A stretch of DNA of 53,106 nucleotides from Deltaproteobacteria bacterium (GTDB lineage Bacteria; Bdellovibrionota; Bacteriovoracia; Bacteriovoracales; Bacteriovoracaceae), in NCBI GenBank assembly GCA_006226755.1, contig SBGE01000192.1, forward strand, positions 1-53,106. The letters are read 5' to 3'. The position numbers were made by a program, and so were the translations under genes. Below the pieces are notes generated by a model. It ran no database searches. It saw nothing but the letters and a program-made list of their open reading frames with translations, and was not told where the DNA came from. Positions within the stretch are counted from its first letter, which is position 1, and each line of letters begins with the position of its first letter. Positions 1 through 53,106 of this stretch are shown one piece after another.

Positions 1-890
1 GATGAATTAATAATACTTCCTCTTTTTAGTAGAAATGAAAGCCTCCTGACTTCACTTTCTACTTCTTGCACTAAAGATTGATCATCTACCAGTAGAATAG
101 CAGAAGAGTCTGGTCCATGCTCCAGTTGGGCGAGAAGATCAGCTGCGATAAAGGTAGGATTAGCTTTTTTATCTGCTATGATAAGAACTTCGCTTGGGCC
201 AGCATCCATATCAGTATCAGCACCTTTTGAGTTATTACGAACAAACGCCTTTGCTCTATCCACATATTGGTTACCAGGTCCAAAAATCTTTTCTACCGCC
301 GGTATAGATTCTGTACCGAAGCCTAGAGCCGCTATACCTTGAGCACCACCTATGCAATAGGCTTCGTTAATTCCGCATAATTTAAAAGCTGCTAACAAAA
401 TAGGATTTACAGAATCCATAGATTTTGCTGGAGTAATAGCGACGATCTCTTTGACACCTGCTATCCTGGCGGGAATAGCAAGCATTAGAACTGTTGAGAC
501 GAGAGGTGCAGTTCCACCTGGAATATAAAGACCTACCCTCTTAAGTGGCTTCCAACTGGTTCCTAGCTCAACTCCCTGTTGATTAATTGTTTTTTCGTTT
601 TTCGGTAACTGAAGCGAATGGAATTTTTCAATGTTATCCTTTGCCATCATCAAGGCATTTAATTCTTCTCTAGAGAGCTTTTCAACGGCGTCAGAAATGA
701 GCTGTTCATCAATTCGAAACTGACTTCCTTGAAAACAATCATATTTTTTGGCGTACTCACTAACTGCAAGATCTCCCCTTTTGAGCACATCTAAACATAT
801 TTTTTCAACAGACTCAGACACTTCAGCTGAATTTAAGGGACGTCTGCAAAAATCTTGAGTATTACTATTTCTTAAATCAAACTTGTTCAT
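1..890 (-). CDS. hisD: Histidinol dehydrogenase, C-terminus cut by window edge
   Basis: Catalyses the last two oxidations of histidine synthesis, L-histidinol to L-histidine, with NAD and zinc in the cytoplasm. The ORF track misses it because the stop lies outside the window, but reading the minus strand from the ATG at 890 gives about 296 open codons. Family motifs are visible: VGLYIPGGTAPLVSTV, CGINEAYCIGGAQGIAAL, KIFGPGNQYVDRAK, DMDAGPSEVLIIAD and LLAQLEHGPDSSA. The ATG overlaps the hisG stop as ATGA, so translation is probably coupled to hisG. The family is usually about 430 residues, so roughly the last third is missing here. The identification is secure. Confidence 0.95.
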   Translation of the reverse strand, partial: MNKFDLRNSNTQDFCRRPLNSAEVSESVEKICLDVLKRGDLAVSEYAKKYDCFQGSQFRIDEQLISDAVEKLSREELNALMMAKDNIEKFHSLQLPKNEKTINQQGVELGTSWKPLKRVGLYIPGGTAPLVSTVLMLAIPARIAGVKEIVAITPAKSMDSVNPILLAAFKLCGINEAYCIGGAQGIAALGFGTESIPAVEKIFGPGNQYVDRAKAFVRNNSKGADTDMDAGPSEVLIIADKKANPTFIAADLLAQLEHGPDSSAILLVDDQSLVQEVESEVRRLSFLLKRGSIINS

Positions 891-1759
891 TCTAACACCT
901 TTTCTATGGGTGTGACCAAAATGGAACTTGCACCACTCGCTTTGAGCTTCTCGATAGTTGACCACATATTTTTGGATTCAATAACACCATGAATAGCCAC
1001 CTTTGTGGCATCTGTGGAAAGTTGAATTATTGAAGGTGCCTCCATTCCTGGTACAAGCTCAACAATTTCATCTATTTTAGAAACAGGAGCATTCATCATG
1101 AGGTAACGAGAATTCTTTGCCTTCAAACTGGACTCTATTCTAAGTTTCAATTTACTAACAGATTTATAGATGAATTCATCAACAGGTGTATTTTTTTGGA
1201 AGAGCACAACTTTCGATTCATATAATGTAGTATATTCAATCAAACCGTGTGCTTTGAGTGTTGAACCTGAAGAAACAATGTCGAAAACGCCATCACAGAT
1301 ATCTAAGATGGGCCCAACTTCAATAGAACCTGAAAGCTTAATAATTTTAACTTCGATACCTCTCTGTGCTAGTTCTCGCTCGAGAATTCGAGGATAACTA
1401 GTAGCAATGACTTTACCGTTAATATCATTAAAACTTTTTGGTAATTTATTTTCAGGGAAAGCCAAAGAGATACGACATTGACCATATGGAAGTGTTGTAA
1501 TCACTTTTATATCATCAGTCTCATAGTATTCATCAAGAATGTTTCTTCCAACAATTCCAAGATCGCACTTATTCATCTGTATGTACTTGGGAATATCTTG
1601 ATTCCTAAGATAAATAAGATCTAAGGGTTCATTAGTTGCCGGCGAAATTAACTTTCTAGATGAGAGTTGAAAGTTAAAACCACAATCAGAGAGTAGCTCA
1701 ATTGATTTCTCAGTTAACCTTCCACTTTTTTGTATAGCTATTTTTAATCTTTTTGACAT
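887..1759 (-). CDS. hisG: ATP phosphoribosyltransferase, long form
   Basis: Catalyses the committed step of histidine synthesis, joining ATP and PRPP, in the cytoplasm. At 290 residues it has the long HisG form: a catalytic part (KIAIQKSGRL, CDLGIVGRNIL, DGVFDIVSSGSTLKAHGL) and a C-terminal ACT-like regulatory domain (MEAPSIIQLS, SILVTPIEKVLE). It should therefore work without HisZ and be inhibited by histidine, as in known long HisG enzymes. The start is supported by the Shine-Dalgarno AAGGAG 6-7 bases upstream. It is the first structural gene after yerC, and a strong palindrome lies just upstream of its ribosome binding site. Its stop overlaps the hisD start by 4 nt. Confidence 0.96.
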   Translation of the reverse strand: MSKRLKIAIQKSGRLTEKSIELLSDCGFNFQLSSRKLISPATNEPLDLIYLRNQDIPKYIQMNKCDLGIVGRNILDEYYETDDIKVITTLPYGQCRISLAFPENKLPKSFNDINGKVIATSYPRILERELAQRGIEVKIIKLSGSIEVGPILDICDGVFDIVSSGSTLKAHGLIEYTTLYESKVVLFQKNTPVDEFIYKSVSKLKLRIESSLKAKNSRYLMMNAPVSKIDEIVELVPGMEAPSIIQLSTDATKVAIHGVIESKNMWSTIEKLKASGASSILVTPIEKVLE

Positions 1760-1776
1760 ATTTACTCCTTCTCTTT

Positions 1777-1802
1777 GTTTTAGCGTGCTAACACGCTAAA
1801 AC
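1777..1802. promoter_or_regulatory. Perfect 26-bp palindrome, probable YerC/HisR operator at hisG
   Basis: Two perfect 11-bp arms (GTTTTAGCGTG and its complement) flank a 4-bp centre, CTAA. It lies between yerC and hisG, about 18 bp upstream of the hisG ATG. No T-run follows either arm on either strand, which argues against an intrinsic terminator. Its core has the pattern TAGnnTn-4-nAnnCTA, the same as the palindrome upstream of yerC. TrpR-family repressors bind such palindromes, so YerC itself is the likely ligand (inference). Confidence 0.7.
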
Positions 1803-1810
1803 GCAAGAAG

Positions 1811-1837
1811 AATGTAAAAATAAACCACATATGTTAA
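1811..1837 (-). promoter_or_regulatory. Possible hisG promoter upstream of the palindrome
   Basis: On the minus strand TTAACA (1837-1832) and TACATT (1816-1811) are 15 bp apart, a short but usable sigma-70 spacing. The predicted start near 1804 puts the 26-bp palindrome right after the transcription start, where a bound repressor could block initiation or early elongation. The spacing is not ideal, so this is tentative. Confidence 0.35.
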
Positions 1838-1874
1838 TCAGAGGTTCGCCATCAAAAGTAAGGTACTGTAATTA

Positions 1875-2138
1875 CTAGGGTTTTAAATTAGACAAAGCTA
1901 CTTGATAGCCACTACCAGGGGCACTTAAACAGCGAGCGACTCGGGTGACGGTTGCAGTAGAGACTCCTGTTTTTTCTGATATTTCGCGATAAGACATCCC
2001 CTTATCCAGTAGTTGCACCACATTCCAGCGTTCTTTAAGGGATTCATATTCTTTGGGGGAAAGGAGATCATGAAGAAAATTTTTTAAGTTTTTTTCATCT
2101 TCAAGGGTCAATAATGCTTTCTCAAGGGAATGTTTCAT
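1875..2138 (-). CDS. yerC: TrpR-like regulator of the YerC/YecD family (HisR-type)
   Basis: An 87-residue DNA-binding protein of the TrpR superfamily. The helix-turn-helix reads GMSYREISEKTGVSTATVTR, and the C-terminal tail LSAPGSGYQVAL resembles the family ending GxGGYxLxL. Helices before it (SPKEYESLKERWNVVQLL) match the TrpR core. YerC homologues have been linked to regulation of histidine genes in Gram-positive bacteria, and here the gene stands directly upstream of hisG on the same strand. A second palindrome sits 5 bp upstream of its ATG, suggesting autoregulation. No Shine-Dalgarno is visible before this ATG. Family membership is clear; the histidine role is inferred from context. Confidence 0.85.
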   Translation of the reverse strand: MKHSLEKALLTLEDEKNLKNFLHDLLSPKEYESLKERWNVVQLLDKGMSYREISEKTGVSTATVTRVARCLSAPGSGYQVALSNLKP

Positions 2139-2143
2139 AAAAA

Positions 2144-2161
2144 TAGTCTATCAGTAGACTA
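2144..2161. promoter_or_regulatory. 18-bp palindrome upstream of yerC, probable autoregulatory operator
   Basis: TAGTCTA, four bases, then TAGACTA: a perfect 7-4-7 inverted repeat ending 5 bp before the yerC ATG. It matches the core of the hisG palindrome in arm length, spacing and the outer TAG...CTA bases. On the minus strand TTGTTC, 17 bp, TAGACT could be a promoter whose -10 lies inside the right arm, so binding would shut the promoter. That promoter is weak by sequence. Confidence 0.6.
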
Positions 2162-2340
2162 ATTTATGAACAAGTACCTAAGTCTTGTTATAACGAACAA
2201 CTTGTATTTCAACATCCAACAGGCAATCCTCTTCAAATTCTAGACACTCTTCTAGCTTCCTGTTTTTACACGAACTATTACTGATAATATTATCCTGGCA
2301 ACATTTCTCGAGTGTTAATATATCAATGCCTGGAGGAAAC

Positions 2341-2526
2341 ATGTTTAAATTTTTAAAATCTGATCCAATTAAAAAACTTGAAAAAGAATATTCAAGACTA
2401 ATGGAGCAAGCGGTAGAGGCCCAACGAAATGGAAACATTGAGCTCTACAGCAAATTGAGTTTTGAATCAGAAGAAATTTTGAAAAAGATTGATTTACACA
2501 TTAAGGACAAGAATGAAACCACTTAA
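2341..2526 (+). CDS. Small DUF6435-like protein
   Basis: A 61-residue hydrophilic protein beginning MFKFLKSDPIKKLEKEY and continuing with MEQAVEAQRNGNIELYSKLS. This layout (FxxxDPxKKLEKxY, then AQRNGxIxxYxxL) is that of DUF6435 proteins, whose function is unknown. The ORF track starts 5 codons earlier, but a strong GGAGGA lies 5 bases before the ATG at 2341, so that start is used. It is mainly helical with no signal peptide, hence probably cytoplasmic. It overlaps the DCC gene by 14 nt and heads a three-gene operon with DCC and SDR proteins. Confidence 0.75.
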   Translation: MFKFLKSDPIKKLEKEYSRLMEQAVEAQRNGNIELYSKLSFESEEILKKIDLHIKDKNETT

Positions 2527-2893
2527 AGTATTTTACGATGGAGCATGTGTCTTATGCTACAACGAAATCAATCATTATAAGCAAAAAGATGAATTAGATC
2601 TTTTGGAATTAATCGACATCTCTGCTGAAGATTTCAGAGCTGATTACTATGGACTCGATACGGAAAAAATCAATCTACACATGCACGTTATCGATTCCGA
2701 TGGGAAAATATTCACTGGTATAGATTCATTCATTGAAATTTGGAAGAGAATCCCCCCCTATAATCGACTTGTTCCTTTCTTTAAAAATTGCCTTCTTCGA
2801 ACTGGGTTAGATGTAGGCTACGAAGTTTTTGCTAAGTACATACGCCCACGACTGCCTAAAAGGGACTGTAAAAAAGGAGTTTGCACTGCATGA
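2513..2893 (+). CDS. DCC-family (DUF393) thiol-disulfide oxidoreductase-like protein
   Basis: A 126-residue protein with the family signature FYDGACVLC near the N-terminus, which supplies the DxxCxxC dicysteine, then HMHVIDSDGKIFTGIDSFIEIW and a C-terminal helical part. DCC proteins have a predicted thioredoxin-like fold and are thought to act in thiol redox chemistry; substrates are unknown. The start at ATG 2513 is preferred because the family begins just before KVFYDG; the longer track start adds eight unrelated residues. The stop overlaps the next gene as ATGA. The neighbouring SDR suggests a shared redox role, but nothing shows which one. Confidence 0.8.
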   Translation: MKPLKVFYDGACVLCYNEINHYKQKDELDLLELIDISAEDFRADYYGLDTEKINLHMHVIDSDGKIFTGIDSFIEIWKRIPPYNRLVPFFKNCLLRTGLDVGYEVFAKYIRPRLPKRDCKKGVCTA

Positions 2894-3615
2894 GTCTAAG
2901 TCACATAAACCGAGTATTAATTCTTGGAGATGGTGGGATTGGATATGCTCTAGCTGAAGAGATTAAGTCAAGAAACCCTAAGGCCCAAATACATATTTCC
3001 TCGAGAAGGATAAAGAAAAGCTCTTCTAAATTTAATTTACATTTTTTAGACCCATTGAAGGAGTCTTCATGGCAAAAATTTATTTTGGAATTGCGAGAGC
3101 AAACTACGACTCTTGACCTGGTTATTTCGACCTACGGTGTCTTACATAATCTTGAGGGCATTAAGCCTGAAAAGTCCCTACGAGAGATGGACATTGATAA
3201 AATGATCGAAGTATTTTCCATAAATGCTTTCACTGCTCCACTTGTAGCTAAAAATCTAGAGCCTTTTCTTAATTCTAGTAAAGAATCTCATCTCATTTTT
3301 TTGTCTGCGAAGGTAGGTAGCTTGCAGGATAACAGAATGGGAGGCTGGTATAGTTATAGGGCGTCGAAAGCCGCTCTAAACATGTTTATGAAGAATATCT
3401 CCATAGAATTTTCTAGAAAGAATCTTAAAACTAAGGTTTTTTCAATACATCCTGGAACAACAGTGACCAAACTTTCCGAACCATTCCTAAAGAGCTCTAA
3501 TCTCAAAATTTGGTCATCTGAAGAAACCGCAAAGCATATTTTAAACACAATCTATTCTACAAACTCAAGTACAGGTAGTTTTCTTAACTGGAACGGAGAA
3601 ATTCTTCCTTGGTAA
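2890..3615 (+). CDS. Short-chain dehydrogenase/reductase (C-factor-like)
   Basis: A 241-residue Rossmann-fold NAD(P)-dependent oxidoreductase. The cofactor loop is ILGDGGIGYALAEEI, a variant of TGxxxGxG, followed by ISTYGVLHN in place of NNAG, and the catalytic YRASK with the preceding serine in LSAKVGS. The start is ATG 2890, with AAAGGAG upstream and ATGA overlap with the DCC gene; the TTG at 2881 in the track is less likely. Length and motifs resemble the cell-cell signalling C-factor/CsgA-like SDR group, but the substrate cannot be predicted. It is the last gene of the operon and converges on cvfB. Confidence 0.82.
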   Translation: MSLSHINRVLILGDGGIGYALAEEIKSRNPKAQIHISSRRIKKSSSKFNLHFLDPLKESSWQKFILELREQTTTLDLVISTYGVLHNLEGIKPEKSLREMDIDKMIEVFSINAFTAPLVAKNLEPFLNSSKESHLIFLSAKVGSLQDNRMGGWYSYRASKAALNMFMKNISIEFSRKNLKTKVFSIHPGTTVTKLSEPFLKSSNLKIWSSEETAKHILNTIYSTNSSTGSFLNWNGEILPW

Positions 3616-3660
3616 TCTAGCGACCATTATTCGACAATGCTAACAATTAAACTTTGATAA

Positions 3661-4527
3661 TTAATTGATTAGCTTGATTCCCTTGTTCGGCCCTTTAAGA
3701 ATCTCGATTTTCTTATCCTTAAAAAGCATTCCAATAGCAGATTTGAAGGTATTTTTGCTCATAGAAAGAGCCCGTTTAATTTCTTCTGGTGAACTTTTAT
3801 CATGCAGGTCACATTGCCCACCACTGTCTTTCAAATATTGAAGAACTTTTTCTTTAGAATCCTCAAGGTTTTGGACTCCATGGGCCTGAAGAGCGACATC
3901 GACAAGACCATCTGTTCGTATCTTCTTCACAATCCCTTCATATGGTCTATTCAAAAGAATCTCTTGGAAGATCTCATTGTTGTAGATCATTCCAACAAAT
4001 CTCTTATTGATAACAACTTTGTACCCTAGATCAGTGATCTTCACTGGTACAACTGTTACTTTGTCTTTTTCTTCAAAATCAAAAACCGAACTTTCAATAT
4101 ATTTGCCGAGTTTGGTTGTTCCATAGACTCGATCTGTCCCTTCTTCAAGACAGACTCTGACCAGATAACGTTCGTGTTTTTTGACTTTTACTTTCTGTTC
4201 ATTACCAGGAACCAAAAGATCTTTATCTATTCCCCAATCAAAGAAAGCACCAAATTCTTCTACTGCAACGACACGCATATCTGCGTACTCTCCAACTTGA
4301 GCAAAGGGAGTCTCTGTCGTCGCGATTAATTTATCTTTAGTATCCACATAAACGAAAACCGTGATTTCCTGCCCTCTTCTAACCTTCAAATGGGTCAATG
4401 ATGGAGGCAAAAAGACTTCCTCTTCTTCATCATAATCGTCGATATCGACATCCGTAGAAACTAAATAGAAACCATGTTTGGTTTCTCTGGCGACGATCAT
4501 TCTATTTATTTTGCCTATTTCAATCAC
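3661..4527 (-). CDS. cvfB: S1-like RNA-binding protein, CvfB/YitL family
   Basis: A 288-residue protein built of S1-type OB folds and a C-terminal winged helix, typical of CvfB, an RNA-binding regulator of virulence and mRNA turnover in Firmicutes. Visible elements are MIVARETKHGFYL, EVFLPPSLTHLKVRRGQ, EEFGAFFDWGIDKDLLVP, GYKVVINKRFVGMIYNNE, RPYEGIVKKIRTDGLVDV and the C-terminal SPEEIKRALSMSKNTFKSAI. The track starts at 4584, but those 19 residues are not family-like and have no ribosome binding site. The GTG at 4527, preceded by GGAAAT and followed by IEIGKIN, matches usual family starts. It lies about 100 nt downstream of the tRNA on the same strand and may share its transcript. Confidence 0.82.
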   Translation of the reverse strand: MIEIGKINRMIVARETKHGFYLVSTDVDIDDYDEEEEVFLPPSLTHLKVRRGQEITVFVYVDTKDKLIATTETPFAQVGEYADMRVVAVEEFGAFFDWGIDKDLLVPGNEQKVKVKKHERYLVRVCLEEGTDRVYGTTKLGKYIESSVFDFEEKDKVTVVPVKITDLGYKVVINKRFVGMIYNNEIFQEILLNRPYEGIVKKIRTDGLVDVALQAHGVQNLEDSKEKVLQYLKDSGGQCDLHDKSSPEEIKRALSMSKNTFKSAIGMLFKDKKIEILKGPNKGIKLIN

Positions 4528-4628
4528 ATTATTTCCGTTTTTGAAGATGAAGATGACTTGTACCTCAATGACGCTACAATTCATAGAGATCGACTGTATA
4601 AATGTATGGGGGCTTATTAAGATTTAAA

Positions 4629-4713
4629 TGGTGCTCGGGACTGGACTTGAACCAGCACGTCTTGCGACACACGCCCCTCAAGCGTGCGTGTCTACCAATT
4701 CCACCACCCGAGC
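4629..4713 (-). tRNA. tRNA-Leu, anticodon GAG, CCA encoded
   Basis: The minus strand folds as a class II tRNA: acceptor GCTCGGG pairing with CCCGAGC, D-arm with GGTAGAC, anticodon stem GCACGC/GCGTGT with loop TTGAGGG giving GAG, a long variable arm (TGTCGCAAGACG) and T-loop TTCAAGT. The discriminator base is A, and the CCA end is encoded at 4631-4629. It reads CUC/CUU leucine codons. It has its own promoter. Confidence 0.96.
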
Positions 4714-4746
4714 ACGGATTGAAGAAAAGTCTTCAGTAGGCCATGA

Positions 4747-4775
4747 ATATTACTGACCTATCCTCAATTTGTGAA
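4747..4775 (-). promoter_or_regulatory. Sigma-70 promoter of tRNA-Leu
   Basis: The minus strand shows TTCACA (4775-4770), a 17-bp spacer and TAATAT (4752-4747), predicting a start near 4740 and a 27-nt leader before the mature tRNA 5' end. The -35 box matches 5 of 6 consensus bases and the spacing is optimal. Confidence 0.65.
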
Positions 4776-4810
4776 GTGATTTTCTAGCTAAAATTTAAGA
4801 GAATTATGAC

Positions 4811-5143
4811 TTAGCGTTTCTTAGGAAGATACAGCTCAATCTCATCGAGAAGATACTTCATTCGCATAGAGGTCTCTTCTAGAAGGTTCATCTGATCTCT
4901 CAGAAGCTCATTTTGATGCTGGTTTTTCTTGAGTATATCCTCGACCATCAAGGCCTCGGCCTGCATAGCATTTTCGTAGATATCATCATCGTCTTCAAAG
5001 TCTTCATCTTGGAAATGGGAAAATTCTAAAAGCAGTTCCTCTAGTGGATCTTCAATACTCAATTCTTCGACGGGAAAGTTCTTGCTGGCAGGAAACATCA
5101 CTAGCAGGTTGTCGTCAGTCAATTTTTGTTTTTCTTTATTCAC
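4811..5143 (-). CDS. Hypothetical acidic protein with C-terminal coiled coil
   Basis: A 110-residue protein I do not recognise. The middle is very acidic (QDEDFEDDDDIYENAMQ), and residues about 65-105 form a likely amphipathic helix or coiled coil (LRDQMNLLEETSMRMKYLL) ending in a basic PKKR. There is no signal peptide or membrane segment. It lies alone between the tRNA promoter and the divergent small cysteine protein. It could be a small adaptor or scaffold protein, but nothing in the sequence shows a partner. The opposite-strand ORF across its start is treated as a shadow. Confidence 0.6.
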   Translation of the reverse strand: MNKEKQKLTDDNLLVMFPASKNFPVEELSIEDPLEELLLEFSHFQDEDFEDDDDIYENAMQAEALMVEDILKKNQHQNELLRDQMNLLEETSMRMKYLLDEIELYLPKKR

Positions 5144-5356
5144 CGAAATTCCAAGTTGTTAAAATCATGGACACCATGTCCTTGTACAATCTATTTGCAC
5201 TCTTTATGCCAACTAACCTACCTAAAAATCCTCGTAAATTCAAAAGCTTATATGTAGTTCTTACATACCCCTCTGACAGGAATCCATCTGGCCGTAAAAA
5301 AATTGGGCAATATTTCCCTCCTAAAACCGGAGACTTGGACTTGATAAAATGAGTTT

Positions 5357-5581
5357 ATGAGCGAAAAAGTGAATTGCCTCAAATGTAAGTACTATCACAA
5401 TACCTGGGACCCCAAGGCCCCACGTGGGTGCTCGCTGTTTCGCTTCAAAGGCCCACAATTCCCTTCTCTGGCAGTTAAAAGAGAGACTGGAGATGAATGT
5501 AAGGGATTCGTGCCAAACGGCAGAGAGGCAAAAAAACAGGCCAAGGACAAGCTAGATTTGAACCGAGACGACCTCTGGTAA
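5357..5581 (+). CDS. Small four-cysteine protein, possible zinc ribbon
   Basis: A 74-residue protein with cysteines in the pattern CLKCKYY...RGCSLF...DECKGF. Two pairs about 30 residues apart could bind one zinc or Fe-S site. The C-terminal third is charged (REAKKQAKDKLDLNRDDLW). The composition and cysteine layout look like a real gene rather than a shadow of mnmA, with which it overlaps tail to tail by 30 nt. The ribosome binding site is weak (GAG six bases before ATG). Function unknown. Similar small CxxC proteins occur as uncharacterised proteins in proteobacteria. Confidence 0.65.
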   Translation: MSEKVNCLKCKYYHNTWDPKAPRGCSLFRFKGPQFPSLAVKRETGDECKGFVPNGREAKKQAKDKLDLNRDDLW

Positions 5582-6721
5582 ATCAAGACCTCTTTCATAA
5601 TAAGTAGCTCCACCTCTTTCAATCATCCCCCCACCCAGACAAATACTGTCTTTATAAAAGACAACAGATTGTCTCAAAGTGACGGCCCTTTGAGGTTCGT
5701 CAAATACGACATGGGCGATACCATTTTCGATGGATTGAATAGTGCAGTCCTGGTCTTTTTGACGGTAGCGAATTTTGGCCTTGCATCTAAAGGGGGTTTT
5801 AAAAGGGACTACTTCTTCCACCCAAGATAGCTCATTGGCCCAAAGTTCATCTCTATATAGAGCTGGATGTTTCTCACCTCGCTCAACATAAACAGTATTG
5901 GTTTCCACATCTTTATCAACTACAAACCACGGCTCTCCTGGTCCACCCAGACCTAAACCTTTCCGTTGGCCGATGGTATAAAAAGAAACACCAGAATGTT
6001 CACCAACAACCTCGCCATTCAAAAGCTTAAATGGTCCATTTTCAAATGTGATGTAATTTGAGAGGAAGTTTTTGAAATTTCTCTCCCCGATAAAGCAGAT
6101 TCCGGTGGAGTCTTTTTTATTTTTGGTAGAGAGGTCATATTTTTCGGCCAGTCGTCTGACTTCCGCCTTAGGAAGATGTCCAATTGGAAAGAGCACTTTC
6201 TTTAAAATTTCACTTTTGTTGGTATAGAGAAAATAGGTTTGATCTTTACCGGGATCATTTCCTTTGACCAATTGATGGACACCATTCAAAAGCATATTCT
6301 GACAATAGTGACCTGTGGCCAGGTAATCTGCTCCAAGCTCCAATGCCTTATCCATGAAAACTTTGAATTTAATCTCTCTATTGCACAGAATATCTGGATT
6401 TGGAGTGTGTCCGGCCTTATATTCTTCAACAAAATGTTTGAAGACGTTTTCACGATATTCCTCAACAAACTCTACTGAATAATAAGGAATATCGAGTTTC
6501 TCACAAACCTTGACCACATCTTCATATTCTTTGGAGGCCTGACAAACGCCATTTTCATCTGTTTCTTCCCAGTTCTTCATGAACATGCCGATGACGTTGT
6601 AACCTTGTTCTTTGAGAACTGCTGCAGTGACAGAGGAATCCACCCCACCAGACATGCCGACGATGACAGTGGCCCCGACTTCTGGGGCAAAGGGAATAAG
6701 TGAATCCGACCATTTACTCAT
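5552..6721 (-). CDS. mnmA: tRNA-specific 2-thiouridylase
   Basis: Adds sulfur to U34 of tRNA-Lys, -Glu and -Gln, after adenylating the base with ATP. The 389-residue protein carries the intact PP-loop SGGVDSS (about 24-30), the catalytic cysteine in NPDILCNREIKF (C113), the tRNA/ATP motif GNDPGKDQTYFLY, the persulfide cysteine in STGICFIGE (C209) and the PRC-barrel part beginning FYTIGQRKGLGLGG. It ends normally with SICLGGGMIE plus a short tail. This is the functional copy; a divergent paralogue lies two genes upstream at 7888-9219. Its 3' end overlaps the convergent cysteine-protein gene by 30 nt. AAGG precedes the ATG. Confidence 0.95.
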   Translation of the reverse strand: MSKWSDSLIPFAPEVGATVIVGMSGGVDSSVTAAVLKEQGYNVIGMFMKNWEETDENGVCQASKEYEDVVKVCEKLDIPYYSVEFVEEYRENVFKHFVEEYKAGHTPNPDILCNREIKFKVFMDKALELGADYLATGHYCQNMLLNGVHQLVKGNDPGKDQTYFLYTNKSEILKKVLFPIGHLPKAEVRRLAEKYDLSTKNKKDSTGICFIGERNFKNFLSNYITFENGPFKLLNGEVVGEHSGVSFYTIGQRKGLGLGGPGEPWFVVDKDVETNTVYVERGEKHPALYRDELWANELSWVEEVVPFKTPFRCKAKIRYRQKDQDCTIQSIENGIAHVVFDEPQRAVTLRQSVVFYKDSICLGGGMIERGGATYYERGLDLPEVVSVQI

Positions 6722-6727
6722 GGCCTT

Positions 6728-6756
6728 GATATAGCAAGAAATCCTTTATGGGACAA
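6728..6756 (-). promoter_or_regulatory. Candidate mnmA promoter very close to the ATG
   Basis: The minus strand reads TTGTCC (6756-6751), 17 bp, TATATC (6733-6728). The expected start is at or next to the A of the mnmA ATG (6721), so a transcript from here would be nearly leaderless and would lack the AAGG. Each box matches 4 of 6 consensus bases, so this is only a candidate. Confidence 0.35.
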
Positions 6757-6767
6757 GCGGACAGGTC

Positions 6768-7913
6768 TTATCTTATCAGGTCGTAATTCCAGCCCAAGAC
6801 ACCGCTCGTAAGCGATCTAAATGCGTAATAAAAGCTCTTCTGATTAACGGTTTCAGCAAAATCATTGGAAGTGTGATGTTTTTCCGAATTATAGTCATTT
6901 TCAAGGTCTTGAGTAAAGGCCACAGCTGTAAGACCTTTTCTCCAAAAATTAGAGTGATCAGAATTGTCATAACTATTGGCCATAATCTCCCATCTCATGG
7001 CCGAACCACCTTGCTTGCCACCTTGGATAATGGTCTCAGCGATTTTTTTATCTTTGGCATGTCCAATGTCATTCGTTTTTCGAATATAGGCCTTGTAATT
7101 TCGAAGCTTCTTTGTCTTATCAAACAACTTAGTATCGTTTCCAAGCATCTCAACATTGAGGTAGGCCGCCATATTTTTCTTGAGATCGGCCTGGTTTTTT
7201 TCGACATAGGCCCGGCTTCCGAGGAAGGCCAATTCTTGAAAATCAAAGAAGATGATTCTAACGGTTTTGGCCAAATTCAACTCACTGAGAATTTCAATCA
7301 TCGACAGAAGCGTTGCCACTCCAGTTCCATTATCATCGGCACCAGGCATGTCGGCACGCGGATCAACTTGGAAGGTTTTAGAGTTGTAAACAATCGTATC
7401 GTAATGAGCTCCTAGGACAATCACTTCATCAGGAGTAAGAAGCCCTTTCTTTTCCCAAATAATATTTTTACCTTTAAGACCTTTGAAACTTTTCAAAGTC
7501 GTGAGTACAGAATCAGTGAAGCCTTTCCATTTTTTATATTCAGGAGAATTTGCCTGATAGCGTGAAGCGATTTTGGTTTGAAAATCGTTATTGTAGAACT
7601 CAATGGCATAATCAATATCAGGATCAAACTCTTCAACAGTCAGGACCGACTCTCCAGAAGTGTCCATTTGTTTGATTTTTGAAACTATCCAATCAGCACT
7701 TTTCTTGTGTCCATCAGTTCCTGGAAGTCTTGAAGGACGACAACAAGAAACAAAATCACGCAGGTTTTTCATCACCTTCTTCTGATTGTATCTGGAGACA
7801 ATATTTGAAATAGTACTCATCGACTTTGGAGTCTTTTCATATTTTTTGACTACAAAGGCATTGGCACATGGATTGAACAATATAAAACTAAAAATGAAAA
7901 TCAGGAAGCGCAT
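6768..7913 (-). CDS. Secreted M28-family metallopeptidase homologue with Glu-to-Gln change
   Basis: A 381-residue protein with a signal peptide (MRFLIFIFSFILFNPCANA) and an M28 zinc aminopeptidase-like domain. Visible metal-site elements are H170 in LGAHYDT, D194 in PGADDNGTG, E227 in FFDFQELAFLGS, E255 in YLNVEMLGND and H320 in DNSDHSNFW. The usual pair of glutamates is Q226-E227 here, so the general base of characterised M28 enzymes is replaced by Gln. It may be inactive, or may work as a binding protein or altered enzyme. The track's earlier start adds 40 basic residues encoded inside the upstream gene; ATG 7913, which opens the signal peptide, is preferred. It overlaps the MnmA-like gene by 26 nt. 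Confidence 0.82.
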   Translation of the reverse strand: MRFLIFIFSFILFNPCANAFVVKKYEKTPKSMSTISNIVSRYNQKKVMKNLRDFVSCCRPSRLPGTDGHKKSADWIVSKIKQMDTSGESVLTVEEFDPDIDYAIEFYNNDFQTKIASRYQANSPEYKKWKGFTDSVLTTLKSFKGLKGKNIIWEKKGLLTPDEVIVLGAHYDTIVYNSKTFQVDPRADMPGADDNGTGVATLLSMIEILSELNLAKTVRIIFFDFQELAFLGSRAYVEKNQADLKKNMAAYLNVEMLGNDTKLFDKTKKLRNYKAYIRKTNDIGHAKDKKIAETIIQGGKQGGSAMRWEIMANSYDNSDHSNFWRKGLTAVAFTQDLENDYNSEKHHTSNDFAETVNQKSFYYAFRSLTSGVLGWNYDLIR

Positions 7914-9219
7914 TAGCTTTCTTTTCCTTTTCTCTTTTCTTGGCTTCTTCCTCATCCATTGGAACAATCTCAGGTGGAACATAAGTTTTGATTTTATTAT
8001 TCTCAAGAACTCCAGCAATCGATATAAATCCACTCATGATAAGCTTCCCCCCAATTGATTGCTTACTGTAGAGAGCAACGACCAGTCCTTTTGACAACAT
8101 TCCTGGCTGGGCTTTTTTGAAGCGCAATATAGCTGATCTGCTATTTTTAATAAAGACCGTACAGGCCAACAATTCTTTTGAGCTACCAATCTTGGCAAAC
8201 AACTCTATCGGTTTGGTTATATCCATTTCATTATCATATCGAATTCTCTGAAGCTGACAGTGTGTGAAGGCCAGCTCTGCTGAGTGAGCGAGATAAACTG
8301 TTCCACTTGAAGGAGCAATGTCGATGATATGAAAATCCGGATCAATATTTTTTTCACTGGCAAGTTTCAATTTGTTTTGACCGAGATAAAAATTATGGAT
8401 GCCTTTATGATCTGCTAAGATTGTATCTTCAGCTGCAATTGATAGATGTCCAGGCTTGAACAAACTTTCAGAGGCACAATACTCAACTAACAATGGTACA
8501 CGAGGGTCTGAGCCGTAACACATCTTGGTTCCTTCAGAAGAAGGCTGTGTTTTTATATCAATCAGCTTCAAAAGTTTTTCAACTTCTTCCACTCTCATTT
8601 CAGCAAGAGGGAGCATCAGCTTTTGAAGTATGTCTTGATTGACTCGAGAAAGTAGATAACTCTGATCATTTTCTGGATCGTTCCCCTTGGCAATATTAAA
8701 AAAACCAGTCGTTTGATTCTTGATCACTTTTGAATAGTGACCAGTAGCTATGAAATCTGCACCAAGAGATTCTGCTTTCTCCATCAAAACAGAAAGCTTT
8801 ACCTGATTACAGTTTATACAAGATTGAAAAGAACTCCCACCCAGACGACAACTGATCACATTATCCATTACTTCTGATTTAAAAATCTCTTGTGCCTTCA
8901 CTCCGTAAAAGGGAATGTCCAAGTGATCACAAACATCTTTTACTTTTTCAATATCAGAAATATGACAACGACTATAGAGAGGCTCTTTTGGCATTTTTCT
9001 TTCAGCATAGGAATCATTCAAGTTAAATTCTTCGGCCTCAATCGCTTTTTTTTCAGCTGCTTTTTGTGCTTTTATTGGAAGAAGTTCATCATTGAGAAGT
9101 AAGGCAAGGCCAATACAATCGTAGCCTTGTTTTTTTAATAAATAAGCAGCTACCGTGGAGTCTCTTCTCCCGGTCATACCAATAACAACTTTGATATTTT
9201 TCTTTTTACTCGATTCCAT
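7888..9219 (-). CDS. Divergent MnmA-like protein with altered PP-loop
   Basis: A 443-residue paralogue of the tRNA 2-thiouridylase. The fold markers are present: two cysteines at the MnmA positions (CINCNQVKLS, C137; TKMCYGSDPR, C234), ATGHYSKV and GNDPENDQSYLL, and a C-terminal barrel. The ATP loop is TGRRDST instead of SGGVDSS, losing both glycines and the valine. There is an extra charged segment (about residues 44-85) after the first strand and a basic/acidic C-terminal tail (DEEEAKKREKEKK). ATG 9219 is chosen because it opens just before the first strand; the track start adds 17 residues. It overlaps the M28 gene. It may thiolate another substrate, use a different cofactor, or have become a binding protein. 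Confidence 0.8.
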   Translation of the reverse strand: MESSKKKNIKVVIGMTGRRDSTVAAYLLKKQGYDCIGLALLLNDELLPIKAQKAAEKKAIEAEEFNLNDSYAERKMPKEPLYSRCHISDIEKVKDVCDHLDIPFYGVKAQEIFKSEVMDNVISCRLGGSSFQSCINCNQVKLSVLMEKAESLGADFIATGHYSKVIKNQTTGFFNIAKGNDPENDQSYLLSRVNQDILQKLMLPLAEMRVEEVEKLLKLIDIKTQPSSEGTKMCYGSDPRVPLLVEYCASESLFKPGHLSIAAEDTILADHKGIHNFYLGQNKLKLASEKNIDPDFHIIDIAPSSGTVYLAHSAELAFTHCQLQRIRYDNEMDITKPIELFAKIGSSKELLACTVFIKNSRSAILRFKKAQPGMLSKGLVVALYSKQSIGGKLIMSGFISIAGVLENNKIKTYVPPEIVPMDEEEAKKREKEKKANALPDFHF

Positions 9220-9352
9220 AATCTCAAGTTCTATTATACATGGTTTAACTGCCCGAAAAAACAAGGGCAAATAGGTATTCCATCTCTGACACAGAAGCTC
9301 GGTTATAGGATAAATCTTTTAAATTAAAGAGGAGTCTACCGATAAGGTAACA

Positions 9353-10045
9353 ATGGATAAAAAGAATCAGATTAACAGATCCGACATCCTGCTGTTTAAA
9401 AATGAAGAAAACAGATATGGACACAGCCAGCTAAAAAACTTTCTAAGTTTTTTGAGCTCTAATGGCGTGAAAAGGCCTTACAAGTTTGCTTATATTGAAA
9501 GCGAAGGCCCACTGATTTCAAATATGTCGCTAAGGGAAAACATTCATCTGGACAGTGTTCCCCTTTCCCTATCAACAACCAAGGAAATGGAGCTCAAAAA
9601 TCTCCTTAGCAAAATTGGTAATAATGATCTTTTGGAACTCTTCGCTAAGATAGATAATCTTGAAATCAAAGTTTCTGAAGTTTGTGACCAAACCAGAAAA
9701 ATGGCGGCCTTAATCAAGGGTCTGATTCAAGAAGCAGATTTTCTGTTTCTCGAAGCTCCTGAAAAGCATTTAACAGAAGAAAACCTGAGATTATTCGTTA
9801 ATGCGCTCAATTATCAGGTTCAAGAAAATGGTCAAATGGTTTTTATCTCTTCACCGGCCACATTGTTTTGGCAGGGGAAGGTTTCTAAAATTATCACCCG
9901 TGGACCTAAAAAAGAATTTCTCATCACTCCAGTCATCAAGCATATGGGCAATAACGTCATCGCCACAGATAAAGCTCCAGTACGGGCCGAAAACGTTTTT
10001 GGACTCGATAGGACAGTCAAAAACGAAGATAAAAAAGCCTCATAA
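9353..10045 (+). CDS. ABC-ATPase-like protein lacking Walker A
   Basis: A 230-residue cytoplasmic protein. Its middle looks like an ABC ATPase: FAYIESEGPLISNMSLRENI resembles the Q-loop region, VSEVCDQTRKMAALIKGLIQ stands where the signature helix would be, DFLFLEAPEKHLTEENL resembles Walker B plus D-loop, and QMVFISSPATLF the H-loop strand. There is no GxxGxGKST anywhere, the LSGGQ is absent, and the Walker B ends in EAP rather than DEP. It is therefore unlikely to hydrolyse ATP in the normal way. It is divergent from the MnmA-like gene and followed by the DNA methyltransferase, which has its own promoter. The family call is an inference from motif order. Confidence 0.55.
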   Translation: MDKKNQINRSDILLFKNEENRYGHSQLKNFLSFLSSNGVKRPYKFAYIESEGPLISNMSLRENIHLDSVPLSLSTTKEMELKNLLSKIGNNDLLELFAKIDNLEIKVSEVCDQTRKMAALIKGLIQEADFLFLEAPEKHLTEENLRLFVNALNYQVQENGQMVFISSPATLFWQGKVSKIITRGPKKEFLITPVIKHMGNNVIATDKAPVRAENVFGLDRTVKNEDKKAS

Positions 10046-10071
10046 AATCCTTTTAATTTCCAAGCCTTAAG

Positions 10072-10101
10072 TTGACAATTTCACCCAATTACTTGGATAA
10101 T
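10072..10101 (+). promoter_or_regulatory. Sigma-70 promoter of the DNA methyltransferase
   Basis: A perfect TTGACA (10072-10077), 18 bp, then GATAAT (10096-10101). Transcription would begin near 10108, 25 nt before the ATG at 10133. The two genes that follow overlap and should share this transcript. Confidence 0.7.
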
Positions 10102-10132
10102 TTTAAAGACACACTTTAATCATGGATGACAC

Positions 10133-11275
10133 ATGCCTAAATTGAATTTTATTGATGTTTTTGCAGGTGCGGGTGGTCTCTCTTGTGGGATGGAAATGGC
10201 AGGGATGCGATGCCTCCTCGGAGTTGATCACGACAAGCATGCAATGGCGACTTTTGCCAAAAATCACAAACACGCCGATGTTTACTGCGGCGATATCACC
10301 AAGCTTACAAAAAAGAAATTGTTTGAATTAATTGGTGACAACAAAATTCACGCTGTTGTTGGTGGTCCCCCATGTCAGGGATTTTCGACTGTCGGAACTG
10401 GTGATCCAGGAGATCAGCGAAACTCACTCTTTTTGCAATTCGTAAGAATCGTCAAACTGACTGAGCCAGAATTCGTTGTTATGGAAAATGTCACTGGTCT
10501 ACTGGCCAAAAAGAATGAGAAGACTCTTCAAGCAATCTTCAAGAAGTTTTCTTCACTTGGTTATCATATGGGCGTTCAAGTGATGTCCGCTGAGCAATAT
10601 GGTGTTCCTGAAAAAAGACGTCGAACTATTATTATGGGAACGAAAATCAACGAAAAACCGATTTTCCCAAAGCCTAGCCACGATACCATATTGGCCAATA
10701 CTTTCGTAGAGGCCAGAACCGTTGGTGATGCTCTTAAAAATCTTAAAGCACCTAATGGTGAATTGTATAATCACGACCTGGATCTTGCGAAAGTATCAGA
10801 TCCTCTAGACGAAAAACGTCTGATGAAAATCCCTGAAGGTCAGGGTATTCGTTATGAAAAAGATGAAAAGAAGTTTCTCCCTCCGAAACTCAGACTTGGA
10901 GTCGATTGGAAAAACCTCAGAGAAAATAGGTTCAGACAAACCAAATATTTCAGACTCGATAGGAAAAAACCTAGTCCAACGATCATGACCCACAGGCATT
11001 CTTACTATCATCCAGTTGAGCCACGCTTTTTAACTCAAAGAGAAGCTGCTGCCCTTCAAAGTTTTCCAAATGATTTTGTTTTTGAAGGACCTCTCAGTGC
11101 TCAATGGAGACAAATCGGAAATGCTGTTCCTCCACTTCTTGGGAAGGCCATTGGAAAGGCCCTTATGCACATGCACAAGAAGAGAGAAGAATCACTTTTG
11201 AGTAAAAGCAAAGGCAAAGTAGAGACTGATATCCATTCTATAAGAGGCAAGGCCTTCGTTTATGGAGAAGCCTAG
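10133..11275 (+). CDS. DNA (cytosine-5) methyltransferase, no restriction partner nearby
   Basis: A 380-residue enzyme that transfers methyl from SAM to C5 of cytosine in a specific DNA sequence. The ordered motifs are complete: I DVFAGAGGLSCGM, IV GGPPCQGFS with catalytic C81, VI VVMENVTGLL, VIII GVPEKRRRTIIMG, IX LTQREAAALQSFP and X WRQIGNAVPPLLGKAI. The target-recognition region lies between VIII and IX and does not reveal specificity. It has a strong promoter, and the downstream alpha/beta hydrolase overlaps by 14 nt. No endonuclease gene is adjacent, so it looks like an orphan methyltransferase used for regulation or protection. The Shine-Dalgarno is weak (GGATGAC). Confidence 0.93.
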   Translation: MPKLNFIDVFAGAGGLSCGMEMAGMRCLLGVDHDKHAMATFAKNHKHADVYCGDITKLTKKKLFELIGDNKIHAVVGGPPCQGFSTVGTGDPGDQRNSLFLQFVRIVKLTEPEFVVMENVTGLLAKKNEKTLQAIFKKFSSLGYHMGVQVMSAEQYGVPEKRRRTIIMGTKINEKPIFPKPSHDTILANTFVEARTVGDALKNLKAPNGELYNHDLDLAKVSDPLDEKRLMKIPEGQGIRYEKDEKKFLPPKLRLGVDWKNLRENRFRQTKYFRLDRKKPSPTIMTHRHSYYHPVEPRFLTQREAAALQSFPNDFVFEGPLSAQWRQIGNAVPPLLGKAIGKALMHMHKKREESLLSKSKGKVETDIHSIRGKAFVYGEA

Positions 11276-12152
11276 AACACCTAGTACTCTTGGAGTCAAA
11301 GAACTTCCCTTTGAGTGGGTGAAAAACCGCCATGCCAACAAGAATGAAGGCTCAAAATTCGTCACAATCGATGGAATTGATGTTCATTATCGAGAGGAAG
11401 GGGAAGGCCCAACGATCCTCTTTCTTCATGGTATTTGCGACTCTCTTCACACATGGGGTCCGTGGGTAGAAGAACTCAAAAAAGACTTTCACGTCATTCG
11501 ATTTGATCTCCCCTTTTTTGGTCTCTCCAGAGTTCTTGATGATAAAACAATCACTAAAGAATTCTATCCAACTTTTTTGGAGAGCTTGGTTACTCATTTC
11601 AGGCTGAAAGATTTTTATTTATGTGGACATAGCTTAGGAGCTTGGATCAGTTGGAATTATGCCATCAAGAACCAGTCTCTGTTAAAAAAGCTAATCCTCA
11701 TCTCTCCTCCTGGTCACCCAGTAAAACCTCCTTTTCTTGTCAGGGCCACAGGTAATGGTTTCATCAAGAAACTAGCATCTCTCTACACACCTAAGTTTCT
11801 GGCAGATATGGCCATTGAAGAAATTTTCTATGACCCAAGTTTTATGACAGAAGTTCAAAGAAGCCGCTACTACGAAATTTTGATGGTAGAAGGTAATCGC
11901 AAAAACTATATGAATGTTTTTTCCATGATGGTGAAATTCGCCCATGAATGGCCAGAAGGACTTCACACAATTGAAACTGAAACGCTGATCATTTGGGGAA
12001 AAGAGGACCGCTGGATCCCGTCAAGTCATGCCAGCTATTGGACTAAAACACTTCCTCATGTCCATCTTGAAGTGTTTGATAGAGTTGGACACGTTCCCCA
12101 AGAAGAAAACGTACAGGACACTCTTAAATCATTTAAACAATTTCTCAAATAA
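11262..12152 (+). CDS. Alpha/beta hydrolase
   Basis: A 296-residue cytoplasmic hydrolase with the nucleophile elbow CGHSLGAW, the oxyanion region LFLHGICDSLHTW, the acid in IIWGKEDRWIP and the catalytic histidine in VGHVPQEEN. The cap domain lies between the nucleophile and the acid. The order matches esterase, epoxide hydrolase and C-C hydrolase relatives, and the substrate cannot be deduced. It overlaps the methyltransferase stop by 14 nt and shares its transcript, though no functional link is obvious. A strong terminator follows directly. Confidence 0.85.
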   Translation: MEKPRTPSTLGVKELPFEWVKNRHANKNEGSKFVTIDGIDVHYREEGEGPTILFLHGICDSLHTWGPWVEELKKDFHVIRFDLPFFGLSRVLDDKTITKEFYPTFLESLVTHFRLKDFYLCGHSLGAWISWNYAIKNQSLLKKLILISPPGHPVKPPFLVRATGNGFIKKLASLYTPKFLADMAIEEIFYDPSFMTEVQRSRYYEILMVEGNRKNYMNVFSMMVKFAHEWPEGLHTIETETLIIWGKEDRWIPSSHASYWTKTLPHVHLEVFDRVGHVPQEENVQDTLKSFKQFLK

Positions 12153-12153
12153 A

Positions 12154-12176
12154 AAAGGCCCTCATTGAGGGCCTTT
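12154..12176. terminator. Strong hairpin terminator between convergent genes
   Basis: Perfect 11-bp arms (AAAGGCCCTCA and its complement) with a 1-base centre. On the minus strand the hairpin is followed by a TTTTTTATTT run, so it is a good terminator for the cytochrome operon. The T-run on the plus strand is poorer, but it probably also stops the methyltransferase-hydrolase transcript. Confidence 0.85.
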
Positions 12177-12200
12177 AGTTTGTTCAATTTTGAATCAACT

Positions 12201-13898
12201 CTATTCCGGAATCGCTCGCTTATACTGCTCTTGTCCAGAAAGTACCTTGATGAAGTATTCTTTGAGCATTTTTTCTTCTTCTGGCTCAAGTTGATTTTCA
12301 TCAGAAGGAGGCATTTGCTTCTTCTCAGGTAGTGACTTGTTGAAAGTATGCTGTGCCCACATGTTAATATCAGCAATTGATGGATTGGTGAAATCAATAA
12401 ATGGTCTGTCTTCTCTGGCCGATTCGTGACAACCAGCACACTTGGCCTCAAGAATTTCAGGTCCAGTTTTCGGTTTTCTGTCTCCAAACATACCAACCAT
12501 TTTCGGATTTCCATTTGGATTTTTCTCGAATTTTGGAGGACATACGGCTATTAAATCTTGCTCAGATAGATCTTTAACAGTGTTGAGCTTTAGTTCTCCA
12601 CCAGATCCTTTTGACTGACCAGCTTCAGCAACCTTTGACTTCATAGAACCTTTCCACTTATCTTTGATCAGCTTCACACAACTATCATGATCCATTCCAA
12701 AAGGAATCTTCATCATGTCCTGGAATCTCATGTCTTTATTATAGTTTCCACAAATCTGAGACCAAAGTTCTCCAAGAGCATAAAGACTCTTAATTTCTTT
12801 TTTCTGATCAGCATTACAAGTGGCGTACATATCTGGGTTGAATAGATATGCTTTGAACGGTTGCCATGCGATATCGTTTTGAGTCACAACATCCAATGAA
12901 TATGACTGAAGTCCTGATTTGTGCTGAACCACAGTTACAATGCTTCCATCTTTTCTGAATCTTGGATAATAAGTCCCCGTCCCAAGATCGGCTTTACCAT
13001 CAGTCAGGTTCATTTTAGTGAAAGATCTTGGAACCCATTTTTCTTTTCCACTAGCATCTTTGCCCTTATCTATTTTTAGAACAAAAGAATCTTTTCTCAT
13101 ACGAGAAGAGATACCAGAGAAATAGTCATCTTGAGTCTGAACACTGTCCACATGGAAAGCGATTTGACTATTACTATAATCAAATGAAACTTTACCAGTT
13201 GGGAAACCTAGATCGAGAACCATCTGACAAGGTTTTCCACTTTTAACGTTTTCTTCGATATTATAGATTTGAGTGGTTCCTGATTGTTCGTTATAGATGG
13301 ATAGGTATTTTCCGTCTTTAGAGAGCATGGGTGTATCAGTTTTGATACCATCACAAAGACGTTTGGCCGATCCCATCTTTTGTTTCACACCATTATCATC
13401 GTGATCAATAGTGTAATCTTGAAAAGATACTCCATTTTCATCATCAATCATTCTATAGGTGGCCTTATTTCCATTACCTGCACTTGGAGACTCTACTGTA
13501 CCAAGAGACTGATAAACACCTCTCATCCCACCATTATGAATTGGACTCATACTCTGTGCAGAACTATTGGCCTTGGCCTTTTTACGTACATCTTCAGCGT
13601 TATAAATAATCCCGCCAGGTCTCGTAAGATATTTCCCATCTGGAGTAAATACAGGGTCGTATGGACCAGGGAATCGAATACTTTTTCCAGTATCCAGGTC
13701 GACAATTGTGTTTCCTCCAGTTGTAATTACCCCTACAAATTTTCCATTAGGATCAGGAGAAATAAAGTAACTGGGAGCATCTTTCAATGCTGTCGATGAA
13801 CTGGCCTTCGTTTGAAACAACTTACAAACATCTTCATTAGCTGCTTGAACAGAGAAGCTCAGAGATACTGCCAATAACGAAATCAATTTTTTACTCAT
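12201..13898 (-). CDS. Secreted beta-propeller/cytochrome c fusion protein
   Basis: A 565-residue exported protein. After the signal peptide (MSKKLISLLAVSLSFSVQA) comes a region with TolB/WD40-like repeats (SPDPNGKFVGVI, TPDGKYLT, SKDGKYLSIYNE, RFRKDGSIVT). The C-terminal part is a cytochrome c-like domain with one heme site, CAGCHE at about residue 487, and a likely axial Met in KQMPPSDE. The ATG at 13898 is chosen because it opens the signal peptide and has GGAA upstream. It is the third gene of a minus-strand operon with a thioredoxin-like protein and a diheme protein. A periplasmic electron-transfer or sensor role is likely; the partner is unknown. Confidence 0.8.
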   Translation of the reverse strand: MSKKLISLLAVSLSFSVQAANEDVCKLFQTKASSSTALKDAPSYFISPDPNGKFVGVITTGGNTIVDLDTGKSIRFPGPYDPVFTPDGKYLTRPGGIIYNAEDVRKKAKANSSAQSMSPIHNGGMRGVYQSLGTVESPSAGNGNKATYRMIDDENGVSFQDYTIDHDDNGVKQKMGSAKRLCDGIKTDTPMLSKDGKYLSIYNEQSGTTQIYNIEENVKSGKPCQMVLDLGFPTGKVSFDYSNSQIAFHVDSVQTQDDYFSGISSRMRKDSFVLKIDKGKDASGKEKWVPRSFTKMNLTDGKADLGTGTYYPRFRKDGSIVTVVQHKSGLQSYSLDVVTQNDIAWQPFKAYLFNPDMYATCNADQKKEIKSLYALGELWSQICGNYNKDMRFQDMMKIPFGMDHDSCVKLIKDKWKGSMKSKVAEAGQSKGSGGELKLNTVKDLSEQDLIAVCPPKFEKNPNGNPKMVGMFGDRKPKTGPEILEAKCAGCHESAREDRPFIDFTNPSIADINMWAQHTFNKSLPEKKQMPPSDENQLEPEEEKMLKEYFIKVLSGQEQYKRAIPE

Positions 13899-13918
13899 TT
13901 TTATTTCCATAGCTAAAA

Positions 13919-14668
13919 TTAGAGTACGTTTTCTTTCAAATAATTCATGGTCTGGGTTTCATCTTCGTAACCCAACTTTGGTCCACGGCTTGGCTTCCCA
14001 TCCTTAAATGGAATAAATGCCGGAAAGTGAATCAAAGCACCTCTGTTGATGAGATCAAAAGATTCCATCGGCTGAGTCCATTCTTCTTTAATCTTTCCTT
14101 CTGCTACATATTTTTTAATCAAGTCTTTAGGTGTAGCAGGATCAACTGTGACAACCAATTTGATTCCTAGTTCCTTTGCTTGCTTTGAAAGGTACTGAAG
14201 ATTGGTGATTGAAAGTGGCATGTGTGGTGACCACATGTAGATCACCCCTTTTTTGGCCGCATTCAAAGTTCTACTAAGATTTTCATCTGTATAGGCCGTT
14301 TTAAGATAGGCATCATTATATCTGTAGTTTTTAACAACTGATTCTGACTTACATGAGCCCGAGGTTTGATCGAGAGTCACAATCAGAGAAGTTTTGGCGC
14401 TCATTTTAGTTAATTGAAAGATCTCAGCACTAACCGCCTTGAACTCAATCCATGAACCGATCGTTCCAGTTGGTGTTTTGTAGGCCTCTTGATCAGGTTG
14501 ACTCGGAGGTGTTCTTTGCCAAGAATCAAGTGATCCCCACTCTGCAGTCATGAGACTTACTCTTCCCCAACAAGCATGCTGTCCGTATTTATCACCAAGA
14601 TCAGTGATCTTGTCGTAAGACCATGCCGGTGAAGTCATAAGTAATGTCAAAAGTATTGTCTTTATCAT
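13919..14668 (-). CDS. Secreted thioredoxin-like protein without the CxxC
   Basis: A 249-residue exported protein (signal MIKTILLTLLMTSPAWS). The C-terminal half resembles a thioredoxin fold: KKGVIYMWSPHMPLS, where a redox protein would have a WCxxC-type motif, then LGIKLVVTVDP and RGALIHFPAFIPFKDGKP. The dicysteine is replaced by SPHMPLS, so it cannot be a normal disulfide oxidoreductase. Two other cysteines (HACWGR and GSCKSE) lie in the N-terminal half. It sits between two heme-binding proteins and overlaps the upstream one as ATGA, so a role in assembling or contacting cytochromes is possible (inference). Confidence 0.65.
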   Translation of the reverse strand: MIKTILLTLLMTSPAWSYDKITDLGDKYGQHACWGRVSLMTAEWGSLDSWQRTPPSQPDQEAYKTPTGTIGSWIEFKAVSAEIFQLTKMSAKTSLIVTLDQTSGSCKSESVVKNYRYNDAYLKTAYTDENLSRTLNAAKKGVIYMWSPHMPLSITNLQYLSKQAKELGIKLVVTVDPATPKDLIKKYVAEGKIKEEWTQPMESFDLINRGALIHFPAFIPFKDGKPSRGPKLGYEDETQTMNYLKENVL

Positions 14669-16161
14669 TGTTGTGATCCTGTTGAGCCTTCTCCTGCTCC
14701 GAAGAAGTTCATGATTGAATTGAAGAATCCACCTTCGTTGCTTCGACTTCCGTCTTCAACAGCTGTTGGGTTTGTGTTTGGAATCAAATACTCAGGAGTA
14801 CACTTCTCCATGTAGTATTCAACATTGTTGTCTGCATACTGAGATGTGTTTCTAAGATCACCATTCATCTTTTCATAAGTTTTCTTGATACCGATGAAAC
14901 AATCTGGCTCACCTAAACAGTTTGGATAGTTTGGATGTCCATTAAGAACAAACTTAAGTTGTTTGTGTTTGGCTGCATCGATCTTTCCAAGCTCTTTCAA
15001 CTTATCGATGGCCCACTCATTTTTCTCTTCTTGTCCTACTCCTCTGATTCCAGCTTGAAACTTTTTAAGTTCAGCATCACTCAAAAGGTATGGAATTTGA
15101 TCAATAGTCTTTTGAAGTTCTTTCTCTGGATCGAGAGAAGTTACAGGCATTGAAAAGTCAGCATTCATTTTGTGAGCGATGTGTGACTTTTCAGTTCTGT
15201 AGTTTAGAGCACCTCTAGACTGGAGGTGTGTTCCTTCAAAGTTGTTGTGACACTTGGTACAGCCTTGTTCTTTACCCATTGGAGCGCCATAGGCTTCAGG
15301 GGTTAAAGCTCCGTTGAATTCAATTTTTCCGTAACCACCCATCTTCTTCTTAAGATAAGCATACGTATCAGCATCTTCTTTTGAATACGATCCCGGTTCT
15401 GGAGAAAGTTCTCTTACTCCGTTAGGGTGACAAGAATAACAGCTATCATGAGTCATGTGACCGTGAGAATTGTTTCTTGAAATATCAAGTTTGTTTCTTG
15501 GGTTTTTACCGTTTTGGTCACGCCAAAATTGAGCGAAGTGAATTTGAGGATTTTTACCAGGATTATTCTTATTATGTTCAACTGAAAGATAGTCGATCAA
15601 CTGCTCTGGCTTATCTGGGTTACTTGGATCATCGCTGACTGTGAACTGAATATACTTATCATCTTTATCCCCTTCAACGACAATCAAAACTCTGGCGAAT
15701 GATCTATTTGGGGGGTTTGGAACTGTTCTTGATCTGTATTGTAAAACCTTCCAGCCTTTTTGTTTGGCAATTTCTCTGTAGTTCTTTGGAAGTCCATCCT
15801 TCAATTCGGGAGGAAGAGTTTTAAACTCTTTTGCCATTCGATCGCCATATTCCTTATCAGACATCTCCCAACCCATTGAGCCTTTTCTAGCAGCATCTGC
15901 TCTTTTTGCTCTGGCCTGGGCCGAAACAACCAGACGTTGAGAACAAGTCGATAGGCCTTTCAAGTTCCATGTTGGTCCACAATCTTTGGCGTATTCAATG
16001 ACTTCTTTTTCATATGTATCCACATTACGAGACATCAGCTTGGCCTTCTCTTCAAACCATTCAAGCCATTGTTCTGTAGATTTTGTGGGACATGAAGCCG
16101 CGATTAACACTTGGGGAACCAGCATTAGAACTAATGCTAGGGGTAGTAATGAACGTTTCAA
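14665..16161 (-). CDS. Secreted diheme cytochrome c-type protein
   Basis: A 498-residue exported protein with two heme c sites, CYSCH (about 241-245) and CTKCH (about 301-305). HGHMTHDS precedes the first, and several histidines and methionines (KSHIAHKMNADFSM) could serve as axial ligands. Both starts seen are TTG; the one at 16161 has AAGGAT upstream and opens the signal peptide LKRSLLPLALVLMLVPQVLIA, so the track's extra 14 residues are dropped. The family is not one I recognise. It is first in the operon with the thioredoxin-like and propeller-cytochrome genes. About 230 nt without genes lie upstream, where the promoter must be, but I could not define it. Confidence 0.78.
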   Translation of the reverse strand: MKRSLLPLALVLMLVPQVLIAASCPTKSTEQWLEWFEEKAKLMSRNVDTYEKEVIEYAKDCGPTWNLKGLSTCSQRLVVSAQARAKRADAARKGSMGWEMSDKEYGDRMAKEFKTLPPELKDGLPKNYREIAKQKGWKVLQYRSRTVPNPPNRSFARVLIVVEGDKDDKYIQFTVSDDPSNPDKPEQLIDYLSVEHNKNNPGKNPQIHFAQFWRDQNGKNPRNKLDISRNNSHGHMTHDSCYSCHPNGVRELSPEPGSYSKEDADTYAYLKKKMGGYGKIEFNGALTPEAYGAPMGKEQGCTKCHNNFEGTHLQSRGALNYRTEKSHIAHKMNADFSMPVTSLDPEKELQKTIDQIPYLLSDAELKKFQAGIRGVGQEEKNEWAIDKLKELGKIDAAKHKQLKFVLNGHPNYPNCLGEPDCFIGIKKTYEKMNGDLRNTSQYADNNVEYYMEKCTPEYLIPNTNPTAVEDGSRSNEGGFFNSIMNFFGAGEGSTGSQQ

Positions 16162-16394
16162 ATTCCAAATCCTTGTTAGGTTAGCTCTCACACCAACTTT
16201 CAACTTTACTAAAAATATTTTACCTAATCACAGACTGAACTCTAGGGTTATTTTTTTGCCCTTCATTATTAATAGTGGACTTCCGAAGTGGGTTAAGGGA
16301 GTCAAGTGTATAGAAACTGGACTCAGATAGGCGGATAAAGGCCCTCGACAACGGTTTGAAGGACACAAAAGTAATTTTTTTTAAGGTTACCTGA

Positions 16395-18230
16395 CTAATT
16401 CAGGAGGTGAGGATTTTTCTTGGCAGCTTCGTGTAAATTTCTGAAATGTCCGTCCATTTGCATCAACTGATCACGAGTTCCATGCTGAATGAGCTCACCT
16501 TTTTCAAATACAAAGATCCGATCACAGTGATCGAGAGTATCGAGTCTATGAGCAATCATGAGACAAGTTCTCTCTTCCATGATCTTATCCACAGCAGTAT
16601 GAATGATCCGCTCAAAATAAGGATCAATATTGGCCGTAGCTTCATCGAGAACTAAAATAGCAGGATTGCGAAGAAGTACTCTGGTAAGGGCAACCAACTG
16701 TCTCTCTCCTATTGAAAGGTTGCTTCCCCCTTCAAGAATCAAAGTATCTAAGGTCATGCCTGACTTTCTCATAATGTCGTAAAGGCCAGTCTTTTGACAG
16801 CCTTCAAGGATCACTTCATCTGAAAGGTTATCTGTGGTGAGATTGTTTCTAAGAGTTGCTCTGAAAATGATGGCATCTTGAGAGACAAATCCAACTCTCT
16901 TTCTTAAAAACTCACGATCGTAATAACGGATATTGTGATCATCAAGGATAATCTCCCCTCTTTGAAATTCATAAAGTCTGGAGATCAAACTGACGGTTGT
17001 CGTTTTACCACAACCTGTTGTCCCAACCAGACCGATTTTTTCTCCACTGTGAATAGTGAAATTCAGTCCTTTCAAAACATAGTTTTCATCTTGATAGGCC
17101 ATCCAAACATCTCTGAACTCAATCTTACCTTGTAGATTGAAATCTGCGTCGCCTCCTAGTTCTCCATTACCATCAAAGTAGACATACTCGTCTTCTTCAC
17201 GAAGAAAATTCGCTACTCTTTCAGCTGAAGTGAAGGCCTGTTGAATAACGTGAATCTCTCGGGCCAAAACCATGATGGGCATGAAGAAGCGTTCGCAGTA
17301 TCGAACGAAGGTCACAAATAAACCTACACCCATCGCTCCAGTCAATACGGCCTGTCCACCAAACCATACCAAGCCGATCAAAGGCAGTGTACAAAGGAAG
17401 CTCACCAGAGGTCTTGACCAACTAAAAAGAAGGTTGGCATCCAAAGTACTGTTCAAATGTTCATCAACTGCTCTATCGTAATTATCTTTTGACCATCTCT
17501 CCAAACCGAATGATCTGATCACTTCTATACCATTTATGTACTCACTGAGTTTGGCGTTCAAGGCGGAATTCAATCGCGACATTTTACGGTTGATTCTTCT
17601 CACCATATTTCTAGTGCCAAAAACAAACAAAGCGGCAGGAATCATTGAGACAATTAAAATTGAACCGAGTTTGAGATCAGTGGCCAACATAGCTGAAGAA
17701 GCTACGATCGTCATAAAGAGAGCATTAAAAAGTCTACCAAGAGATGAAGTAAAGAATTGTTCCAAACTCTCAACATCATGAGTAATACGAGTAACAACTC
17801 TCCCTTGAGGTTGCGTGTCATAATAAGTCATTGGAAGGAGTTGAACATGTCTGAACAATCCTTTTCGAATCTCATAAATTGATGAGAGTGAGTATTTGGC
17901 CAGTAGACTTCGCCCAACCCAACCTGTGAAGATTGCAAAGACTTCAAGACCCAGAATCAGACCTGCATAAAACCAAGCTTTATCAAAGTCATTAGGAATA
18001 AGTCCTTGGTCTACTAAGTGTCCCATTGCCCTGGCAGAGACAATCACAATAATCGAAGTAGAGACCAACAGAACCAATGACAAGATTATTTTCCATTTAA
18101 ACTTAGAAGAAAACTTCAACAAATAAAGAAGGCTCTTGTAATCAGGAGTGAGGTTTTCATCAACATTACTTTCGTGTTGATCGTCTAACTTAAGATAGGT
18201 CTTTTTTACCTTTTTCTTTTTTTCAGACAT
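16395..18230 (-). CDS. ABC exporter subunit B (catalytic Walker B, degenerate signature)
   Basis: A 611-residue half-transporter: six-helix membrane domain (type IV exporter), then a nucleotide-binding domain. Walker A is GTTGCGKTT (ending near 411), Walker B LVLDEA with the catalytic Glu near 530, H-loop MIAHRLDTL, but the signature is LSIGE instead of LSGGQ. ATG 18230 is chosen over the track start because GGAGG precedes it and it overlaps the upstream subunit by 8 nt. Together with the 18223-19965 gene it should form a heterodimeric exporter of the BmrCD/TM287-288 kind in the inner membrane. The cargo (drug, lipid or peptide) is unknown. Confidence 0.9.
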   Translation of the reverse strand: MSEKKKKVKKTYLKLDDQHESNVDENLTPDYKSLLYLLKFSSKFKWKIILSLVLLVSTSIIVIVSARAMGHLVDQGLIPNDFDKAWFYAGLILGLEVFAIFTGWVGRSLLAKYSLSSIYEIRKGLFRHVQLLPMTYYDTQPQGRVVTRITHDVESLEQFFTSSLGRLFNALFMTIVASSAMLATDLKLGSILIVSMIPAALFVFGTRNMVRRINRKMSRLNSALNAKLSEYINGIEVIRSFGLERWSKDNYDRAVDEHLNSTLDANLLFSWSRPLVSFLCTLPLIGLVWFGGQAVLTGAMGVGLFVTFVRYCERFFMPIMVLAREIHVIQQAFTSAERVANFLREEDEYVYFDGNGELGGDADFNLQGKIEFRDVWMAYQDENYVLKGLNFTIHSGEKIGLVGTTGCGKTTTVSLISRLYEFQRGEIILDDHNIRYYDREFLRKRVGFVSQDAIIFRATLRNNLTTDNLSDEVILEGCQKTGLYDIMRKSGMTLDTLILEGGSNLSIGERQLVALTRVLLRNPAILVLDEATANIDPYFERIIHTAVDKIMEERTCLMIAHRLDTLDHCDRIFVFEKGELIQHGTRDQLMQMDGHFRNLHEAAKKNPHLLN

Positions 18231-19965
18231 GAGCGGCCTCCACATGTTGTTCATTATCAAAATCGAGAATCTTATTGCAATATTTCAACGTAGACTTTCG
18301 ATGGGCCACCCATACAAGTGTTGTATCCTCGAGTTCTTTATCAAGATTTCTAAGAATCTGCTCTTCAGTGACAGTATCAACAGCACTCAAGCAGTCATCC
18401 AAGAAAAGAAGCTTGGGCTTTCTCGCCAAAGCTCTGGCAATAGTGAGTCTCTGCTTTTGTCCCCCACTCAAGTTGATTCCCCACTCTCCAAGAGGAGTAT
18501 CAATTCCATCTGGGAACTCTTTCACATCTTTAGAAAGTCCAGAAACTTCAAGAATTCTCCAAACTTCATCATCTGATAATTTCACATCCATAGTGATATT
18601 ATTTTTAATACTTTCAGCGAAGAGAAACGGTTTTTGATGGACATGCCCTATGTATTTTCTAAGATTGACATGTCCATATTGATCAAAAGATTTTCCGGCC
18701 AGAACAACTTCACCTTCATAATTTCTAATCAAGCCACTTAAAATTTTAACCAAAGTACTCTTACCTGTTCCAATTTTACCGGTAATACCAAGTCGGTCAC
18801 CGCGATTGAGGGTGAATGACAAGTCCTTGATGATTTTTGGACCATCAGCGTAGGCAAACGAGAGGTCATTTATCTTGAGAAGTTCGTTGGCATCATTAAC
18901 TTCATCACCTTCGATCAATAAAGTCTCATCATTTTCTGTAGTATAAATTTCAGAAAGTCTTTCCAATGAAGTGAAACCTTTTTTCATCTCTGAGATGATG
19001 AATCCAAGTTCCATCAATGGATCCTGTAAAAGAAAGATCAAACCCTGCATGGCCACAAAGTCCCCTATGGAAAGTGAACCATTAACAACGGCAGTGATTC
19101 CCATAACAAAAAGAACCGTGTAACTGACGACGGAGCTCGATCCCATTACAGGAATATAGCGAAGTGAAGTTTTGAGCAGTTCATATCTTTTATTCTGGTA
19201 ATCTTTGGCTGATTTTTTTAGACGTTGTTCCCAGTAATGCCCGGTTTGAGTTAGACGCTGAAGTCTAATGGTACTGATAACCTGAGAAGAGATATCGTTG
19301 AAATCTGAAAGTTTGTCCTGAGCATCTCCATATCTTTTGATTTCCAGCTCAGAGAGCTTTTTGACTGCGATCGGTAGAAAAATCATGACGACTAAACTCA
19401 TTAGAGTCAAAGGTACATTGATTAAAAACATCGTAACCAATGTCAAAACACCCAGGAATAGCACATCGAAAACTGCAACCAATGTGAAACCAAAAATGAA
19501 TCGCCCAGATCCAACGTCTGAAGTCGAGGCATTCATCAAAACACCCTTGGTCCACTTATTGGCCAAATCTTCTTGTTTGAAAAAGCGGACTTTGTCCCAG
19601 ACTCTTGATCTGAGCATGCCGCCGGCAAAATGAGTTTGTCTGGCTAGTGTCATACGCCAACCAAAGCGACCGACAGTCAAGAGAACCTTACTCCCAAACA
19701 TGATGCCAAAAAGAATGTAAAAAGTGTCAAGACGATCTATCCCCGTCATGACTTTTGGAAGTGGCTTATTGGTAAAAAAATCCAAGATCCAACCCATCAC
19801 TCGAGTGGAAAGGACCTGCATTCCATTTGTCAAAACCACCATCAAAGCACCCAAAACATACATCGTTTTGTGTTCCATGATGTAGTCCCACCAAAGACGG
19901 CGAGCTTCTTTTTTTAAGAGGTCGTTTGTTTCAAAATTTTCGGATGTTTCGGAGGCTTCAGGCAT
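18223..19965 (-). CDS. ABC exporter subunit A (Walker B Glu to Asp)
   Basis: A 580-residue half-transporter with a six-helix membrane domain and a nucleotide-binding domain. Walker A is GKIGTGKST (about 396-404), the signature is intact (LSGGQ, about 499), the H-loop is VAHRKSTL, but Walker B reads LLFLDDCLSAVD, with Asp replacing the catalytic Glu. That substitution marks the non-hydrolysing site of heterodimeric exporters. It is the first gene of the pair and overlaps the next subunit. No clear Shine-Dalgarno is seen before the ATG. The intergenic region beyond it is short, so the pair is a self-contained operon upstream of nothing obvious. Confidence 0.9.
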   Translation of the reverse strand: MPEASETSENFETNDLLKKEARRLWWDYIMEHKTMYVLGALMVVLTNGMQVLSTRVMGWILDFFTNKPLPKVMTGIDRLDTFYILFGIMFGSKVLLTVGRFGWRMTLARQTHFAGGMLRSRVWDKVRFFKQEDLANKWTKGVLMNASTSDVGSGRFIFGFTLVAVFDVLFLGVLTLVTMFLINVPLTLMSLVVMIFLPIAVKKLSELEIKRYGDAQDKLSDFNDISSQVISTIRLQRLTQTGHYWEQRLKKSAKDYQNKRYELLKTSLRYIPVMGSSSVVSYTVLFVMGITAVVNGSLSIGDFVAMQGLIFLLQDPLMELGFIISEMKKGFTSLERLSEIYTTENDETLLIEGDEVNDANELLKINDLSFAYADGPKIIKDLSFTLNRGDRLGITGKIGTGKSTLVKILSGLIRNYEGEVVLAGKSFDQYGHVNLRKYIGHVHQKPFLFAESIKNNITMDVKLSDDEVWRILEVSGLSKDVKEFPDGIDTPLGEWGINLSGGQKQRLTIARALARKPKLLFLDDCLSAVDTVTEEQILRNLDKELEDTTLVWVAHRKSTLKYCNKILDFDNEQHVEAAHV

Positions 19966-20019
19966 GGGAAGAGTCTAGAGAAAATGAGACACTTTTGAAA
20001 GTAAACAAATAGTCAGTTT

Positions 20020-21042
20020 TCAAACAATTTGTGACTTCATCCAAGTGCAGAATTCATGCAGCTCGTGTTCAAGAAACGGCATTTCACGAGTTATTTTCTC
20101 AACCACCAAATCCACGGTTTTTGTCGTGTAAGGATGACCAGGAAATTCATTGGCCAAGGCCTCGACTAGTTGAGGATGCAGAGAGTCTGAAAACAAAGTA
20201 CATTTTTCGATCATTCCTTTGTGGGCATCGATATGAACATCCATCTCCCCCCAATCAAATCTTTCTACTAAATTGTGGGTAAACTTTGGTGTTTCACCAA
20301 AGCGCCATTTCCAATCTTTCAAGGCCTCATAATAACGATTAAGAGGTTCAATCGTTTCAAGAACTGAATGGTCCAAATGCTCTATAGGTCCTTCTACTTG
20401 ATAATAATTGAAAAACTCCTCGATTACTTTTTGGGTCAAAGAGTCATGAGTAATTTCTGGGTTGAGAAGAGAAAGATTAGTCACCCGAGAACGAACTGAC
20501 TTGATCCCTTTACTCACTAATTTTTTCTTATTGGGATTCAGATAATTTCCAAGCCTGGTGAGATCAGCGTCAATGAGAAGCGTCCCATGATGAAAGGAGC
20601 GATCTTTTTTTTCCTTAAAAGCACTTCCACTGATTTTCTTAGGCCCTTCTAGATCATCAACCAAAATATCATTACGACCTGACGGATAGCTTTTAAGCCC
20701 AAATGAATTGATCGCTCTGGTGATAATGGTATTATTGGCAGATTTATCAAATCCTTCTTTACCTGAGAGAAAGGTGAAATTGGTATTACCCAGATCGTGA
20801 AAAACAGCTCCACCGCCACTTTGTCTTCGAGCGAGTTTGATGCCATCTTTTTCCATCATGCCAGTATTGCATTCAATCCAAGGGTTTTGAAAACGTCCAA
20901 TCACGACAGTCTCTTCGTTTCTCCACAAAAAAAGAATTTTGGTATCCGGATTCATATCCTGAAAGATCCAATCCTCTGTGGCCAGGTTGAACCAAGGATC
21001 AAAGGTAGATGAAATAAGAACTTTAACTGAAGTTTTGGACAT
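20020..21042 (-). CDS. lplA: Lipoate-protein ligase A
   Basis: Activates lipoate with ATP and attaches it to lysines of 2-oxoacid dehydrogenases and GcvH in the cytoplasm. At 340 residues it matches the E. coli LplA length. Motifs include FDPWFNLATEDWIF, LFLWRNEETVVIGRFQNPW, LARRQSGGGAVFHDLGNTNF, the PSGRNDILV segment and the lysine of KKISGSAF, followed by the C-terminal accessory domain. The similarity to the E. coli enzyme looks unusually close for this window, so transfer from a gammaproteobacterium is possible but untested. It is transcribed away from the esterase gene with a 133-nt divergent gap. Confidence 0.94.
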   Translation of the reverse strand: MSKTSVKVLISSTFDPWFNLATEDWIFQDMNPDTKILFLWRNEETVVIGRFQNPWIECNTGMMEKDGIKLARRQSGGGAVFHDLGNTNFTFLSGKEGFDKSANNTIITRAINSFGLKSYPSGRNDILVDDLEGPKKISGSAFKEKKDRSFHHGTLLIDADLTRLGNYLNPNKKKLVSKGIKSVRSRVTNLSLLNPEITHDSLTQKVIEEFFNYYQVEGPIEHLDHSVLETIEPLNRYYEALKDWKWRFGETPKFTHNLVERFDWGEMDVHIDAHKGMIEKCTLFSDSLHPQLVEALANEFPGHPYTTKTVDLVVEKITREMPFLEHELHEFCTWMKSQIV

Positions 21043-21175
21043 GGAAGGCTTTTAACTTTTTTGACATGAAATGTCTTATTCAAATCTGATATCCCCTCAC
21101 AGTAACGCATCATATCTAGAAGAAGTGTGACAAGGAGTTCTAAAATTTTAGTTCTACGCGAAATAGGAGTTTCAC

Positions 21176-22183
21176 ATGCCCGTTAAGACAGGATTGTTAC
21201 TGGTTTTATGCTTTTTTACATTTAACGCATACGCCAATTTTGAGGCCATCAAAATTCCAGGTGCTGTCTGTGGTAACGGAGGAAGCTTCAGTGTCTTTTA
21301 TAAAAAAGGTGATCAAAAAAAATTGGCCGTCGAATTTATGGGTGGTGGGGCGTGCTGGTCGGCCTCAACCTGCTATGGTCCCAATCTTCGCGCTTGGTTT
21401 CATCAACTCCCAAAGGCCATCACTAACGCCTCACTGGCCGCGACAGGATCAAAAAAAGATAATCCCTTTTACGGGCATTCTTTCCTCTACATCCCCTATT
21501 GCACAGGAGATGTCTTTGCCGGAAAGCATACGGCGAAATATCGCTTTGGTATCAAGGCCCATCATCAAGGCTACAGCAATACCAAATTGATCTTTGATCA
21601 TTTAATAAAAGAAAAAATCATTGAGCCTAATGAGGTTCAAGATCTAGGTCTTTTTGGGGCCAGTGCCGGAGCTCTTGGAGCTTTGATTCATGGAAAAGAT
21701 ATTGAAGCACGCTTCCCAAATGCCATCAAAAAAACCTTGATCGCTGATTCTCCAGGTCTCCATTGGGGACAAGACTTCTGGAATAAATTCTCTCCGAGGA
21801 TGTTGGAAGATATTATCGATGCCTTGGCCAAAGTGAATTTGGAAATTGATACTCACGATGGATTTATTGCAGAACTACTTCCTGAGGTTTGCTCATTATA
21901 TAGAGACTTTAATATTGGATTTCTTCAGGGAAGCAAAGATGTGATCATGACATTAATGTTTGGAAATATCTCAACCAAAGATCACGAGAAGTTAATCTAT
22001 AGTGAACGTGGACTCTATGGAGTGACCCAACGAATACGCAATTGTAAGGCCTGGGTTCCTCAAACTCATATGCACACTTTCCTTCTCTCCAAACCAAGCG
22101 GGGACATCAAAGCTGGAAATAAAACGGCCATTGAATTTTCTAAGGAAATTTATCGTGGAAATATGATCACCAACTATCGCTAA
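21176..22183 (+). CDS. Secreted pectinacetylesterase/Notum-family hydrolase
   Basis: A 335-residue exported alpha/beta hydrolase (signal MPVKTGLLLVLCFFTFNAYA). Family signatures are present: AVCGNGGSFSVFY, FMGGGACWSASTCYGP, IPYCTGDVFAG and the nucleophile S163 in LGLFGASAGALGAL; a late HMHTF may supply the His. Relatives remove acetyl groups from pectin or acyl groups from proteins (Notum). The real substrate here is unknown. AGGAG lies 7 bases before the ATG. The last codons form part of a terminator hairpin that contains the stop codon. A divergent 133-nt gap separates it from lplA. Confidence 0.85.
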   Translation: MPVKTGLLLVLCFFTFNAYANFEAIKIPGAVCGNGGSFSVFYKKGDQKKLAVEFMGGGACWSASTCYGPNLRAWFHQLPKAITNASLAATGSKKDNPFYGHSFLYIPYCTGDVFAGKHTAKYRFGIKAHHQGYSNTKLIFDHLIKEKIIEPNEVQDLGLFGASAGALGALIHGKDIEARFPNAIKKTLIADSPGLHWGQDFWNKFSPRMLEDIIDALAKVNLEIDTHDGFIAELLPEVCSLYRDFNIGFLQGSKDVIMTLMFGNISTKDHEKLIYSERGLYGVTQRIRNCKAWVPQTHMHTFLLSKPSGDIKAGNKTAIEFSKEIYRGNMITNYR

Positions 22184-22206
22184 TACGATAGTGGTGATCT
22201 TTTATT
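22165..22206 (+). terminator. Terminator hairpin built into the end of the esterase gene
   Basis: GATCACC-A-ACTATCG pairs with CGATAGT-GGTGATC (two 7-bp blocks, one bulged A), loop CTAATA, followed by TTTTATT. The left arm is coding and the loop carries the TAA stop (22181-22183). Confidence 0.8.
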
Positions 22207-22213
22207 GCATAAA

Positions 22214-23155
22214 TTATTGATCAATTGAAACTTTTAGAGGCATCAATTTTTCTTTGAAATAAAGAACTGTTGTAGGAAGTGGTTCTTCACCATCTTTGAA
22301 CCCTGGAACAGAATAAGCTTCTTTCAATTTGAAATCGATATGCTTGAATATTGAATCAGTCTTGATAAGGACATTGATTCCTTTAAATTCAACTCGAAGA
22401 GGAGTAATAATACTCTCCTTATTCATATGAAATTCGATATTTTTAGGAATTCCTGAGAAGACCTGGTTGATCGAAGAAATATTAAATCCAACAAAACGGA
22501 CTTTTTCTTTGAGAAACTTTAAAAGTCCTCTTTTCTCAGCTTTGGTATTGATATCTTCGAATGTGAGCTCTGCCCCATTTTGAATATTCATATGCTTGAC
22601 TTGATTGCCACTGACATTCTGATTGATTAGATAAAGGATTCCATTTTTTTCGTCTTTGGCAAAAATCTTTACCCAAAACTTTCCACTCTTTTTACCAAAT
22701 TTCAATTTTCTAATTTGATTGATGATGGTCCAAACATCTTCACTTAATTGATAATCAGCAAGCTTTAGGAAACCATTGATCAAAGTCACAATATCTTTAT
22801 GAACGATTTCATACTCTCCAATTTCAGAGAGATATCTCAAGATATAAAAGGTCAATCCAATAGAATCAGAAACAAAATATTTTTCTGACATATTGTTGAT
22901 GACACCGAAAATACCACGTGCGAGCTTTTCATATTGTTCATCTGTTAGTTGAAGATCAGTATAGGCCGTCGTCTGATCGTCGCCATCGTTATCAGTCACA
23001 TCGGTATTGTCACCATTACTGCCATTTGTAGTCGAGTTATCTGTATCTGATGTGACGACTGAACCGTTGTCTCCACCAGAAACATCCTGTTGTGACCAGG
23101 CAAAACTTCCCAAACTTAAAACCAGAATCAATAAAAGTGTTGAAATTGATTTCAA
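22214..23155 (-). CDS. Secreted protein of unknown function with Asp/Asn/Thr-rich linker
   Basis: A 313-residue exported protein. After the signal peptide (LKSISTLLLILVLSLGSFAWS) comes a low-complexity acidic linker (GDNGSVVTSDTDNS, NTDVTDNDGDDQT), then a folded region of alternating helices and strands. I do not recognise the family. The GGAGG at 23168-23164 is upstream of a TTG at 23155, and the track start lies on top of that ribosome binding site, so TTG 23155 is chosen. It begins 21 nt after the stop of the 1171-residue gene and is surely co-transcribed with it, so the two proteins probably work together in the envelope. Confidence 0.75.
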   Translation of the reverse strand: MKSISTLLLILVLSLGSFAWSQQDVSGGDNGSVVTSDTDNSTTNGSNGDNTDVTDNDGDDQTTAYTDLQLTDEQYEKLARGIFGVINNMSEKYFVSDSIGLTFYILRYLSEIGEYEIVHKDIVTLINGFLKLADYQLSEDVWTIINQIRKLKFGKKSGKFWVKIFAKDEKNGILYLINQNVSGNQVKHMNIQNGAELTFEDINTKAEKRGLLKFLKEKVRFVGFNISSINQVFSGIPKNIEFHMNKESIITPLRVEFKGINVLIKTDSIFKHIDFKLKEAYSVPGFKDGEEPLPTTVLYFKEKLMPLKVSIDQ

Positions 23156-23176
23156 AACTTTAACCTCCAAAAATTA

Positions 23177-26100
23177 TTATCTTCTCTTAAACAACTGACT
23201 CGCTAATTTGTAAACGGCATCTGAAAATCTTGCATCCGGATAGTATGTGTGATTCCAGTCAGTTGGCCCCTTTTGTATAATCTTTTCATTGTGCTCCCTG
23301 TAACCCGCTTCATATTGCTGAAGAAGAGGGGCAATAAAGCGCTTTTCAAATTCAATCGCACGCTTTTGGAAGTCAGCAAAGTAAGGAACTTCATCCTCCA
23401 CTCCAAATTCTTTGATCTTATTGATAAGAAGATCAAGATGCCCTTTCAAAACCATTGCCGAAGAAAGAAAATACATCAGTTCCACTCCTGAAGCCGTAAT
23501 TTCTCTTGAACCAAGTTTTTCTTGTGGCATTTCCAAGTCACGCCCTATAGCGTTTGCAATATTTTGAGCAACTGTGAAGTCATTATGAGTATTGCTGATC
23601 ACCCCATCGTACTGAGATAAGACATGAATAAATCTGTGAAAGAGACTCATTTTCTTATAGTCACTGTTGTACAGGAACTGGTCAAACAAAGTGAGATCTT
23701 TTAATTTCTTCAAGAACTCTTCTTTATTGCTTTCCATGTAGTAAGGGTCCATGATCTTTTTGGCCTTGGCCATGATCTGATAAAGTTCACCCTTATCAAC
23801 TGCGGCCATGTTTCCAACAGTCTGGAAATTCACTTCTAGAATATTCTGGGCCTTTGAAACTACGAAACCAACATCTCTTCCTCTGAAGTTCTGGTTTGCG
23901 AGCAATTTGACATCAAATGCTGTTCCAAGAATATGTGGATTCAACTGAATCAAAATTTCTTCATCATGCGTGAGGAGTTTTGCATATCTGTTGATTTTGA
24001 CTCCGCCTAGCTCAGTATTTCCATTTTTGTTTGGATCTTCAGAGTTCAAAAAGCCTCTAAGCGCTCTTAGAACCAATACTTTTACTTTTTTAGCAAGTGT
24101 GCTGTTTTTAAAATCAAGATTTCCAACCGCAAGAAGAAGCATTTTATCAACAATACCAGTATCTCCACTCATGGTGAATTTGGCATTGTAGAGATCAACT
24201 TTCAAAAGCTCATCTCCAAAGAAAACTTCATTTTGTGAAAGTTTCAAACCTTTCTGATATTTGGCAAGTCTATCGACAGAGATTCCAATTTGTGTTTTGA
24301 CTCCAATTGTTTTTCTTTTAACTGGCCATCTTTCACCAAACCATCGAGCTGGGTTTAGTGCTCCACGCTCTGTCTTTGAAATATGAGTCATTGTCGCATT
24401 CAGCTCAAGAAGTCCATTTTCAGCTGCCTTGATATGGACGTCTCGGATCATATAGTGCTCAGACTCTTTGTCTCTTCCAAGTTCAGCTTCTACCAGTTTT
24501 GACTGTTGAGTGTAGGCATCTGAAAGAATCGTGTTGATGAGATTTTCGAATGAACCAAGATCCATCTTGATACCAAGGTCAACAATTCCACCTTCATCTC
24601 GCGTTCCAACAAAGTTTTCACTATCTCTTCTTTCTTGTCTGTTAAAGACTTCTTGAACATAAGTTTTTGATCTGGTTTTATTTCCAAGAGCAAGATCGAG
24701 ATATGTCTCATCCATTTTCTTATCGAAAAGGGCCTCGACATTCCATACTTGAACGTCGTTTGGTGAACTTAGAATAGACTCACTAACGACTTTAGGATCC
24801 ATTTTGAACTTGATGAGTCCACTGGCCTCGTTGTATTTAACTAACTCTTTAAAGAAAAGTTCCATCTTTCCTTCTACAAATGCTTGTCCAGTCTTGAGAA
24901 ATGGGTTGTTTTCAATATCGACTTTAGCCACATTGATAAGAGCTTCTAGTCCTAGATCTCTTCCAGAAAAAAGACTAGCGTAAGCACTGTTTTGACGGTT
25001 GATATTTTCTCTGAGGACCAAATAAGTATCAGTCGTCTCACCTTCGTCTCCGGCATCGGCTGTTGGAGGCACTGGCTGCTCAATCAAAGTTGTGGCAAGC
25101 GTGTTTACAATCGCCATTTTGACGAAGTTGATAATAAACTGTCCGTGGTCTTGGTAATTTGAGAAGACCATCTTTTGAGAGCCTTTGAACAAACTGACAG
25201 ACTTCACGTCAAGCCCTAGCCAACCGCCATCTTCTACAGAAATCCTAATGGCCGTTTCAAAAGGAATACCGGCACCATAAAGATCATCAGCAAAGTGAAT
25301 AGGCATATCTCCAAAGTCAACAGGAGCACCTTCAAGTCCCATGGCCAGAACCCAATTCATATCAAGGTTCATGATACCTTTCATAACTAGTCCTGGAAGA
25401 GCAGGATTAAGATAGACATCCAGTACCGGGAACATGTTGTCCCCTTCAAATTCGAAATCTCTGAAGAATCTTACCGCTTGAGAAAGAGTTTTTTGCGAAA
25501 TTCTCTTTTGTAGAAATGGACGATCGTTGCTATTGCGTCCGCCACGGGCCATTCCTTCTTCTAAAAGTTTTCTTCTCTTGATATCTGAAAGACCAGTGAT
25601 CACATATTCCTTGGCTTCATTTTTAATCGACTCATGGACGTATTCTGGATCTGACAAGAATTCAGGATTTTTCTTATCTAGAGCTGTTCTGATTTTGGAT
25701 CCAAGGTAGGCCCTAAGATCACTGACCTCTTGCTCGTACCTTGGATTAAGTTTTTGAAGGTTCATCTGCTCTCTAGAATCATCGAGATATTTTTCCACTT
25801 CTTCAGTAAGTTTTTTGGCATTTCCAAGTTCGACATAAAATTGTTCACGTACTTCTTGAAGCGTTCTCTCATCATGCTCAGAACGAGCAGAGATATCTTC
25901 AACCCATGCCTGTCCAGGTTTTCCAAGTCCTGCTTCCATTCTGAAAACCATTTGATTGCTTCCACGAAGTAGAACTGGGCTGAATTGCCAAATTCTGAGG
26001 TCAGTTATCTCTGCAAATCTTGAAAAGTCTGCAAAAGACTTGAGATCAAGTTTGAAAGAAATGGTTTCACCTCTAAAACGTACACCTTTCTTTTGGATCA

Positions 26101-26692
26101 GATCGCGAACCATGATCACCGGATCATTCTGATTTACTTCCATTTCAGGCTTCACATCGAGCATGTAATTATAAAAAGAAGTATTGGCGATCAAGACAGA
26201 AGAAAACTGTCCAAGGACATGCAGACTAGGTTTCCAGTCAAGCCCATCGAGTTTGAACTCTTCAATCTTGATTTGAAACCAGCTGGTGTTCGCCAACATT
26301 TTTGACGAAGGAAGCGAGATAACAGTTTTAAATTTATGCTTGGCCTCAACATCTCCACCAGCTAGGTCTGTCAGATCTAGCATAATGTCAGCTGGAACAA
26401 CGATATCACCTTCGAGCATGATCAATCTGTTGATTGGATCAAAATCCAGACGGTCAATTTTCGTGATTGGAGAATCCTTATGGAGAAGAATAGCTGAGAG
26501 CTCTCTTTTCACCAGTTCAATGGGAAGATTAACCACAACCAACGCTTCTTCAGGTCTTTCTCCATTTTCTGCACCTCTTACCTTCTCACGGTATGGGTCC
26601 ACATCTGTCAAAATAGCTGAATAAGACGGAGAAACTGTCAAAAGAGTCAACAGAATCAAGGCCAGAAGCCTGAATGTTTTCATGATTTCCAT
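23177..26692 (-). CDS. Very large secreted protein of unknown family
   Basis: A 1171-residue exported protein with a signal peptide (MKTFRLLALILLTLLTVSPSYS after MEI). It is mostly beta-rich, with long amphipathic strands that suggest a lipid-binding or barrel-like fold (PVLDVYLNPALPGLVMKGI, FKLDLKSFADFSRFAEI, DLGIKMDLGSFENLI), plus a helical segment near 290-390. No catalytic motif, transmembrane helix or cysteine cluster is visible. ATG 26692, with AGGGAT upstream, is kept; ATG 26683 is an alternative. A gene for a 313-residue secreted partner follows 21 nt downstream. The AsmA/TULIP-like alternative is only an impression of strand pattern. Function unknown. Confidence 0.85.
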   Translation of the reverse strand: MEIMKTFRLLALILLTLLTVSPSYSAILTDVDPYREKVRGAENGERPEEALVVVNLPIELVKRELSAILLHKDSPITKIDRLDFDPINRLIMLEGDIVVPADIMLDLTDLAGGDVEAKHKFKTVISLPSSKMLANTSWFQIKIEEFKLDGLDWKPSLHVLGQFSSVLIANTSFYNYMLDVKPEMEVNQNDPVIMVRDLIQKKGVRFRGETISFKLDLKSFADFSRFAEITDLRIWQFSPVLLRGSNQMVFRMEAGLGKPGQAWVEDISARSEHDERTLQEVREQFYVELGNAKKLTEEVEKYLDDSREQMNLQKLNPRYEQEVSDLRAYLGSKIRTALDKKNPEFLSDPEYVHESIKNEAKEYVITGLSDIKRRKLLEEGMARGGRNSNDRPFLQKRISQKTLSQAVRFFRDFEFEGDNMFPVLDVYLNPALPGLVMKGIMNLDMNWVLAMGLEGAPVDFGDMPIHFADDLYGAGIPFETAIRISVEDGGWLGLDVKSVSLFKGSQKMVFSNYQDHGQFIINFVKMAIVNTLATTLIEQPVPPTADAGDEGETTDTYLVLRENINRQNSAYASLFSGRDLGLEALINVAKVDIENNPFLKTGQAFVEGKMELFFKELVKYNEASGLIKFKMDPKVVSESILSSPNDVQVWNVEALFDKKMDETYLDLALGNKTRSKTYVQEVFNRQERRDSENFVGTRDEGGIVDLGIKMDLGSFENLINTILSDAYTQQSKLVEAELGRDKESEHYMIRDVHIKAAENGLLELNATMTHISKTERGALNPARWFGERWPVKRKTIGVKTQIGISVDRLAKYQKGLKLSQNEVFFGDELLKVDLYNAKFTMSGDTGIVDKMLLLAVGNLDFKNSTLAKKVKVLVLRALRGFLNSEDPNKNGNTELGGVKINRYAKLLTHDEEILIQLNPHILGTAFDVKLLANQNFRGRDVGFVVSKAQNILEVNFQTVGNMAAVDKGELYQIMAKAKKIMDPYYMESNKEEFLKKLKDLTLFDQFLYNSDYKKMSLFHRFIHVLSQYDGVISNTHNDFTVAQNIANAIGRDLEMPQEKLGSREITASGVELMYFLSSAMVLKGHLDLLINKIKEFGVEDEVPYFADFQKRAIEFEKRFIAPLLQQYEAGYREHNEKIIQKGPTDWNHTYYPDARFSDAVYKLASQLFKRR

Positions 26693-26864
26693 AAGTTATC
26701 CCTTATATTTTTCTACACTATTTATATGTACAAAAGGGATGCCAAGGGATTCGAATACATAGAATCAGTTAGTTGGAAATGAACGAAAGAGATGGGATTT
26801 TTCAGCTGTCAAAAAGATAAACACCCGGAATTCACTCCAAAGAGCAAACTCCGGATGACATACA

Positions 26865-27338
26865 TTAAAGTCTGGTTGCTTCAGTATAAAGCCACGCTCT
26901 CATCCCACAGTAAGTCTGGCAGGATTGTGTACTTTCCATAGTGGCCTTTTTGCCTTCTTCGCTAAATGTGATTGTCACGACACAATCTTCTTCACGGTCT
27001 TCGCCAAATAGATAGCCTTCAGCTACTGCTTTAAGGACGACATCAGATTCTGCAGTTGCCTCACCTTCAAAGGTACAACTGTGAGCATTGTGCCCCCAAG
27101 TCATGGCCTCAACCTGGAACTTCCCTTCTTCTTTGTTGGTGATAGTGATTTCATCAGTTGCAGTGAAAAAGCAAAATTCCATCTCAGCTTCCCATTTACC
27201 ACCGTCTACAAGACAGTCAGCTTCCTGGAAATACCCCATCATGGCAATATCGTGCTCATAAGCGAATTTACCGGTCATTTCAAACGAATGTGCGGTCCCA
27301 ACAGACAGCAACAAGATCAACAGAGTGATCACTCTCAT
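26865..27338 (-). CDS. Small secreted cysteine-rich protein
   Basis: A 157-residue exported protein (signal MRVITLLILLLSVGTAHS) with about six cysteines in the mature part (EADCLVDGG, EFCFF, HSCTFEG, EDCVVTI, QSCQTYCG), which could make three disulfides in the periplasm. The rest is beta-rich and acidic. I do not recognise the family. It stands alone on the minus strand with 172 nt on one side and 109 nt on the other, and no clear promoter or terminator was found. It might be a secreted inhibitor or binding protein, but nothing shows this. Confidence 0.7.
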   Translation of the reverse strand: MRVITLLILLLSVGTAHSFEMTGKFAYEHDIAMMGYFQEADCLVDGGKWEAEMEFCFFTATDEITITNKEEGKFQVEAMTWGHNAHSCTFEGEATAESDVVLKAVAEGYLFGEDREEDCVVTITFSEEGKKATMESTQSCQTYCGMRAWLYTEATRL

Positions 27339-27447
27339 AACATTTCCCCCCGAAATTTGTGAATTTGGAGAGAATTATCTGATCGTTCACGCTTTGGCCA
27401 CGGCTTTTACCGGTCAGGTAATAATGACAAGGTTAGAGCTGCTAGTG

Positions 27448-28524
27448 TCACCAGACATAGCCGATTTTAAGAGTGTAGGCGGTTGACTCAACCTCGGTAT
27501 CTTGAGGAGGGACTGAAGCATTATAATAAGGATTCTTTTCCTTTGCCGTCACTTTTGAAGTACTAAAAGAACCCCCGATAAGAATTCCACCACTGGCCCC
27601 ATAAGCGAAATTAAAAACATTTTCCAAGCGTGATTCATTGACCTGTTCCGGGTAAACCATTTCGTTATAAACTAGGGTTTCGTTACTTTGAAAGCCATCC
27701 TGATAAATTCGTCCGGTATAACCCAAAGCAATTTTCCAGATTTGATATTCAATCGTTCCCGACAATCTTGTTGGTGATCCGTTCAAATCATCAGAACTCA
27801 AAATCATTTCATAACCAGCTTCCATATGAAACTTCTTGGATTCAAAACCAATACCCGCACCAATCATAGAGGCTTTTCTACTGGCGGAATATCTATTGAT
27901 CCCTGTCATAAGTACGAACTCATCGACCTCTTCAGATAGGCTTGCTTGTTCATAAAATGCTGCAATCTTTAAAAACTTAAGAGGAAGGGCCCCTCCAACT
28001 CTAATAATAGAACCCTCAATATCCTGATTTTTTCGTTCTTCGAAATTATTACTACCAATGGTGAATTTAAAACTATAATTCAAATTGTATTCTTGGCGAG
28101 CGTAAGAAATACCAAAGTATTTCCCAATTCCCAACCCAACTTCCATATGAGTGAAATCAATATCGTTTTGAGTAGTCGTTGGCTCAACAGAATTGGCCGT
28201 GTATTGGGATTTTCTAAAACCACTGTTCTTCAAATATTGAATCTCGGGATTAAACCAGCTTTTCCCTTTTCCAGCTTTTCCTCCATAAAAGAAAGAGTTG
28301 GTATCAACTTCAATCTCCCAAGTGGTTTTTTCGTTATATGCACTGTCTCCCACCTGCAATTTATCGATGGAATCTTTTCCCTTGAGAAAACTAACTTGAC
28401 CGTGACTTCTTTGATTAAGAGTCGCCGGATTGATGGATTTCATATCGGGAAAAAAAGAGGCTGAGACCATTTGAGCATGGACCTGAGCCGTAAAAAATAA
28501 GGGGATGATATACTTAAGTTTCAT
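27448..28524 (-). CDS. Outer-membrane beta-barrel protein candidate
   Basis: A 358-residue exported protein (signal MKLKYIIPLFFTAQVHA) made of alternating polar and hydrophobic stretches typical of barrel strands, such as FTHMEVGLGIGKYFGISYA, KFHMEAGYEMIL and AYTLKIGYVW. The last strand ends in an aromatic residue, as expected for insertion by the BAM complex. It starts 15 nt after the GT51 transglycosylase gene, so the two are co-transcribed. The specific porin or transporter family is not recognised. Confidence 0.72.
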   Translation of the reverse strand: MKLKYIIPLFFTAQVHAQMVSASFFPDMKSINPATLNQRSHGQVSFLKGKDSIDKLQVGDSAYNEKTTWEIEVDTNSFFYGGKAGKGKSWFNPEIQYLKNSGFRKSQYTANSVEPTTTQNDIDFTHMEVGLGIGKYFGISYARQEYNLNYSFKFTIGSNNFEERKNQDIEGSIIRVGGALPLKFLKIAAFYEQASLSEEVDEFVLMTGINRYSASRKASMIGAGIGFESKKFHMEAGYEMILSSDDLNGSPTRLSGTIEYQIWKIALGYTGRIYQDGFQSNETLVYNEMVYPEQVNESRLENVFNFAYGASGGILIGGSFSTSKVTAKEKNPYYNASVPPQDTEVESTAYTLKIGYVW

Positions 28525-28539
28525 TCCGTCAAAAAGCGA

Positions 28540-29571
28540 TTAATCAACGCGGAATTCTTCTTCAAGACCAGACTCATCCTCAATCAAGGCATCTGGATCA
28601 TAATCAGGCTCATCACCAATTATGGTTTCTCGGTCTTCACGATATTTCTTTTCGAAAGTTTCTCCAGGTGGAAGATTCTTTTTGACCTGTTCTGTAGTAT
28701 TTTCGAGTTTGTCTCTGAGTTTCTCATGAATAGTTCCACCTTCGGCGCCACTCATCTCTTCAGAAGAAGTTTCAATTGGATTGCCTTTAGAATCCAATAT
28801 AGCAGCAGCTCCTGTTCCAGATCCGACTTTTTCCCAAAAGAATGTTTGTGAAGCTTGGGATTCGAGTTCATTTTCATCGATGAACTTGGCCATTTTCATT
28901 TTTTGAAGGACATCATCGACAATTTTTTTAGCAAATGGTGTGAGAGATTTTTTTCTGAAGCTTTCAGCGTGCCTTTTCGGATTCGGCAACAACATAGCAA
29001 GAAATGCACCTTCTCTGGCAGAAAGCTTGTCGGTTGGCTTGTTAAAATAGAGCTGAGCTGCCTTCTTGATACCGTATGTTCCTTCTCCGTATTCGATAAT
29101 ATTCAAATAAACTTCGAGGATTTTTTCTTTTGAAAGATTTTGTTCGAGATAAAGTGTGATTAATACTTCTTTCAACTTTCTGGTCATGGTTTTTTCAGGA
29201 GTCAAAAAGAGGTTTTTGACAACTTGCTGACTGATAGTACTGGCCCCACGTGTTCGTTTGCCTTCAACCATATCTTGAGTGGCCTTTTTCAATTGATTAA
29301 CATCCACTCCATCGTGATTGAAGAAGGCCCAGTCCTCAGATATGACGATGGCCTGATAACTTTTTTTGGAAATTTGATCTAGACTTACCCAGCTGGCAGG
29401 TTTTTTATCTGTGATTGTGTAATTGACCTGTCCATTTTCCCATTTAATTTCAACATATCCTTTGGACAGTTTTTTAATATCTGATCTCGGAACAATCATC
29501 AACCAAACGATCAAGATCATCAGAAGGAGGGAAACAAAACTTGTAAGAGGTATCATATATTTCTTAGACAT
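28540..29571 (-). CDS. Monofunctional GT51 peptidoglycan glycosyltransferase
   Basis: A 343-residue inner-membrane protein with one N-terminal membrane segment (SFVSLLLMILIVWLMIV) and a GT51 domain that polymerises lipid II into glycan strands. Motifs in order: SEDWAFFNHDGVD with the first catalytic Glu near 79, RGASTISQQVVKNLFL, RKLKEVLITLYLE, and KILEVYLNIIEYG with the second Glu near 153. There is no transpeptidase domain. A long acidic tail (EKKYREDRETIIGDEPDY) follows, which ordinary MtgA proteins lack. It could be a specialised mtgA relative. It lies 46 nt after the GMC gene start region and upstream of the barrel gene in one operon. Confidence 0.88.
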   Translation of the reverse strand: MSKKYMIPLTSFVSLLLMILIVWLMIVPRSDIKKLSKGYVEIKWENGQVNYTITDKKPASWVSLDQISKKSYQAIVISEDWAFFNHDGVDVNQLKKATQDMVEGKRTRGASTISQQVVKNLFLTPEKTMTRKLKEVLITLYLEQNLSKEKILEVYLNIIEYGEGTYGIKKAAQLYFNKPTDKLSAREGAFLAMLLPNPKRHAESFRKKSLTPFAKKIVDDVLQKMKMAKFIDENELESQASQTFFWEKVGSGTGAAAILDSKGNPIETSSEEMSGAEGGTIHEKLRDKLENTTEQVKKNLPPGETFEKKYREDRETIIGDEPDYDPDALIEDESGLEEEFRVD

Positions 29572-29616
29572 AAGAATATTATAGTCAGATATGAATAAAA
29601 AATAAGCTGCCGCGCG

Positions 29617-31248
29617 CTAGGAATAAGAAAATTTTATTTCACGAGTTGAGTACTCTTCTTGAGTACACATTAATGGAAATTTCGAAGTAAATCTTTCGGC
29701 CAAAGCTGTAATGGTGAGACTAGGATTGACTGCCAGATTTGAAGGAATAACACTGGCATCCATTACATATAAACCTGGATAGTTGAATACTTGATGGTTC
29801 ACATCAACCACACCTTCTTGTGAGGAATCAGAAAGAACAGCTCCCCCTAGAATATGAGCGGTAGCCGGCATACCTAAACCTGCTTCAAAAAGAATATTCA
29901 AGGGCATACCTTTCATATTTTTGGCCACAATTTCAGAACTCTTTTGGGCAATGGGTATGAAAGATGGTGGTGGTTCATTCCCTTTAAAATCACCAACGAG
30001 ACCACGTTTAAAAAAAGTAAACGGGCTTCTTCCAAGTTTGAGGTTCATCCTTGTTTCTAAACTCTGCATGACAAGAAGAATAAGTCCATTGGCCGCCCAG
30101 TCTTTATGTAACAAAATTCGAAGATACTTCGGAGCTGATAAAAAGAGATTAGCAAGCATCTTAAATGGTCTGATTAGTCTGTTACCGTCTCCAGTAAGAG
30201 GAAGTGCAAGAAATTTGAAAAAATCGGATCCTGAAGGATAACGAACTCCTTCGATTTTTGTGTTGGAGTCAGGTTTGATCTGAGCGCCAATTGCAATTCC
30301 CTTATCCATACCGCCTTTATTATCAAAAGCAACTGAACCCAATAGGCTTTCACCATTGGTTCTAACGATGGTTCCAAGTTTAGTAGAGATTTTATCTAAA
30401 GTGCGATGAACAACCGCATTTTCCAATAAAAGCTCCATCGTTCCCATCACTCCAGCGCTTACAATAACTTTCTTTGCACTGAAAACAGGACCGGATTTTT
30501 TAAACCAAGAAGTCGACGACAGAGTCTCAACTTTGTAAGTGCCATCATCCTGAGGGAGAATCTTCCTGGCCTTGAGCTCAGGGTGAACTTTCGTTCCCCA
30601 CTTTCGGGCGAAGTAGAGATAATTTTTCACTAATGTATTCTTGGCGCCTACTGGGCAACCAATCATACAAGCACCACATAAAGTACATTCATTTCTCTCT
30701 GGCCCCGCCCCTGAAAAATAGGGATCGGCTACTTTCTGTCCAGGATTTTTCTTGTCTCCAAAATAGACTCCAACTGTGGTGGGTTTGAATGTTTCACTAC
30801 ACCCTAATTCTTCAGAGAGTTTTTTTATTTGATTTTCATTTTCACATAAATGAGGGTTTTCAACAGCTCCAAGCATGCTGAAGGCCAAATGATAAGGATC
30901 TTTTAATTCCTGAGTCCAATTCACCTGCTTTGGCCATGATTCAAATATTTTATCTTCCGGCCTTAAAAGAGTATTGGCATAGACAAGACTTCCGCCTCCA
31001 ACGCCAATTCCATGAAGAACCATGACTTTATTGAGAACTGATATTTTTTGAATACCGAAACATCTAGCTAGAGGCGCCCAGAGATACTTTTTCACATCCC
31101 AATTTGTTCTAGGATATGAAGATTCATCATACTCCTTACCCATCTCAAGTAAACCGACTCTGTAGCCTTTCTGGGCCAATCTCATGGCCGAGACAGACCC
31201 TCCGAAGCCACTACCAATGATTAATACGTCATATTCAAAATTATTCAT
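29617..31248 (-). CDS. GMC-family oxidoreductase with cysteine-rich insert
   Basis: A 543-residue FAD enzyme. The N-terminal dinucleotide fold is VLIIGSGFGGSVSAMRLA, followed by GIGVGGGSLVYANTLL, and the C-terminal signature AHILGGAVLSDSSQEGVVD...NPSLTITALAERF. A four-cysteine segment, CTLCGACMIGCPVGAKNTL, resembles the insert in cholesterol-oxidase-like GMC proteins (ChoD type). It could bind a metal or Fe-S cluster, which is not proven by sequence. Substrates of this branch include sterols and alcohols. A strong terminator for the upstream gene ends only about 13 nt before the ATG, leaving little room for its own promoter. No clear ribosome binding site is visible. Confidence 0.88.
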   Translation of the reverse strand: MNNFEYDVLIIGSGFGGSVSAMRLAQKGYRVGLLEMGKEYDESSYPRTNWDVKKYLWAPLARCFGIQKISVLNKVMVLHGIGVGGGSLVYANTLLRPEDKIFESWPKQVNWTQELKDPYHLAFSMLGAVENPHLCENENQIKKLSEELGCSETFKPTTVGVYFGDKKNPGQKVADPYFSGAGPERNECTLCGACMIGCPVGAKNTLVKNYLYFARKWGTKVHPELKARKILPQDDGTYKVETLSSTSWFKKSGPVFSAKKVIVSAGVMGTMELLLENAVVHRTLDKISTKLGTIVRTNGESLLGSVAFDNKGGMDKGIAIGAQIKPDSNTKIEGVRYPSGSDFFKFLALPLTGDGNRLIRPFKMLANLFLSAPKYLRILLHKDWAANGLILLVMQSLETRMNLKLGRSPFTFFKRGLVGDFKGNEPPPSFIPIAQKSSEIVAKNMKGMPLNILFEAGLGMPATAHILGGAVLSDSSQEGVVDVNHQVFNYPGLYVMDASVIPSNLAVNPSLTITALAERFTSKFPLMCTQEEYSTREIKFSYS

Positions 31249-31261
31249 TTATAAAGGATAA

Positions 31262-31292
31262 AGAAAAAAAAGGGCCGGTTCAAGCCGGCCCT
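31262..31292 (-). terminator. Strong intrinsic terminator of the 691-residue secreted protein gene
   Basis: On the minus strand AGGGCCGG, a 6-base loop, CCGGCCCT, followed by a run of seven T and TCTT. It ends about 13 nt before the ATG of the GMC oxidoreductase gene. It is a textbook terminator for 31298-33373, yet it lies inside the only possible leader of the GMC gene. Confidence 0.88.
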
Positions 31293-31297
31293 GCATA

Positions 31298-33373
31298 TTA
31301 ATTTGTTTCTTCCATTGTGACTTTGTCACATTGGTAGGCCTCAATCAGCTTTTGAAGCACTCCGGCCTTCGTTCTAGAAGCATCAACATCAAGCATGACA
31401 GCTCCCAGAAATTTCTTCTGCTTTGAACCATATCGAGCTTCGATATAATTCTCATAATTGTCACGACTTACACGTTGTCCACCAATGATCTTTTTGGCAA
31501 AGATACTCGATTTATGATGCATCTGTAATAGTCTAAACTTGGATCTGATACCAAACAAACCACTTGGAACATCAGCATGAAAAAGTCGCTTATTTGTTTC
31601 GATGAAGTCATATCCTTGCTGAACAAGTCCATCTGCATATTTGTAAACTCGTCTAAATGGCATGGCATCCTGACAAGCATACATGATTCTTAATTCAGAG
31701 AGCTCTGAAGGATGACGAACAAGGTATTCAGCTTTTCCGTTGTCCATGACAACTTTATCAAGATGATTTCTTGCGAATTTTTCAAATTTACTGTGGAAGT
31801 CATCATTCTTTTTAACTGCTGTTTGAGTCGTGTAATCCATGAACTCATAGCCCCACTTCCCATAAACTTGAGAAGCTATTTCTTCGTACTGAGATAGAAT
31901 ATTAACAACGTTTTCTGAACCGTCATCAGAGCTCGTGAAATCAGACTCTCCAAGAGCGGAAGCCAGTCTTTTCTCAGTCGTCATCATCTGCTTTTGTGCC
32001 TCAGTCAATTTTTTGCTGGTTTCTAGAACTCGCTTATCCAGATCTTTTAAGTAAGCGGCTACATCCTTTCCATGAATCAAAGTATCTTTGAGCCATTTCT
32101 TAGCAATGGCCTCTCTACTGGCTGCGATATCTCCAGTAACTCTTTCAAAATGAAATAGTAGATTTGCTCTGAAGGTATTATTGAATTCTTTAACATCCAT
32201 TCCAATCAAATTTTGGAATTCTGTTGGATTTGTAGCGAAATCCAATTTGGACAACTCCTGCTTCATCATGATGTCCATAACTGGAATTGAATTCAATCCA
32301 CTATCAAACCATGCATCGAGCTGACTTTTCATGGTCAAATAAAGCTTTGCCAAATTGTTTATGGCCCTTAGTTTGATGGTAGTTGCAGGAACACCATCAG
32401 TATCGGCCACTGGGATTTGAACTTGAGACAATGCTTTTTTAACACTGTCTTCTAAAGGCACAAGATCATCGAGGGTTTTCTTGATGTGTTCTGCCTTTGC
32501 AGTTTCGATTTCCTTTTGAATTTTTTCTTTATTGGTTGTGACTTCCTTGATTTTGGCCTCAACACTCTTGATAAGAGCTTTGGCCGTTTCCAAGTCGTCT
32601 TTGTGTTGATCTGTCCCAACATCCATCAAACCAGCATTTTGAACATCTTGTCTCAGGTCGTAGAAAGCACAATTAAGTTTGATAAATGTTTGTCTGTCTT
32701 TGATTTCATCAAAGTTGAATCTATCTGTAAAAATACTATCGATTGCTCTTAGGATTGATGAGAGAGCAAGACCACCGCCAGCAATAACAAGTCCATTTTG
32801 GTTAGGAACCAAAAGACCCATTTGGGCAAAGCTTTGAATAATGTCTGCAGTTTGCTCTAGGAATGAACCTTTGTTCAGCTTACATTTACCATTAAGAAAA
32901 ATATTATTGATGTTATTGAATACGTTGGCAATTTGAGCACCACTAACAGTCGTCCCATCCCCTGCCGGAATATCTCCGTTGATCAAGGTGTTAACAGTCG
33001 TATTGCTGTCAGCATCCACTCCAAGTTCATTCAAACTATTTTGGATTGATTGCGCTCCAGTTAGAATCGCATCTAGCCTGGCCTGATCCTGGTCCATACA
33101 GTTGTCTTTGAACAAATTTCTGATGTTTTCAATTTTAGAAAGAATCTCTTTATGGTGATTGGACTCCAAAGGACAGGCCTTAGGTTTCTCACTATAAGGT
33201 CTATAGAGTTTAAAAAGGGCATCTACTCGACTCTGGTCTTGTGCTGAAATACCTGTAACAGGTAATTTTGTTTCAATTTGAGTCAAGTCTGTTTCGGCCG
33301 AGAACGCCGGAAGAATCAAGCTTTGCAAGAATACAAGACTGCAGACTGCAGAAGTCATGGTTCGTTTTTTCAT
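31298..33373 (-). CDS. Large secreted helical protein of unknown function
   Basis: A 691-residue exported protein (signal MKKRTMTSAVCSLVFLQSLILPAFS). It contains helical and coiled-coil stretches (KSVEAKIKEVTTNKEKIQKE, RVLETSKKLTEAQKQMMTTE) and a glycine-rich hydrophobic stretch (GLVIAGGGLALSSIL) that could be membrane- or ligand-contacting. Several cysteines (KACPLES, DNCMDQ, GKCKLN, NCAFY) suggest disulfides. I do not recognise the family. It is terminated by a strong hairpin and preceded by another hairpin region, so it forms a single-gene unit. A helical periplasmic scaffold or an envelope factor is possible. Confidence 0.75.
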   Translation of the reverse strand: MKKRTMTSAVCSLVFLQSLILPAFSAETDLTQIETKLPVTGISAQDQSRVDALFKLYRPYSEKPKACPLESNHHKEILSKIENIRNLFKDNCMDQDQARLDAILTGAQSIQNSLNELGVDADSNTTVNTLINGDIPAGDGTTVSGAQIANVFNNINNIFLNGKCKLNKGSFLEQTADIIQSFAQMGLLVPNQNGLVIAGGGLALSSILRAIDSIFTDRFNFDEIKDRQTFIKLNCAFYDLRQDVQNAGLMDVGTDQHKDDLETAKALIKSVEAKIKEVTTNKEKIQKEIETAKAEHIKKTLDDLVPLEDSVKKALSQVQIPVADTDGVPATTIKLRAINNLAKLYLTMKSQLDAWFDSGLNSIPVMDIMMKQELSKLDFATNPTEFQNLIGMDVKEFNNTFRANLLFHFERVTGDIAASREAIAKKWLKDTLIHGKDVAAYLKDLDKRVLETSKKLTEAQKQMMTTEKRLASALGESDFTSSDDGSENVVNILSQYEEIASQVYGKWGYEFMDYTTQTAVKKNDDFHSKFEKFARNHLDKVVMDNGKAEYLVRHPSELSELRIMYACQDAMPFRRVYKYADGLVQQGYDFIETNKRLFHADVPSGLFGIRSKFRLLQMHHKSSIFAKKIIGGQRVSRDNYENYIEARYGSKQKKFLGAVMLDVDASRTKAGVLQKLIEAYQCDKVTMEETN

Positions 33374-33431
33374 GGATCTTTTCCTTAATTGCGTGTTCTA
33401 TTTGGCGCTATTCTAAGGAAAAGAGGCCTTA

Positions 33432-33469
33432 GACTCAATGTAAGTTGTAATACTTACAGGCCTTGAGTC
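33432..33469 (-). other. Long imperfect hairpin between two secreted-protein genes
   Basis: GACTCAA-TGTAAGT pairs with ACTTACA-TTGAGTC (14 bp), interrupted on one side by GGCC; the loop is TGTAAT. On the minus strand it follows the 112-residue gene by 28 nt and is followed by TAAGGCCTCTTTTCC, so it may be that gene's terminator or part of the next gene's leader. The stem is longer than usual terminators here. Confidence 0.55.
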
Positions 33470-33496
33470 CAAAAGACTTGATGTAATTTCGGCTAA

Positions 33497-33835
33497 TTAT
33501 TGCTGTTTGATATAAAGACTTGTGATTCCAAGAGTACCTTCAGAACAAACCTGATAAGCCGCAATGATTTTTTCAGACTGATCTGGAAATTGATCATCAC
33601 GGGCCTTGATACCATCGAGAAGTAGATCAAGGGGGGCACAGCTCTTTTTCAAAAGTTGATAGGCAAAATAGTCTTTGAATGAAAGTCGACTCTCTTCAAT
33701 ATTAGATTGCATGTACTCTTTCACAGCAGCGGTTTTTTTGAGAGGAAGCAAAACCAATTGTTCCTTTGGCGTCAGTTCTCGCGCCTCCAAATTGGCAAAC
33801 AAAGAAAAAAGAATAATTAAAAGTGAATATTTCAT
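33497..33835 (-). CDS. Small secreted protein of unknown function
   Basis: A 112-residue exported protein (signal MKYSLLIILFSLFANLEA). The mature part is helical and charged (RELTPKEQLVLLPLKKTAAV, SRLSFKDYFAYQLLKKSC) with two cysteines (KKSCAPLD and QVCSEGT) about 30-35 residues apart that could form a disulfide. It may be an envelope protein. I do not recognise the family. It sits alone upstream of the 691-residue gene and downstream of the HAD gene. No clear motif suggests function. Confidence 0.65.
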   Translation of the reverse strand: MKYSLLIILFSLFANLEARELTPKEQLVLLPLKKTAAVKEYMQSNIEESRLSFKDYFAYQLLKKSCAPLDLLLDGIKARDDQFPDQSEKIIAAYQVCSEGTLGITSLYIKQQ

Positions 33836-33887
33836 TACGACCTCAATTTAATAATTTTTAAAATGATCCCCACCAAAGCAGCGATTT

Positions 33888-34793
33888 TCAAGATTTTAAG
33901 TATGGAATGATCTTACAAAGATCGTCATGAATCGGTGCATCTGCACCTTGAAGGTCATAATTGCCCTGTAACAGGTGGTATTCAGGACCCGGCAAATGAA
34001 GAATATCAGTCTTCTTATCACCCACCATCAAGGCCCCTTCAATTTCTAGGTTAAGTTCACTAGCAGCCTGAAGCATCATTCCAGGCCATGGCTTACGGTA
34101 ATAACTTTGTGCCTTAAGCTCTTCGATCAGGCCTTGATTGTGACAAAGAGAATAATACCAGCCATCCACACCACAACCTTTTGCTTCAAGATATTCATTC
34201 ATCTGTTTATGAACTTCAATCACATCAGATTCCTGGTAATAGCCTCTGGCGACACCACTTTGATTAGTTAATACAACAACTTTCCACTTGGATTCTTTCG
34301 CTGCCTTGATCAATTCGAAAATTCCAGACACCCATTCAATATCTTCAAACTTATGAACATAAGACTTGTCTTTATTTACAATTCCATCGCGATCCAAAAA
34401 CAAAGCACGATGAAAAAGTTGAGCTGGGTTGGGTTTTTTATACCGAACAATAGGAATTCCATGGGCTCCGACAGCAGGACTTGTGGGTTCAGCTCTCTCT
34501 GGAGTGAAACTGATTCCTGAGTAAGACCAGTTTTCTCGACAAACACCTCGATCATTAATCTTGAAATTTTTGTCGAACTGATGGCCCTCAACTCCTTCAT
34601 CTTCAAGGTAGTAAAAATGAATACAATTTTTTGCATTTTTAACTGATCCAAGAATGGATCTGAGTGAAAAGTTTACTTCATCTTGCTCAGTGAAAGTTAG
34701 AACACCTGAACCTTGTGGGTTAAAGTCTCCAAAACTTTCTTCAAGAAAATTTTCAAACTCTTTTGAACAATTATGAGTATTGACGCCAATCAT
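33888..34793 (-). CDS. HAD phosphatase (GmhB/HisB-N-like) with extra N-terminal domain
   Basis: A 301-residue cytoplasmic protein. Residues about 128-300 form a HAD-IIIA phosphatase: FLDRDGIVN (nucleophile and acid Asp), VVLTNQSGVARGYYQE, YYRKPWPGMMLQAA and MVGDKKTDILH. In GmhB, which removes the 7-phosphate of heptose bisphosphate, zinc is held by CxH...CxC. Here only LCHNQG remains and the second pair is QSYYRK, so the zinc site is lost. The N-terminal 120 residues match no family I know. Neighbours suggest no LPS locus: the next gene upstream, 35 nt away, is a possible nuclease. The substrate could be a sugar phosphate or a nucleic-acid 3'-phosphate. Confidence 0.75.
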   Translation of the reverse strand: MIGVNTHNCSKEFENFLEESFGDFNPQGSGVLTFTEQDEVNFSLRSILGSVKNAKNCIHFYYLEDEGVEGHQFDKNFKINDRGVCRENWSYSGISFTPERAEPTSPAVGAHGIPIVRYKKPNPAQLFHRALFLDRDGIVNKDKSYVHKFEDIEWVSGIFELIKAAKESKWKVVVLTNQSGVARGYYQESDVIEVHKQMNEYLEAKGCGVDGWYYSLCHNQGLIEELKAQSYYRKPWPGMMLQAASELNLEIEGALMVGDKKTDILHLPGPEYHLLQGNYDLQGADAPIHDDLCKIIPYLKS

Positions 34794-34828
34794 ACCTAAA
34801 GCCTACATGGCATGATGGTGAATGTCAC

Positions 34829-35848
34829 TTAGTGGTTTTTTATTGAACAATTTATTTTGTGGGCCATGGAAGTGAACTTGTTCATTGGCTTGACTCTAAT
34901 TTGAAGACTGACCTCTCCACAATTGATCTGGAACGAAGAGATGTCTGGGTTTTCTTGTTCAAATATGCAATCCGTCATGTCATTTTCTAAATTCTCACCA
35001 GAAGACATATCTATAGAATACAGTTGATACTTCTTGCCATCTTTCACTTGGTGATAGCAAGTCAATTGAACCAAACCTTGTTTTCCAAAGCCCAATAAAG
35101 GTCTTAAACAACGTTGAAACAGGACGGGGTCTTCTTTATGAAAAATTAAGAGAATTTCTCTGATCTTTGCGATCACAGGCCTGTAACTTTCAACCACAAC
35201 GGCATTCATTTCTTTTTCTAATTGTCCAGGTAGCTCAGGAAGTCCGGCATCCTTCCACCTTTGATCAAATCCATTTTGGTAATTAAGTCCGGCCATGTCG
35301 TGTAGAGTTTTTGCCATCGATAAAAAAGAGAGTTCTACTCTTTGGTTGAGTTCCGTTTGAAACTCCAAGGCCCTTCTAAAAGGTGTGAAGTATTTTTCAA
35401 TGAAACTTTTAACTCCAGCACTCTTGGTATTCACAAAACTATGGGCCTTACAAAGTTTGAGAGAGACTGGAATGACTTTTTCGTCTTCCGAAAGAATCAA
35501 AAGATCGGCCTCTTTAAAATGGTCATTTCCCCCAGCTGAACCAATTTTTCCCATGACCAGAATATTTTGTATTTTAGTATCCCCTAACAGTTGATCCAAC
35601 TTAGCACTGCAGGCCTCGGCCAATGTAGGAAGAGCATAAATCAACTCTTGATCGTGAACCCTAAGCCATGACTCATATTCACTGAGACGGGACCTTAACT
35701 CGCCGCCAAAGGATTGGATGAAGCGAGACTCGATACCCCTTTTTCGCGCCATGGAGTGACCCAAAAGATATTCAAAGAGATTGCCTTTGAACTCATTGAT
35801 CAGGGCCTCTTTTTGACTTGATGAATCATTGAAATAAGTCTGTTTCAT
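34829..35848 (-). CDS. Possible PD-(D/E)xK-type nuclease, uncharacterised
   Basis: A 339-residue cytoplasmic protein. Its N-terminal half has the layout of a nuclease core: E26 in KGNLFEYLLG, an acidic residue in FKEADLLILS (D115), then a strand VIPVSLKLCK whose S-x-K (129-131) sits where such enzymes carry (D/E)xK, followed by a conserved-looking SFVNTKSAGVKSFIEKYF. The serine in place of Glu makes this uncertain. The C-terminal half (about 200-339) is unassigned. There are no signal peptide or membrane segments. It lies 35 nt upstream of a HAD phosphatase and is divergent from pyrB. It may also be a restriction-type or repair enzyme, or an unrelated binding protein. Confidence 0.45.
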   Translation of the reverse strand: MKQTYFNDSSSQKEALINEFKGNLFEYLLGHSMARKRGIESRFIQSFGGELRSRLSEYESWLRVHDQELIYALPTLAEACSAKLDQLLGDTKIQNILVMGKIGSAGGNDHFKEADLLILSEDEKVIPVSLKLCKAHSFVNTKSAGVKSFIEKYFTPFRRALEFQTELNQRVELSFLSMAKTLHDMAGLNYQNGFDQRWKDAGLPELPGQLEKEMNAVVVESYRPVIAKIREILLIFHKEDPVLFQRCLRPLLGFGKQGLVQLTCYHQVKDGKKYQLYSIDMSSGENLENDMTDCIFEQENPDISSFQINCGEVSLQIRVKPMNKFTSMAHKINCSIKNH

Positions 35849-35936
35849 AAAATTCTATTTCCCAAATGGATTACTCTGTTTTAGACTAAGCCGAAGCAAA
35901 TTTCAAAGCCCTTATGGGTCTGGGAAAAAGGTTGAA

Positions 35937-36899
35937 ATGAACAATTTTCCTTCCGTTTTCGAAGCTATCAACGACTTGAGCAAGGATCAAATCGAAGGGC
36001 TTCTTATTCTCGCAAGGAAATTTAAAGAACGCGACCACGATAAGCCCCAATTCCCCAACAAACTTCCGATTGTAGCCAATAGCTTTCTAGAAAATTCTAC
36101 CAGAACTAAAAACTCTTTTGCCATTGCTATCAAGAGACTCGGTTGCCATTATTTGGATTTCAACACAGAAACTTCAAGTTTGAATAAGGGTGAATCACTA
36201 GAAGAAACGCTTTTAACTCTCTATGCCCAGGGAGTCGATCTATGCATAATCAGAACATCTGTCAGTAATCAATTGAGCGAATTTAAAAATAACACTCCTG
36301 TTAAAATCATTAACGGAGGAGATGGAACAAATCAACATCCCACTCAGGCACTTCTCGATCTCTTCACCATGCAAGAAATCGGAATTGAACTTGAAGGAAA
36401 AACCATGGCCATCATTGGTGATTGTATCCATTCCAGAGTCGGCCACTCACTTTGTGAATTACTTCCTCAATTTGGTTGTAACATCATTTTGTGTGGACCT
36501 TCTGATTACGTACCTAAAACACCTGAATATGAAGGTGTTGAAATTTCCAATGATTTGGAAAGTACTGTGAAAAGAAGTGATTTCCTCTACACACTTAGAA
36601 TTCAAAAAGAGCGTCACGCTGGTTCAACAGAAGCGGCTAAGCACTACGATACATATCACGACAAATATGGAATCAGTCGTGACAAACTCAAAGCATGGAA
36701 TAAAGAAGTCCCAGTTTTTCATCCGGGACCTGCTAATATTGGAGTCGAGATTTCATCTGACATCATCAAATCCTCTCTCTATAAAGGATATGATCAAGTC
36801 GTGAACTCAATCTATATGAGAATGGCAATCATCACAGCTATTCTTTCAAATAACGATAAAAATATAGGAATTATTGATGGGACGAGGATCAGAGACTAA
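35937..36899 (+). CDS. pyrB: Aspartate carbamoyltransferase, catalytic chain variant
   Basis: Condenses carbamoyl phosphate with aspartate in pyrimidine synthesis. The 320-residue protein has the carbamoyl-phosphate loop FLENSTRTKNSF (usual STRTR is STRTK), KGESLEE, GGDGTNQHPTQALLD, GDCIHSRVGHS and LRIQKERH. At the aspartate-binding loop the usual HPGPVNRGVEI reads HPGPANIGVEI, with Ile in place of Arg at residue 268. The fold and context still make it PyrB; the change could affect substrate binding. AAGG precedes the ATG. It heads the pyrB-carAB-pyrF operon, 88 nt from a divergent gene. No regulatory chain gene (pyrI) is present here. Confidence 0.92.
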   Translation: MNNFPSVFEAINDLSKDQIEGLLILARKFKERDHDKPQFPNKLPIVANSFLENSTRTKNSFAIAIKRLGCHYLDFNTETSSLNKGESLEETLLTLYAQGVDLCIIRTSVSNQLSEFKNNTPVKIINGGDGTNQHPTQALLDLFTMQEIGIELEGKTMAIIGDCIHSRVGHSLCELLPQFGCNIILCGPSDYVPKTPEYEGVEISNDLESTVKRSDFLYTLRIQKERHAGSTEAAKHYDTYHDKYGISRDKLKAWNKEVPVFHPGPANIGVEISSDIIKSSLYKGYDQVVNSIYMRMAIITAILSNNDKNIGIIDGTRIRD

Positions 36900-36982
36900 T
36901 TTTATTTTCAAGTTTTCTATGATCTCGGCCCCATTGCCTTCACTTTTCTTCTTTTCTCATTTCACACATAAAGGAACCTGTC

Positions 36983-39900
36983 ATGTCGAGAGAACTTGAA
37001 TTCAAACGCACACTCAAAACAACTAAAGCTTGGTTGCATTTCGAAGATGGAACTTCTTTTCAAGGTTGGATTAATAAGAAAGCCGACGATCCCATTTTGA
37101 AAAATGGAATCTGGGGAGAAGCGGCCTTTACCACAGGGATGTCTGGATATCGCGAAACCATGACTGACCCATCCTTCCTAGGGCAACATATCATTTTCAC
37201 AAATTCTCATATTGGAAATTACGAAAGTGATGAAAGAGCAGATCAATCAAACAAGTGTCACGCTACATGTTTGATAGCGAGAAACTTCAGTTACAACAAC
37301 TTTCTAGACAAAACAGAAACCCCTATTTTCAGCGGGCTCGACACCAGAGCATTGGTCAAGTTCATGACCAGCGCAAAGTGCTCACACAAAAGTGTTATCA
37401 CGACCGAAGAAAAAACTCCTGACAAAAAGACATTTCAAGAAGCGACTCTAATTTGCAATGAGCTCGCCTTGGTCAGTCAAAAAACGGCGAATGTTGAAAT
37501 TCCTGGAGATAATCCAATCGTGCTAGTTAACTATGGATGTAAGCAATCCATTATTAATAATCTCAAAGACCTTGGTCACCCACTGGTCACATTGCCATAT
37601 AACGTCACAGTTCAAGAAGTTCAAAAATATAATCCACGAATGATCTTCCTTTCAAACGGTCCTGGGGATCCTAGATTGATGAAGGATCAATTTGAAGAAG
37701 TGAGAAAGTTTCTTGAATTGGATATTCCGGTTAGAGGGATTTGTCTTGGACATCAACTTTTAACAAGGGCGCTAGGAGCTGAAATCATCAAGCTCCCTTT
37801 CGGACAACGTGGAGTCAATCACCCGTGTTTGGATCATGTGAGTGGAGAAATTCTCATCACTTCACAAAACCATGGGTATGCCTCTGATGAACAGTCGCTT
37901 AAGAAAATTGAAAATGACAATCCACTTGGAAAGAGACTGATCATTCAATCTCGTTCGCTCTTTGATCTCTCTGTTGAAGGAATTTCAACCACCGATCACC
38001 ATTTGAAATCAGTCCAATTTCACCCGGAATCAAATCCAGGACCGAGTGATGCTTTTGTATTCTTCGAAGAAATTAGAGACTTCCTATCAGGAAACAAGCA
38101 TCCGGATATTGATCCAGAAAAGCTTCATCCAATGATTGATGTTCAACAAAAAATTGAAAAAGACATTCCGTATAAGAAAATCCTACTTGTCGGTTCCGGC
38201 CCGATTAAAATCGGTCAGGCTTCAGAATTTGATTACTCAGGAACTCAGGCCTGTAAATCACTCAAAGAATTAGGGGTTGATGTTGTTCTGTTGAACTCAA
38301 ACCCTGCAACGATCATGACTGATCCTGAGATGGCCTACAAAACATATATTGAGCCAATCACTAAAGATACGATCAAAAAAATCATCGAAAAAGAAAATGT
38401 AGATGCCGTACTTTCAACAATGGGTGGCCAAACGGCCCTCAATATATGTGTTGAGCTCGAAGAAGAAAGTTATCTTAAAGAAAAAGGAGTGGCCCTTCTT
38501 GGAGCTAATGTAGATACAATCACTAAGACTGAGGACAGACAACTTTTTGCCAAGGAACTAGATGGCCTTGGTTATCAGACAGGTAAACGTTTCATGGCCA
38601 ATAGTGCAGATGAAGCAATGGAACTTGCCACAAGTAAAGTTGAATTTCCTCTAATCATCAGAAGAGACTTTGCTCTAGGTGGTAAAGGTGCGGCCCTGGT
38701 CTACAATATCGACGAACTCAAGGGTGTATTTGATGAAACCGACATCAAATTCCCTGTGACGATGGAAAAAAGTTTGATTGGCTACAAGGAAATCGAACTT
38801 GAAGTGATGGTCGATAAAGAAAGAAATGGAGTCATCATCTGCTCAATCGAAAACGTCGATCCATGCGGAATTCACACTGGAGACAGTATCACTGTTGCCC
38901 CGGCGCAAACTATTAGTGACCGTTGCTACCAGAAACTTAGAACCATGTCGTTAACTATCGCCAAGCATATGGGTGTTGTTGCTGGAGGGGCCAATGTCCA
39001 ATTTGCCATCAATCCTGACAATGAAGATGATATTGTCGTAATTGAAATGAACCCAAGGGTTTCAAGATCATCTGCTCTAGCAAGTAAGGCCACAGGTTAT
39101 CCAATTGCTAAAATTTCGGCCCTACTCGCGGTTGGTTACACGCTCAAAGAAATTCTTAACGATATCACCAAAGCTTCCCCTGTAGCTTTTGAACCGACAC
39201 TAGACTATGTCGCCCTGAAAATACCAATATTCCCATTTAATAAATTTCCAACTTCCTCTCAGATTCTTGGACCACAAATGAGATCTGTTGGTGAAGTACT
39301 GGCCTTAGGAGGTAATTTCAACGAAGCTTTCTTCAAAGCTCTTAGAAGTTTGGAAATGGGTCTTGAAATTCCAAGTCTGGCTCAACTTAAGACAACACCA
39401 TTGGATCTCGATAAAGACTATATCGTAAAACGACTGACAAATCCTCTTCAGCTGAGCCTCCTGAGTACTCTCGAAGGTCTTAGAAAAGGATTAAGTGTCG
39501 ATGAGATCTATAACCTAACTGGAATCACTCCTTGGTTCATTGAACAAATGAACCTATTCTTAGAAAAAGAAAATGCGCTCAAGAATAATGAAATTGATAT
39601 TTTTGAAAGTGCTGAAACATTCAGAGATTACAAAGAAAATGGTTTTTCGGATAAATACATCGCTTTGTTAACAGGAAAACCTCAACAACAAATTCTCAAC
39701 TACAGATTTGAGAATAATCTCTTTCCGGTCTACAAAGCTGTTGATACCTGTTCAGGGGAATTCAATGCTCAAACTCCTTACTTCTATTCGACCTACAGTA
39801 CTGTAAATGAAGCCCATACGTTAGCCGATCAAGGCCGCTCGATGGTCATACTAGGCTCAGGTCCAAATAGAATCGGGCAAGGAATTGAATTTGATTACTC

Positions 39901-41404
39901 ATGTGTAAAGTCATGTCAGCATCTCGCCACCAGAAAGATTCAGTCAATCATGGTGAACTCAAACCCAGAAACAGTATCAACTGATTATGACAGTTCAGAC
40001 AGACTCTATCTAGCACCACTGTTTTCTGAAGACTTGTTTGATATTCTTTTAAATGAAAATCCTGATGGAGTTATCACCTGTTTCTCAGGACAAACCGGAA
40101 TCAAAGTTCGTGCCCACCTAGAAGACAGTTTTAGAAAAGAATTTAAAACATTCAACTTCCTGGGCTCTTCGCTTGAGACATTGGATTTGACTGAAGATCG
40201 AAAAAGATTCTATGAGGTCACAAAAAATGTTCCTCTCTCACATACGAAATCAAAAATAGTCAAAGGTTATAAAAATCTCGTCAATGCGATGACTGAAATT
40301 GGTATGCCAGTGATTATCAGACCTAGTTATGTGATCGGTGGTGAATCGATGTATATCTTCTACAATAGCGATGACATCAACCAACTTCCAGAGGAACTAA
40401 AGTCACAATTGAAAAACTCTTCTACCGAGTTTCAGGTTGAAACCTACCTAGAAAACTCTCTCGAATACGATGTGGACTTGGTAAGAGATAAATACGGCAA
40501 CACAATCTTCACAGTCTGTGAGCATATTGAATATGCCGGAGTTCACTCTGGAGATTCAGGAATGATCTCTCCTCCAGTTGTCTTGACGAGTGCACTCTAT
40601 GCCCAAATGAAAGAGATTTCGAATAGATTGGCCCAAGAGCTTGATGTAATTGGACCTATCAACTTTCAATACGCTGTAAAAGATGGAAGTATCTATTGTA
40701 TCGAGGCTAACCCAAGGGGATCACGAACACTGCCTTTCCTTTCCAAGGCCTATGACATTTCTCTTCCAAGTTTGGCCACAGATGCCATGCTTGGAGAAAA
40801 AATCAAGCCATGGCATAGAGAAACAGCGAAGCATTTCTGCGTAAAACAAAGTACCTTTCCATTTGACCGCTTTGTTCAAGACAATATCATTCTTGGACCG
40901 AAGATGAGATCAACTGGTGAGACAATGGGAATTGATGAAGACAAAGATCACGCTATCTTGAAGTCCTACCTTGGAAATTATCCAAAGATCAGTCATGTTG
41001 GAAAAATTTTGATATCAATGGCCGACAAGACCAAAGATGTACTTCTTCCTTACCTAAAAGGACTGCATAAGATGGGTTACACTTTCTGTGCGACAAGTGG
41101 GACTCAACACTATATCAGTAAACAAGGAATACCTTGTGAACTGGTTGCCAAGATTAACGAAGATGGAAAAACCATTCTTGAAGTTCTGAAAGATGAGAAT
41201 ATGGTTCTTGTCTTCAACACTCCAATGAATATGGGGAGTTCAAAATCTGACGGTGAAAATATCAGAAACACCGCTATTCAATATGGTATCCCTTGCTTCA
41301 CTAGAGCAGAAAACATCAAAGCAGTAATCGAGTCTCTAGTCGGCCACAGTTCTGCTGAACTCATGCCAGTAAGTCTTCAAGAAATGCATGGAGATAAAGC
41401 GTGA
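36983..41404 (+). CDS. carAB: Fused carbamoyl-phosphate synthetase (CarA-CarB in one chain)
   Basis: Makes carbamoyl phosphate from glutamine, bicarbonate and ATP. One 1473-residue ORF carries both subunits usually made separately: CarA (1-370) with amidotransferase residues C254 in RGICLGHQLL, H347 and E349 in QFHPES; a short linker (about 371-396); then CarB with KILLVGSGPIKIGQASEFDY, two ATP-grasp halves (PLIIRRDFALGGKGAAL and MPVIIRPSYVIGGESM) and a C-terminal MGS-like allosteric domain (GYTFCATSGT). There is no stop or frameshift between halves. AAGGAACC precedes the ATG. The stop overlaps pyrF as GTGA. The linker is short, and the fold order is the same as in eukaryotic CPS. Confidence 0.95.
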   Translation: MSRELEFKRTLKTTKAWLHFEDGTSFQGWINKKADDPILKNGIWGEAAFTTGMSGYRETMTDPSFLGQHIIFTNSHIGNYESDERADQSNKCHATCLIARNFSYNNFLDKTETPIFSGLDTRALVKFMTSAKCSHKSVITTEEKTPDKKTFQEATLICNELALVSQKTANVEIPGDNPIVLVNYGCKQSIINNLKDLGHPLVTLPYNVTVQEVQKYNPRMIFLSNGPGDPRLMKDQFEEVRKFLELDIPVRGICLGHQLLTRALGAEIIKLPFGQRGVNHPCLDHVSGEILITSQNHGYASDEQSLKKIENDNPLGKRLIIQSRSLFDLSVEGISTTDHHLKSVQFHPESNPGPSDAFVFFEEIRDFLSGNKHPDIDPEKLHPMIDVQQKIEKDIPYKKILLVGSGPIKIGQASEFDYSGTQACKSLKELGVDVVLLNSNPATIMTDPEMAYKTYIEPITKDTIKKIIEKENVDAVLSTMGGQTALNICVELEEESYLKEKGVALLGANVDTITKTEDRQLFAKELDGLGYQTGKRFMANSADEAMELATSKVEFPLIIRRDFALGGKGAALVYNIDELKGVFDETDIKFPVTMEKSLIGYKEIELEVMVDKERNGVIICSIENVDPCGIHTGDSITVAPAQTISDRCYQKLRTMSLTIAKHMGVVAGGANVQFAINPDNEDDIVVIEMNPRVSRSSALASKATGYPIAKISALLAVGYTLKEILNDITKASPVAFEPTLDYVALKIPIFPFNKFPTSSQILGPQMRSVGEVLALGGNFNEAFFKALRSLEMGLEIPSLAQLKTTPLDLDKDYIVKRLTNPLQLSLLSTLEGLRKGLSVDEIYNLTGITPWFIEQMNLFLEKENALKNNEIDIFESAETFRDYKENGFSDKYIALLTGKPQQQILNYRFENNLFPVYKAVDTCSGEFNAQTPYFYSTYSTVNEAHTLADQGRSMVILGSGPNRIGQGIEFDYSCVKSCQHLATRKIQSIMVNSNPETVSTDYDSSDRLYLAPLFSEDLFDILLNENPDGVITCFSGQTGIKVRAHLEDSFRKEFKTFNFLGSSLETLDLTEDRKRFYEVTKNVPLSHTKSKIVKGYKNLVNAMTEIGMPVIIRPSYVIGGESMYIFYNSDDINQLPEELKSQLKNSSTEFQVETYLENSLEYDVDLVRDKYGNTIFTVCEHIEYAGVHSGDSGMISPPVVLTSALYAQMKEISNRLAQELDVIGPINFQYAVKDGSIYCIEANPRGSRTLPFLSKAYDISLPSLATDAMLGEKIKPWHRETAKHFCVKQSTFPFDRFVQDNIILGPKMRSTGETMGIDEDKDHAILKSYLGNYPKISHVGKILISMADKTKDVLLPYLKGLHKMGYTFCATSGTQHYISKQGIPCELVAKINEDGKTILEVLKDENMVLVFNTPMNMGSSKSDGENIRNTAIQYGIPCFTRAENIKAVIESLVGHSSAELMPVSLQEMHGDKA

Positions 41405-42120
41405 GTATGGAAAAAGTTTTTTGCGCCCTGGATAACATGACAAAAGATGAAGTCTTGAGCTTCATCGAAAAATCCAATGGAAAACTTAAAAACATCAAAG
41501 TTGGGATGGAGCTCTACTACGCCGAGGGACCCAAATTTCTTCAAGAACTTCAAGAAAATTACGATCTAAAAATTTTCTTGGACCTGAAGTTACACGATAT
41601 TCCGAATACCGTGGCCAAGGCCATCTCCTCTTTGAAGGATCTACCGGTTCATTTTTTAACAATTCATACCAGTGGCGGCACACAAATGATCAAGGCCGCC
41701 ATTGAATCAGCGAGAAAGAATCTTCCTTCCGCTAAGATTCTGGGGGTGAGTTACTTAACAAGTCTTGCTCCACATGATTTAAAAGAAATGTGGGGTATCG
41801 AAGAATCAGAAATTCCCAAGGCCTTTGAAAGATTTTTCAAAGTTGGAATTGAGGCAGGAATTGATGGGTTTATTCTAAGCCCACTAGAATTGAATATCCT
41901 AAGTTCCGTAGAAAAAGAGATGAAGGCCAATGTCTTAAAGGTGACTCCAGGCATCCGTTTTGCTGATGAAATTGCAAGTGGCCAGACTCAGGATCAGAAG
42001 CGAGTTCTTAGCCCAGAAGAAGCAATCGCCAACGGTGCGGATTATCTAGTGATGGGAAGATCATTGAGTCAGGCGAATGATTTGATGGCGAGAATCAATG
42101 AGATCGAATCTATTCATTAA
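41401..42120 (+). CDS. pyrF: Orotidine 5'-phosphate decarboxylase
   Basis: Converts OMP to UMP. The 239-residue protein has the active-site motif FLDLKLHDIPNTVAKAI and the phosphate-binding VTPGIRF followed by NGADYLVMGRSL, both typical of the type I enzyme. The GTG at 41401 is used because it overlaps the carAB stop by 4 nt and is preceded by GGAGAT at a normal distance; ATG 41407 is an alternative. It is the last gene of the pyrimidine operon. Its 3' end overlaps a convergent gene by 11 nt, and no terminator is seen between them. Confidence 0.95.
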   Translation: MSMEKVFCALDNMTKDEVLSFIEKSNGKLKNIKVGMELYYAEGPKFLQELQENYDLKIFLDLKLHDIPNTVAKAISSLKDLPVHFLTIHTSGGTQMIKAAIESARKNLPSAKILGVSYLTSLAPHDLKEMWGIEESEIPKAFERFFKVGIEAGIDGFILSPLELNILSSVEKEMKANVLKVTPGIRFADEIASGQTQDQKRVLSPEEAIANGADYLVMGRSLSQANDLMARINEIESIH

Positions 42121-42649
42121 TTAATTGAACAGGTTTTCCTTTCCTCGTAAGCTTTCTTTTTGATTGTGAAGGTTTTTGATTTTGTTGTGCAATCTTCCTG
42201 ACATAGAGTTCTTTTGGGAGATTACCAAAGCTCGAAGTTCCTGGGATAGGTACTGTGATTGTTTTCACTCTTGGAAACTGATGAACCTTTCCTTCAACTT
42301 GAACCGCAACATAGGCCAGATGCTTCGTCGGCCTTACCTTCAATTCGACAATCATCTCTTCCCCTTCATCCAAATCTTTTTCGATATTTTCAGGAGGAGT
42401 GACAAATTCCAAATCATCGACCGCCATAAAATTGATTTTAGCCTCTTGTATATTATGAATCGCCTTGATCGTCACGATGACATTAGATCCAGTTCTACTT
42501 GAAGTTATTTCAACAGGTGCATTGTTTTTTGCCCGACATTTTTGATGAGAATCCCCAAAGTCCACTGGTTTGTCAGAAGGCACGATAGCATTCCCTGAGA
42601 ATGCAGGATAAACATAAAAAATGGTGATCAATAGAATTAAAGACTTCAT
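42110..42649 (-). CDS. Secreted protein of unknown function
   Basis: A 179-residue exported protein (signal [18 protein letters not shown]). The mature part is beta-rich ([40 protein letters not shown]) and may be an Ig- or fibronectin-like domain, followed by a basic Lys/Gln/Ser tail ([18 protein letters not shown]) that could contact nucleic acid, LPS or peptidoglycan. Its start overlaps the stop of the upstream lipoprotein metalloprotease as ATGA, so it is a likely partner of that protein. The 3' end overlaps pyrF by 11 nt on the opposite strand. Unrecognised family. Confidence 0.7.
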
Positions 42650-44670
42650 TCTTGAGTGACCTCCACATTATTGATGACTTTGAATCCAGATATAGACTGA
42701 AGTGAGAAGAAATGAACTATGTACTCTTGTCCTGGAGTAATTGGTACTTGTAGGTACAATAAGCTGTTTCCTCCTGGATAACTTCCTCCAGTTACATAGG
42801 TATCTCCTCCAGAATTAATACTGTAGACCTGAATATAAAACAGGTCATTACTTTGTACCCAAATTCTGGCATCAGTCATTCCTGAAGCACCTGTAAATCT
42901 GACATAGCGATTTCTGGCCAAAGCATTGGTCTCAGAGTCGTCAAACAAATAAACAGAACGAGTTACTCCTGAGGTCATGTTTTGAAAGACGGGAAGATAG
43001 TTTGCATTTCCACCATTATTGGTCATTCCAGTTCCATAGGGATCTGTAATAGACTGGATACTATTATCTGAAAGAACATTGTCAATTGCCGTCAAAAGAG
43101 TTGAGTTCCCAGAATTAATACTTTTGACATAACTGACCAAAGAAAAAATTGTAGTCAATGGTGCATCTGATTTTTGATTTGTCGTCAGCGCAGTCACAAG
43201 ACTAGAGACAGGAGCACTCATCGTATCCACTCCATCTGTAGCACTGTCAAATAGGTCATAGACAATGAGTCCAATTGAATCTTCGCTGAACCAACCTGGA
43301 TTGGTTTTTTGAAAAGAGGCCCTGGTTTCCATATCAAAGCCAAAGCCCGATTGTTGATTCGTCCCATAAGAGTCCTTGTAGAACGAGTCGGGCTGGTGAA
43401 CTAAGGCCGAACTTGCATTGGCAAAACCTTCTCCAAAAGCAATAGTTGGATCTTTCTTATCTCCAATTCCATGAGCTCCCCCCAACGAATCACTTCTCGA
43501 TAGATTAGCTTCCATAAAGTGAGTCCACTCGTGAGCAATCACATGAGCATCGAACTCATCAGTATCCACACCTGCATGACCAAGAATATAAAGTTCTTTA
43601 GTATCAGGTCTGTAATGACTGGTTCCAATTTGTCCAAGAGAATAGTTTCCAGAACTAGGAGTATTTGAAGGAGACCAGTTAACTTTGAGATGAGGTAAGG
43701 AGGCCACGTTCATACTTCCATTATCTTTGTACCATTTCATTGATTGATATACTGTATCAAGAATGGCAAAAGGAGCCGATGCTCTCGAGGAAGAATAAGA
43801 TCCTCCTGCACTCGAACCAATCCAGCCTGTTGGTATGTCAAAATTGATTGGTAGTGAATTTGAAAAGCTTCGATTGTTCGATTGCCACGCCCATACTCCA
43901 CCAATCAAACCGGTGTCTCCTGTGACATTGGTTTTTACTGATACTTTTGGATATCCTGCCAAACCGTCGATTTCAGCATAGATGACAAAATAGACAACGG
44001 CTCCATTATAAATTGTGAAACTGGCTTGTCCGTTTTCATCCAAAAGTTTTGATTCAAGACTTAACCCATTAGAGTTATCAAAGGCCTCAATGACTGCACG
44101 TCTGACCGGCATTGGAGTGGTTCCTTCGTAATTTAAAGCTCCAGCACTACACAACCCACCACTGCAAGAAGAAACAGTAAAACCTGGTCTTCCGTACGTG
44201 ACTGTTACTGTTTTTGTATACGTCGCCGGAGCTGTTCCAGTAGGAGTAGGCGTTGGTGTCGGCGTCGGTGTTGGCGTCGGTGTTGGAGTCGGAGACGGCG
44301 TAACAATCGGAGTTGGAGTTGCCGTCGGAGTAGGACTTGGAAAAGGTGTCCCAAATGGTGTTGCCGTTGCGGTTGGAGTTGGAGTCATCGTAGGTGTAGG
44401 TGTAACGGTCCCAGTCGGAGTTGCAGTAGGCGTTTGAGTTGGTAAAGGAATAGTTGGCGTCGCCGTTACCGATGCCGTTGGTGTTGGTGTTGCTGTAATC
44501 AAAGGCGTCGATGTGATGAATGGAGTTGGTGTTGGCGTCCCTGGAGTTTCTTCATTTTTAACGGACGACTTGGCAGTTGCGTTTGATTTTGGTTTTTCGA
44601 CACCAGGAAGACAGCCCACTAAAAAAGTGGAAACCAAAAACCATGTAATGATTTGGACCGTCTTTAACAT
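42646..44670 (-). CDS. Lipoprotein zinc metalloprotease with Pro-Thr linker
   Basis: A 674-residue lipoprotein: lipobox FLVGC (Cys20), then a Pro/Thr repeat linker (about 42-148), a beta-rich region, and a metallopeptidase-like core with H380-E381-W-T-H384 ([10 protein letters not shown]) and a downstream Glu in [10 protein letters not shown] (about 414), the HExxH+E gluzincin arrangement. The C-terminal region (NARNRYVRF onward) resembles a beta-sandwich such as pre-peptidase C-terminal domains. It should sit in the outer membrane, exposed by the linker, and cleave proteins. AAAGG is 4 bases before the ATG. The next gene overlaps as ATGA. Zinc binding is inferred from the motif. Confidence 0.85.
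44230..44541 (-). repeat. Pro-Thr codon repeat within the metalloprotease gene
   Basis: A minisatellite-like tract, most regular at about 44243-44290 (repeated GTTGGCGTCG/GTTGGTGTCG on the plus strand), coding a run of alternating Thr-Pro. Slippage could change the linker length. The opposite strand gives a false 79-residue Val-Gly ORF. Confidence 0.85.
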
Positions 44671-44731
44671 ACCTTTTCCCAGACAATAAATGTCGACTCT
44701 TTATCGTCATTTCAAGGAGTTTGATTGAGTT

Positions 44732-44737
44732 ATTATA
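44732..44737 (-). promoter_or_regulatory. TATAAT box upstream of the metalloprotease gene
   Basis: A perfect TATAAT on the minus strand about 60 nt before the ATG at 44670. No good -35 box lies 16-18 bp upstream, so this is weak alone. The 270-nt gap here (44671-44940) is the longest without a gene; it also contains the promoter for the plus-strand gene at 44944, and I saw no other feature in it. Confidence 0.35.
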
Positions 44738-44907
44738 TCCCAGTAATATACTCAGCCTTTGTTTCGAGAGATCACTTCTTAGTTAAATCAAGTAGTTGAA
44801 GTTACATCGAATAAAAATTAATGAGACAATATAGAGGTGAAGAACGACCAAAACTGCCCACAACAGGCCTCACCTGCACAGGAAAAGAATGGCCGTTCTG
44901 TCTTTGC

Positions 44908-44935
44908 TTGGAAAATCCGCCTTTAACGCTATAAT
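44908..44935 (+). promoter_or_regulatory. Promoter of the beta-barrel gene, predicting a leaderless transcript
   Basis: TTGGAA (44908-44913), 16 bp, perfect TATAAT (44930-44935). Transcription would begin about 44942, two bases before the ATG at 44944, leaving no room for a Shine-Dalgarno. Confidence 0.6.
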
Positions 44936-44943
44936 AATAAGTG

Positions 44944-45825
44944 ATGTATCTGAAATTATTGGCCTTACTCACCCTATTATTTTCAAGTGCGCTCTATGCT
45001 AGCCGCCCCGCTATTGTTGTCTCAACGAGGGCCGTTATTTACGCAGATCAGGAACTCAAAAGTCCAATTGGTTTTGTCTCAGCAGGTAGAAAAGTCGTCG
45101 TTGGAGATGTCGCCAGAAAAAATGGAAGCATACTTCCCATTATTGTCATTGGAAGAGTTGCTTGGATAAAGGCCTCTGACTTAGCACTCAATACGGAAGA
45201 GTTAAAAAATGTAACGACTTCTAGGTTTAAAGTGAATGAAGAACAATTCAAAAATGCAGAAGAAAAATTTGATGACAATCTTTTTGAAAATAACTACGCC
45301 CAATTTTCATTTGGGAGTCTTGCTGTAGATAATAGTTACAAAGAATTTGGAGAGACAACTGGATACACAACAGGAGATACAGCAACCGCTTTACGCTTTC
45401 ATGTTTTTCATCGACCACCATTTAAAAAATCGGTCTGGAGTGTTGGAGTTGGTTACTATGCTCAGTCAGAAGAAGAATATGAATGGGAAACCATAACTGT
45501 TGAAGCTAAATATGGTTACTCTCTCCTTCAAACGAATGCATTTGCTCTCGATGCTTTTGCAGGAGTTTTTATCGGCGGAGATTTTAGATACCAGAGACAG
45601 GAAGATGGCGAAACAGTTGCAGACAACGGTAGTACCTACGGTTACATGTATGGTGGCCAACTCAAACTCTTTACGTGGGCCAAATTCGGTCTAGTTGGAG
45701 GATTGGTTAGACAGACTTTCTTTTTATCTGGTTTAAGTCCGTTTCCGACAACCGGTGGTGGTCGAAGTGATCTGCAAGAAATTTCTGGAACTAATTTTTA
45801 TTTTGGACTTTCAGTAAAACTTTGA
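44944..45825 (+). CDS. SH3-like plus beta-barrel envelope protein
   Basis: A 293-residue exported protein (signal MYLKLLALLTLLFSSALYA). Residues about 20-80 look like a bacterial SH3 domain (RAVIYADQELKSPIGFV, AWIKASDLAL), as in proteins that bind peptidoglycan. The rest has barrel-like strands (KSVWSVGVGYYAQSEEE, NFYFGLSVKL at the C-terminus). The track lists a GTG at 44941; the next ATG at 44944 fits the signal peptide. The TATAAT lies so close that the mRNA is predicted leaderless. It is tail to tail with the next gene, with zero bases between the stops. Confidence 0.75.
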   Translation: MYLKLLALLTLLFSSALYASRPAIVVSTRAVIYADQELKSPIGFVSAGRKVVVGDVARKNGSILPIIVIGRVAWIKASDLALNTEELKNVTTSRFKVNEEQFKNAEEKFDDNLFENNYAQFSFGSLAVDNSYKEFGETTGYTTGDTATALRFHVFHRPPFKKSVWSVGVGYYAQSEEEYEWETITVEAKYGYSLLQTNAFALDAFAGVFIGGDFRYQRQEDGETVADNGSTYGYMYGGQLKLFTWAKFGLVGGLVRQTFFLSGLSPFPTTGGGRSDLQEISGTNFYFGLSVKL

Positions 45826-47106
45826 TCATTCGACCACAAGGACGTCTTCATCTTCATCTGAATTATCCCCTTCTTTGGCCTTATCTAAAAAATACTCGAT
45901 CTTTTTTTCTTCAGTTTCAAATTTCGAGTCATCGATTTCACTATTACTATTACGTTCTCGTTTCAATTCTGCTTCAAGTTCTTCTTTGATTTTTCGTTCA
46001 AGTCTAGCCTTGGCATCTTCCTTCAATTTATCTTTCAAACTAAATGTTGTACCAAATTTCTTATAAGCAAATTTATAGAGAGGTGTAAGCTGCATGCTGT
46101 TCTCTTTACCTCTTTCTAGAAATTGAATCATTTCTTTTAAAAATTCTTTTTTCTGAAGTTCATGAGACCACGCTGCAAAGAGATAAAGCATCCCTTCTTG
46201 ATCAATTCTCTTAGTATATTCAAGTTCACGATATTCTCCATATATAGGAACACTTGAATCACCACTTATACTTTCTTTCCATCTGAGATTTTGTAGCAAT
46301 CGTCTACGATAAGCCTCGGCCTCTGAGGTGTAACGCCTGGACTTCAACGACAAACTATAGACAATTCCCCGATGGAGAATGAAAACAATTTCTTGTAAGT
46401 ACTTCTCGCCTTCTTTTTCGATATCTATTTCGGCAACGCCAAATCCTTTATCTTCGTAAAAGGCAATTTTCCTGGCACTCTTTGGGAGATAGTCATTTCG
46501 AAGTTTAAGAATAAAAAGATTGTAAACCAGCTCATCATATTCATATTGCTTTTTAATTTTCAAAATATAATTCAGCATTCCCATTTCTTTATAATTAGGA
46601 ATTCGAATATCTTTTTCAAAAACATCGCGAAATACTTGTTCCTGTGACTTGTCTAAAATCATTTTTTTGTAGACAGGAAGATTGAACAGTTTGTGTTTAC
46701 CTAGCTCCAGTTGGAACTTGAAATGATCCCTGTTAAGGAACTCTGCCAACATTTTGTTTTTTGTATCCATCAATCGAAGTCCAAGATTAGGTTTGTCCTT
46801 TGAAAGATTTTCAACTAGAGGCATGGCCCTGAAAAGCGGATGCCGAAAAGGGAAAGGGAGCGTGAAAAAATCAAAATGAAAATTTTTGTAGAGAGATTCA
46901 TCTTCGACAAAGACTGCTTCAAGTTTTTCAAATGTGTACTTTCCACCCTTGTACATACTTTCAGGCATCGTTTGGGTCTTGATAAAATCTGTATCAACCC
47001 CCTCACTCAGGGCCAATGTATAGATATGGTAAGGCACCAAAGAGACGGCAAAAAAGCCCCCTGCTATCAGTAGAATGATTAAAAGTATGGGTATAATGAT
47101 CCTCAT
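45826..47106 (-). CDS. Membrane-anchored protein of unknown function with acidic helical C-terminus
   Basis: A 426-residue protein with one N-terminal membrane segment (IIIPILLIILLIAGGFFAVSL) and a large soluble part. The region up to about 350 is mixed alpha/beta, and the C-terminus is a charged helix (KEDAKARLERKIKEELEAEL) ending in an acidic run (NSDEDEDVLVVE). I do not recognise it. Its stop abuts that of the 44944 gene. It may be an inner-membrane-anchored periplasmic or cytoplasmic protein; topology cannot be decided from the sequence, though few positive residues precede the segment. Confidence 0.65.
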   Translation of the reverse strand: MRIIIPILLIILLIAGGFFAVSLVPYHIYTLALSEGVDTDFIKTQTMPESMYKGGKYTFEKLEAVFVEDESLYKNFHFDFFTLPFPFRHPLFRAMPLVENLSKDKPNLGLRLMDTKNKMLAEFLNRDHFKFQLELGKHKLFNLPVYKKMILDKSQEQVFRDVFEKDIRIPNYKEMGMLNYILKIKKQYEYDELVYNLFILKLRNDYLPKSARKIAFYEDKGFGVAEIDIEKEGEKYLQEIVFILHRGIVYSLSLKSRRYTSEAEAYRRRLLQNLRWKESISGDSSVPIYGEYRELEYTKRIDQEGMLYLFAAWSHELQKKEFLKEMIQFLERGKENSMQLTPLYKFAYKKFGTTFSLKDKLKEDAKARLERKIKEELEAELKRERNSNSEIDDSKFETEEKKIEYFLDKAKEGDNSDEDEDVLVVE

Positions 47107-47226
47107 AATACGACTTTTCGGACACTTAAGGGCACAACATGAGTGAAATTAGAAAGTTCTTAATTTTTTTCCGAGTAATACCGATATGTTAGACTGAAAT
47201 AGTTAATTATAAGCAGGAGCTTATCA

Positions 47227-47949
47227 ATGAAACCTTTGTCGGCATTGTCCCTCGTTGTTCTTTTTCTACTGGTCTCTTGTGATCAACCAAGAGATAGAAG
47301 AACGGCCTATCGTTCTAAAGGGCTCAATAACAATGAGGCATTTACGTACAACTATTATAACAATGAAGGCGATGGCGGAAACAATACAGGTTCAAGTGGA
47401 TCAAACGGTACAACAGGAACAAATGGTGACGGTGGAACAACAGGAACAACCGGAACTAATGGAGAGAACACACAGAACCTTCCAAATTGCTCAACTTCAG
47501 TTTCTTGGAGTACTGACGGTAGTACAGGTTTTGATAAAACCCATAATCATGTTGGAGCTTATTCATTTTGTAGAGATCAAGCAACAGACACAGATGTTTA
47601 TATTCAACTTCAAACGCCAGTTACAGATGCTCAAGTTTGTGTAATTCCAACATATCATTCTGGAAACAGAGCTATCTATGTTGGAGAACCTAGATGTTTG
47701 GTTATTCAAGACAATAAAAGAATCTACAAGCTAACACTTCTCAAAAACAGAACAGGTTACCAGAATTTTCAAATCACTGGTGCCATGATCATGAAAGACA
47801 AGGCCTTCTTCTACCCAGCGCCTTTCTATCAATACCTATTGAGCCCAGATGCTTTTCTCTTCTGTTCTCAATGGCTTGATCAAACTGGAGATAGCTCGTA
47901 TTGCTACGCTTTTGATAGCGTAGGACAATACGTTTACCACCAGTTCTAA
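47227..47949 (+). CDS. Lipoprotein with Gly/Asn/Thr linker and cysteine-rich domain
   Basis: A 240-residue lipoprotein with lipobox LLVSC (Cys18). A low-complexity linker (TNGDGGTTGTTGTNGENT) joins it to a C-terminal domain of about 150 residues with several cysteines (PNCSTSV, SFCRDQ, AQVCVIP, PRCLVI, LFCSQW, SYCYAF), likely disulfide-bonded. AGGAG precedes the ATG at a normal distance. The domain is not a family I recognise. The pattern of lipobox, linker and Cys-rich domain suggests an outer-membrane or surface-exposed binding protein. It is convergent with the LNS2-like gene. Confidence 0.75.
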   Translation: MKPLSALSLVVLFLLVSCDQPRDRRTAYRSKGLNNNEAFTYNYYNNEGDGGNNTGSSGSNGTTGTNGDGGTTGTTGTNGENTQNLPNCSTSVSWSTDGSTGFDKTHNHVGAYSFCRDQATDTDVYIQLQTPVTDAQVCVIPTYHSGNRAIYVGEPRCLVIQDNKRIYKLTLLKNRTGYQNFQITGAMIMKDKAFFYPAPFYQYLLSPDAFLFCSQWLDQTGDSSYCYAFDSVGQYVYHQF

Positions 47950-47960
47950 AAACTAAGAGC

Positions 47961-48839
47961 TTATAATACTTGAGGATCTGTAGACAGTGAGCCAATTGGA
48001 TTGGCATTGAAATGCTCTATGATCTTATCCCAACTTGGAACTTTGATTCCATCTGGATGTATAACTTCACCTTGCTTACCAATATAGTATGAACGCAAAC
48101 CATGATCACGATATGCTCTGATGTCATGTGGCTTATCCCCAAATCCAATCAGAATGTTATCAAATTTCTCTTTCATCTTTTCAATGATCCAACTTTTGAA
48201 ATCACCATGATCACTTGGAACGTCACCATTGGCAAAATCCCAAAAAAGACTCGGAGCTTTAACAAAATCATACATGGCCAACCATTCTTTGGTTTTATTG
48301 ATGAAGGCATCATCTCTAGCAGTCAAATACACGATTTGGAATTTGTTAGAAAAATACTTAATCGAAGATGCTGCATTTTGAAGAGGCTTGAGTTTTGAGT
48401 TTGGTTTAACCAGAACTTCCCAAGGGGAAGCATCGCTAATGGTATGATCGATATCAGAAATGGCAATTGGTGTACTTCTAGAAAGCACCAGAGTTACAAC
48501 TTCGGCCTCATTAGACTGATAGTCACTTTCCCCAGGAAGAGAAGCAACCACCAAATATTGACCCACTTCTTTTGCAGGAATTTCAAGCTCGGCCACGCCA
48601 TCACCATCAGTTAGAGCGTCTCCAAGTTTTTTTCCATTCAAATGGAACTGAACAATTTCACCTGGAATATCCATTCTATAAGGAATAACTCTTGAGCTTT
48701 CAAGTTTGGCCTTGACGACAATCGTCTCTTGATCAGTAAAAACGCCGTCTATTCCTTGAAGAATTGCACCAAGTTTTGATGCAGCTTGAACTGAGAAAGT
48801 TATCAAAAATGAAGTTGTGAGAATCAATAATGATTTCAT
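47961..48839 (-). CDS. Secreted Ig-like/HAD (LNS2-like) protein
   Basis: A 292-residue exported protein (signal MKSLLILTTSFLITFSVQA). An N-terminal beta-sandwich (about 30-130) is followed by a HAD-like phosphatase domain of the LNS2/lipin type: ISDIDHTISDAS (DxDxT), IVYLTARDDAF, and LIGFGDKPHDIRAYRDHG. LNS2 domains act on phosphatidate in eukaryotes, and some bacterial secreted versions exist; the actual substrate here is unknown. ATG 48839 opens the signal peptide and has GGGGG upstream; the track start adds six residues. That GGGGG lies in the arm of a terminator hairpin. Confidence 0.82.
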   Translation of the reverse strand: MKSLLILTTSFLITFSVQAASKLGAILQGIDGVFTDQETIVVKAKLESSRVIPYRMDIPGEIVQFHLNGKKLGDALTDGDGVAELEIPAKEVGQYLVVASLPGESDYQSNEAEVVTLVLSRSTPIAISDIDHTISDASPWEVLVKPNSKLKPLQNAASSIKYFSNKFQIVYLTARDDAFINKTKEWLAMYDFVKAPSLFWDFANGDVPSDHGDFKSWIIEKMKEKFDNILIGFGDKPHDIRAYRDHGLRSYYIGKQGEVIHPDGIKVPSWDKIIEHFNANPIGSLSTDPQVL

Positions 48840-48843
48840 AAAC

Positions 48844-48872
48844 GAAAACCCCCGCATTGGATTGCAGGGGTT
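48844..48872 (-). terminator. Terminator hairpin after the symporter gene, overlapping the next ribosome binding site
   Basis: On the minus strand AACCCCTGCA pairs with TGCGGGGGTT (one mismatch), loop ATCCAA, followed by TTTTCGTTT. It lies after the symporter stop and ends 5 nt before the LNS2-like ATG. The 3' arm includes the GGGGG that would serve as that gene's Shine-Dalgarno. Confidence 0.7.
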
Positions 48873-48884
48873 ATTAAACTAAGA

Positions 48885-50348
48885 TTAGGCTTCTTGGTCA
48901 ATGACGCTCTGTGGCGTCTGGGACTTTTTTACAATGCTCCAAATCTCATATGTTCCCCAAATTGTAAGGGAAACCAAAATCGCCCAAGTTCCACTTACGG
49001 CCGGATTTGTGACTCCTGCAAATAAATTTAAGTAGAAATGGACAAAAAGAGCACTCAAAGAAGCTGTAAAAACCACTGGAACAGGGAGAATTTTCTTTCT
49101 CATCACTCCCGATAAAAATGGAACCAAGCTGGCAGCTGCCAAAGCGTAGACACCTTTTTGAGCAAAGAGTCCCACATATTTTGGAGGATTCCACGCCAAA
49201 ATAAGACCAACAACTCCAACAACGACTAGAATATATCTTGAAATATCCAGTCCTCTTTTATCGTCAAACTTCATCATCGGTCCTAAAAAATCTGTTGTAA
49301 TCATCGAGCTTAGTGAAACTAAAATTCCATCTAGAGTTGAGAGTCCCGCTGCAAGAAGACCAATTGAAAGCATACCTTTGAGATATGGTCCCCACCAAAA
49401 ATCAGCGAATTTCTGGGTGATATATGTCACAACGACAGCATCCTGTGACGTGACTGGTAGATCGATAAGTCTGGCATAAAAACCAATAAACAACATCAAT
49501 CCAAAAATCCCTCCAGTGATCATGGTGGTCCAGAGGAATACTTTTGTATCCTTTTCACTTCTGAGAAAAAGAATCTTGGTCAAAATATGAGGCTGTAACA
49601 TCAGTGCAAATGTGATGAAAAAGCTTGATATGAAAACAGAGAAGAAATCATGATAAAGAACACTGCTAGAATTGAATACCGAAGCATAATCCATGGAAAC
49701 ACTCTGAAGTGTTGTAATAAAACCATCTGCAAACAATGGTAATCCGTCCACAAACAAGAAAACACTGATGATGATCATAAATACACTTTGAAGTGCATTG
49801 GTATAGGCATGAGCGTAGCTTCCCCCAAACAAGATATAAGAAAAGACAAAACCTATACAAAGCATCAAGGCAACTTTTTGAGTGATTCCAAATAAAGAAG
49901 CAAGAATCAAACTACAACCCACAAGAATTAAAACAATAAATGTCAAACTTAGTAGGTTCAAAAAGGCAAAGAACAGTGAAAGACTTCTACTTTCATAGTG
50001 ATGATATAGCCATTGAGCAAGAGTCAAACTTCCATTTTTCTCTCCTAGCGCTTTAAATTTTCGAGTGAGTAAGATGAACGCCCCTGCAATTCCAAAAAAC
50101 GCAGCTACTCCATAGTGCAACCAAGCAGAAAGTCCATGAGTATATACGAATCCCGGATTAATAACGAAAGTCGCTGTTGAAGAAATGCTTGAAGCAAGTG
50201 TTACTCCAACCAGTACTGGCCCCATTTGTCCGCCAGCAATAGCGAAACCTTTAAGTCCACTGGTTTTTTTCATACCCTTGATGGAAAGCCAGTACGTTGC
50301 GACCAGCATGATTCCCATAAGAATCAAATTGAAAGTCATTGGTGTCAT
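48885..50348 (-). CDS. Sodium:solute symporter (SSS family)
   Basis: A 487-residue inner-membrane transporter with about 13 hydrophobic segments. The SSS signature is GLLAAGLSTLDGILVSLSSM followed by DFLG, and the substrate side begins with AGGQMGPVLVGVTLASSIS. It uses the sodium gradient to import a solute; relatives carry acetate, proline, pantothenate or sugars, and the cargo is not predictable. Its ATG overlaps the acyl-CoA ligase stop as ATGA, and AAGGGG precedes it. A terminator follows, so it closes the SDR-hydrolase-ligase operon. Confidence 0.88.
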   Translation of the reverse strand: MTPMTFNLILMGIMLVATYWLSIKGMKKTSGLKGFAIAGGQMGPVLVGVTLASSISSTATFVINPGFVYTHGLSAWLHYGVAAFFGIAGAFILLTRKFKALGEKNGSLTLAQWLYHHYESRSLSLFFAFLNLLSLTFIVLILVGCSLILASLFGITQKVALMLCIGFVFSYILFGGSYAHAYTNALQSVFMIIISVFLFVDGLPLFADGFITTLQSVSMDYASVFNSSSVLYHDFFSVFISSFFITFALMLQPHILTKILFLRSEKDTKVFLWTTMITGGIFGLMLFIGFYARLIDLPVTSQDAVVVTYITQKFADFWWGPYLKGMLSIGLLAAGLSTLDGILVSLSSMITTDFLGPMMKFDDKRGLDISRYILVVVGVVGLILAWNPPKYVGLFAQKGVYALAAASLVPFLSGVMRKKILPVPVVFTASLSALFVHFYLNLFAGVTNPAVSGTWAILVSLTIWGTYEIWSIVKKSQTPQSVIDQEA

Positions 50349-51790
50349 TTTAAAGCCCCTTCCTTGAGTTGAACTCGATTGATTTTGCCATTGGGTAGCA
50401 ATGGAAACTCATCGAGCTTTTCAAGATGTTTTGGCCATTTGTACTTGGCCAGTTTTCCTTTTAACCATTCATTTAGTTCATCGAGTTCAATCTCTTGATG
50501 AGCGGAATAATACATTTTTCCAACCTCACCCCATTTTTCATGAGGTCTGGCCACTACAACCGCCTCATCAATACCTGGATGATCTCTTAAAACTTTTTCA
50601 ACTTCACCGGGATATACATTCTCTCCCCCGCTGATATACATATCTTTGATTCTTCCGACGACATAGAAGTATCCATCTTCATCGAATTGCACTAAGTCTC
50701 CGGTTTTAAAATATCCTTCTTCATCAAGTGAGTGCTTAAATAACTCTTCTTTTTGAAAATAGCCTTGGCAAAGATGATCACCTTTGATCAGAAGTTCACC
50801 CGGTTGACTGGTTCCGACTTTATTTCCTTCACCATCAACAACTTTGACTACCGAGTGAGGCATTGGTCTTCCTATACTGCCAAGCTTTAGTAATGCTTTG
50901 TCTTCTTCTAGTACAAAACAATTCGGACCTACTTCAGTAAGTCCAAATCCTTGCTTGAACATAATGCCGAGCTGTTGATAGCCGAGGATTGTTTCTTTTG
51001 CAATCGCAGCTCCACCAGAGACACAAAATCTCAAGGAGTTAGTATTCTCTTCTTTCACACCATGTGAATAGATGTTTTGAAACATGGTCGGAACACCAAA
51101 ATACACGCTAACCTTTTCATTTTTCCAAGTATCCACAACATTTTGAGGGTCAAATTTCTCTGCCAAAATAGCGGTTCCACCAAGCCATAAAAGAGGCAAG
51201 CAAAGAACGTTATAACCACCTGTATGGAAAAATGGAGTTTCAACCATTGTGATATCACTTGGAACAAGGTTCCACATTTTACAAGTCATTTGAATATTCG
51301 TTTCAAGCATTTTTCCATGAAACAAAACACCCTTGGGCTCACCTGTACTGCCACTTGTAAAAAGCATTAATGCTGCGTGATCATTGTTTGAAAGATCAGT
51401 CTTGGAAACATTTCCAAGTTTGATATCATCAATCAAGAACGAACGTTGAAAAATACCATCAAACTCTTTGTGAGTAATGATGACTTTTGGAGTTGAGAAG
51501 GCCACTTGATGTCTCAACTCACCTTCAGAAAGTCTGAAGTTCATGGGATTAAGAATGGCGCCCAGTCTGGCGCAGGCAAAAAGCAATAAAAGGTGTTCTT
51601 TAGAATTGCAAGAAAGGTATGCCACTCGGTCACCTTTTTTAACACCTAGATTTTCCAACCAGTAAGTCCACTGGTCGACTTGAGTTTCCAATTCTCTATA
51701 AGTCAGAGACTGTCCAGTCCCTTGCTCAATTATGGCAATTTTCTCGGGGTACTCAAGAGAGTTGCGACCCAGAAATGAAATCCAGCTCAC
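50345..51790 (-). CDS. Acyl-CoA synthetase (AMP-forming ligase)
   Basis: A 481-residue adenylate-forming enzyme. The motifs are ordered: AMP binding LMLFTSGSTGEPKGV, FKQGFGLTEVG, EGYFKTGDLV, GRIKDMYISGGENVYPGEVE and the final FPLLPNGKINR with the catalytic Lys. It activates an organic or fatty acid to its CoA ester. The substrate is unknown, and MenE-like or FadD-like roles are both possible. The track starts at 51871, but those residues lie inside the upstream gene. The GTG at 51790 has AAAGGAG upstream and gives the usual N-terminus VSWISFLGRN, so it is chosen, overlapping the hydrolase by 38 nt. Confidence 0.9.
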   Translation of the reverse strand: MSWISFLGRNSLEYPEKIAIIEQGTGQSLTYRELETQVDQWTYWLENLGVKKGDRVAYLSCNSKEHLLLLFACARLGAILNPMNFRLSEGELRHQVAFSTPKVIITHKEFDGIFQRSFLIDDIKLGNVSKTDLSNNDHAALMLFTSGSTGEPKGVLFHGKMLETNIQMTCKMWNLVPSDITMVETPFFHTGGYNVLCLPLLWLGGTAILAEKFDPQNVVDTWKNEKVSVYFGVPTMFQNIYSHGVKEENTNSLRFCVSGGAAIAKETILGYQQLGIMFKQGFGLTEVGPNCFVLEEDKALLKLGSIGRPMPHSVVKVVDGEGNKVGTSQPGELLIKGDHLCQGYFQKEELFKHSLDEEGYFKTGDLVQFDEDGYFYVVGRIKDMYISGGENVYPGEVEKVLRDHPGIDEAVVVARPHEKWGEVGKMYYSAHQEIELDELNEWLKGKLAKYKWPKHLEKLDEFPLLPNGKINRVQLKEGALK

Positions 51791-52562
51791 TGAGTTTCTC
51801 CTTTCGACAGAAATGCTTGATAATTTCAACCGCTTCACCAGGGTGTTCCAATAGACAAGCATGCCCACCATTCATGACTCCAAACTTCGCTTGTTTGACT
51901 TTATCGGCCATCTCTCTTTGAAGTGTCGGAGTCGTTAATATATCTTCTTCACCAGTTAAAAACAGAGTGGGAACGCTGATTTCATTTAGCTCCAGCTCTC
52001 CTTCCATTCCCGAGGCGATAAGGGCCTGCACATTTTCTTTTTTCCAACTGTGAGACAACGATCTATAACGAGGAATCAAGTCAACATTTGCTTCTAAAGT
52101 ACTTCTTCCCCAAATCCAAGGTAGAGCAACATCAAAACGATGTTCTGGGCCTCCTTCAAGATGGGCCTTTTTCCAAGAATTTAATACAGAATTGATAAAC
52201 GGACTGGTATTGGCATAACTAGCAGCTACAATTTGTCCTCGAACAATCTTAGGGTTTTTAAGAGAAAGCCCCATGGCAACTCTTCCTCCATTTGATAGAC
52301 CAACCAAGAACGCAGATTTGATTCCAAGCTTCAAAAGCAGGGAATCAAGAACATCAACCTGTTCTTCAAGCGTTACTTTTTGTGCGATATCCGGAGACTT
52401 CCCTTGACCAGGTCCATCGTAGCGAAGGATATTGAAGTCCCTGGAAAGCTCTGACACATGAATATCCCAGCTTTCCAGGGTGGCCAATAGGCCGTTAATC
52501 AGGACCAGCCACGGGGCCATCGGGCCTGGTCCTGAATTAATTTTGTAGTTGATACCTCTCAA
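51753..52562 (-). CDS. Alpha/beta hydrolase
   Basis: A 269-residue enzyme: oxyanion region LVLINGLLATLESW, strand YDGPGQGKS, nucleophile elbow VGLSNGGRV, acid in FLTGEEDILT and the His in NGGHACLLEHP. The start is a TTG (TTGA overlap with the SDR stop) with GGGGGA upstream, and the first residues MRGINYKINSG fit the fold. Relatives cleave C-C bonds, esters or lactones. Within this operon it might release or trim an acid that the following ligase turns into a CoA ester (inference). Confidence 0.85.
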   Translation of the reverse strand: MRGINYKINSGPGPMAPWLVLINGLLATLESWDIHVSELSRDFNILRYDGPGQGKSPDIAQKVTLEEQVDVLDSLLLKLGIKSAFLVGLSNGGRVAMGLSLKNPKIVRGQIVAASYANTSPFINSVLNSWKKAHLEGGPEHRFDVALPWIWGRSTLEANVDLIPRYRSLSHSWKKENVQALIASGMEGELELNEISVPTLFLTGEEDILTTPTLQREMADKVKQAKFGVMNGGHACLLEHPGEAVEIIKHFCRKEKLSELDFISGSQLS

Positions 52563-53106
52563 AGCGAAATTCCCCCATCAACATTAAGACAGGTTCCAGT
52601 AATAAAGGAGGCTTGATCAGAGGCCAAAAAGCGATAGGCCTTTGCAATTTCTGTAGGCTCACCCATTCTTCCTAGAGCAGTTTTTTCTCTGATCATATCG
52701 ATTACTTTTTCAGGAATTGTTTCGACCATTGGTGTTGCAATAAAACCTGGAGCAACCGCGTTCACTCTAATTCCGTAGCGACCAAGTTCCTTGGCCATGG
52801 TTTTTGTCATTCCGATAACGCCGGCCTTAGTCGCGACATAATTTGTCTGACCGAAATTACCATTATGTGCGACAACTGAAGCAGCATTTAAGATACTTCC
52901 GCCTTGTCCCTGATCTTTCATGGCAATAGCTGCCATTTGAGAGAGAAGGAAAACTGACTTAAGATTGACATTAATCACGGCATCCCATGCATCCTCAGTC
53001 ATTTTTACTAAAGTTGCGTCTTTAGTAATTCCCGCATTATTAACGAGAACATTAATACCTTTTTTCATTTCACCATTGATAATATCAAGATCTTCTTTGC
53101 GTGTGA
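52559..53106 (-). CDS. SDR reductase (FabG/PhaB-like), N-terminus cut by window edge
   Basis: An NAD(P)-dependent reductase. The reading frame stays open through the window edge (residues before the track's Met read TRKEDLDIINGE), so the track start at 53068 is internal and the glycine-rich cofactor motif is outside the window. Visible elements: NVLVNNAGITKDATLVKM, INVNLKSVF, ILNAASVVA, the catalytic Y-x3-K in NYVATKAGVIG, RVNAVAPGFIATPM and the C-terminal ITGTCLNVDGGISL. This is the pattern of 3-oxoacyl-ACP or acetoacetyl-CoA reductases. It is the first visible gene of the operon with the hydrolase, ligase and symporter. Confidence 0.9.
   Translation of the reverse strand, partial: TRKEDLDIINGEMKKGINVLVNNAGITKDATLVKMTEDAWDAVINVNLKSVFLLSQMAAIAMKDQGQGGSILNAASVVAHNGNFGQTNYVATKAGVIGMTKTMAKELGRYGIRVNAVAPGFIATPMVETIPEKVIDMIREKTALGRMGEPTEIAKAYRFLASDQASFITGTCLNVDGGISL

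Follow-up and report, generated by a model that had tools for sequence, protein, structure and literature searches.

At the start of the window (the whole 53,106-nucleotide stretch analyzed here), yerC, hisG and hisD follow one another in this order on the minus strand, with a 115-bp gap between the first two, and yerC and hisG each have a palindrome upstream. This arrangement raises the question of whether the yerC product regulates the histidine genes, its own gene, or both. A first-pass annotation had noted the two palindromes, which are indeed present at 1777-1802 and 2144-2161, and had proposed that YerC acts on each of them. We favor a model, to which we assign a probability of roughly 0.88, in which a HisR repressor shuts off hisG-hisD through the 1777-1802 palindrome, and yerC is transcribed from its own promoter with little or no control by HisR. 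Feature coordinates are collected in Table 1.

Table 1. Features of the yerC-hisG-hisD locus, in window coordinates
Feature	Position	Strand	Basis or remark
hisD, histidinol dehydrogenase, truncated by contig edge	1..890	-	TIGR00069 315.6 bits, above cut-off
hisG, ATP phosphoribosyltransferase (long form)	887..1759	-	TIGR00070 160.8 bits and TIGR03455 84.2 bits, both above cut-off
Predicted HisR operator of hisG-hisD, 26-bp palindrome	1777..1802	.	Held-out motif score; conservation in relative
First 18-bp HisR site GTTTTAGCGTGCTAACAC, predicted	1777..1794	.	0 mismatches to GTNTTANCRYGNTAANAC, sole such place in genome
Second 18-bp HisR site GTGCTAACACGCTAAAAC, predicted, shifted 8 bp	1785..1802	.	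1 mismatch; 8-bp phase enriched among operators
Possible hisG promoter TTGCGT-18-TAAAAC, overlaps operator	1777..1806	-	Weak, 7/12 consensus
yerC / hisR, 87-aa TrpR-family repressor	1875..2138	-	TIGR02531, Pfam Trp_repressor, structure neighbors
7-4-7 palindrome upstream of yerC, unsupported as HisR site	2144..2161	.	-2.9 bits; broken in relative
Possible yerC promoter TTGTTC-17-TAGACT, overlaps 2144-2161 palindrome	2145..2173	-	Start codon about 7 bases downstream

YerC as a HisR protein and its linkage to hisG

YerC belongs to HisR, a repressor of the TrpR family, and the earlier description of it as TrpR-like is borne out by several lines of evidence: 1) a score of 64.9 bits against the YerC/YecD model TIGR02531, which passes the curated cut-off of 42.2; 2) a Pfam Trp_repressor match of 88.6 bits; 3) TrpR-like proteins (3frw, 3g1c and 3kor) as the closest solved structures; and 4) an alignment in which the HisR recognition helix (Ala-Thr...Arg, with Tyr replacing Arg69 of TrpR) is kept as SYREISEKTGVSTATVTRVAR, and in which Y50, R51, S60, T63 and R66 are invariant across 19 sequences. 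Against the TrpR equivalog model TIGR01321 the protein reaches 43.7 bits, under the cut-off of 67.25, and an identity as the tryptophan repressor itself was rejected on this score.

The hisG product is the first enzyme of histidine synthesis. The contig ends within hisD; in a same-genus relative (G001, matching the Bacteriovoracaceae MAG JAGSHI010000142.1) hisD is followed by hisC, hisB, hisH and hisA/F family matches, which make up the rest of the operon. Elsewhere in the window, also on the minus strand, are a CvfB-like S1 domain/winged helix protein (3661-4584), a tRNA-Leu with anticodon GAG (4629-4713) and, close to a normal MnmA (5552-6721), a second MnmA-like protein (7888-9270) that by Pfam has the first domain only and that carries GMTGRRDSTVAA in its PP-loop, versus GMSGGVDSSVTA in the normal copy.

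The pairing of yerC with hisG extends across the phylum. Among 369 genomes, yerC and hisG each score over cut-off in 13 and occur together in 10, leaving three genomes with yerC only and three with hisG only (Fisher p = 7e-15, a value that ignores the relatedness of the genomes). Wherever both are found, yerC lies immediately upstream of hisG (10/10). In 7 of the 8 that belong to other genera, yerC and hisG overlap or have no more than 3 bp between them; within this genus the spacing is 114-115 bp. A third genome of the genus has neither gene.

The palindrome upstream of hisG

Within the yerC-hisG gap, the sequence GTTTTAGCGTG-CTAA-CACGCTAAAAC consists of a CTAA spacer flanked by two perfect arms of 11 bp each. 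The first-pass term "perfect 26-bp palindrome" holds for the arms and is slightly loose for the whole, in which 12 of 13 pairs match. Chance does not account for this 11-4-11 palindrome, which is expected 0.05 times per shuffled window; an 11-bp arm recurs at a single further place in the window. Of the 26 bases, the same-genus relative keeps 25; for the surrounding intergenic DNA the figure is 52 of 72. With the locus present in two genomes of the genus, this conservation represents one comparison.

A 26-bp palindromic motif, with a core of approximately tGTTTTAgCryGcTAAAACa, was learned de novo from 13 genomes of other genera, using the 110 bp that precede yerC, with a log-likelihood of 169 versus 40-51 in 12 shuffled sets. 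When each locus was left out in turn, the best-scoring place fell just upstream of yerC in all 13. Scored as held-out sequence, the window yields sites of 28.4 bits at 1773-1798 and 29.0 bits at 1781-1806, the third-ranked place in the 53 kb reaching 3.7 bits, and the held-out relative yields sites of 27.6 and 30.4 bits. The motif scan covered the window and the retrieved loci; the whole genome was searched with the operator pattern, mismatches allowed. In the central register this search uncovered no further copy at up to 2 mismatches; the 18-bp register gave further places only at 2 mismatches, fewer than with a reversed-pattern control. The genome thus holds a single strong site by pattern search, consistent with the local circuit on hisG that had been proposed. 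The 1777-1802 palindrome is very probably the DNA switch on which the neighboring yerC/hisR repressor acts. The possible hisG promoter that overlaps it has hexamers at the same positions in the relative (TTGTGT-18-TAAAAC), and sigma-70-like promoters such as TTGACA-17-TAATAT and TTGACG-17-TAAAAC overlap the operator in other relatives.

The motif suggests that the binding unit is an 18-bp palindrome, of which the 26-bp palindrome contains two, offset by 8 bp. An extra half-site at exactly this distance is strongly over-represented (z = 9.8) across 16 operators, on which the motif was partly trained. The 7-4-7 register TAGCGTG-CTAA-CACGCTA, previously taken as the binding unit, is the overlap of the two tandem sites.

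The palindrome upstream of yerC and competing readings

Five bases ahead of the yerC start codon stands TAGTCTA-TCAG-TAGACTA, which shares the form TAGnnTn...nAnnCTA with the central part of the hisG palindrome. The match is real, but it was noticed post hoc and fails the comparative test. While TAGNNTNNNNNNANNCTA occurs at 25 places genome-wide and forms a perfect 7-4-7 palindrome only at these two, perfect 7-4-7 palindromes of any sequence are common in the window (10, versus a mean of 6 in shuffles), so that the one at 2144-2161 is unremarkable by itself. Of the two palindromes, the one before hisG matches the motif learned upstream of yerC in the 13 other genomes and is conserved in the same-genus relative, but the one before yerC does neither.

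That both palindromes are HisR operators, with HisR repressing hisG-hisD and itself, is therefore unlikely, even though this arrangement would not be out of place: HisR autoregulation is common elsewhere (PMC9413887), a site before hisR being optional in the family and present in about half of genomes; the operator lies upstream of hisR in relatives; and the yerC palindrome, which shares bases with the likely promoter of that gene, ranks 64th by motif score among 53,081 places in the window. Its motif score, however, is -2.9 bits versus 29 for the hisG site, and it is without the GT...AC outer bases. The relative reads GAGACTACTGATAAACTA at this position, three changes in 18 bases, each of which breaks a pair without compensation, so that 3 of 7 pairs are lost and the best register tested there scores -10.9. 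No strong motif match was found upstream of yerC in either of the two genomes of the genus. The low score, the lost pairs and the overlap with a likely promoter leave autoregulation of yerC through 2144-2161, as initially proposed, unsupported; the resemblance between the two palindromes is probably coincidence, or the second is at best a weak HisR site. The bases that are kept would fit a yerC promoter: the relative has the promoter-like hexamers TTGTTC-17-TAAACT, and identity is 17/19 at 2162-2180 compared to 54/120 further upstream. With the start codon so near this promoter, the yerC mRNA is likely leaderless.

A second alternative, which we consider very improbable, is that the hisG palindrome works as RNA, in a leader hairpin serving as terminator, attenuator or stabilizer, and not as a protein-binding site. 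An 11-bp hairpin of -15.4 kcal/mol could indeed form immediately ahead of the ribosome-binding site, and the sole change in the relative preserves pairing as G-U; yet no terminator-like T run is found at the palindrome, an Rfam search gave no match, and several operators in relatives retain the DNA half-sites without a comparable hairpin (-3.2, -4.1 and -5.2 kcal/mol in G106, G264 and G242) and overlie promoter-like hexamers. Least probable of all is binding of the operator by some other regulator, with yerC an incidental neighbor, as the motif follows yerC even to loci without hisG (G003, G222 and G247), and hisG loci that lack a yerC over cut-off do not have it (G120, G140 and G362; no site above 4.7 bits).

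The three yerC loci without hisG have neighborhoods of their own. In G003 (L046:10963-11821), a family relative whose genome is 75% complete and in which hisG was undetected, a strong operator and yerC are followed by a sodium:solute symporter gene, possibly for a HisR-controlled histidine transporter. In G222 (L039:5701-6563) and G247 (L041:6507-7566), yerC and a strong operator stand beside genes lacking a Pfam match. A yerC of Puniceicoccales (L031:1863-1896 and 2705-4503) likewise has a strong operator and is followed by an apparent ABC-type transporter ATPase.

A predicted HisR circuit and its setting

In the favored model of HisR repression at 1777-1802, histidine-bound HisR dimers, probably two in tandem 8 bp apart, would occupy the 26-bp operator and cover the hisG promoter, turning off hisG-hisD together with, if the relative is a guide, the downstream genes hisC, hisB, hisH and hisA. 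A drop in histidine would release the repressor and allow transcription of the operon. The effector could also be a related metabolite instead of histidine. The yerC gene would be read from its own upstream promoter, with HisR control absent or weak.

HisR (YerC) has been described as a histidine-responsive repressor of the TrpR family by Ashniev et al. 2022 (PMC9413887), who report it in Firmicutes, Actinobacteria, Synergistetes and 62 alpha/gamma-proteobacterial genomes and who measured histidine-stimulated DNA binding for one protein, R. gnavus HisR. The present locus has the protein family, target pathway and palindromic operator in common with these systems, and hisR stands first in the his operon, the position it has in most Proteobacteria. 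The core resembles the proteobacterial motif TGTAnTArnnnnyTnTTACA (PMC9413887) with a consensus of its own. The locus differs in the tandem 8-bp-phased copies and, in this genus, in an operator placed between hisR and hisG, elsewhere found upstream of hisR; these are the small new points. The text of PMC9413887 does not contain "Bdellovibri", the phylum not being covered there, and a literature search on HisR in this phylum found no paper. The first-pass annotation rightly saw a new setting, at the level of the phylum, but its statement that such regulation is mainly Gram-positive overlooked the proteobacterial genomes. Compared to E. coli TrpR, the fold family and palindromic operators of about 20 bp are shared; the TrpR model score, the pathway and presumably the ligand are different. 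On synthetic operators, TrpR dimers are known to sit in tandem (PMC8745587).

Tentatively, and at somewhat less than even odds, we propose that HisR of this phylum works through tandem operators, each occupied by two or three dimers at 8-bp spacing, and that in this genus the operator has come to lie downstream of hisR, so that hisR escapes its own feedback and control of the his operon is retained. This would be a clear example of operator position leaving a regulator gene outside its own feedback. The recovered sequences form a ready operator collection for binding tests. With this locus a known kind of control, histidine repression by HisR, would extend to a phylum best known for its bacterial predators. 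In most genomes of the phylum no hisG passes the cut-off, and the few genomes having the histidine pathway mostly carry its repressor alongside.
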